In this document: piece after piece, positions 1 through 30,131 of the stretch
Layout: every line of letters starts with the position of its first letter
Numbering within the stretch: position 1 is the stretch's first letter
Origin: a virus
DNA: 30,131 nt
Virus record (IMG/VR): IMGVR_UViG_3300043446_002193
Location: 1 to 30,131 of that record
Direction: 5' to 3' (one strand)
Notes under the pieces: model-generated
The model's database searches: none
Seen by the model: only the letters and a program-made list of their open reading frames with translations
Told to the model about the DNA's origin: nothing
Position numbers and translations under genes: made by a program

Positions 1-355
1 AAGCGTTAAACATTGCGCCCGTTACATCGCCAGCCAGTAGCTCAAGCCATTTTCTATTCCAGTTCAGATTCGGCACAAACGGCAGGCGTTCAGCCTTCCC
101 GTCCTTTTGAATCTCCATGACCTGCAATGCGTGCGGCTTGCCTGACTTGCGCCCCGCCAGCCCAAGCACGATTTGAAAGGCCTGAATGACCTTGCCATTT
201 GATCCGATGATGCGCCCGTAATAGGCCCGCTTAACATCCACCACCAAAATTGTGGTGCCTTGGAATTCTCTCTCCCTCAGCTTGAATCCTTTCGGCTCAC
301 CAAATAAGGCATCAGCAAGTGCGGTAAAAATTCGTTTTGGTTCAGTGGTGTTCAT
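1..355 (-). CDS. KH-domain RNA-binding protein (KhpA-like), 3' end outside window
   Basis: The reading frame opens at ATG 355 and stays open for 118 residues to the window edge, so the C-terminus is missing. Residues about 36-80 look like a type II KH domain: a strand (ILVVDV), then GRIIGSNGKVIQAF with the GxxG loop as GSNG, a second helix and a closing strand (HALQVMEI). This resembles bacterial KhpA, a small protein that binds single-stranded RNA. The N-terminal 25 residues are outside the KH fold and are repeated in the short ORF at 531-623. The start overlaps the end of the preceding gene by 14 bases. The fold is inferred from the motif; the target is unknown. Confidence 0.72.
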   Translation of the reverse strand, partial: MNTTEPKRIFTALADALFGEPKGFKLREREFQGTTILVVDVKRAYYGRIIGSNGKVIQAFQIVLGLAGRKSGKPHALQVMEIQKDGKAERLPFVPNLNWNRKWLELLAGDVTGAMFNA

Positions 356-620
356 TTTGCTTACGGCTTTGTGTGAAAGCGGTTTCAGCTTCTTCAATTG
401 ACGGCCACAAGCCGCGTTCGTCCCAATTTGGAGTGCAAGTTAAATCGTTTTTTAGCCACGGCCCCCCGGGCGCAAGTTCAACAAAAAACTCGGTTCGTTT
501 CGGTTCGCTCATGTTAGCTAAGTTCTTCGGTTAGCCGGGCGGCTTCAAGCCAGACCGCACGCCTTTCGGCTCTCCAAACAGGGCGTCGGCAAGTGCGGTA
601 AATATTTTTCGTGGTTCGCT
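288..620 (-). repeat. Pair of diverged direct repeats of about 59 bp (288-346 and 562-620)
   Basis: Bases 288-346 and 562-620 align along their length in the same orientation, sharing runs such as CCTTTCGGCTC and GCAAGTGCGGTAAA. By eye about 80 percent of positions agree. They encode the common N-terminal peptide of the KH gene and of the 30-residue ORF. Most differences are at third codon positions, which suggests the copies diverged while both were being translated. Confidence 0.8.
342..512 (-). CDS. Small hypothetical protein, 56 aa
   Basis: ATG 512 to TGA 342 encodes 56 residues beginning MSEPKRTEFFVEL and containing WPSIEEAETAF, typical of small acidic phage proteins. No family is recognised. 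The start sits in a GCTAACATG context like other coupled starts here, and the end overlaps the KH gene. Its first bases (ATGAGCGAACC) match the start of the truncated ORF just upstream, suggesting this left-end cluster arose by local duplication. The coding call rests on the clean overlaps and the tight spacing. Confidence 0.6.
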   Translation of the reverse strand: MSEPKRTEFFVELAPGGPWLKNDLTCTPNWDERGLWPSIEEAETAFTQSRKQNEHH

Positions 621-623
621 CAT
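531..623 (-). pseudogene. Truncated duplicate of the KH gene N-terminus (30 aa)
   Basis: ATG 623 to TAA 531 gives 30 residues. Residues 6-21 (KIFTALADALFGEPKG) match the KH protein start (RIFTALADALFGEPKG) almost exactly. Similarity stops right after GEPKG, where this ORF runs into unrelated residues and a stop, so the KH domain is absent. The start still overlaps the previous stop in an ATGA junction, so it may still be translated. It is best read as a remnant of a tandem duplication; a functional micropeptide is possible but less likely. Confidence 0.65.
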
Positions 624-820
624 AATTCGTGCGTGTCCGTATCTGAAATTAGCCCGCCCGTGTCAATAGCTTGTTGCGGTATCGCATCCGTGGCCCGGTT
701 GCATTCGGCGCACACGAAATAATGCGTCACGCCGTCGCGGGTATTGCCGGCCATTGCGTCTAAGACTTCGCCGTGGCAGCATATTGAGACGGTGCTGGGG
801 TTAGCTTTGATGGTAATCAT
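620..820 (-). CDS. Small cysteine-containing hypothetical protein, 66 aa
   Basis: ATG 820 overlaps the primase-helicase stop (ATGA), so it is probably translated by coupling. The 66 residues carry a CCH near residues 14-16 and a CAEC pair near residues 37-40, a spacing that could bind one zinc ion. The chain ends in an acidic, threonine-rich tail (SDTDTHEL). No family is recognised. Placement directly after the primase-helicase suggests a replication accessory role, but this is only context. Confidence 0.65.
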   Translation of the reverse strand: MITIKANPSTVSICCHGEVLDAMAGNTRDGVTHYFVCAECNRATDAIPQQAIDTGGLISDTDTHEL

Positions 821-2448
821 AATGCGGGGGGAACGTCTTCCGGGTCTATGCGCCCGCGTTCCGTGATTCGTAGGTTGCCGCCGTCAAAGATGCAACCGAT
901 TTCAAGCCCGGCCCCGCCCTTGGTTGACTTAAGGACTTCCAAAGTAAAGCCGCCATCGCACCTAGTGGCCCCCAGCACTAGGCCAGCTGAGTTTTCAAGC
1001 GAGCCGGAATCCTTGGCCGAATGCAGGCTGATTTTTTCGTCTGCGCTGTTCCGGTTGACCTGAGAGGTCACCACCACGATGGTCCGCGTGGACTTGGCTA
1101 GCACTTTCAAGCCCTCGGCGATGTTGCTGGTTTTCTCGTAGCGGTTGCCGGTGCCTTGAATTAGTTGGACATAATCAATGAGCACCAGCACGGGCCGCTC
1201 GCCCATCTTCAACTCTGCCCGCATGATAATTGACTCAATTTCGTCGAGTGTGATGCGCGACTTCGGACAGATAAAGAGGTTTGGGAAGTATTGGTTGCAC
1301 CCCTTTTCACCAAACGCATTCCTTTTCCATTCGTCGTGCGTCTCTTGGCAGCTCGCCCCGGTCTTGATTGACATATAACGCTCGAAAAGAAGCTCCAAGG
1401 GCAGCTCCATTTCAAACATGAGCGTTTTCAGATTGGATTTCATGGCGATATTTTGAAGCATGGCAGTCTTGCCCGTGCCGGTGTCGCCGATGATGAGCAC
1501 AAGCTCCCCCTGTATGACGGGGCGAACCCTGCGAAGCGAAGGAAGCCAGCGGGAAAGGTCAAGGCAAACGCTTTCGGACCTCTGAATTTGGGCCACGTAA
1601 AGCGGCTCAATGTCGGCCATTGAATAGACCGGAAGCTCTGCGCCGCCCATCATTGGCGTGGCATCTGACACAATTTCGTCGAGTGCCTTGCGTGCCTCGG
1701 TGTCGTCTTGGAACTTGTCAATGAAGTCCGAAACGTCCTTTACGCCCGGAAGCCGAATGATTTTAACCTGCTTGGCCTTGGTGCTTACTGAGTCAAAGAC
1801 AAGTCTGACGTGCTTTTGGCCGGGTTCATCGTTGTCGCCACAAATGACAATGTTCTTCCCGGCAAGCGACTCAGTGTAGCCGTCAAGCCACTTGCCCGCG
1901 CCGCCCACGTTGCAGGTTGCCACGATGCCCAGCTTCATTAGGTTGTCAGCGTCCTTCTCGCCTTCGACAATCCAAACGGTTTGGCACGAAAGCACCTCCG
2001 GCAAGTTGTAAAGCACCCGTTCGACGCCCTCCATCGTCCAAACCCATTCCCCATTCGGCCCCTTGTGACGCTGCCGAAAGCTCTTTGGGCGCATCCTGAC
2101 GGCCTGATAAACCTCTTCGCCAAGGCTGTTACGGTAGCTGTAAAGCTTCTCCACCTCGGATTTGACCGCAGGAACGCTCTGGATTGGCTTACAGGCGGCT
2201 TTGGGCGGCTGGAAGTGTCTTGACTCCGTTTTCGCGTAAAGGTCGCTCATATTCAATCCTAGAGCGTTTACGACGCCCTGAGCAGTGCAACCGGCAAAGC
2301 ACTTGACCAAAACGCCGCCGTCCTTGGCCGGGTCAATGGAAAGGCTAGGCGATGCCGGTGAGTCGTCATGCGACGGGCATACAACCATGTAGCCCGCCCC
2401 CTTTTTGCGCTTGCGGTCGAAGCGCGATGCGAAGTCTTCAAAGGTCAT
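817..2448 (-). CDS. Bifunctional DNA primase-helicase (T7 gp4-like architecture)
   Basis: This 543-residue protein would prime and unwind DNA at the phage replication fork. The N-terminus carries a CHC2-type zinc motif (C24, H27, C50, C54). A TOPRIM domain follows, with the acidic motif WIVEGEKDAD (E162) and GDNDEPG (about 204-210). The C-terminal half is a DnaB/RecA-type helicase: Walker A GDTGTGKT at 321-328 and Walker B VLIDY ending near residue 426. The order zinc, TOPRIM, helicase matches T7 gp4 and the length is normal for the class. The start overlaps the replication-initiation-like gene by 11 bases. All core motifs are intact, so it should be active. Confidence 0.93.
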   Translation of the reverse strand: MTFEDFASRFDRKRKKGAGYMVVCPSHDDSPASPSLSIDPAKDGGVLVKCFAGCTAQGVVNALGLNMSDLYAKTESRHFQPPKAACKPIQSVPAVKSEVEKLYSYRNSLGEEVYQAVRMRPKSFRQRHKGPNGEWVWTMEGVERVLYNLPEVLSCQTVWIVEGEKDADNLMKLGIVATCNVGGAGKWLDGYTESLAGKNIVICGDNDEPGQKHVRLVFDSVSTKAKQVKIIRLPGVKDVSDFIDKFQDDTEARKALDEIVSDATPMMGGAELPVYSMADIEPLYVAQIQRSESVCLDLSRWLPSLRRVRPVIQGELVLIIGDTGTGKTAMLQNIAMKSNLKTLMFEMELPLELLFERYMSIKTGASCQETHDEWKRNAFGEKGCNQYFPNLFICPKSRITLDEIESIIMRAELKMGERPVLVLIDYVQLIQGTGNRYEKTSNIAEGLKVLAKSTRTIVVVTSQVNRNSADEKISLHSAKDSGSLENSAGLVLGATRCDGGFTLEVLKSTKGGAGLEIGCIFDGGNLRITERGRIDPEDVPPAL

Positions 2449-3427
2449 GGCTTGATTCGTTGAAAGGGTTTTCTGCGTCTTCCTTCGCTTTAGCAGCCGC
2501 CTCTGCCTCTGCTCTCAGTTTTGCGAACAGCTCTTTCGGGTCCGGTCCCGGCGTTGTCGGGGCGTCGGGCATATAGTCCACGAATGGGATGCGCCCACGG
2601 GCGTCGCGCTTTGGTCCTGACTGAGCGGAAACGCCAAGCTTGCCAAGCTCCTTTTGGATTTTGTTAAAGGCGTCCGCGAAGTCGTAAAGGGCCGCCGTCC
2701 TGTTCTGGCAGCTCCAAGAATCCTTCCCCTTGTTAGCCCACGCCGCTTTTGCCAACGAGGCCAGCTCGTCAGGGGTCACGCCGTTGACTAGAAGCGTTTT
2801 AGCTGCCTTGGCGTCGCGGCCAGAGAAAACATACTTGCTGCCGTGGGTCTCTTCGTAAGCATTGCACCAAGCCTCAACTAGCTTCTTGTGCTCGCTTACG
2901 GGCTTCTTGGCGTTGCCTTCAGTGGAATCAGAAAAAGGAAGCGCAGCTTCAACTTCTTTCCCTTCCTTCCTTCCTTCTTTCTTCGTCACCTGAGTGGCAG
3001 GCGGGTGGCAGGCAGGTGCCACCTGAGTGGCAGTCGGGTGGCAGTCGGGTGGCAGTTGAATGGCAGGCGGGTGGCAGTCTTCTGCAAGTCCCTCAGCAAT
3101 AAGCCAATCCGTCTCCTGCGCAAGATACTCCAAGGCAACGTTGAACCAGCTTTCCGGTGCCCTAGTCTTGACGCTGAGGGTTTTTGGCGTGTGAGGCTTG
3201 CCGCCGTCCCTCACGAGGGTTCCACGGGGTTCGCACTTGCTTGCCACCTGAATAATAAGCACCCACGCGGCGAAGATTTCGGCCCCGTTTTCGTGCGCCA
3301 TAATCATGGAATAGTTTTCCCCGTCGTGGCGGTTAGGCACTGGCACCCATGCTAGGTCGCGGACTTTTTTGGAACGATTGTTTTCAAAGTATTCGTCCCA
3401 CTTGTTGATGCGGTATTGGATGCTCAT
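2438..3427 (-). CDS. Putative phage replication initiation protein with repeat linker
   Basis: A 329-residue protein whose N-terminal ~110 residues begin MSIQYRINKWDEYFENNRS and could form the DNA-binding domain of a replisome-organiser protein. A low-complexity linker (about 115-165) contains reiterated CHPPATQ-type units followed by a KKEGRKEGKE stretch. A second globular part (about 180-260) resembles the C-terminal region of phage O/DnaD-like initiators. The tail is Ala/Glu-rich and helical. It lies 4 bases after the HNH gene and overlaps the primase-helicase, the usual place for an initiator that loads a helicase. The assignment rests on context and architecture, not on a decisive motif. 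Confidence 0.6.
   Translation of the reverse strand: MSIQYRINKWDEYFENNRSKKVRDLAWVPVPNRHDGENYSMIMAHENGAEIFAAWVLIIQVASKCEPRGTLVRDGGKPHTPKTLSVKTRAPESWFNVALEYLAQETDWLIAEGLAEDCHPPAIQLPPDCHPTATQVAPACHPPATQVTKKEGRKEGKEVEAALPFSDSTEGNAKKPVSEHKKLVEAWCNAYEETHGSKYVFSGRDAKAAKTLLVNGVTPDELASLAKAAWANKGKDSWSCQNRTAALYDFADAFNKIQKELGKLGVSAQSGPKRDARGRIPFVDYMPDAPTTPGPDPKELFAKLRAEAEAAAKAKEDAENPFNESSHDL
2985..3078 (-). repeat. In-frame degenerate tandem repeats (CHPPATQ linker)
   Basis: The plus strand shows reiterated GGGTGGCAG-type units. In the minus-strand frame they encode about four copies of a C-H-P-(P/T)-A-(T/I)-Q unit. The units are in frame, so copy number can change without breaking the gene. Similar hypervariable linkers sit between the two domains of other phage replication initiators. 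Confidence 0.7.
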
Positions 3428-3431
3428 AAAA

Positions 3432-3791
3432 TCAGGAAAAAGATTCTGCCAACCGCTTGGTTTGCCGTGTCGCCATTTCTTGGACTAGCTGCCAAGCCTC
3501 GCCCTCCAGCTCCGAAGGCGTTAAGAATCGCGTTACCCTGCCAAGGTTGACCCGCAGAGAGTCCTCGCGCTGCTGCCTAAATTCGTGGCATTCACCGCAA
3601 AGGCACATTAGCAGTGTGGCATCGTATTCCCATGGCTCCGTTCTTGGAACGTAGGCGCAATGATGGACTTCAAGCTGCCTGTCTCCGCGTCTGCAATCCT
3701 CGCATCTCCAATTGGCTAGGTTTAATATGTCGAGACGTTTCTTTTGCCAGCGCGGGTCTTTGAGTTTAGCTGCGTATGGGGTGGTGTTCAT
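3432..3791 (-). CDS. HNH endonuclease
   Basis: The 119-residue protein carries an HNH (beta-beta-alpha metal) nuclease core: C30-E-D-C33, the LEVHH pair (H43, H44), then CGEC at 65-68 followed by H69. The cysteine pairs should hold a structural zinc and the histidines the catalytic metal. ATG 3791 is preferred over the longer frame because it lies just after a strong inverted-repeat leader, and the upstream extension would run into that leader. It is the first gene after the promoter at 3952-3979 and leads the replication operon. Free-standing HNH proteins of this size occur in many phages; a role in DNA processing or homing cannot be separated here. Confidence 0.82.
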   Translation of the reverse strand: MNTTPYAAKLKDPRWQKKRLDILNLANWRCEDCRRGDRQLEVHHCAYVPRTEPWEYDATLLMCLCGECHEFRQQREDSLRVNLGRVTRFLTPSELEGEAWQLVQEMATRQTKRLAESFS

Positions 3792-3801
3792 AACAAACTG
3801 C

Positions 3802-3879
3802 CGCAGTGTGCGCCCCAAGTGAAACTGGGCACAGATAGGCTAAGAGGATTAGCCGAAGCCCCAAGGGGCGCACACTGCG
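3802..3879 (-). promoter_or_regulatory. Structured 5' leader: 15-bp inverted repeat enclosing two further stems
   Basis: Bases 3802-3816 (CGCAGTGTGCGCCCC) are the exact reverse complement of 3865-3879. Inside are a 4-bp pairing (3827-3830 with 3858-3861) and a perfect 6-bp hairpin GGCTAA/TTAGCC at 3838-3854. In the minus-strand transcript this gives one long irregular hairpin ending 10 bases before the HNH start codon. There is no T-tract after it in this direction, so it is not a simple terminator. Control of translation, mRNA stability or protein binding are the likely options. Confidence 0.75.
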
Positions 3880-3928
3880 AATGTCTATGTTTGCTGTCAT
3901 CTGTATTCTGCGGCGTTTCAAACCGCGC

Positions 3929-3943
3929 CCTGAATCAATCAGG
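3929..3943. promoter_or_regulatory. Operator-like palindrome at the predicted transcription start
   Basis: CCTGAATCAATCAGG has 5-base arms (CCTGA/TCAGG) and lies just downstream of the -10 box at 3952-3957, so it covers the expected transcription start. A second, weaker palindrome (GCGTTTCAAACCGC) follows at about 3912-3925. The position fits a repressor site that blocks the replication-operon promoter. No repressor gene is visible in the window. Confidence 0.4.
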
Positions 3944-3951
3944 TTGGGGGG

Positions 3952-3979
3952 ATATTAGCACTGGTTTTAAGCGTGTCAA
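3952..3979 (-). promoter_or_regulatory. Sigma70-type promoter for the HNH/replication operon
   Basis: On the minus strand a perfect -35 TTGACA (3979-3974) is followed by a 16-base spacer and TAATAT (3957-3952). A TG one base before the -10 gives an extended -10. It begins directly after the methyltransferase stop codon (3981-3983) and leads a leader of about 150 bases before ATG 3791. Confidence 0.65.
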
Positions 3980-3980
3980 G

Positions 3981-4994
3981 CTAGGCTAATGGTTCAGCGG
4001 GCGTCTCGAAAAGCTCGCGCTCCTCGGCGTCTGTGCCGTCAAGTGCGGCGCGAAGGTTCTTTACCGCCTGCCGGTAGTAAGTGTCCTTGAGTTCAAACCC
4101 GATTGCCCGCCGCCCGTTAATCAATGCGCCATAGGCTTCGCTACCTACGCCCATAAACGGAGTCAGGACAATTTCGTCAGGGTTTGTCCACAAGACAACC
4201 GCCCGCTCAATCACGTCAAGCTGTAGCGGGTGAACGTGCCGCTCGTCGTCCGCGTCTCTGGCTTCACGGTAAGGCAGCACCCGGTCAAGCCGCACGTCGT
4301 CCCAAAAAGCAGAAGCGTATTGCCTCCAAATCCAATGAGAGAAGCGGTTTTCGGTTTGCTTGCCCCTGTGTCCCTTGTATCTCTGCAATTCGTGCGGGAT
4401 AACTCGGCTGCCCGCGTAGCGATGCAGCCCCGTCGGGTGAGATACGGGCTTTTGGTTCTGTCCGTCGCGTCGGAACATAAGCAGATAGTCCGCGCTGGCA
4501 ACGTCGCAAAGGGTTGAATCCTCGACAACTTGCTTGTGAGCCAAGCCCTTTGCCATAGTGCGGTTGCGAACGCCTAGCGGCTCCTTCCAAATGTGGTAGC
4601 GGGCGCAATAGTGAAAACCAAGCCGCTCGTGAAGCCGGATTATGTCGCCGGGAAAATCAATCAGGCCAGTCCCGACATTGGCCCCGACGCCCATGCGTGG
4701 ATTGACGCCCGTGCCGGTGCCGGGGATGTCCATGCAATGAACGGCAGTGATTCTTCCGGGCTTGGTAAGCCGATAGATTTCGCGGACGACAAACTCGTAG
4801 TGAGAAAAAAACTGTTCGTAGTCTTTGCAGTTGCTCAAATCCCGTTCGTCGGAGCTGTAATTGTAAAGCCCGCAAAACGGCGGCGAATAGATGGTCATAT
4901 CCACGCGCCCGTCAGGCAGCGATTTCATGCCCTCAATACAATCGCCGTGATAAGCGGCGAAGCGGTTTTCAATGTGTGATGCGATTATAGCCAT
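3981..4994 (-). CDS. DNA methyltransferase (N4-cytosine/N6-adenine type)
   Basis: A 337-residue SAM-dependent DNA methyltransferase. The catalytic motif IV is SPPF (residues 37-40, after VDMTIY) near the N-terminus. The SAM-binding motif I (LTPFMGVGSEAYGAL, then AIGFEL) is near residues 280-310, so the order is that of the permuted beta class. SPPF favours an exocyclic amino target, with N4-cytosine as likely as N6-adenine. The start overlaps the helicase by 10 bases and has an AGGAG at a good distance. No cognate restriction enzyme is adjacent, so protection from host restriction or epigenetic marking is more likely than a complete restriction-modification system. Confidence 0.88.
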   Translation of the reverse strand: MAIIASHIENRFAAYHGDCIEGMKSLPDGRVDMTIYSPPFCGLYNYSSDERDLSNCKDYEQFFSHYEFVVREIYRLTKPGRITAVHCMDIPGTGTGVNPRMGVGANVGTGLIDFPGDIIRLHERLGFHYCARYHIWKEPLGVRNRTMAKGLAHKQVVEDSTLCDVASADYLLMFRRDGQNQKPVSHPTGLHRYAGSRVIPHELQRYKGHRGKQTENRFSHWIWRQYASAFWDDVRLDRVLPYREARDADDERHVHPLQLDVIERAVVLWTNPDEIVLTPFMGVGSEAYGALINGRRAIGFELKDTYYRQAVKNLRAALDGTDAEERELFETPAEPLA

Positions 4995-6346
4995 GATGGG
5001 GTCTCCTGTTTGTTTGTGTGTCTGTCGTGTTTGTTTATTTTTAGCTCATTGTTAATGAGCGATACTAACTTCTGAAACATTTCGTCCGCTTGAACTGCCT
5101 TGCGGTTTAGGTTACGCAAGACACCGGCCTCACCCTCAGAGGCTACCACGTCAACGCGCACGTCGTTCTTTTGCCCAAATCGCCAGCAGCGGCGAACGGC
5201 CTGATACCATTGCTCGAAAGAATGCGAAGGGAAAAAGGTTTGGTGAGCGCAGTGTTGCCAGTTCAAACCATACCCGGCAATGACCGGCTTGCTGACGAGA
5301 ACTCTAATTTGACCGGCTGCAAAGGCGTTGAACTTTTCCTCCTTCCAATCATCTGAGTCAGCCCCATCAACCTCTACCGCGCCGGGAATCATCTTCTCCA
5401 GCATTTTGCCCTCGTCATTCAAATGACACCAGCAGACCGCAGGCTTGCCCGTGTTAGAAACCAGTTCGGCGACCATTTCACACCGCTCGTCAATGGTGCG
5501 GCGACGCTCCTGCCGCTGCTCCTCAAGCGTTACGGCTGGCATATCAAATAGCATATCCGGCCTTGGTGTGGCCGCCCTCACGACGTGTTCAATCGTGTTC
5601 AGCTTTGGCAGAATGAACCTTGAATTATCAAAGCCCAAGTCTAATGGTGTGCGAACCGCTCGCGCCCAAGAGCAGACCCAACGCCAAAAATGCTCCTGCG
5701 CGTGTCCGCGAAAGCGATAGATACCAGACCGGAACTCATCGCTTCGGCTGCAAGTTGCTTCGGCCTTCTTAAAGAATCGGCCAAGCATATCCATAAATCC
5801 CAAATGGCCCAATGCTTCGCTGGACGTGCCAAGCTCTATGTAGTCATTTGGAGCCGCCGTTGCTGTGCATAGCAGCCGGTAGGGAGTTTTTCTGGTGAAC
5901 TCTGTCACGGCGGATTTGATTTCGCCGTCGAAGTTTTTCAAGATGCTGGATTCATCGCAAACAACTCCGCCAAATTTTTCGCGGTCGAAATAATGAAGCC
6001 GCTGGTAGTTTGTAACCACGACTGGAGCGGGAAATTTTCCATCTCTAGACTGCGCGGCCTCGACACCGAACTTGTGCGCCTCGTCAACCGTCTGCGCCCC
6101 CACCGCCAGCGGCGTCAAAATCAAAACCGGCTTGCCAGTGTGCTTGTAAACATTCTGCGCCCAAGTCAACTGCATGGCCGTCTTGCCAAGCCCGCAGTCC
6201 GCGAAGATGGCAGCCCGGCCCTTCTTAATTGACCACTCAACAAGTGACCGTTGAAAGTCAAAAAGGAAGTCCGGCAGCCAGTTCGGCTCAAATCCATTGT
6301 CGCAACCTTCCTGCGACTTGGTGCGAATAAAATCGTGGTAGTTCAC
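4985..6346 (-). CDS. SNF2-type DEAD-like helicase/translocase
   Basis: A 453-residue superfamily 2 ATPase. Walker A is GLGKT (52-56), the DExx box is DESS (131-134), motif III is TATAAP, and the C-terminal motif VI is QAVRRCWRFGQ, typical of SNF2 proteins. The start is GTG 6346, which has GGAGGG 8 bases upstream and overlaps the previous stop as GTGA. It probably translocates on duplex DNA. Coupling to the methyltransferase immediately downstream is a common phage pairing and suggests they act together in replication, recombination or DNA modification. Confidence 0.88.
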   Translation of the reverse strand: MNYHDFIRTKSQEGCDNGFEPNWLPDFLFDFQRSLVEWSIKKGRAAIFADCGLGKTAMQLTWAQNVYKHTGKPVLILTPLAVGAQTVDEAHKFGVEAAQSRDGKFPAPVVVTNYQRLHYFDREKFGGVVCDESSILKNFDGEIKSAVTEFTRKTPYRLLCTATAAPNDYIELGTSSEALGHLGFMDMLGRFFKKAEATCSRSDEFRSGIYRFRGHAQEHFWRWVCSWARAVRTPLDLGFDNSRFILPKLNTIEHVVRAATPRPDMLFDMPAVTLEEQRQERRRTIDERCEMVAELVSNTGKPAVCWCHLNDEGKMLEKMIPGAVEVDGADSDDWKEEKFNAFAAGQIRVLVSKPVIAGYGLNWQHCAHQTFFPSHSFEQWYQAVRRCWRFGQKNDVRVDVVASEGEAGVLRNLNRKAVQADEMFQKLVSLINNELKINKHDRHTNKQETPSWL

Positions 6347-6720
6347 GCGAGTTTCCCTCCATGCTTGTAGCTTCGGCTTCGGTTGTAATCTGCTTTCGCA
6401 ATCATCGCGTCCACAACTTTCAGGTTGCGAGCCGCCGCAAAATCCAACAGTCGAATAATCGTGTCCGCAACCTCGGCTTCCTGCCCGGTGTAAAACGGGA
6501 TGTGGTCATCTTGGCACGGCACGCGGGTTGCCTCAATCGCCTCGGCTAGCTCAGTGCCAGCCAACGCGAGACAGCCAATGTCAACGGCAACGTGTCCCGC
6601 TGGCGTTTTGCTGAGTTCGTCTCGGTCATCCCACCAGCCTTTAACGCGGGAATTGGCGTGAAGCTCTGCGCTAAAAAGCGTGAGCAGTTGTCGCAGGTCG
6701 TTCGTGTCTTTCGAGTTCAT
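6343..6720 (-). CDS. MazG-like nucleotide pyrophosphohydrolase
   Basis: 125 residues from ATG 6720. The helical core carries E57-L-A-E60 (ELAEAIEA) and, after an insert, EAEVADTIIRLLD (E83, D86). These are the paired acidic metal-binding motifs of the all-alpha NTP pyrophosphatase (MazG) superfamily, followed by the C-terminal K-A-D-Y-N-R-S motif often seen in that family. It would hydrolyse (d)NTPs to monophosphates and pyrophosphate, cleaning the nucleotide pool or altering host alarmone metabolism. The longer frame to 6774 is rejected because ATG 6720 forms an ATGA overlap with the preceding gene. Confidence 0.75.
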   Translation of the reverse strand: MNSKDTNDLRQLLTLFSAELHANSRVKGWWDDRDELSKTPAGHVAVDIGCLALAGTELAEAIEATRVPCQDDHIPFYTGQEAEVADTIIRLLDFAAARNLKVVDAMIAKADYNRSRSYKHGGKLA

Positions 6721-6893
6721 TGTTCGTTCTGTTTTGGTTTGGTTGCTAAAAATTTTGACCTCCACGGATGGCATCTTTTTATGGGCATCAAGCGAGCGTG
6801 AGCCTTTGCGATTTGCCGCATCGCCTCGCCAATCTCTCCACGTTTAGGAGGGGCATCGGCTACGTGACTGGTGGCGCGTTTTCCGAAGTTCAC
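6717..6893 (-). CDS. Small basic hypothetical protein, 58 aa
   Basis: GTG 6893 overlaps the upstream stop (GTGA) and the stop overlaps the MazG-like start (ATGA), so the frame is held at both ends. The product is strongly basic (many Lys/Arg, few acidic residues) with a helical segment GEIGEAMRQIAKAHARL, which would suit nucleic-acid binding. No family is recognised. The longer frame to 6935 lies inside the upstream gene and is not favoured. Confidence 0.55.
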   Translation of the reverse strand: MNFGKRATSHVADAPPKRGEIGEAMRQIAKAHARLMPIKRCHPWRSKFLATKPKQNEQ

Positions 6894-7210
6894 AGTTCTC
6901 CCTCCACAATTTTGCGCGCGCGGCTGTTCGGCCAACTATGTTCTTGCGGGTCCATATCCGGGTCGCTTGATATGGCGTTAATGTGCCCCTCATAATAAGC
7001 CCTGCAAACCTCCTCCGCCGGCACCAGCGGGCCGCACCATTCGCCGCCGTCAAATCCGATTTCGGTGTGCGGCCCCTCAAATCCACAAACAGAAAACCCC
7101 TTTTCGCCAGTGTTTCCGCAAATGAAACAGAAATTTACAAGCGTGCAGCCTTTTCCGCGTCGAAACCAATATGCTCCCGGTTTCGTCGGCGGTGTTTTTG
7201 TCCAGTTCAT
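6890..7210 (-). CDS. Hypothetical protein with Trp/Cys-rich fold, 106 aa
   Basis: Starts MNWTKTPPTKPGAYWFRR, the opening of a common class of small phage proteins, and contains CFICGN at about residues 28-33 plus further cysteines. A zinc site is possible. ATG 7210 overlaps the previous stop (ATGA). No enzymatic motif is seen. Confidence 0.72.
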   Translation of the reverse strand: MNWTKTPPTKPGAYWFRRGKGCTLVNFCFICGNTGEKGFSVCGFEGPHTEIGFDGGEWCGPLVPAEEVCRAYYEGHINAISSDPDMDPQEHSWPNSRARKIVEGEL

Positions 7211-7434
7211 CGCATTCCCTTTCTAAGTTGCTCCACCGCTTCAACAACGGCATCCCATTCCTTCGGGTCAAATCTCAGCCTTTGCTCGCCGTCTCTGTCG
7301 TCAGGATGTTGAGTCAGGACAAGAAACTCGCCAGCCCCTTCGTCATCCAGTTCAATGTTAGTTGAAGCCGGGTCGTAAATCTGCTTCCCTTCCATCCCTA
7401 CAGTTAGCCGAGTTATTCTCGTTTCGTATTTCAT
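7207..7434 (-). CDS. Acidic hypothetical protein, 75 aa
   Basis: MKYETRITRLTV opens a beta strand, followed by an acidic middle and a C-terminal helix (FDPKEWDAVVEAVEQL). ATG 7434 follows the previous stop as TAACATG, the junction also used by recT. The first codons (ATGAAATACGAAAC) match the start of the 58-residue gene at 11195, so the initiation region is shared although the proteins differ. No function is assigned. Confidence 0.72.
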   Translation of the reverse strand: MKYETRITRLTVGMEGKQIYDPASTNIELDDEGAGEFLVLTQHPDDRDGEQRLRFDPKEWDAVVEAVEQLRKGMR

Positions 7435-7435
7435 G

Positions 7436-7609
7436 TTAGCGTGTCCTCCCCATCGCCTTCGCGTTTTTGCGGCGGCCTAGAATGTCGAGGCCGTAATACA
7501 ATTGCTCCAAGTGAAGGCATCGGGCGCAGACGTAGCCGCTGGCTTTCTTGACTACGGCGGGCCGTTGGCAATCGCACACGGGCAGTTTTGTGGTTTTTGG
7601 TTTTGTCAT
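7436..7609 (-). CDS. Small zinc-ribbon-like protein, 57 aa
   Basis: From ATG 7609 the protein has CDC near residues 12-14 and CARC near residues 28-31, a layout fitting a single zinc knuckle, then a basic tail. The start is one base after a CAAAACGAAACGA leader. The longer frame to 7672 only translates the intergenic hairpin repeat and is rejected. Confidence 0.65.
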   Translation of the reverse strand: MTKPKTTKLPVCDCQRPAVVKKASGYVCARCLHLEQLYYGLDILGRRKNAKAMGRTR

Positions 7610-7610
7610 A

Positions 7611-7623
7611 TCGTTTCGTTTTG
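7611..7623 (-). promoter_or_regulatory. A-rich translation leader CAAAACGAAACGA
   Basis: One of four exact copies of this 13-mer on the minus strand (others at 7942-7954, 10933-10945 and 11852-11864), each 1 to 8 bases before a start codon without a Shine-Dalgarno sequence. A-rich leaders of this type can recruit ribosomes through protein S1. Confidence 0.55.
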
Positions 7624-7675
7624 GTTTGAACCGCTTGCGCGTCCGGTTGCCGGGCGCGGGGTTGCGAGTCAAACC
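7623..7675 (-). repeat. Intergenic two-stem hairpin, copy B
   Basis: On the minus strand GGTTTGACTCGC pairs with GCGGTTCAAACC (two mismatches). Nested inside, CGCGCCCGG pairs with CCGGACGCG around a CAA loop (one mismatch). It begins inside the last codons of the upstream gene (EV, stop) and fills the gap to the next leader. It is homologous to copy A at 10656-10709. Confidence 0.75.
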
Positions 7676-7935
7676 TCAAAGCCTTGAGATTTGAGCCAGT
7701 TGCGCTCGTCTTGCTTGGTATAACCGTTGATGTAAACCGGCATCATTCCAACCGGCTTAAACTCGCCGGTCTTGGCTAGCTTCCGGTAACCGCCAAGGCC
7801 GTCATGCTGCCAGCGTCCGTCAACTTGCATAACGTAGCGGAAATAACTGCCGTCGTAGTTAGGCGTGAAGACTGCATCGCCAGCGTTGCCTTGCGGCATT
7901 TTGTCGAAGAAGTTTTTAAGAACGGTGGTTTTCAT
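7669..7935 (-). CDS. Hypothetical protein, 88 aa
   Basis: A well-formed 88-residue protein, MKTTVLKNFFDKMPQGNAGD, ending ERNWLKSQGFEV. Its Tyr/Gly-rich middle (YDGSYFRYVMQVDGRW) suggests a small beta-sheet domain. It is the first gene after the promoter at 8035-8062 and is preceded by the A-rich leader at 7942-7954. No family is recognised. Confidence 0.72.
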   Translation of the reverse strand: MKTTVLKNFFDKMPQGNAGDAVFTPNYDGSYFRYVMQVDGRWQHDGLGGYRKLAKTGEFKPVGMMPVYINGYTKQDERNWLKSQGFEV

Positions 7936-7941
7936 TTTGTT

Positions 7942-7954
7942 TCGTTTCGTTTTG
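7942..7954 (-). promoter_or_regulatory. A-rich translation leader CAAAACGAAACGA
   Basis: Exact copy of the recurring 13-mer, 6 bases before ATG 7935. Here the AAACGA unit is iterated (AAACGAAACGAAACAAA). Confidence 0.5.
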
Positions 7955-7994
7955 TCTCGGCGTGATTGCCTTTGACGCGAGCCACTCTAGCTCA

Positions 7995-8024
7995 GGTGCG
8001 TCACTTGTGAAGCAGAATCGCACC
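7995..8024 (-). promoter_or_regulatory. Hairpin/operator at the 5' end of the 7935 transcript
   Basis: GGTGCG and CGCACC flank a segment containing TCACTTGTGA (4-base arms). With a start near base 8028 it would form the first stem of the transcript. It could be a repressor site or a 5' stabilising hairpin. Confidence 0.4.
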
Positions 8025-8034
8025 AGTTTTGCAG

Positions 8035-8062
8035 ATTGTAGCCGGGCTAATTTTGAAAGGCA
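8035..8062 (-). promoter_or_regulatory. Promoter, CCGGC-family copy 1
   Basis: Minus strand: TGCCTT (8062-8057), 16-base spacer ending TTAGCCCGGC, then TACAAT (8040-8035). The -10 is five of six to consensus. Architecture and spacer sequence match copies at 12778-12805 and 10979-11006. It drives the gene at 7935 and probably everything down to the methyltransferase. Confidence 0.6.
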
Positions 8063-8076
8063 CTTGGATTAGCCAG

Positions 8077-8547
8077 CTAAATACTCATTCGCATCGCCAA
8101 GGCCCGCAGGTTTTCGCACGTTATCAAATTGGGCGTGAGCCTGACAACGCGCCAGCCGCGAATGTGAGCCTCAAAGTATTTCTCGGCGTCCTTCTGAAAT
8201 CCGTCGCCCCGCGTGTGCCTGCCATTCCAGACGCCTCCCTCAATTTCAATGGCTGTCCGGCTCGCTAGGTGTGCAAAATCAAACCGCCATTTTCTCTCGG
8301 GATGAAACCGATGCTCGCGCACGAGTTCCGGCCCGCCTTCGAGTTTCCAGAGGTCCATGAACTTGATCTCAAGATGGCTCGCCTTTGCGTTCGCGTCGGC
8401 TAGGGCTTGCGTTTTCTTTTTCGTCTCACGCTCGCGCATTGAAGCCAGAAGGCTCGCAGCGGTTTCAATCTTGGGCGGCAGTTTTCCGACGCGGGAGTTG
8501 TGAGCTTGGACCTTGGCAAGATTCCAATCACGAAATGGGTTTTTCAT
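8077..8547 (-). CDS. PD-(D/E)XK endonuclease (DUF559/Vsr-like fold)
   Basis: 156 residues from ATG 8547. The C-terminal half holds a restriction-endonuclease-like core: RKWRFDFA (D90), IEIEGG (E101, E103), the conserved loop NGRHTRGDGF, then EKYFEAHIRGWRVVRLT. The same arrangement is common in small phage nucleases proposed to resolve recombination or replication intermediates. The N-terminal 60 residues are basic and helical and may bind DNA. It overlaps the previous gene as ATGA and follows the RecT/RecE pair, supporting a recombination role. Confidence 0.8.
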   Translation of the reverse strand: MKNPFRDWNLAKVQAHNSRVGKLPPKIETAASLLASMRERETKKKTQALADANAKASHLEIKFMDLWKLEGGPELVREHRFHPERKWRFDFAHLASRTAIEIEGGVWNGRHTRGDGFQKDAEKYFEAHIRGWRVVRLTPNLITCENLRALAMRMSI

Positions 8548-8789
8548 ATCTGTTTGTTTTGTTGCGTGCGAAATACGCAAAATTGCCCGTCATCAAGCCA
8601 GTAAAACTTTCGCCAGCCAATGTTTCCGCATTCGCAACGAAGGTAAACCCAAGTGCATTTGTCAGTTTTTTTCCTCTTGAAATCAACCGTCACCTTGTCG
8701 GTTTTGACTCGCTCAACCCTCATTGCCTTATTGCATAGGCAAAAGAAAGCCATGTGGTCCGTATCATCAATGCCAATGTGAATGTCCAT
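8544..8789 (-). CDS. Small cysteine-rich zinc-type protein, 81 aa
   Basis: Carries CLC near residues 17-19 and CECG near residues 52-55, then GWRKFYWLDDG, a pattern suggesting a zinc ribbon. It sits 11 bases after the RecE-like exonuclease and is coupled to the endonuclease gene, so it may be a recombination accessory factor. The protein itself is not recognised. Confidence 0.68.
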   Translation of the reverse strand: MDIHIGIDDTDHMAFFCLCNKAMRVERVKTDKVTVDFKRKKTDKCTWVYLRCECGNIGWRKFYWLDDGQFCVFRTQQNKQI

Positions 8790-8800
8790 AGGTTTTGTCG

Positions 8801-9619
8801 TTAAACCGCATACTTCGGCAAGCCAAGTTCCTTGACTTCCTGCGAGTAAGCAGGCCAGTTGTCAGCTTTGACGCACGCGGCGTAAAGCGTGAGTGCGGCT
8901 TTGTAGTCCTCGCGGCCCTTGGCAAGAAACTCCTGCGACGCCTTGAACACGTTGACCGCGTAGGGTGCAGAGTTTTCAACCGCGACAAAATAAAACTCGG
9001 TGCGCGGTTCGGTTGGCATTAGCGCATTCCACAAGTCCAAATACAACGCGGCTTGAATGTGATAGCCAAGGTCGTATGCCCGGCGCATGAATCCGCGTTC
9101 GCTTGCGTCAACGGTGGTTTTCACGTCTACGATTGCGCTTCCGGTGTTTGGCAGGAAGTCAATGCGGGCTTTGATGTCCAGTCCGTTTGCGCTGTCGTGA
9201 GCGCACAAACTGACTTCTGGCTTTCCGTCAACCAATAGGTCATGCGCCAACGGGTGCCAAGCAACCGCTTCAGCCATGCCCAGAGCGTCTCTCCATTCGT
9301 CGGCTTTCAGCACCAACAAGCCTTTCGCCTTCTGGTCAGCCTCCCATTCCTTGCAAACCTTCGCGGCGCGTGTCCATTTCTTACCCGGTTCGTATTCGTC
9401 CGGTTGAACCACAATGCCGGGAAGGGGCGTTTCCGGCTCAAGAATGAGCGAATGAGCCAGCGTCCCCATAACCATCGCGGCGGACGGCTCAAAGACTTCC
9501 GTGTCAGCTTTCAAATGCGCCGGAGTGCTTTGCCAAAGCTTTTTCAGCTTGCTCGCGGACGCTGCCGGGTGCGCGTGGTATTTGGCGGCGGGAATGTCTA
9601 GGTGTATGCCGTAATTCAC
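8801..9619 (-). CDS. RecE-type exonuclease (PD-(D/E)XK, DUF3799-like)
   Basis: 272 residues from GTG 9619, chosen because AAAGGAA precedes it and because it forms a GTGA overlap with a hidden upstream gene. The nuclease core shows GTLAHSLILEP (H56, E61), DIKARIDFL (D154), VDVKTT (D165, K167) and YHIQAALYLDLW, the order seen in lambda-exonuclease/RecE-like PD-(D/E)XK proteins. It would degrade one strand of duplex ends to give 3' overhangs for the annealase encoded just upstream. The longer frame to 9724 is out of frame with the neighbours' coupling and is rejected. Confidence 0.85.
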   Translation of the reverse strand: MNYGIHLDIPAAKYHAHPAASASKLKKLWQSTPAHLKADTEVFEPSAAMVMGTLAHSLILEPETPLPGIVVQPDEYEPGKKWTRAAKVCKEWEADQKAKGLLVLKADEWRDALGMAEAVAWHPLAHDLLVDGKPEVSLCAHDSANGLDIKARIDFLPNTGSAIVDVKTTVDASERGFMRRAYDLGYHIQAALYLDLWNALMPTEPRTEFYFVAVENSAPYAVNVFKASQEFLAKGREDYKAALTLYAACVKADNWPAYSQEVKELGLPKYAV

Positions 9620-9774
9620 TTGTTTCCTTTCTTCTTTTTGATTGGGCGGCGGTATGGTGTGTTGTACCCTACGATTTTTCCCGGCATTGAGGTTTCCTGC
9701 CAGCCATTCCAAGTGCTGAACCATTCATCTCCGTTTTTAACAATGTCCCCGACTTGAAGATACTTGTATTTCAC
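9616..9774 (-). CDS. Small conserved-type phage protein between recT and recE, 52 aa
   Basis: GTG 9774 overlaps the recT stop (GTGA) and TGA 9616 overlaps the recE GTG (GTGA), so this 52-residue frame fills the gap exactly. The sequence VGDIVKNGDEWFSTWNGW ... YNTPYRRPIKKKKGNK has the G-D-E-x-Y/W, W and Y-R-R-P pattern of a widespread family of small phage proteins of unknown function. The basic tail may bind nucleic acid. Confidence 0.75.
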   Translation of the reverse strand: MKYKYLQVGDIVKNGDEWFSTWNGWQETSMPGKIVGYNTPYRRPIKKKKGNK

Positions 9775-10448
9775 TTGCCCTCCTTTTCTTGAGCAGGCGC
9801 GGTGAGCGCAAACTGAGGCTCAACTTTGGCGGGTTTGGCTCGGGCAACCGGGTCGGTCACCACGGGCGAAATGTCAATGATCTCGTCGTCACAGTGCAGG
9901 CCCATAGTCAACTCGGGGGCAAACAGTCGGGCGAACAAAGTCGCGGCCCGGTAGCGGAGCATAAGGTCCGGCATCGTCTTCCATTTGCTTCCGCTCTTGC
10001 CGTGCCAGCCCTCAGCTTTTGCCATGCCGATAGTCACCTCTGGCGATTCAAGCACTTCGCCCTCACGGTCCTTTGCCCAAGCGATGATGCCCCAAGAGTC
10101 CGTTCCGCGTTCGCCGGTCTGACGGTATCGCAATGGCGTAAACTTGCCGCTCGCGTTGACGCACGAAATGAGAAACTGCGAACTCCAAGCCGGTTTTCCG
10201 TGGACGATGTAGAGGTTTTGCATGACGGCTAACGGGTTTGCGCCGATGCGGTTTGCCATTTCAAGCGCAATCACCGCGTCTGCAAGGTTGTCCCGGTAGC
10301 CCTGCGGAACGATGCTGCTGGACGTGAGGGCTTTCGCCATCCTCTGAGCGTTCTCAAAATTGGCAATGCTGGAAAACGCTGAGAAGCGTTCAAGCTGTGC
10401 CGTGGGTTGCTGCTGTGTTGTCATTGCTAGTTGCGTTGTGTCGTTCAT
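9771..10448 (-). CDS. recT: RecT-family single-strand annealing recombinase
   Basis: 225 residues from ATG 10448. The core SFSSIANFENAQRMAKAL, DAVIALEMANRIGANPLAVMQNLYIVHGKPAW and the later MPDLMLRYRAATLFARLFAPE are characteristic of RecT-type annealases (ring-forming, ATP-independent strand annealing). Pairing with a RecE-type exonuclease two genes downstream and an SSB-like protein upstream completes a phage recombination set. The start follows the previous stop as TAACATG. The extra 40 residues of the longer frame overlap the upstream gene and are not credible. Confidence 0.88.
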   Translation of the reverse strand: MNDTTQLAMTTQQQPTAQLERFSAFSSIANFENAQRMAKALTSSSIVPQGYRDNLADAVIALEMANRIGANPLAVMQNLYIVHGKPAWSSQFLISCVNASGKFTPLRYRQTGERGTDSWGIIAWAKDREGEVLESPEVTIGMAKAEGWHGKSGSKWKTMPDLMLRYRAATLFARLFAPELTMGLHCDDEIIDISPVVTDPVARAKPAKVEPQFALTAPAQEKEGK

Positions 10449-10449
10449 G

Positions 10450-10638
10450 TTAGGCTTTGAGTGACTGAATTTTTTGGCGCAGGCTGACGGCTTCCGTAAG
10501 GAGTTGCATGACGTGATACCAAGCAATGCGCTCCTCGGTGGTTTGGTGAACGCAAAGAGACGTTGCAAGCTCGCGCAAGTCCTGCGTAAGCAATTCTGAC
10601 GTGTCCGATGCTTTCTGTAGTGCTTCTGGTGTTTTCAT
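10450..10638 (-). CDS. Small helical hypothetical protein, 62 aa
   Basis: From ATG 10638 the protein is almost all helix (EALQKASDTSELLTQDLRELATSL, then MQLLTEAVSLRQKIQSL), likely a short coiled coil or helical bundle. It sits between the copy A hairpin and recT. The N-terminal extension of the longer frame is a translation of the hairpin repeat. Confidence 0.66.
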   Translation of the reverse strand: MKTPEALQKASDTSELLTQDLRELATSLCVHQTTEERIAWYHVMQLLTEAVSLRQKIQSLKA

Positions 10639-10655
10639 TTTGTGTCGTGTTGGTT

Positions 10656-10709
10656 GTTTGAACCGCCTGCCGCGTCCGTTTTCGCCGGGCGCGGGGTGGC
10701 GGGTCAAAC
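10656..10709 (-). repeat. Intergenic two-stem hairpin, copy A
   Basis: On the minus strand GTTTGACCCGCC pairs with GGCGGTTCAAAC (one mismatch). Nested inside, CCGCGCCCG pairs with CGGACGCGG (one mismatch). It starts within the stop region of the upstream gene, which like copy B ends in EV then TGA, and ends just before the leader of the next gene. The inner stem differs from copy B in sequence but keeps pairing. Confidence 0.75.
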
Positions 10710-10931
10710 CTCGCAAAAAATGGATTCAACTGCGTTATCAAACCCAAATTCAGCCATCTGCAAGCATTGCTCTGGACTATAAGTCGGGAGGTGATTGGCA
10801 ATAACGGTTGCCCAATGCGCAACCATATCGCGCTTGAAAATGCTGTTTTTCAAGCAGTTCGCGCTTGTGATTACATTGCGGGCTTCCAAAACATTTCGGA
10901 GGTTTTTTTCGATTGCTGATTGGATGCTCAT
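10704..10931 (-). CDS. Hypothetical protein, 75 aa
   Basis: ATG 10931 is one base after a CAAAACGAAACGA leader and follows the promoter at 10979-11006. The protein is mixed helical (MSIQSAIEKNLRNVLEARNV, then YSPEQCLQMAEFGFDNAV), with no recognised family. As first gene of a transcript that continues into recT, it may serve recombination or be an early regulator. Confidence 0.7.
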   Translation of the reverse strand: MSIQSAIEKNLRNVLEARNVITSANCLKNSIFKRDMVAHWATVIANHLPTYSPEQCLQMAEFGFDNAVESIFCEV

Positions 10932-10932
10932 G

Positions 10933-10945
10933 TCGTTTCGTTTTG
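10933..10945 (-). promoter_or_regulatory. A-rich translation leader CAAAACGAAACGA
   Basis: Exact copy of the 13-mer one base before ATG 10931, the same spacing as at the 7609 start. Confidence 0.55.
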
Positions 10946-10978
10946 TTTTCGTCAACCGTTCATTCAGTTGACGTCGCC

Positions 10979-11006
10979 ACTTTAGCCGGACTGCACAAGT
11001 TGTAAA
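10979..11006 (-). promoter_or_regulatory. Promoter, CCGGC-family copy 3
   Basis: Minus strand: TTTACA (11006-11001, five of six to the -35 consensus), 16-base spacer ending TCCGGC, then TAAAGT (10984-10979). Spacer length and the CCGGC before the -10 agree with the two other copies. It lies between the 11019 stop and ATG 10931. Confidence 0.55.
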
Positions 11007-11018
11007 TCGCAAAAAAGC

Positions 11019-11195
11019 TCATTTTGAAGATTGCAGCGTTTCTAATCCTGCAAACGGTTTTGCGTAGCTTGGCTTATAGCCCCGCGCAAAGTCGCTGACT
11101 GAGCCAAGGCCGGGTTTCCAGCCGCGTGCCAAGGCTTTTTCAATCTTGCGGACTGTGGAGCGCGATGCGCGGGACTGGCGTGTTTCGTATTTCAT
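11019..11195 (-). CDS. Small basic hypothetical protein, 58 aa
   Basis: ATG 11195 follows the SSB-like stop as TGACATG and the frame runs to TGA 11019. The product begins MKYETRQSRASRSTVRKIEK and is strongly basic in its first half, then Gly/Tyr-rich (GWKPGLGSVSDFARGYKPSY). It would suit nucleic-acid binding. Its first codons match those of the gene at 7434. No family is recognised. Confidence 0.62.
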   Translation of the reverse strand: MKYETRQSRASRSTVRKIEKALARGWKPGLGSVSDFARGYKPSYAKPFAGLETLQSSK

Positions 11196-11196
11196 G

Positions 11197-11493
11197 TCAG
11201 AAGGGAATCTCCGACGACTCGTCTTGCTGCGGTGCGGGCTGCGGTTTGGCGGCTGGCTTGCCTTTGCTTACCAGATATCTGCCGTTGCCGAGGATTGGCA
11301 TTTCAACCTTGGCCTCGCGCTCCTCTTTGCTGATTGATTGCTTGACCATGAAGTCGCCATACTGCCCGTCCGGCGTTTCGACAAGCACCAAGTCCGCAAA
11401 CACTGCGCGGTTGCCATTCTTGCGGGTCATTTCCTTGAAGCGTTTTTTGTCCAACAGGGTCACGTCAATGCTGATTGCTATGTTATTGCTCAT
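11197..11493 (-). CDS. Putative single-stranded DNA-binding protein
   Basis: 98 residues with a beta-rich core (ISIDVTLLDKKRF ... AVFADLVLVETPDGQYGDFMVKQSISKEERE), matching small OB-fold-type phage DNA-binding proteins. A disordered Pro/Gln linker leads to the tip DESSEIPF, which resembles the acidic DDDIPF tail that bacterial SSBs use to recruit partners. It lies upstream of recT/recE. The OB fold is inferred; the tail is directly visible. Confidence 0.7.
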   Translation of the reverse strand: MSNNIAISIDVTLLDKKRFKEMTRKNGNRAVFADLVLVETPDGQYGDFMVKQSISKEEREAKVEMPILGNGRYLVSKGKPAAKPQPAPQQDESSEIPF

Positions 11494-11843
11494 TTGCTGT
11501 TTGTGTTTGTTTTACCGAATGATTCGAGAGCTTTTTCCATGTTTGTCTCCCGTTTGTTTTTTAACGAAATTGAAGCCAACGTCTTGCAAGTGTCGTAATT
11601 TGCGGGAAATTTTTCAGCGGCTTCAATTAGCTTTTCCCTGTCGTATTCCGTCAGAGTGTAGTTTTTCGCCCAATATCTACGGCCTGACAAATGTTGCTCG
11701 GCTTTGGGACTCCAAAAACCCGCGTCAGCATCAACCCTGTCGATTGCGCTTGCCGCCCTCTCTGTTTGCGGCAAAACGTGACTGACCTCTGTCCACATTG
11801 CAGGCGAGTTGATCGCTTTGTCCAATGAAACCGTGGTGTCCAT
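11490..11843 (-). CDS. Hypothetical protein, 117 aa
   Basis: A soluble, mainly helical protein from ATG 11843, overlapping the SSB-like start by four bases. The upstream sequence has the A-rich leader at 11852-11864. The segment YDREKLIEAAEKFPANYDTCKTLASI is amphipathic. No family is recognised. Confidence 0.68.
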   Translation of the reverse strand: MDTTVSLDKAINSPAMWTEVSHVLPQTERAASAIDRVDADAGFWSPKAEQHLSGRRYWAKNYTLTEYDREKLIEAAEKFPANYDTCKTLASISLKNKRETNMEKALESFGKTNTNSK

Positions 11844-11848
11844 AATCG

Positions 11849-12034
11849 CTATCGTTTCGTTTTGGGTTTGTTCTTGCCTAAATAGTTAATCGCTCGCCAC
11901 TGGTCTTGCCCGAATACGTCCGCGAGCTTTGTGCAGTTGTCGCTTATGATAGCCGCTTCCTGAAGAGCATCCATCGCTTCCCGTTCGCTAATCTTCAAAT
12001 CGCGGCAGAAGACTTCAAGGTTTGTCAGGCGCAT
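11849..12034 (-). CDS. Small hypothetical protein with helix-turn-helix-like segment, 61 aa
   Basis: ATG 12034 overlaps the zinc-ribbon gene by 20 bases. MRLTNLEVFCRDLKISEREAM, then DNCTKLADVFGQDQWRAINYL, could form a small helical DNA-binding fold (TKLADVFGQ as a turn-helix), followed by a basic tail. This is weak structural inference. No family is recognised. Confidence 0.62.
   Translation of the reverse strand: MRLTNLEVFCRDLKISEREAMDALQEAAIISDNCTKLADVFGQDQWRAINYLGKNKPKTKR
11852..11864 (-). promoter_or_regulatory. A-rich translation leader CAAAACGAAACGA
   Basis: Exact copy of the 13-mer, 8 bases before ATG 11843. It overlaps the last codons of the preceding gene. Confidence 0.45.
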
Positions 12035-12143
12035 GGCTTACCTTGTCAAAGTTTGCGACCTTGCCGCACCACACGCACTTGCCGGGCCGCTTCTTTAGGT
12101 AGCCGCACCGCTCGCATTTGAACCGCGATGACTTGGGAATCAT
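12015..12143 (-). CDS. Zinc-ribbon micro-protein, 42 aa
   Basis: ATG 12143 overlaps the previous stop (ATGA); TGA is at 12015. The 42 residues hold two CxxC pairs, CERC and CVWC, spaced about 14 residues apart in CERCGYLKKRPGKCVWCGK, a classic minimal zinc ribbon with a basic linker. It probably binds nucleic acid or a protein partner. Confidence 0.75.
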   Translation of the reverse strand: MIPKSSRFKCERCGYLKKRPGKCVWCGKVANFDKVSHAPDKP

Positions 12144-12277
12144 TGCTTGTCCTCCGGCCAGTCTTCATTCGTTGGCAACGGCCCTTGAATCCTGTCCCGC
12201 GCAATCCAAAGCAGGGACGAAATCACGCCCGTAAAGCTCGCGCCGACAATCATGCCGATGATTAGGTCAGTGTTCAT
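12140..12277 (-). CDS. Single-span membrane micro-protein, 45 aa
   Basis: ATG 12277 overlaps the preceding frame by 11 bases and its stop overlaps the zinc-ribbon start (ATGA). Residues about 5-24 (LIIGMIVGASFTGVISSLLW) form one membrane segment, followed by a charged tail (ARDRIQGPLP ... EDKQ). It is too short for an enzyme and may be a membrane-acting phage peptide. Confidence 0.62.
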   Translation of the reverse strand: MNTDLIIGMIVGASFTGVISSLLWIARDRIQGPLPTNEDWPEDKQ

Positions 12278-12518
12278 TTTGTGTCATGGTTAGGTTTTGC
12301 CAGTAGCCACCAGTGCGCCGGTAATACAACCCTCTGCGCTGAAGGTATCCAAGTGCCTTAAATTTCCTGCTGGAGTTTGTCCATCCAATACTACGAGGTG
12401 GCGGCGTGTTTGCCGCTCCAGCAGTCGTCCCATCCTCACCCCTTGGCGCACACGCGCCGGGCGAATCTACGTTACCCTCGCGGGCAATGGTGGTAGATTG
12501 GGAGGGAAAAGAGTTCAC
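12267..12518 (-). CDS. Hypothetical protein, 83 aa
   Basis: The frame is open from TTG 12545; GTG 12518, 7 bases after the preceding stop, is used here as the start. The N-terminal half is low in order (Gly/Ala/Thr/Pro-rich). The C-terminal part, WTNSSRKFKALGYLQRRGLYYRRTGGYW, is basic and aromatic and looks like a small folded domain. Coding is supported by frame continuity and the overlap with the downstream gene, but composition is atypical and the call is moderate. Confidence 0.5.
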   Translation of the reverse strand: MNSFPSQSTTIAREGNVDSPGACAPRGEDGTTAGAANTPPPRSIGWTNSSRKFKALGYLQRRGLYYRRTGGYWQNLTMTQNEH

Positions 12519-12525
12519 AAAAACC

Positions 12526-12720
12526 TTATACGAGGAAAGCTCCAATTCCGGGCTGAGAGCTAAAACCGCTTACGTATTCAACCTCCCCTTCGTCGGTAGT
12601 CACCTCGTAGCTTGCGCCCCACTTGTTCGCAATGGTGTCAGAGATTTGACCAAACACTACGCGACCAAATCCAAACACAAGCTTGACCCGCTGCCCGTTT
12701 TTAATGTCGTTCGTTTTCAT
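12526..12720 (-). CDS. Small beta-barrel-like hypothetical protein, 64 aa
   Basis: MKTNDIKNGQRVKLVFGFGRVVFGQISDTI followed by YEVTTDEGEVEYV suggests a short SH3/KOW-like barrel. It is the first gene after the promoter at 12778-12805. No specific function is assigned. Confidence 0.7.
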   Translation of the reverse strand: MKTNDIKNGQRVKLVFGFGRVVFGQISDTIANKWGASYEVTTDEGEVEYVSGFSSQPGIGAFLV

Positions 12721-12777
12721 GCCCCAACCCTACTCCCATCCCAGCCCAAGTAAATACCGAAATTGCATTTTGCGACG

Positions 12778-12805
12778 ATTAAAGCCGGGCTAATCATGCA
12801 AGGCA
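12778..12805 (-). promoter_or_regulatory. Promoter, CCGGC-family copy 2
   Basis: Minus strand: TGCCTT (12805-12800), 16-base spacer ending TTAGCCCGGC, then TTTAAT (12783-12778). The -35 is identical to copy 1 and the last ten spacer bases (TTAGCCCGGC) match as well. It lies between the 12811 stop and ATG 12720 and would drive the operon with the SSB-like gene. Confidence 0.6.
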
Positions 12806-12810
12806 TTTTG

Positions 12811-13014
12811 TTAAGGCTGGCTGATACCGTGTTCTTCGTCGAATTTGGCGTTGTAGGCTTTGGCAAGGCTGCGGATATGCGCTGCCACATTGCGTAAAAA
12901 CGCATCGCGGGCTTGGCCGTTGCGCTTCAATTCAATGTGAAAGACTTCGGCCATTCTTTCGGTTTCTCCGCGCTCGGCCTCTGCGTGACTGGTAAGTTGG
13001 ACGGTAATTTTCAT
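12811..13014 (-). CDS. Small hypothetical protein, 67 aa
   Basis: From ATG 13014: MKITVQLTSHAEAERGE then a long helix (AEVFHIELKRNGQARDAFLRNVAAHIRS split around a turn) and an acidic C-terminus. It could be a small DNA- or protein-binding helical protein. No family is recognised. The longer frame to 13056 has no supporting start signal. Confidence 0.6.
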   Translation of the reverse strand: MKITVQLTSHAEAERGETERMAEVFHIELKRNGQARDAFLRNVAAHIRSLAKAYNAKFDEEHGISQP

Positions 13015-13077
13015 TTTTAGGGGCGGCAAGATTGCCCCGCACAACGCGGCTGGCAAGGTTGAATTGTGATTCGGAAA

Positions 13078-13320
13078 CTATCGCTTGACCTCCGCGAAAT
13101 AATTCACGTTGCGGAGGCGAAGGTTCACCAATCGGCGCAAGGTGATTTTCTTGAGAAGCCCAGCTTCGACTCCTTTGGCGCAAACTTCCTCAGCAGTGCG
13201 TCGAGCTTTGTTCCATTCAACGGCCCATTCCTTTGACGTTTTAAACCCTGAAGGAATGTCGTCCTGTCGTTTTGTGCCGCTAGCTTTAAGGATGGCAGCA
13301 AGCAGGTCGTTTGGTTTCAT
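13078..13320 (-). CDS. Small basic hypothetical protein, 80 aa
   Basis: ATG 13320 is 6 bases after the phosphoesterase stop. The protein has a helical start (MKPNDLLAAILKASGTK) and a second part, GFKTSKEWAVEWNKARRTAEEV then GLLKKITLRRLV, with the feel of a winged-helix DNA-binding domain. That is a guess from pattern; no family is recognised. Confidence 0.68.
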   Translation of the reverse strand: MKPNDLLAAILKASGTKRQDDIPSGFKTSKEWAVEWNKARRTAEEVCAKGVEAGLLKKITLRRLVNLRLRNVNYFAEVKR

Positions 13321-13326
13321 GTGTTG

Positions 13327-14055
13327 TCAGCGAGGCAAAATCCACTCGCCAAATGCGTGATTGTGTTCGTGCAGCCAAAGCTGGCTCTGGTCTCCGCAAT
13401 AATATCCCCACACAAAACCCTGTGACCAAGCCAAAGTTGCCCGGCGAGTCTTGGCATAATCCAAGGCGGCGCGGCGTGTCAGGGTGCCGACGCAATAACC
13501 AGTCGGAGAATCTGCCCGCCTCCCCTTTGCGGTGCCAACCTTGTGAGTGTGCGCGAAAACTACGTTGCCATACATCTCGGCCATATCGCGGGGCGAGTTT
13601 TCGTTGTAAACCGTGCCGTGCGTGTAGGTGACTCCGCCAATCACACGTTGCTGAAACACCCCGCCGTAGGGGACAAGCTCCGCCCTAAGCGTTTTAGCCG
13701 TCGCCGTGATTTGTTTTATGATGTCGTAAGCCGAATGCGAAACGATTGCGTTCGGTGAGTTTTGGAGCCGCCACAATCTGTCCTCGTGGTTTCCGCAAAG
13801 AATCAAGTTCGGGCGCAACCGGGTCAGGAACTCAATGCCGCCGTCAACATCGGGCTGCGGAGCCTCTGATTGATTGGCAAGATTGGCCGACGCCATGAAG
13901 CATGACAAGTCGGTGAAATCCCCAAGATGAACACAAGTATCTGGCTTAAACGATTCGCGGAACTTAATGACCGCTTCAAGTGCTTTACGGTCAGCGTGGA
14001 TTCCGTGAGAGCAACCCACGGCGAAGACTTTTTTCCATCCCTTTGAAATGTTCAT
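13327..14055 (-). CDS. Calcineurin-like metallophosphoesterase
   Basis: 242 residues. The binuclear-metal motifs are visible in order: GCSH at 14-17 where DxH is usual, HLGDFTDL (GDxxD at 45-49), LCGNHED (88-92), THG (H146) and FAHTHK (H169, H171). The first motif has Cys in place of the usual Asp, so metal affinity may differ. Phage enzymes of this group act on phosphomonoesters, phosphodiesters or nucleic acids; the substrate cannot be read here. It lies 33 bases after the lysis-type block. Confidence 0.82.
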   Translation of the reverse strand: MNISKGWKKVFAVGCSHGIHADRKALEAVIKFRESFKPDTCVHLGDFTDLSCFMASANLANQSEAPQPDVDGGIEFLTRLRPNLILCGNHEDRLWRLQNSPNAIVSHSAYDIIKQITATAKTLRAELVPYGGVFQQRVIGGVTYTHGTVYNENSPRDMAEMYGNVVFAHTHKVGTAKGRRADSPTGYCVGTLTRRAALDYAKTRRATLAWSQGFVWGYYCGDQSQLWLHEHNHAFGEWILPR

Positions 14056-14088
14056 TTGGCGGCTGGGGGGATGGGAAGGTTTAGCCGC

Positions 14089-14592
14089 TTAGATGAAGTG
14101 TTCGTGCAACTGCACGCCAAGACCAGCAGCGTCAAGCAGGTCAGTAGTTTGGTAGTTCGCATAATCAAGCTGAGGCTCTACAAATGCTGGAAACCAATCT
14201 ACCCCATTTGAGGTGAGTGCGGCAATAGCGCATCGATGCCACCCATCCGACACGCAATTCAAAGGCTCGCCCGTGATTCTGACCGTCGCGTCAAGCACGC
14301 CGGGCGCAACGTCCTCGTCAACGTATCGGATGCGCGTTGATAGCGTAAGCTCCGCAATAAATCGCTTGGTGATTTCATCGCAGATTCCCCGGCGTGCATT
14401 GTTCGCCATAGGTCTGGCCGGGATTGCGCTATTGAGTTCGCGTTTAACTTCGCACCAGATAGGCCAGAAATCCTCTTGCAACCAGTTGGCGTCAAAAACG
14501 TGAACGTAAGGAGCGGGCGCGATGTCCTGAGCTTTCGCGTCGGGAAATATCTGCGCGACGCGCATTTGAAGCTCAAGGAATGGGATTTTCAT
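14089..14592 (-). CDS. Unknown protein; possible papain-like cysteine peptidase
   Basis: 167 residues, coupled to the TM/coiled-coil gene by an ATGA overlap. No family is recognised with confidence. The sequence layout ANNARRGICDEITKRF (C71), DGWHRCAIAAL (H119), FPAFVEPQLDY (E139) recalls papain-like proteins with a Cys in a helix, a His on a strand and an EPQ strand. If right, it could be the missing cell-wall hydrolase of the lysis cassette. Cys, His and acid are visible; catalysis is inference. Confidence 0.6.
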   Translation of the reverse strand: MKIPFLELQMRVAQIFPDAKAQDIAPAPYVHVFDANWLQEDFWPIWCEVKRELNSAIPARPMANNARRGICDEITKRFIAELTLSTRIRYVDEDVAPGVLDATVRITGEPLNCVSDGWHRCAIAALTSNGVDWFPAFVEPQLDYANYQTTDLLDAAGLGVQLHEHFI

Positions 14593-14813
14593 TTGCGGCG
14601 GAGTTCGTCTTGAACCTGCTTCAATCGCTCTTCAATTCGGACAAGCAATTCGCGGTCAGTTGCGGACTTGGATTCCATCGCAGCCTGACGTTTCTCCACG
14701 GCTTCCATGCGTTGCGGCAGGATTAACCAAGTCGAAGCAACCGAGGCGCAAACGCCCAGCACTCCGCTCCAAAAGACGACGCCCTTGCCTACTCTTTGTA
14801 TTTGCTCGCTCAT
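14589..14813 (-). CDS. TM plus coiled-coil lysis-type protein (i-spanin- or holin-like)
   Basis: 74 residues from ATG 14813, ATGA-coupled to the lipoprotein gene. Residues about 10-33 form one membrane segment (GVVFWSGVLGVCASVASTWLIL), followed by a charged heptad-like coil to the C-terminus (EAVEKRQAAMES then ELLVRIEERLKQVQDELRRK). An N-terminal anchor with a coiled coil, next to a lipoprotein, recalls the Rz/Rz1 arrangement, though 74 residues is short for an i-spanin. A small holin is the alternative. Confidence 0.6.
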   Translation of the reverse strand: MSEQIQRVGKGVVFWSGVLGVCASVASTWLILPQRMEAVEKRQAAMESKSATDRELLVRIEERLKQVQDELRRK

Positions 14814-15430
14814 TGCCAATGCGCCGCAGTTTTGATGGCCGAGAGCTTCGCGGCAAACGCTTCCTCGGCTGCTAAATCCCATTCCGCATTCTGTTTTGCG
14901 GCATCTCGTGCCTTGTTGACCATGACATAAACTTCGCGGGCAAGGTCAACAAACACGGGGACAAGCGCGACCCATGAGCCGGTTGAAACCGTGCGGCTAG
15001 ACTCGGCTTCGGCAATCAAGTTGTCCGTCGCGCTGCCCGTCCCGCTTGCTGTCGCTTTCGGAATCCACACGCGCACTTCGCCAACCAAGGCGTCAACGGC
15101 AGCCAGAGCCGTCATCAGGTCTGCTTCGTTCTTAGCGTTGCGGTTGACCTTATAGGCTATGCGGAGACGGTTGGCAGATTCAAACGCGCCCACGGCCTTG
15201 CTACGCACGCGGGAGGCTATGTCTTGCACTTCTTTCGGCACGTCTGCCCGGCGGCGATACTCGAAAGAAAGGAACGAATCAACGGCAGCAAGCGCAACGG
15301 TCAAAGTCTGCTCCGTTCGGACTAGGGGCAACTGGCTATTGGGTTGGACCGTCGCGCAGCCTGCCAAAACTAATGAAAGGATAACGGCAAATCCTTTGAT
15401 AGCGTCACGGCTTGTTAATGTTTGCTTCAT
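14810..15430 (-). CDS. Lipoprotein, candidate outer-membrane lysis factor
   Basis: 206 residues from ATG 15430. The N-terminus has a signal peptide with a canonical lipobox, LAGC (C25), after FAVILSLV. The mature chain is largely helical (RTEQTLTVALAAVDSFLSFEY, EVQDIASRVRSKAVGAFESANR). It lies between a holin-like gene and a TM/coiled-coil gene, which suggests an outer-membrane role at lysis. It is much longer than Rz1 o-spanins, so another periplasmic function is possible. Confidence 0.68.
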   Translation of the reverse strand: MKQTLTSRDAIKGFAVILSLVLAGCATVQPNSQLPLVRTEQTLTVALAAVDSFLSFEYRRRADVPKEVQDIASRVRSKAVGAFESANRLRIAYKVNRNAKNEADLMTALAAVDALVGEVRVWIPKATASGTGSATDNLIAEAESSRTVSTGSWVALVPVFVDLAREVYVMVNKARDAAKQNAEWDLAAEEAFAAKLSAIKTAAHWQ

Positions 15431-15647
15431 TGTCGTTTTCACGTTTTGAAATTGATTGGTCAACGTAGGCGCGGAGTGCGGTTGCCCCGCCAATGAGCGC
15501 ACCAATGCCCGTGCGGAACCATTCTAGCGAAGTCCAGTCGCCCCAATGCTCCAGAGCTTCGGTTTGAACAAGGAATGCGCTGCCGGTTGCAATCCCCATG
15601 TAAAGCCAAGCGCGAAGGTCAAACAGGATTTTGGCTTTGTCGGTCAT
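15405..15647 (-). CDS. Holin-like small membrane protein, 80 aa
   Basis: A basic start (MTDKAKILFDLRAW) is followed by two membrane-prone segments, LYMGIATGSAFLVQ and FRTGIGALIGGATALRAY, and a hydrophilic charged tail (SKRENDNEANINKP). Size, hairpin layout and tail fit class II holins. The start is ATGA-coupled, and the end overlaps the lipoprotein gene by 26 bases. Confidence 0.62.
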   Translation of the reverse strand: MTDKAKILFDLRAWLYMGIATGSAFLVQTEALEHWGDWTSLEWFRTGIGALIGGATALRAYVDQSISKRENDNEANINKP

Positions 15648-15949
15648 ACGATTGATTTAACAATACGCTTCAACCCAAGCTCAGCAAGGACTGTGTCTGG
15701 ATAACCCGGCTGCGAGCCAACATCATATTTGCGCCACACAATTTCTTTGTCTGGATTTTCCGCAATTAAAGCCGCAACGGCAACGTCATTTGCTTCACTC
15801 AGCTTGACCGCGCACCATCCATGCGTAGCAGGTTCTTGTCCGTTGGCTGACAAAGCCAAAACAAGCGCGGAGCCGCCGTTGCCAAGCGCACTCGCTTGGT
15901 CATCAAACCAAGTTTTGCTAATTGCTGAGACTATAAACAATGAGTGCAT
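15644..15949 (-). CDS. Hypothetical protein, 101 aa
   Basis: ATG 15949 overlaps the LamG lipoprotein stop as TGATG. The protein is a small alpha/beta chain (MHSLFIVSAISKTWF; ANDVAVAALIAENPDKEIVWRKYD) with no clear signal peptide. It lies between tail and lysis genes. No family is recognised. Confidence 0.68.
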   Translation of the reverse strand: MHSLFIVSAISKTWFDDQASALGNGGSALVLALSANGQEPATHGWCAVKLSEANDVAVAALIAENPDKEIVWRKYDVGSQPGYPDTVLAELGLKRIVKSIV

Positions 15950-16740
15950 CAATAACCAGCGTTGTAGAGATTAAGCACGTCGTCTGCTGTTAGCTCGGTT
16001 GTGTAAATCAAAATCTTGCGAACATCACCATTAAAATAAAGCCCCCCGCCGGGCGTGTCCCCGTCCGCGTATGTGCCGATAAACGTTTTAAAATTAACAT
16101 CGACGTCTCCGACGTTGTTGGAATTGGTAGCCACCAGCACTCCGTCCAAATACAGCTTCATGGACGTGTTAACGCGGGTTAAAACTGCGGTGTGCCAATT
16201 GGTGTCGCTATCAGAACCTTGCACTACGGTCTGGTTATTCAACAGTGTTCCTGTTGTGAAGCCAATCCGCCGCAAACCGTTTCCGCTTGCAGATGCATTG
16301 CTTACGTAGGCTGAAAACTGCTTGCTCCCACCAGAGCCTCGCATTGTCAAAACTCCACCGAGTTGTGATGTTGAAAACTTAATTTGGAATACGTAGGAGC
16401 GACCAGACGAATTAATTGCTCCGATGGCCGGGATTTCCATGTAATCATCAACGCCGTCAAGCGTGATATACTGGCCCGAGGTGTAGGCTGGCTGCTTGCT
16501 CCCGGTTGATTGCGTTGCGTGGTTTCCGTTTCCGCTTAGGTCGTTTATTTGTGACGCCCCGGTTGAAACCGTTACGCTTGTTGAATCAGTAACGTCAAGC
16601 CACACCTTAAGGCCGGATATGCTAGACGGCAAAAATGCCGACCTTGCGGGTAGTCTAAATCCAACCGGCCCGGCTTGCGGCGATTGAATCGCGCAACAAG
16701 CCAGCAACGCACAGGCAATGATTAAAAAAGCGATCCTCAT
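15949..16740 (-). CDS. LamG/concanavalin A-like lectin lipoprotein
   Basis: 263 residues. The N-terminus MRIAFLIIACALLACC is a lipoprotein signal peptide with lipobox LLAC (C15). The rest is a jelly-roll lectin domain of the LamG type: GLKVWLDVTDS, INDLSGNGNHATQ, YITLDGVDDYMEIP, TNWHTAVLTRVN, MKLYLDGVLVATN and a final strand DVRKILIYTTELTADDVLNLY. Such domains bind glycans. A lipid anchor would place it on the host cell surface, which suggests receptor masking or adhesion, but a role in the virion tail is not excluded. It is ATGA-coupled to another secreted protein. Confidence 0.78.
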   Translation of the reverse strand: MRIAFLIIACALLACCAIQSPQAGPVGFRLPARSAFLPSSISGLKVWLDVTDSTSVTVSTGASQINDLSGNGNHATQSTGSKQPAYTSGQYITLDGVDDYMEIPAIGAINSSGRSYVFQIKFSTSQLGGVLTMRGSGGSKQFSAYVSNASASGNGLRRIGFTTGTLLNNQTVVQGSDSDTNWHTAVLTRVNTSMKLYLDGVLVATNSNNVGDVDVNFKTFIGTYADGDTPGGGLYFNGDVRKILIYTTELTADDVLNLYNAGY

Positions 16741-17273
16741 TGGAACTTCGCGTTATGAACCGTAAAAACATTTGTCCCGTAAGGGCAGGCAATGCACGAA
16801 AGCACGTCGTAAGCGTTCGCGTTTGTCGTAATGCTTGGTTGCGTGCCGTTTGGGAACTTCCAATAGTTTGTATTGAACGTGACCGCTCTTGTTCCTGTGC
16901 CGTCTTGCTGCAAAATCACAGTGAAAGACGCTCCAGCAACCAAGCTGCTAGGCTGCGCAAAGTATGCCGTGTTAGTCAGGCTGACGAAGTGAAGCGACTT
17001 GCTCGCGTCAACAGTCAGGTTTGTGCCGCTGGAATAAGAGAGCGTTTGTTGTGCGCTGCCATAGCCCGCGCCCGAAAAGACGCTGGACGAGTTTGTAACC
17101 GTGGCCGCAGCAGTGACGCGGAATGTGCCGACGGCGACGACGTTTGAATTGAGGAAAAAAACATTTGTCACGCCGCCGGGAAACGTGCGATTCGTGCTGT
17201 CCGTCAACACCGGATAAGTCGTCGCCGCCGATAGCGTCAGGCAGCTAAGTAAAAATGCGAGAAAGGTTTTCAT
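16737..17273 (-). CDS. Secreted beta-rich protein with Sec signal peptide, 178 aa
   Basis: From ATG 17273 (ATGA overlap) the N-terminus MKTFLAFLLSCLTLSA is a cleavable Sec signal peptide with likely cleavage after LSA. The mature part is Thr/Ser/Asn-rich beta structure (VFFLNSNVVAVGTFRVTAAATVTNSS), as in fibre or adhesin tips. Its position after the tail-fibre-like gene and before the LamG lipoprotein links it to host-surface recognition. Confidence 0.72.
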   Translation of the reverse strand: MKTFLAFLLSCLTLSAATTYPVLTDSTNRTFPGGVTNVFFLNSNVVAVGTFRVTAAATVTNSSSVFSGAGYGSAQQTLSYSSGTNLTVDASKSLHFVSLTNTAYFAQPSSLVAGASFTVILQQDGTGTRAVTFNTNYWKFPNGTQPSITTNANAYDVLSCIACPYGTNVFTVHNAKFQ

Positions 17274-18565
17274 TCTGCAACTGCGGTTTTGTAAAGATGA
17301 GCCTTCCAAGAGATAGTTTTCGAGGTTGCGCCAGTGACTTTGATTAGGATTGCGCCGTTCGTGGTGTCCGCCTGCACGTCCACGCTCCAAGCTGTCGCGC
17401 CAATCTGGTTCATTTGCAGAGCGTCAATTGCCGTGCTGGATGCAAGCGCATTTCGGTGAATCAGTCCCTTGAACTCAAAGCCATCATTCTCGCCGTCAGC
17501 GTCCGTTCGCCGGGCCGTGACAATGCCGTAAAAGGCAACCGTGGAGTTGGCGTCAAGCGTGCCGTTGCCCGTGGTATATGTAAGCGTTGTCTGCGTGGAG
17601 TTGCTAGTTGTCGCGCTAGCCTCTGCCCGCGTTTCTGCTGCTGTCAAGTAGGACGGCAGCGGAGTCGGAATGGTTGCTTCCTCATCAACCACCTCATGCC
17701 GCACGATGCAATCAACCTGTCCGACGGTTCGGATGTTATTGGAGCCGTCAACAAGCTGCAATTCAAGCGTCAGAGGCACACTGCCCGCGCCGTCCAATGC
17801 CTCAAGCAAGCCGCGAGTGTTAAGGTCAAGCCGCGCATTCCATCCGTTGCTGATTTGGCTCCAAGTCGTTTGGAGTGCGTAGGGTTGCTGCGAAAGCCGA
17901 ATGAGTTGCTGTTCCGTAACGGTTGATGTGCCTGCGCGAATAGTCGAAACGACAACGGACGACGCGGGCGTAAGGCCAGAGCCGCCGCCAATCAGCGCGG
18001 ACTTGTTCCCGGTTGTAGTCCACTCCACCTTCCAGACGGGGGAGTCACCGCTCTTTGTGACGGTGACTGCCCCCGTCGTGATTGCTTCCGTAGCCTCTAA
18101 AGCCGCAAGCAAGGTGGCAGCCGACGCTGAATAGGCAACGTCCGTTGTGATTTCAACTAGCGTTGAACCGTTCGCCCAGCTAGTCGGGGTGCCATTGTTT
18201 TTCGTGAAAATCTCGCCCGTCTCATTGGTTGTCGCGCCGACGTTCGTGAAGTCGTCCCCGGCTTGGTAGTCTTGGATGTAATACCGTGAACCGTTGTGGA
18301 GCGTCCCCGACGTTGCCGACGAAACACCTAACCAAAACGTGCCGCCGGTAGGAGCCGCGCCGGGCGTGCCGATAGCAAGCCAAGGGGTAACAGTCGCGCT
18401 GCCGCTGTCGCTGTCATAGCCACCGTCCCCCGAGGTCACAAATAAATTAACCTCGGGATTGTCCCCAAGAACAAAAACAGGTTTTTGCGCCGCCGTCTGC
18501 CTCAAAGCGTCGCGGACAAGCGCACTCGCCGGGTCGCTAGCCGCTGCGTTGAAGTAGAGATTCAT
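17270..18565 (-). CDS. Tail fibre or baseplate receptor-binding protein, 431 aa
   Basis: A 431-residue beta-rich structural protein. It opens MNLYFNAAASDPASALVRDALRQ, continues with a Gly/Thr/Ser-rich repeat-like region (about 40-220), then QLIRLSQQPYALQTTWSQ, and a C-terminal domain (about 290-431) rich in short strands. Composition and place after tail genes fit a fibre or distal tail protein that touches the host surface. No catalytic motif is seen. Confidence 0.68.
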   Translation of the reverse strand: MNLYFNAAASDPASALVRDALRQTAAQKPVFVLGDNPEVNLFVTSGDGGYDSDSGSATVTPWLAIGTPGAAPTGGTFWLGVSSATSGTLHNGSRYYIQDYQAGDDFTNVGATTNETGEIFTKNNGTPTSWANGSTLVEITTDVAYSASAATLLAALEATEAITTGAVTVTKSGDSPVWKVEWTTTGNKSALIGGGSGLTPASSVVVSTIRAGTSTVTEQQLIRLSQQPYALQTTWSQISNGWNARLDLNTRGLLEALDGAGSVPLTLELQLVDGSNNIRTVGQVDCIVRHEVVDEEATIPTPLPSYLTAAETRAEASATTSNSTQTTLTYTTGNGTLDANSTVAFYGIVTARRTDADGENDGFEFKGLIHRNALASSTAIDALQMNQIGATAWSVDVQADTTNGAILIKVTGATSKTISWKAHLYKTAVAE

Positions 18566-18601
18566 TTGCGCTGCTCACGTTGTCATTACTTGCCCTTATA
18601 G

Positions 18602-18895
18602 TCAAGCATTAGGCGGGACAAGATAGCCGGGGACATACATGGTTGACGGGGTGCCGTCATCGCAGGCGGGCAATTCAATCAGGGTAACGCCCGCCGTCGG
18701 GTCTGGTTGATTCTCCGCGCCCAATCCGGTAAGCGCAGGTTGCTGCAATCGTAAAACCCAAGGCTCGCCCTTGATAAGCTCAAATGGCGGCTCCGCCCGC
18801 GAATCCCAAAGAGCGTTGACAGCCTGAGCAACGGCGTTCCAATGCCGCGCAGACACCATTTCGCCAGCCTTAAACGGTTCAATCTTGGCTACCAT
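18602..18895 (-). CDS. Small tail-module protein, 97 aa, paralogue of 20642-20941
   Basis: Starts at ATG 18895 and overlaps the preceding stop by 7 bases. The segment MVSARHWNAVAQAVNALWDSRAEPPF aligns with MLSAEWANHLARKINAILEMRAELPV in the 99-residue protein, with the same spacing to a following K-x(4)-L motif and a C-terminal LVP. The role is unknown; location suggests a tail adaptor or chaperone for the adjacent fibre-like protein. Confidence 0.7.
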   Translation of the reverse strand: MVAKIEPFKAGEMVSARHWNAVAQAVNALWDSRAEPPFELIKGEPWVLRLQQPALTGLGAENQPDPTAGVTLIELPACDDGTPSTMYVPGYLVPPNA

Positions 18896-19137
18896 TTTTT
18901 GAGAGGGCAAACCGACGTTGCTAAATGTAGCTTCGCGGCAAGGCATTTGCACTTGTCGCACCTGTCCGGCTCGCGTCGCCAATATTCGCAGGCTTCGCAA
19001 GTGTCGCGGCGAACCTTGACCGTCACGCGGTCAGCCAGTGGCGCACCGGCAACAATCCACTTTGCCCCCTCTTTGATTGCTTGCGGGGCTTGTTTCATGT
19101 GGAGCATTAGGTGTTCAATTGTGCTAATGAATATCAT
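18889..19137 (-). CDS. Cysteine-rich zinc-knuckle protein, 82 aa
   Basis: ATG 19137 overlaps the previous stop (ATGA). The C-terminal half has C-E-A-C, then C-D-K-C-K-C and a final C-P-L-K-K-W, a pattern seen in small phage proteins with a zinc knuckle in tail or packaging modules. The N-terminal half is a helix (STIEHLMLHMKQAPQAIKEG). Confidence 0.68.
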   Translation of the reverse strand: MIFISTIEHLMLHMKQAPQAIKEGAKWIVAGAPLADRVTVKVRRDTCEACEYWRREPDRCDKCKCLAAKLHLATSVCPLKKW

Positions 19138-20645
19138 GGACAAGCAGAGAGACCGGGGTGACAAACAAAAGCCGGAAGCGGGCAGTTATGGGGCGCAACG
19201 CAATAAACATACTCAGCTCGCCCCTCGTTTGCGGCTGGCTGAATTTCGTAAATTGAATCAGTGATGTCAACGCACCCGCTTACGCTATACGGAGCGTGGG
19301 TTCCGGTTTCGCTGTCGTATTCGTATTGCGTAATGTTTATCCCTATTCGTTGTGGTTCAGGGTTGCCGGAATAGCTTCCGCGAGCGTCCAAGGTTAATGT
19401 CTCATATACCGCCAAGCCGGAAATGTGAGGGTTACTTGTGCCGTAAGACCTTACGCCAGCAGAGAAAGTATATTCGTATGGCGGGGCAGAACCTGCACTC
19501 CCCCACCCTGAAATTGTGGTTACTTCATCCCAAGGCGCAACCGCGTTTGTTTCGTATTCTGGTGTGTCGTTATACACAAATGACGCAAGCCCATAGGTTT
19601 CATCTGGGCTAGCCGATTGCGCCGCCGCATGATTTATCTGAGCTTGGTCTTGTGGACCGGTGTATTCGTTTGTGTAGGTTTGGATAAAGTCCCAAAGCAA
19701 AATAGAGTTTCTTCGCAGTTCGTATGTGTCTGTTCTTTCTATCAAATCGCCGCCATACGTGCCAAGTAATTGAAGAAATGTTTGGTCCGAGTATGCAGTT
19801 GCCACCTTTCTTCTTTCCACAAGATACAAGCAATTGTCGTCAAAATCGCTTTCCGTTCTGTGGAATTCGTCTCCGTCGGTGATTTTGATTACCTGAGTCA
19901 GATTTTTGTAATGGCTTTGCCCCAAGAATCCGGCACCAAAACTTGGCGGGGCGCAATAGCCTCCGTGACCATATGATTGAATCTCCCATCTCGGCCCGGG
20001 GCTTCCGTTTGGAAGAGTATGCGTGCAAAACACAACGCCACGCGCTGAGTTTCCAGCCACTACGCACCCGCCAGTTGCGCTCACGTCCTCAAAGTAAAGC
20101 GTCGCAACCTCAACTCCACCCGGTTGGTCGCGGCATCCCCAAAATATCGGCGGGCCGGGACAGGTGGTAGTTAAGGCGACCGGAATCGGAGTGTCGTCTC
20201 CGTCTGCAAAAGTAAAAGGCACGTCTGCCGTGCCAGTAATCATGTGCGCGGAACACTCACATGATGGCAAAAGGATTTTGACCGTGCCCGACACGCTGCC
20301 GTTTAGAAACCAACTTGGCGTTCCGACGGAAGTCATAACGCCGGATTGATTCTGCCAAAACGCCCGCGCCGTGCTGTCGAAGTAATATTGGTTCTCTGGA
20401 ATAACGTCAGTGGCAGGGTGTCCCTCGTTTGTTTCGTAGGTTGTCGGGTCTCCCTCATAAAGAAAGCAACTCGGGTAGCGCATGACGTAAAAACCGATGT
20501 CGTCCCCTTCGTTCGCGCTGCCAACAATCTCGCCGGGCCTAGCTGGCGGGCCTGACGGCGAACTGCTAAAGGCAATGCGGTCACAAACGACGCTGCCGCC
20601 ATCGTCGCAACCCGCGCACCCGTTGCAATCTCCTAGCGTTATCAT
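19134..20645 (-). CDS. Large cysteine-rich putative tail protein, 503 aa
   Basis: ATG 20645 (ATGA overlap) opens MITLGDCNGCAGCDDGG, a cysteine-dense start. Further cysteines lie through the chain (SCECSAHM, TTCPGPP) and at the end (CVAPHNCPLPAFVCHPGLSACP). The protein is Gly/Thr/Tyr-rich and beta-like, as in distal tail or fibre proteins. The unusual cysteine load suggests disulfides or metal sites. No family is recognised; the tail role comes from context. Confidence 0.62.
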   Translation of the reverse strand: MITLGDCNGCAGCDDGGSVVCDRIAFSSSPSGPPARPGEIVGSANEGDDIGFYVMRYPSCFLYEGDPTTYETNEGHPATDVIPENQYYFDSTARAFWQNQSGVMTSVGTPSWFLNGSVSGTVKILLPSCECSAHMITGTADVPFTFADGDDTPIPVALTTTCPGPPIFWGCRDQPGGVEVATLYFEDVSATGGCVVAGNSARGVVFCTHTLPNGSPGPRWEIQSYGHGGYCAPPSFGAGFLGQSHYKNLTQVIKITDGDEFHRTESDFDDNCLYLVERRKVATAYSDQTFLQLLGTYGGDLIERTDTYELRRNSILLWDFIQTYTNEYTGPQDQAQINHAAAQSASPDETYGLASFVYNDTPEYETNAVAPWDEVTTISGWGSAGSAPPYEYTFSAGVRSYGTSNPHISGLAVYETLTLDARGSYSGNPEPQRIGINITQYEYDSETGTHAPYSVSGCVDITDSIYEIQPAANEGRAEYVYCVAPHNCPLPAFVCHPGLSACP

Positions 20646-20941
20646 ACAGGCACAAGCGCACCAAATACCCAAAGCGTGCGGACTTCGCCGTCAATGCACA
20701 CGCTTGTTTCAACCCACTGAGGAATTGCCCCCGCTGGCGTTGCGTAACCCTCTGCCGCGCTAAATAGGAAGCCGGAATCTGACTTGGTAACTTTCACGGG
20801 AAGCTCTGCCCGCATTTCAAGGATGGCGTTGATTTTCCGCGCCAAGTGGTTCGCCCATTCTGCCGATAGCATCCAAGCCGGGTCACCTTCGTTGACCAAA
20901 GGCAAAGGTGCGGAAATGTCGTCTGGTGGACGTTGAATCAT
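20642..20941 (-). CDS. Small tail-module protein, 99 aa, paralogue of 18602-18895
   Basis: ATG 20941 is ATGA-coupled to the upstream gene. The core WMLSAEWANHLARKINAILE and RAELPVKV mirror the 97-residue protein downstream. Each precedes a large beta-rich protein, so the pair may be dedicated partners of those proteins. No known family is assigned. Confidence 0.7.
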   Translation of the reverse strand: MIQRPPDDISAPLPLVNEGDPAWMLSAEWANHLARKINAILEMRAELPVKVTKSDSGFLFSAAEGYATPAGAIPQWVETSVCIDGEVRTLWVFGALVPV

Positions 20942-21810
20942 ATCGCCTTAACGTATCGCGTTGCCCGTTCGTAAATGTTACCCATCCAGCGGCGCGGGAT
21001 TGACCGCACGACGCAAACGTATTCGCCCGCCGCAACCTTGCTGCGCCATGTGGCGAGGGTTGGCGTTGTAGTGGCCGTGAAGCTCGCCGTCTGTCGCCCG
21101 GTGTTGTCGTAGATGGTAAGTGGGGCAAGCTCTGGAATGTCTTGCGGCGAATCAATGCCAGCCGAAACACCGGGAAGGAAGTAGTCTAGCTGCAAAACGC
21201 TTCCAACTTCCTCTGTGTAGGGGTCTCTGCCCGGCTCAACTTTCTTGAGGGTGTTGTAAGTGATTGTCCCGCCCGGCTCTGAAATTAGGTCAACATTGAT
21301 GGTCGTGCCGCTAGTGCCAGACAAGCAGGTCCTCAACACGTCGCGCCCGTATTGAGTGCCTGTCACGCCATCCGTGAACGTGTAGGAAACAAGCACGGAG
21401 TCTCCAACGCCCGCCGTTGAGCTTGTCGCGGTGACAAGCGTCGTGACTCCCGCCGCGCTGCTGTTGCTGGAAATTGAGACGGACGAATAAACGGCCTCCG
21501 TGCCAATGCCCGGCACCGTCCAAGAGTAGCTTTCAAACCGCTGACGGCTCGCGGGTATTCGGGCGTAGGTGCGCGTCCACTTAACCACGCCCCCGCCTAG
21601 CGCGTCCAGCGGGCCTTCGCTGACTAGGTAGGCGTCCTTGATGGTGTCGTGCGGCGTGTCCAACGGCAGCGGCGTGAAGTCGTCTTCAAACTGCTGATAA
21701 TCCTGCTCGAAAACTACCTGCGAGAAGTCGTCATCAAACGGCCTTAGCCATCGCTTAGGGCCGTCAATTTGCGCCGTGCTTAAATCGCCGTCTTGGAAGG
21801 TGTAGCTCAT
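20938..21810 (-). CDS. Distal/minor tail protein, 290 aa
   Basis: ATG 21810 is ATGA-coupled to the tape-measure gene. The sequence starts MSYTFQDGDLSTAQIDGPKR, has two beta-rich halves (SVSISSNSSAAGVTTLVTAT; ETAS-like strands later) and aromatic turn motifs (RWMGNIYERATRYV at the end). Position just after the tape measure matches the distal tail/baseplate protein of siphoviruses, but similarity to Dit cannot be read by eye. Confidence 0.6.
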   Translation of the reverse strand: MSYTFQDGDLSTAQIDGPKRWLRPFDDDFSQVVFEQDYQQFEDDFTPLPLDTPHDTIKDAYLVSEGPLDALGGGVVKWTRTYARIPASRQRFESYSWTVPGIGTEAVYSSVSISSNSSAAGVTTLVTATSSTAGVGDSVLVSYTFTDGVTGTQYGRDVLRTCLSGTSGTTINVDLISEPGGTITYNTLKKVEPGRDPYTEEVGSVLQLDYFLPGVSAGIDSPQDIPELAPLTIYDNTGRQTASFTATTTPTLATWRSKVAAGEYVCVVRSIPRRWMGNIYERATRYVKAI

Positions 21811-23393
21811 TTTGCCATCGCTATTTGAGAGTTGAGCTTGTTGCCGTCAACAATGCATTTTGCAAGAGCCTTGGTTGCCGCGTTTACCTGTTTCAACTCA
21901 AGAAGTTGTTTGATTTGCTCACTGCTTTGCAAGCGGTCAAGGCCAGCCATGATCAATTCGGCTTGGGTTTGGGTTGAAATTGCCTCATTAAAAAAGCCCT
22001 GTTGTTTTTGGCGGGCGGCTTTAGCCTCCAGTGGCATTACTTTTTGCTGAAAAATAGAAGCCTGACGCCTTGTTTCGGGGTCACGTATCCCCCGCAGGTT
22101 TGCGGTTGCAAAATCCTGTCTTGTGTAACTCATTTTGTCCCGAATAGTCTCGCCAGCTCCGACCATCATTCCGCGAGCCTTTATAACAGCCTGCTCCAAA
22201 TCACGCTTGAACCCTTTATCAATTTCGTCAATTGCGTCCTGCTGCTCCTTCGCTATCTCTGCGCGTTCCTTGTCTATGTTTTTTTGAACCTTGGCAATCT
22301 GAACCATTCTTTCATGAACCTCCAACTGCTTTTGCGAACGCTCAAGCTGCGTTTTGTTCCTGTCATTGGCTTCGTCTTCCAAGTCAAGAATTTCAAGCTT
22401 GAGCATCCGAATTTTCTCGCTGTCGTCTGCTTCCTCAAAAACAAGGTCGCGTGTTTTTTCTTTGATTGTTAGCGTGTCCTTTTCGTCTTTGAGTCTCCGC
22501 TTTTCCGCTTCTTCGGTTTGCTTTGCCAGAACGGAACGGTTTCGTTCGCGCCGCTCCATTTCTTCAGTGAACGAACGTGGACGGCCTTTGCCGCTTTTTT
22601 CTTCTCTGCCAAAAATTGAGTCAATAACCGCTTTGTCGCTTGCCGGGCCTGCTCCAAAAATTCCCGCCTTGCCCGCTGACAACGCCCCAAGCGCACGGAA
22701 AGGAATGCCTGCCGCTCTAGTAGCAAATCCAGCAAGGCTAGCAAGCGGTCCAGTTGTGTTTGATTTCAGGGCTTCTCTGGCGTCAATCAACGCCTGCATA
22801 TTCTTGTCGCTGACAACCCAGCCGAATGATTGCAGCTTTTTTTGATACGCTTCTATGCCGCCAGAGCCTTCCGCCAGAATGTTATTTATTTGCCGTCCTT
22901 GTTTCCCAAAGAACTCAAAAGCAAGGGCCGCCTTGGTCGCCGCGTCAGTAGCTTGACCGTAACGGTCGGCAATGTTTTTGAAAACTTCTTCGGTTGTTTT
23001 TGCTTCGCCGTTTGCATTGTAAAGCGAAATCCCAAACTTGTCGAACTTTTCCAACGCCTCTCCGCCCTCAAGCCTAGCTTGGCCCATTGTCTCGGCCAGC
23101 TTCATTAGTGAGCCATTTGCGGCTTCAGAGCTTGAGCCAAACTTAACCGCCATTTTTTGCATCGTCTGCAAAAAGCCAGCCGAAACTCCCAAGTCTTCGG
23201 ATGTCCGCTTTATTTCAATCATCCGGTCTGAAATGGATTTCAGCCCCTCAAATATCGCCCCAAATGTAAAAGCCTGTCGCCAGCTTGCCGCAGTCTCAGA
23301 GGCAAACTTTTTCATGTCAGCCCTCACGGACGTAACGCCGCGCTTGAATGCAGTGCCGTCAAACCCTAGCTTAAATTTAATGTCCTCGCTCAT
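21807..23393 (-). CDS. Tail tape measure protein, 528 aa
   Basis: The N-terminal GFDGTAFKRGVTSVRADMKKFA then LGVSAGFLQTMQKMAVKFGSSSEAANGSLMKLAETMGQ is typical of tape-measure proteins. The middle (about 290-400) is long, highly charged coiled coil. It spans tail-tube and distal-tail genes, the usual position. At 528 residues it implies a short tail, roughly 80 nm by the usual ~0.15 nm per residue rule. The start overlaps the chaperone-like stop as TAATG. Confidence 0.82.
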   Translation of the reverse strand: MSEDIKFKLGFDGTAFKRGVTSVRADMKKFASETAASWRQAFTFGAIFEGLKSISDRMIEIKRTSEDLGVSAGFLQTMQKMAVKFGSSSEAANGSLMKLAETMGQARLEGGEALEKFDKFGISLYNANGEAKTTEEVFKNIADRYGQATDAATKAALAFEFFGKQGRQINNILAEGSGGIEAYQKKLQSFGWVVSDKNMQALIDAREALKSNTTGPLASLAGFATRAAGIPFRALGALSAGKAGIFGAGPASDKAVIDSIFGREEKSGKGRPRSFTEEMERRERNRSVLAKQTEEAEKRRLKDEKDTLTIKEKTRDLVFEEADDSEKIRMLKLEILDLEDEANDRNKTQLERSQKQLEVHERMVQIAKVQKNIDKERAEIAKEQQDAIDEIDKGFKRDLEQAVIKARGMMVGAGETIRDKMSYTRQDFATANLRGIRDPETRRQASIFQQKVMPLEAKAARQKQQGFFNEAISTQTQAELIMAGLDRLQSSEQIKQLLELKQVNAATKALAKCIVDGNKLNSQIAMAK

Positions 23394-23980
23394 TAGTTTT
23401 TGGCGTCTGCCATCATTCGCGCAATGCCTTTTGCCCTCGCTTCGTCGCTCAACTTGTTCACCATCGGCTCCTTGTCGCTGCTACGCATCCGAATCACGCG
23501 CAGGTATTGAAACACGCAAGCAATGGGCAGGTCTAGCACCTCGCGTTGATTCCAGCCGTATTCACGGGCCAGCACGTCAACCAGAGAGGCCAGCCAAGAG
23601 TTGAATGTCTCGCCGCGCTTGCCGCCGCCCTCTGGCGAGTCAAGGAATGTGGCGTTGACAAATGCCTCAATCTCATCGCAACACGTCTTAAAATTGCGCC
23701 AGCCAAAGTCAACGGCAAAGCGGCGCATGGCTTTTTCATCCGCCAAGCTGCCGCCCTTTAGCACGTAGATGAACTGCGGAATATGCTCTGGTAGCACGTC
23801 GCCGCCCGTGACGAATCCGTTGCCACAATGAGTCAACAAAGCAAGGTGACGGGCCGTCATGGGCTTGACTACGTGTCCGCAAAGGACGGCTTCAAGCTCT
23901 AGGAACGCAAAGTCCCGTAGCCGGTCTTGCTTTTGGCAAGCCTCGACATACTCGGGAAGATGGGCGAAGCGCGGATTCAC
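23393..23980 (-). CDS. Tail assembly chaperone-like protein, 195 aa
   Basis: A GTG start (23980) opens a helical 195-residue protein (VKPMTARHLALLTHCGNGFVTGGD, then FQYLRVIRMRSSDKEP) located between tail-tube and tape-measure genes, where siphophages encode the G/GT-type tail chaperone. No frameshift slippery site is evident at its end; it is TAATG-coupled directly to the tape measure. The function is inferred from position. Confidence 0.6.
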   Translation of the reverse strand: MNPRFAHLPEYVEACQKQDRLRDFAFLELEAVLCGHVVKPMTARHLALLTHCGNGFVTGGDVLPEHIPQFIYVLKGGSLADEKAMRRFAVDFGWRNFKTCCDEIEAFVNATFLDSPEGGGKRGETFNSWLASLVDVLAREYGWNQREVLDLPIACVFQYLRVIRMRSSDKEPMVNKLSDEARAKGIARMMADAKN

Positions 23981-24016
23981 GGCGTTAGGAGCCGCACGGG
24001 TTTCCCCGCGTCCGGC

Positions 24017-24373
24017 TTAGTTGTAGAGCTTTGTAAAGGCGATTTGAAACTTGGTGGCATCAGCCTGCCCACGGGGCTGCGACACTTCGTCAATGTAAAA
24101 TGTCTCGGCTCCGATTGTGGCGTCATCCGTGTAGGTGAATGTAACGCCATTAAGTGGAAGCTTGGTCCCGCCGGTAATCTTTTGCAGCGTCGCCGTGCCA
24201 GTTACAAAATCGGCAATGACAACTTGCCCGCTTGGCTCGTTGTCGCCGTTGCGCCGGGGAATTTTTTGAGTCGGCCTTTGAACGTCAAAGGATTCACTGA
24301 TATAGCTTACGCCGCCCACTGAAAGCGTTGGGCTTCCATAGGGAATTGAGCCATCGTTAATAGAAGCGGCCAT
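24017..24373 (-). CDS. Major tail (tube) protein, 118 aa
   Basis: A compact beta-rich protein (MAASINDGSIPYGSPTLSVGG; TGTATLQKITGGTKLPLNGVTFTYTDDATIGAETFYIDEVSQPRG split into strands) between tail-terminator-like and chaperone-like genes. Length and fold type suit a small tail-tube subunit. It is one of the few structural genes with its own intergenic gap (71 bases) upstream, as expected for a highly expressed protein. Confidence 0.6.
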   Translation of the reverse strand: MAASINDGSIPYGSPTLSVGGVSYISESFDVQRPTQKIPRRNGDNEPSGQVVIADFVTGTATLQKITGGTKLPLNGVTFTYTDDATIGAETFYIDEVSQPRGQADATKFQIAFTKLYN

Positions 24374-24444
24374 AGATTAGTGCAGTTGATTGTTAGTTAA
24401 GCTGCCCTAATGTGTCACCTGTGCGCCCGGTGTCAACGTGTTTT

Positions 24445-24918
24445 TCACGTCGGCCAAGCGTCGTGCCTAATGGTAAAGTTGACGCGAAACTGCAAAACTG
24501 TTTGGTCAAACCGTTCGTCATCCACAAACACGGCAGAGGAGCCGGATTCGCTCACAAGGCTTACGGCTAGGTAGGGTAGCCGCTGCGTTGTGTAGCTTGA
24601 CAGGTCGTAAAGGTAACGGCGCACTTTGCCTAAGTAAGTGGCATGGCTTGACGTGTTTTGCTCGCGGTTAGTCGTGACGGTGATTTGCACCGTTGACGTG
24701 AAATCGAGGGGCCAGTTAAAACCATTAGTGCCGGTTTTATATTGCTTGCCGTTCGCGCTGATTCCCGTGCATTGAACTTCCGACCAAGGGCTGGCTTTGA
24801 TGTCCGTGTCCTTTTGCTTGTAACACGTCAGGCTCGCGTCGGTTTGCAAAATCGTTTCGATGCACGATTCCAGTGCGCTTTCAAACTGGTAAATTGTTTC
24901 GATGTTACTAGCTGGCAT
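24445..24918 (-). CDS. Tail terminator-like protein, 157 aa
   Basis: ATG 24918 overlaps the preceding gene by 11 bases. The chain starts with a helix (NIETIYQFESALESCIETIL), then beta strands (STVQITVTTNREQ; LPYLAVSLVSESGSSAVFVDDERFD; LQFRVNFTIRHD). This alternating pattern and the place before the tail tube match lambda gpU-type terminators. Moderate confidence from position. Confidence 0.6.
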   Translation of the reverse strand: MPASNIETIYQFESALESCIETILQTDASLTCYKQKDTDIKASPWSEVQCTGISANGKQYKTGTNGFNWPLDFTSTVQITVTTNREQNTSSHATYLGKVRRYLYDLSSYTTQRLPYLAVSLVSESGSSAVFVDDERFDQTVLQFRVNFTIRHDAWPT

Positions 24919-25774
24919 AACCTGAGTTTCCGTTCTTTCCCGGCCCGTATTTGATTAGGCGGGCAAGGTTGCGCTCCATAAAGCGGGCGCGGTTTTGCAA
25001 GGCGTAATTCACGATGCGCTCACAGTTGCGAATGACGCCCGGCGTTTTGTTGCCTATCGTAATGCTTGGCGAAGTCTTGTCGTCTAGGTTGGACAGGACG
25101 TAACCGTTGACGCCGTTTGCATGGCGCATAATCCAGCCGGGCAGCCTGATTCCAAGCAACTGTGCCCCGACGCCCCAACCGCCTTTCTGCTGGCCTACGT
25201 ATTTCCAAACCTGCGCCCTGTATTTCTCATACATGGACTGCGAGACATACATGATGCGGATTGATTTGTTACGGCCTAGAGGGTCTCGCCGGTTGCGGAA
25301 CTTTTGCAACGTGCGCCCGGTGCTAGGAGAGCGCAGCGATTGATGATGCTCGCGCATTTGCTCTAGCGTCTCGCCGTAAAGCTCTACGTCAACAATCGCC
25401 TTTGTTCTGTCCGTTGTGCCGCTGGGCATTATGTAATTGAACTTAAACCGTGCGCCGGACTTGCTGCGTTGAAGCCTTTTTAAGCGGGCAATGTTCAGCC
25501 ACTTTGAGTAGTTCGCGTCAGACATTACCTCGAAAACGGACTTCAAATCTTTGGCAATGGCAAGCTCGCCTTGCCTGCGGGCATTTACGTCAATGGTTTC
25601 ATACCGGCTAACGCGGGATGTTCCGCCCTGCGGTGGAGTGCGGGCGATAATCTCACGCATCAGCATCTTGGCTTCCTGCTTAAGCACCTTGCCAGCATCG
25701 CCTACGTGCATCGCCAAAGCATTCAGCCTGTCGCGGAATACCGTGTCGTCAACTTGTAGCGTGGACAGGCTCAT
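24908..25774 (-). CDS. HK97 gp10-like/tail completion protein, 288 aa
   Basis: ATG 25774 shares a base with the previous stop (TGATG). The start MSLSTLQVDDTVFRDRLNALAMHVGDAGKVLKQ, a following RTPPQGG, then a basic C-terminal half is the layout of HK97-gp10-like connector proteins (A-R-T-P-x-x-x-G after a helix). It is longer than the usual ~130 residues because of an added basic segment. It would join tail to head. Confidence 0.6.
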   Translation of the reverse strand: MSLSTLQVDDTVFRDRLNALAMHVGDAGKVLKQEAKMLMREIIARTPPQGGTSRVSRYETIDVNARRQGELAIAKDLKSVFEVMSDANYSKWLNIARLKRLQRSKSGARFKFNYIMPSGTTDRTKAIVDVELYGETLEQMREHHQSLRSPSTGRTLQKFRNRRDPLGRNKSIRIMYVSQSMYEKYRAQVWKYVGQQKGGWGVGAQLLGIRLPGWIMRHANGVNGYVLSNLDDKTSPSITIGNKTPGVIRNCERIVNYALQNRARFMERNLARLIKYGPGKNGNSGYAS

Positions 25775-26079
25775 CAGTTGGACTTTGTAAGCCCCATCGT
25801 GGACAGAATGCCGTTGACCGAATCCTGCCTTGTTAGCACCCGGTAGCCAATGCTTGAGATTGTCACCCGGTCATTAACCGTTGGCGCGGTAGCCCAGTCT
25901 CCCAAGACGGTCACAATCTCCGCGTCGCGGTTGTCTAGGTAGCCAGCGTCGCCCATATCAAGCCGCCGTTCAATGCGGTTAAATACGCACGTAACGGACG
26001 CTACGGACGACGTTACGAGAATGCCAATCTCGGTTTTGAGACTGTCTATGTCCGCGTCCATTTCGGTTGCCAAGCTCAT
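25774..26079 (-). CDS. Head-tail joining protein, 101 aa
   Basis: ATG 26079 is preferred because MSLATEMDADIDSLKTEIG is the usual opening of this kind of connector. The frame is open further to TTG 26109, 3 bases from the upstream stop, so a longer start is possible. A C-terminal barrel strand pair (DRVTISSIGYRVL) matches small head-closure proteins. It lies just upstream of the gp10-like gene. Confidence 0.62.
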   Translation of the reverse strand: MSLATEMDADIDSLKTEIGILVTSSVASVTCVFNRIERRLDMGDAGYLDNRDAEIVTVLGDWATAPTVNDRVTISSIGYRVLTRQDSVNGILSTMGLTKSN

Positions 26080-26112
26080 AGCGGTCAACGTAACAGACGC
26101 GGGCGGCAATGT

Positions 26113-26688
26113 CTAGGACGGCGGCGGGGCTTCCGTTGTCGCGCTGCTGTGGTGATATTCGTGAAGGATGCGCGGAATGTGAACGGAAGTTTTAGCAGCG
26201 GCGCAAAGGCGCGAGGCATACTGCCAGTCTTCTCCGTAACTGCTAGCCGGAAAAAAGCTCTGAACCGCTAGCCCTCTACGCCAAGCGCATACGTGCCATG
26301 CGTTGCGAAGTGTTATTCCGCCGGGATTGAATGGATGATTTGGATTGCCAAGCTGGAATTGAACTTCGGACGTGTGTTCATTTACCTGCGAATGCTGATT
26401 GAACGTCACTACGTCAACGCCGGGATTGGATTGGATAGCCCGCAAAATTTCGTCAACGTAGCCGTCGCGCACCCAGTCGTCATCATCGCAGAAAGCGACA
26501 TACTGCCCGCGTGAGGCCCGCAGCAAAGCGTCCCGTTTCTCGCCTACAGTGCGCCGCTTGTTGTCCATCAAGGTTAGATGTTCAACCGGCTTGTCGCCAA
26601 TCTGACGCGCCAGTTCGTCGGACAGCTTTTGAAGTTGCTGCCATCGGCTTGGGACGGCGGGCGTCAAGATGGAAAGAAGGATGCTCAT
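26113..26688 (-). CDS. GT2-family glycosyltransferase, 191 aa
   Basis: A compact GT-A glycosyltransferase: SILTPAVPSRWQQL at the start, RRTVGEKRDALLRASRGQYVAFCDDDDW with the acidic metal-binding cluster D68-D71, and a C-terminal SSYGEDWQYASRLC motif like the E-D acceptor site of GT2 enzymes. It would move a sugar from a nucleotide donor to an unknown acceptor. It lies among head genes, ATGA-coupled, and is the second glycosyltransferase of the block. Confidence 0.82.
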   Translation of the reverse strand: MSILLSILTPAVPSRWQQLQKLSDELARQIGDKPVEHLTLMDNKRRTVGEKRDALLRASRGQYVAFCDDDDWVRDGYVDEILRAIQSNPGVDVVTFNQHSQVNEHTSEVQFQLGNPNHPFNPGGITLRNAWHVCAWRRGLAVQSFFPASSYGEDWQYASRLCAAAKTSVHIPRILHEYHHSSATTEAPPPS

Positions 26689-26900
26689 TTTGTTTTTGTG
26701 AGTCGTTCAATTTCGCGGTCCAAATACCACCGCGCTTTTTTCAAGTCTTCAATCTTGTCTCCCTTCTCGCCCGCTCGCCAAATGTATTTCATGGCATTGC
26801 CAAGGCAAAAGTTCATGTGTTCGGTGACGGTAATGCATTCCACTCCGCTGGGGTGCGTGGTATAATGTTTCGGATGGTTTACGGGGTCGTTTGCGTTCAT
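26685..26900 (-). CDS. DUF3310 protein, 71 aa
   Basis: Clear DUF3310 signature: NDPVNHPKHYTTHPSGVECI, then GNAMKYIWRAGEKGDKIEDL and KKARWYLDREIERL. The family is widespread in phages and includes a domain of T7 gp1.7, which acts in nucleotide metabolism; the small stand-alone form has no proven role. Its presence inside the head module between glycosyltransferase genes is unusual. ATG 26900 is ATGA-coupled. Confidence 0.9.
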   Translation of the reverse strand: MNANDPVNHPKHYTTHPSGVECITVTEHMNFCLGNAMKYIWRAGEKGDKIEDLKKARWYLDREIERLTKTK

Positions 26901-27094
26901 TGTTGTGGCCTGTTAAATTCAGCGTCAACTGCCGCCGAAGATTCGTCCATCATTTTGCCAATGCGCTTTGCGGTTATTTCATCAAGCACGATGGCGCAAT
27001 GAATGTGCCGCGTCTCGCGCCATTCGTCGCAGCTCAGATAAATGTCGCCATTGTCTGCTTTAAAAAGCAGAAAACGCCTTTGCTCAATGTTCAT
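26897..27094 (-). CDS. Small hypothetical protein, 65 aa
   Basis: From ATG 27094 (ATGA overlap with the fusion gene stop): MNIEQRRFLLFKADNGDIYLSCDEW, then HCAIVLDEITAKRIGKMMDESS. A short beta start and a helix; no family is recognised. Coupled at both ends. Confidence 0.7.
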   Translation of the reverse strand: MNIEQRRFLLFKADNGDIYLSCDEWRETRHIHCAIVLDEITAKRIGKMMDESSAAVDAEFNRPQQ

Positions 27095-29316
27095 TTCGGG
27101 ACTCGGTAAATCCAAATTGGAACAAGCGGAACCGCGCCGGGAAGCAACTCGTTGACGGCCCGCATAACCTCGGCGTGTTGCGCGTCATGCCCTGCCAGCA
27201 CTGCGCCGGGCTTCATCTTTGGAAGCCAAGCGGCAATATCGCGCCTGACGCTCTCGTAATCGTGCGCGGCGTCGATGAAAACAAAGGCAAGCGACCTGTC
27301 TTCAAACCACTTCGCGCCGTTTGCTGAGTCGTCCTCAATTACGCGAATGCTGTTGCTTACTCCGCATCGTTCAATGTTTCGCGTGAATTCGGCAAGGTTG
27401 CTTCCGCCGTTTTCGGCAACGGTTTTTTCGTGCGCGGTTTGTCCTTCCTCGCCCTTGAAACTGTCAATGGCGTAAATCTGGACGTGCTTGCCCGCTCGCT
27501 TAATTCGTTGCGCGAGATACGTAATTGAGCGGCCTAGCCAAACGCCAACCTCAACGGCCTTGTCGCCATCTTTTAGCGAGTCCGCTACTAGCTTGTAGAA
27601 GTCGTAGTAGTTAAACCAACCGGGAATCGTTGACCAATCATTGCCCATCCGCAGGCGTTCCATGACGGCTTGGCCTTGCACGTAGCGGGCCGGGGCGTTT
27701 TGTTCGCTGTGCGTTTTGTCCATCGGCTCGCCCGTAAAGATGGGGTGCCGGTGGAGGAATTCAATGTGTTTGGCTTCAATAACCTGCCCTCGTGCGTAGG
27801 CAACGTCGGTGAACCAGTTGTCCGAATACACCCCAGTAAAGTCAGGATGGAACAAAAAGAAGTCTTGCCAGTAATACGCCCGCGTGCAAATCGCCATGCA
27901 AAGGAGTTTGTCCTTACGATGACCGTCAGAGACGGCCAACACGGCGGGCTTCTTTAGGTCGCCAATGGCGTTCAGAATGAGCGTGTCCCAACCCTGACAA
28001 GGCACCCAGTCGTCGGACAATTGAAGCATCACGTCGCCAATGCTCATTTGCGCCGCCGTGTTCCAAGCCGCAACGCATCCCCCGCCCGGCGTGATTTCGG
28101 CATGGTGAAAGCGGCGAAGCGGCTTGCTCTCTTCGTCGTCCTCGTCAAACACAAAGATGTGTTCAACGTTTTCGGGCTTGTCGGCCATGTCCAACCAGAC
28201 CTTGCGGCACAAAACCGCTTGCTGCGGACGGCCTCGCGTTGCGTGTAAGAGCGAGATACGGCAGCCGCCAGCTTTAGCCAGAGCCGCACGGCGGGCAACG
28301 TCAACGGCCTCACGGTGTCCATTCATCCGCAAAGCCTGCATGAGCAGGTCATCGCCAAGCCAGCCGTAAAAGCTCTGCCGATTATTCCAGTCCTTATGGA
28401 GCGGCGGGGGCGTCGCCATCATCTGCCGGGCGTAAGTCAACGCAAGCTCTGGCTTGCCGTAATCAAGCGCATTGGAGCTAAGAACGCCAAGAGCCTCACG
28501 GCGCGATGGGTCGGCACGGTAGGCTTCATGCAGCAACGTCTCGCGCATAACCGCATCGTCAGTCATGCGAGCGAGGTTCATCAGCATCTCGTATTTCTCA
28601 GCCCGGCCAAGTCGCGGGTCTTCAAATGCCTTTTGCGCCGTGCGAATGCTGCCTTCTTTGTCACCAATGCCCATCAACTCGCCGTGCAAATGGTAAAGCA
28701 AGCCGGGATGCATCTCGCTTTCTGGAATGCTTTTCAGAATTCGCAGGTTGCGCTCATTGCTGCCGCTCTTATCAAACCGGGGCGAGTGAAGAATGACTAC
28801 CCGGTCATCCTGTGCGCCTTGAATCGGCTCAATATCAAACTTGAAACACTCGTGGACTGGATACTGCCACTTGCCGCACGTGCGATTGATAAGCCTTTCA
28901 CGCGGAACACTGACGCCCAAACCGCTAATTTTGTAGGGGAAAACGTAGCAGGCGTAAAGCCCTTCGCGGGCGTGTTGCCGAATGAGTTCGCCGCCGCTTT
29001 CGAGGGTGTCGTCGGAATCGCACCAGAAACACCAGTCGTTAGAGGCTAGGTCAAAGCTCAACTGGCGGGCGGCTGCGAAGTCGTCAACGTGTTTCCAATC
29101 TTCATGGCCGGGCTTGTTCTTATACTCGCCCCACACCAAAGGAATGCCGAGTTCAGCTAGCACGCGGCGGGCAATGGCTTCCGTGTCGTCCGGTGTCGCG
29201 CTTCCAATGGCGCGAACTAGGACAACCTCATCGCAATGTGGCGCGAAGTTACGAAGGCAACGCTCAATGTATTCGGACACGTTGCCGACAATCATGCAGA
29301 GGGACACTTTACTCAT
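27091..29316 (-). CDS. Trifunctional glycosyltransferase / glycosyltransferase-like / SAM methyltransferase fusion, 741 aa
   Basis: ATG 29316 has GGAGG seven bases upstream and an ATGA overlap. Residues 1-110 form a GT2 domain (KVSLCMIVGNVSEYIERCLRNF; acidic motif CDSDD at 99-103). Residues about 190-340 are helical and TPR-like. Residues about 350-500 look like a second GT-A domain (CRISLLHATRGRPQQAV; VFDEDDEE; VAAWNTAAQMSIGDVMLQLSDDW). Residues about 575-720 are a class I SAM methyltransferase of the Methyltransf_24 type (DKAVEVGVWLGRSITYLA; AIDSF with D618; FVFIDAAHDYESV with D682; PGAVLAGHD). It probably builds and caps a glycan. It is placed among head genes, which suggests virion glycosylation, but host-glycan modification is also possible. 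Confidence 0.84.
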   Translation of the reverse strand: MSKVSLCMIVGNVSEYIERCLRNFAPHCDEVVLVRAIGSATPDDTEAIARRVLAELGIPLVWGEYKNKPGHEDWKHVDDFAAARQLSFDLASNDWCFWCDSDDTLESGGELIRQHAREGLYACYVFPYKISGLGVSVPRERLINRTCGKWQYPVHECFKFDIEPIQGAQDDRVVILHSPRFDKSGSNERNLRILKSIPESEMHPGLLYHLHGELMGIGDKEGSIRTAQKAFEDPRLGRAEKYEMLMNLARMTDDAVMRETLLHEAYRADPSRREALGVLSSNALDYGKPELALTYARQMMATPPPLHKDWNNRQSFYGWLGDDLLMQALRMNGHREAVDVARRAALAKAGGCRISLLHATRGRPQQAVLCRKVWLDMADKPENVEHIFVFDEDDEESKPLRRFHHAEITPGGGCVAAWNTAAQMSIGDVMLQLSDDWVPCQGWDTLILNAIGDLKKPAVLAVSDGHRKDKLLCMAICTRAYYWQDFFLFHPDFTGVYSDNWFTDVAYARGQVIEAKHIEFLHRHPIFTGEPMDKTHSEQNAPARYVQGQAVMERLRMGNDWSTIPGWFNYYDFYKLVADSLKDGDKAVEVGVWLGRSITYLAQRIKRAGKHVQIYAIDSFKGEEGQTAHEKTVAENGGSNLAEFTRNIERCGVSNSIRVIEDDSANGAKWFEDRSLAFVFIDAAHDYESVRRDIAAWLPKMKPGAVLAGHDAQHAEVMRAVNELLPGAVPLVPIWIYRVPK

Positions 29317-29477
29317 AGCCAAGCCTCCAAAGTGAAGCGGCACTCGCCGCAAGTTAAAGTCTGAAACGCACGCGTATTAAACCCGCGCCGGTCAAGTTCA
29401 TCCTGTGCGGCTTTAAGCCTTGCGGGCTTGCTGTCTTTCTTGAGCGGGAATCGCTTTGTCGGTTTCGGTGGTTTCAT
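29313..29477 (-). CDS. Small CxxC protein, 54 aa
   Basis: Starting at ATG 29477 the product is basic (MKPPKPTKRFPLKKDSKPAR) and then carries DELDRRGFNTRAFQTLTCGEC, ending in a short hydrophobic tail. One CxxC could bind a metal with a partner protein. A TTG start at 29615 would add 46 residues, but that stretch is dominated by RNA hairpins, so ATG 29477 is preferred. It couples to the fusion gene by ATGA. Confidence 0.6.
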   Translation of the reverse strand: MKPPKPTKRFPLKKDSKPARLKAAQDELDRRGFNTRAFQTLTCGECRFTLEAWL

Positions 29478-29510
29478 AAAGCTAGTACGCGGGTCTGTTA
29501 GGGCGTAAAT

Positions 29511-29578
29511 AAAAGCCCGCCGCGCATTGGGACTTTGAGTGCGCTGCGCTGGGTAGGCAGGCTCCAATACGGGCGGGC
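29511..29578 (-). terminator. Imperfect long hairpin with U-tract, possible attenuator
   Basis: On the minus strand GCCCGCC (29578-29572) pairs with GGCGGGC (29521-29515) and ATTGG (29568-29564) pairs with CCAAT (29530-29526). The distal arm is followed by TTTTATTT. It lies before ATG 29477. It can act as a terminator; a rival pairing of its loop is described in the findings. Confidence 0.55.
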
Positions 29579-29591
29579 AAATTTGCGCTTC

Positions 29592-29606
29592 GTCACTCAA
29601 AGTGAC
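29592..29606 (-). promoter_or_regulatory. Perfect 6-bp hairpin/operator GTCACT-CAA-AGTGAC
   Basis: An exact inverted repeat with a three-base loop, a few bases after the predicted -10 of the promoter at 29610-29637. It may be an operator or the first arm of the attenuator system. Confidence 0.5.
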
Positions 29607-29609
29607 GTT

Positions 29610-29637
29610 ATTCAACCATAAAAAAAGCGCACGTCAA
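29610..29637 (-). promoter_or_regulatory. Candidate promoter after the capsid terminator
   Basis: Minus strand TTGACG (29637-29632), 16-base spacer containing a T7 run, then TTGAAT (29615-29610). The -35 is five of six and the -10 four of six. Its position between a terminator and the accessory block supports it, but sequence evidence is moderate. Confidence 0.4.
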
Positions 29638-29641
29638 TAAC

Positions 29642-29669
29642 AAAAAAGCCCGCCGTTTCGGGCGGGCTT
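29642..29669 (-). terminator. Intrinsic terminator of the capsid operon
   Basis: On the minus strand AAGCCCGCC, six-base loop, GGCGGGCTT then a T-tract (29647-29642). The stem is a perfect 9-bp GC-rich match. It starts 17 bases past the capsid stop codon. Confidence 0.9.
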
Positions 29670-29685
29670 GGTGTTAGTCTGAAAA

Positions 29686-30131
29686 TCAATCCAGCCTCTT
29701 CAAGACGCGACCTCCGGTTGAAAGGCCACGCGCATATCCATAGTTGCACTCCATCGCTAGGTATCTGACTCCCGTAGCGTTATCATAGAATTTGCGGAGG
29801 CCCAAAACAAGGCCGGTTTCGGGGTCAGTCACCGGGCCAGCGGCCTCGTAGGTGTTGCCGGACTGGGGCTGGAGGTAACGCATCGCAATGGCAATCGCAT
29901 TCGGGTGGCACGCGAAGCCCATGACGGACGCACCGGACGCGAACAGATTATTGAGTTCGTAGAAGTCAAACCCAAGCGCACGCATGACCTTGCCCTCCTG
30001 CAAGACGCCAGTGTCGCGGAACATCTGCGCCTGAACAAAGTTCGTGACGCCGAGGAGCGCATCGTAGGGCGTGCAATCAATCAGCATGGAGCGCGGGTCA
30101 ACCGGCACGTCATTCTGATTCAGCAAGAGCC
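29686..30131 (-). CDS. Major capsid protein, C-terminal part (5' end outside window)
   Basis: The frame runs open past base 30131, so the N-terminus is missing; about 147 residues are seen. The segment TNFVQAQMFRDTGVLQEGKV then RALGFDFYELNNLF and GFACHPNAIAIAMRYLQPQ is typical of phage coat proteins of the P22/HK97-like fold (E-loop to P-domain strands). The chain ends LRKFYDNATGVRYLAMECNYG and RGLSTGGRVLKRLD. It is followed by a strong terminator, fitting a highly expressed coat gene. Confidence 0.82.
   Translation of the reverse strand, partial: LLLNQNDVPVDPRSMLIDCTPYDALLGVTNFVQAQMFRDTGVLQEGKVMRALGFDFYELNNLFASGASVMGFACHPNAIAIAMRYLQPQSGNTYEAAGPVTDPETGLVLGLRKFYDNATGVRYLAMECNYGYARGLSTGGRVLKRLD

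Follow-up and report, generated by a model that had tools for sequence, protein, structure and literature searches.

What would a phage modify with two glycosyltransferases and a methyltransferase that are joined in one polypeptide chain and encoded next to its capsid gene? The locus that raises this question lies in a 30,131-nucleotide stretch of viral DNA (IMG/VR record IMGVR_UViG_3300043446_002193), henceforth the window. Virion glycosylation has been reported in a few mycobacteriophages, with the capsid shielded by glycans. An earlier inspection of the letters and open reading frames (the sequence-only reading) had proposed that two sugar transfers and a methyl cap in one enzyme could make a short methylated glycan on the virion. 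The enzyme domains and the capsid-side position uphold this proposal, and judging from synteny a glycan on the virion is the likeliest product, the protein target being presumptive. We thus favour, at a probability of about 0.68, a cytoplasmic multi-step enzyme that equips a virion protein, probably that of the capsid, with a short glycan and an optional methyl cap.

Domain organization of the fusion protein

The fusion ORF starts with an ATG at position 29316 and ends with a stop codon at 27091-27093 on the minus strand. Its 741 residues divide as follows:

27091..29316, minus strand: GT2-TPR / GT-A / Methyltransf_24 fusion protein, 741 aa (Pfam, PHROGs, AlphaFold)
28762..29316, minus strand: domain 1, GT2 glycosyltransferase of GT-A type, SunS/ThuS-like, aa 1-185 (PF00535, VIA, conservation)
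28273..28761, minus strand: TPR-like helical repeat, aa 186-348 (AlphaFold secondary structure; TPR matches of ctKR88)
27649..28260, minus strand: domain 2, second GT-A glycosyltransferase, aa 353-556 (phrog_14945, own AlphaFold model)
27094..27621, minus strand: domain 3, class I SAM O-methyltransferase, Methyltransf_24, aa 566-741 (PF13578, structural matches)

The frame has the same length and no internal stops in six of six complete near-identical IMG/VR loci, and the codon differences are 199-223 synonymous against 21-36 non-synonymous, or about 6-10 synonymous for each non-synonymous one. The full frame kept in six loci and the excess of synonymous differences exclude a chance ORF, and the fusion is under purifying selection as a single protein. 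A frame-fusion artefact of a single assembly was likewise ruled out by the intact near-identical loci and the many distinct relatives.

Pfam, PHROGs and AlphaFold agree with the sequence-only reading of the chain as a GT2 domain, a helical spacer, a second GT-A domain and a class I methyltransferase. Pfam recognized the outer domains, with Glycos_transf_2 (PF00535) at aa 5-130 (32.5 bits, cut-off 23.3) and Methyltransf_24 (PF13578) at aa 588-711 (80.8 bits, cut-off 26.3), and its profile search gave no match to the middle domain. PHROGs recognized all three catalytic domains, with glycosyltransferase families at aa 3-346 (4.9e-17) and aa 353-544 (8.7e-17) and phrog_2675, labelled 'DNA methyltransferase', at aa 570-725 (3.9e-28). 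An AlphaFold model built from a 46-sequence alignment reached a mean pLDDT of 93.9 and a pTM of 0.85 for the full fusion, and 95.0 and 0.91 for domain 2 alone. The spacer appears in the model as a helix-turn-helix/TPR-like repeat at aa 187-348, and the equivalent region of a podovirus protein (ctKR88, see below) is matched by TPR profiles. Across the 46 diverse relatives, conservation falls on the catalytic motifs that each domain would be expected to have: D100, D102 and D103 (invariant) in domain 1; HATRGR, D435-D436 (invariant), SDN and HxHP in domain 2; and E589-G591-G595 with D682-HDY in domain 3, where E589-G591-G595-S597 is conserved. Sequence identity is highest in domain 2 and lowest in the helical repeat, which is predicted to be the binding surface for the acceptor protein.

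Fold matches of the three catalytic domains

Domain 1 together with the helices (aa 1-290) matched SunS in VIA with a Z of 24.3 over 264 aa at 2.5 A, and ThuS with a Z of 22.8; the likeness spans the glycosyltransferase and helical parts together. The SunS equivalog TIGR04195 scored 17.5 bits against an NCBIfam cut-off of 350, so domain 1 is structurally alike without being a member of that family. SunS and ThuS are peptide S-glycosyltransferases, the acceptor of SunS being a protein, and SunS-like folds also occur among GT2 enzymes with non-protein acceptors. The top PDB sequence match of domain 1 is GmaR, a GT2-TPR protein that transfers GlcNAc to flagellin (PMC9638930), and the TPR domains of FlmG recruit flagellin (PMC7591256). 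Like SunS, GmaR and FlmG illustrate that enzymes with a GT and TPR can modify proteins in the cytoplasm. SunS, ThuS and GmaR share with domain 1 a GT2 plus helical or TPR architecture and a protein acceptor; unlike the fusion, they perform a single catalytic step, and their acceptors are glycocins or flagellin. This resemblance, along with the TPR-like repeat, points to a protein as the acceptor of domain 1.

A GT-A fold at residues 345-510, on which the sequence-only reading had staked its interpretation, was recovered: the model of domain 2 matched WrtF/RmlT GT-A enzymes with a Z of 17-18 over about 190 residues, and Foldseek gave a probability of 1.00 to RmlT, TarS and TarP; GalNAc-T was a further match of the model. 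Domain 3 was closest to MeT1 (Z 20.1), a mannoside 1-O-methyltransferase (PMC9883506), and also matched MycF, SpnH and NovP (VIA range 17.4-20.1). These enzymes are alike in fold, but they stand alone, are 15-18% identical to domain 3 and, unlike the fusion, serve polysaccharide or antibiotic pathways. A homologue of domain 3 that is a separate gene at locus L168 also matches the macrocin O-methyltransferase TylF. From the resemblance to MeT1, MycF and SpnH we infer that a sugar is methylated.

These matches bear on whether the glycosyltransferases and the methyltransferase might instead act on modified bases in phage DNA. DNA modification by phage glycosyltransferases is documented (cited in PMC12619734), and phrog_2675 carries the label of a DNA methyltransferase. 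However, domain 3 belongs to Methyltransf_24 and has sugar O-methyltransferases as neighbours; it is probably not of a DNA methyltransferase family, and the phrog_2675 label, the only sign of one, is a likely misannotation. The 50 VIA matches listed include no DNA methyltransferase, which is compatible with one beyond that list. The fold of domain 1 resembles peptide glycosyltransferases, the locus lies in the head module and not among nucleotide or replication genes, and no gene of a hydroxymethyl-base pathway was recognized among the window proteins scanned. Hypermodification of DNA is therefore very unlikely, and we return to a glycan on a virion protein.

The cassette lies directly behind the capsid gene

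The genes around the fusion are, in the direction of transcription:

29686..30131, minus strand: major capsid protein, C-terminal 147 codons, running off the window (phrog_283, 1.4e-11)
29646..29669, minus strand: terminator-like hairpin and T run at the boundary of capsid gene and cassette
29313..29477, minus strand: 54-aa ORF (MKPPKPTKRF...) with an ATGA overlap at the fusion start; conserved across seven close relatives
26897..27094, minus strand: small ORF of 65 aa without known family, ATGA-coupled to the fusion stop codon
26685..26900, minus strand: DUF3310, 71 aa (PF11753, 65.9 bits), ATGA-coupled
26113..26688, minus strand: 191-aa stand-alone GT2, the cassette's second glycosyltransferase gene (PF00535, 34.9 bits; phrog_8858/14775)
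25774..26109, minus strand: head-closure/attachment-like gene at the cassette end (PF05354, 19.1 bits, cut-off 26; phrog_82, E 0.007)

Pfam and PHROGs thus agree with the gene order that had been read from the letters, in which the fusion follows the capsid gene and precedes a small ORF, DUF3310 and a second GT2. A full-length homologue at locus L006 supports the capsid call, reaching Pfam Phage_capsid_2 with 29.8 bits. Head-tail connectors had also been placed after the second GT2; a head-closure-like gene is indeed there, but the call is weak, since PF05354 falls below its cut-off. The cassette is closely followed by connector and tail genes. Four ATGA overlaps join the 54-aa ORF, the fusion, the 65-aa ORF, DUF3310 and the GT2 at four of four junctions. 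Stable hairpins lie 3' of the capsid gene in all eight relatives examined; shuffled sequence has about as many terminator-like sites as this region, and only the strongest, at 29646..29669, deserves weight. This hairpin between capsid gene and cassette could let capsid protein be produced in excess over the enzyme. Elsewhere the window encodes a RecT/exonuclease VIII pair (8801-10568) and a DNA methyltransferase (3981-4994).

The fusion accompanies one capsid family across deep divergence

Relatives were sought by domain-based scans of IMG/VR, a scan of bacterial and archaeal genomes, and capsid-based scans run with two narrow capsid alignments. In the collections scanned, 133 distinct fusions are full-length; three domains are present in 81 of them, and the other 52 have the two glycosyltransferase domains only. 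The same major-capsid family is on the locus for 126 of the 133 and the small GT2 family for 105. DUF3310 is present on only 5 of 133, all nearest relatives; of the gene set that the sequence-only reading had considered coupled, the small GT2 thus stands, and DUF3310 was ruled out as a member of the cassette. In a first set of 127 loci with capsid and fusion, the two genes always share a strand and their median gap is 131 bp; capsid identity drops to 26% among such loci. Among newly fetched loci of the capsid-anchored scan, 84 carry the fusion, 10 a partial copy and 23 none; of the others, 16 end too soon and 3 lack a capsid match to the profile. All 23 cassette-free loci fall in one distant clade, at the low-identity (34-37%) end of the scan, and in those inspected small connector-like or unassigned proteins come next after the capsid gene. 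These glycosyltransferase genes are linked to structural genes across deep divergence; one capsid family is common to all relatives, so the synteny is nested in phylogeny and does not represent many independent associations. L293-L321, a distant set with the same capsid family and no cassette, form a natural negative set.

Several relatives have other genes in or around the cassette. Inserted ORFs with abundant repeats of the GRKLTEETKQKL type lie in the gap between capsid and glycosyltransferase or behind the fusion (L002 2571-3574, L003 1736-3068 and L017 5977-6648) and look like NUMOD/HNH homing endonuclease proteins. At L034, an ORF judged by eye to resemble a DNA ligase adenylation domain (EKLDGVRALWDG, 7931-8659) directly follows the small GT2. 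In two-domain relatives the small GT2 slot is taken or adjoined by a different protein (L049 6723-7535, L044 6812-7639, L055 7231-7887 and L058 2914-3675) with a RLGDIIRLFPLA-type N-terminus that recalls GT9 heptosyltransferases; Pfam matched none of the three tested.

The linkage to the capsid gene also bears on the possibility that the enzymes alter the O-antigen, capsule or S-layer of the host, excluding other phages or changing the receptor. The nearest cellular relatives of domain 2 stand alone in Verrucomicrobiota genomes, some adjoining other glycosyltransferases; RmlT, TarS and TarP act on cell-wall polymers; and an S-layer glycan is the product of WsaE, whose domain order is methyltransferase-GT-GT (PMC2943079). 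A late-operon position, taken alone, would suit such a modifier too. Yet the cassette is fixed amid capsid and downstream head genes rather than in a lysogeny or moron position, its presence and absence track capsid clades, membrane-associated assembly genes are absent beside it, and domain 1 resembles peptide glycosyltransferases. On balance we regard modification of the host surface as unlikely. As to the host itself, stand-alone domain 2 genes in Verrucomicrobium isolates weakly suggest Verrucomicrobiota; MAG bins of similar contigs give conflicting phyla (Verrucomicrobiota and Armatimonadota).

If a virion protein is the target, it could also be a head decoration, head-tail connector or tail protein. 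The capsid group of the window ends in KRLD, its C-terminus is not Ser/Thr-rich and no obvious acceptor site is therefore visible, and connector and tail genes lie close by. Conversely, the capsid gene is the immediate and most constant neighbour of the cassette, and capsid glycans have been reported for phage Che8, with the capsid as acceptor (cited in PMC11256854 and PMC12619734; the acceptor in the former). A target other than the capsid protein is accordingly quite improbable. One capsid sub-group (L108, L109, L096 and others) ends in FTTPTT, a possible O-glycosylation tail; a Ser/Thr tail as universal acceptor was discarded, TTPTT being confined to that sub-group. The mean Ser plus Thr fraction of capsid proteins is 0.169 with the cassette and 0.138 without, a comparison confounded by phylogeny.

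A proposed route to a capped glycan

For the favoured glycan on the capsid protein, we infer the order of steps as follows. Domain 1 and the TPR-like helices would bind a structural protein of the phage, the major capsid protein from the adjoining gene being the likeliest candidate, and domain 1 would put the first sugar on a side chain of the bound protein. Domain 2 would then transfer the next sugar, drawn from a nucleotide-sugar of the host, domain 3 would O-methylate the glycan as a cap, and the stand-alone GT2 may contribute a further sugar or branch. With these steps on one chain, the intermediate would stay local and capping would be efficient. No sugar-nucleotide synthesis gene was recognized among the window proteins scanned, so the donors must be host-derived. 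Retention of one fused enzyme next to the capsid gene throughout this large and deeply divergent group of uncultured phages suggests that sugars on the capsid are important in natural waters and are more than a curiosity; a literature search for freshwater capsid glycosyltransferases returned nothing matching. Such a fusion would also be a compact tool for placing a defined methylated glycan onto proteins in the cytoplasm.

Comparison with known systems

Virion glycosylation and trifunctional GT-GT-methyltransferase enzymes are already known, and the present architecture in its capsid-side setting is a variant. The sequence-only reading had recognized neither the fusion nor its position; the 133 relatives extend both beyond the window, and precedents exist for parts and pairings. 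No isolated phage in the phage collection matched over 41% of the query, and among phage records nothing matched the capsid protein.

WsaE of Geobacillus stearothermophilus, a trifunctional enzyme of the S-layer glycan (PMC2943079), resembles the fusion, by anatomy only, in joining two glycosyltransferase domains and a capping sugar O-methyltransferase on one chain. Unlike the fusion, WsaE is cellular, has its methyltransferase at the N-terminus, works on a rhamnan that is still lipid-linked and is later transferred to protein, and has no reported peptide-glycosyltransferase/TPR module. In the cluster O mycobacteriophage Corndog, gp35-gp38 comprise an O-methyltransferase and glycosyltransferases in the structural operon, proposed as capsid modifiers (PMC4351075); by their description these are, unlike the fusion, four separate genes in the portal-protease interval. 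Pas34 of the Actinoplanes phage phiAsp2 has a homologous domain 2 and Methyltransf_24 in identical order and, like the cassette, lies downstream of structural genes, flanked on both sides by glycosyltransferase genes; it differs in lacking domain 1 and the TPR part, in a long extra C-terminal tail and in its capsid context. Conversely, the 'beta4glucosyltransferase' of podovirus ctKR88 (MW202524) has a GT2-TPR domain homologous to domain 1 and lies two genes behind the capsid gene, followed by more glycosyltransferases as in the window, but its second domain is GT-B (Glycos_transf_1), its capsid is of SU10 type and a methyltransferase is lacking.

The methyltransferase is gained, lost and swapped

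In a tree built from the two glycosyltransferase domains, at least 10 changes of state are counted for the methyltransferase, 10 being forced by the starred branches, a count that recombination within the gene could inflate. L157 has another methyltransferase with a DLGCGNG motif (its Methyltransf_23 match is weak and below cut-off), whereas its sister L158 has Methyltransf_24. L168, from a betaproteobacterial MAG, encodes Methyltransf_24 in a gene of its own, coupled to the GT-GT gene by ATGA. Repeated change and the swap at L157 fit the expectation for a cap module. Tentatively, and at somewhat less than even odds, we suggest that in a widespread lineage of uncultured phages the capsid-side glycan assembly line is fixed and the methyltransferase cap is plug-and-play, open to gain, loss, splitting off or exchange for another family, such that the virion surfaces of close relatives would differ chemically in a serotype-like manner. 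Repeated acquisition, loss and exchange of the cap amount to a natural experiment on its role. At L101 (5986-8571) the chain continues at its C-terminal end for about 130 aa beyond the methyltransferase domain. Within the phage collection the nearest methyltransferase relative, at about 40% identity, is in the 735-kb phage LR756501 (L013 3679-5585), where by eye it adjoins a GDP-mannose 4,6-dehydratase-like gene with other sugar-like genes near.
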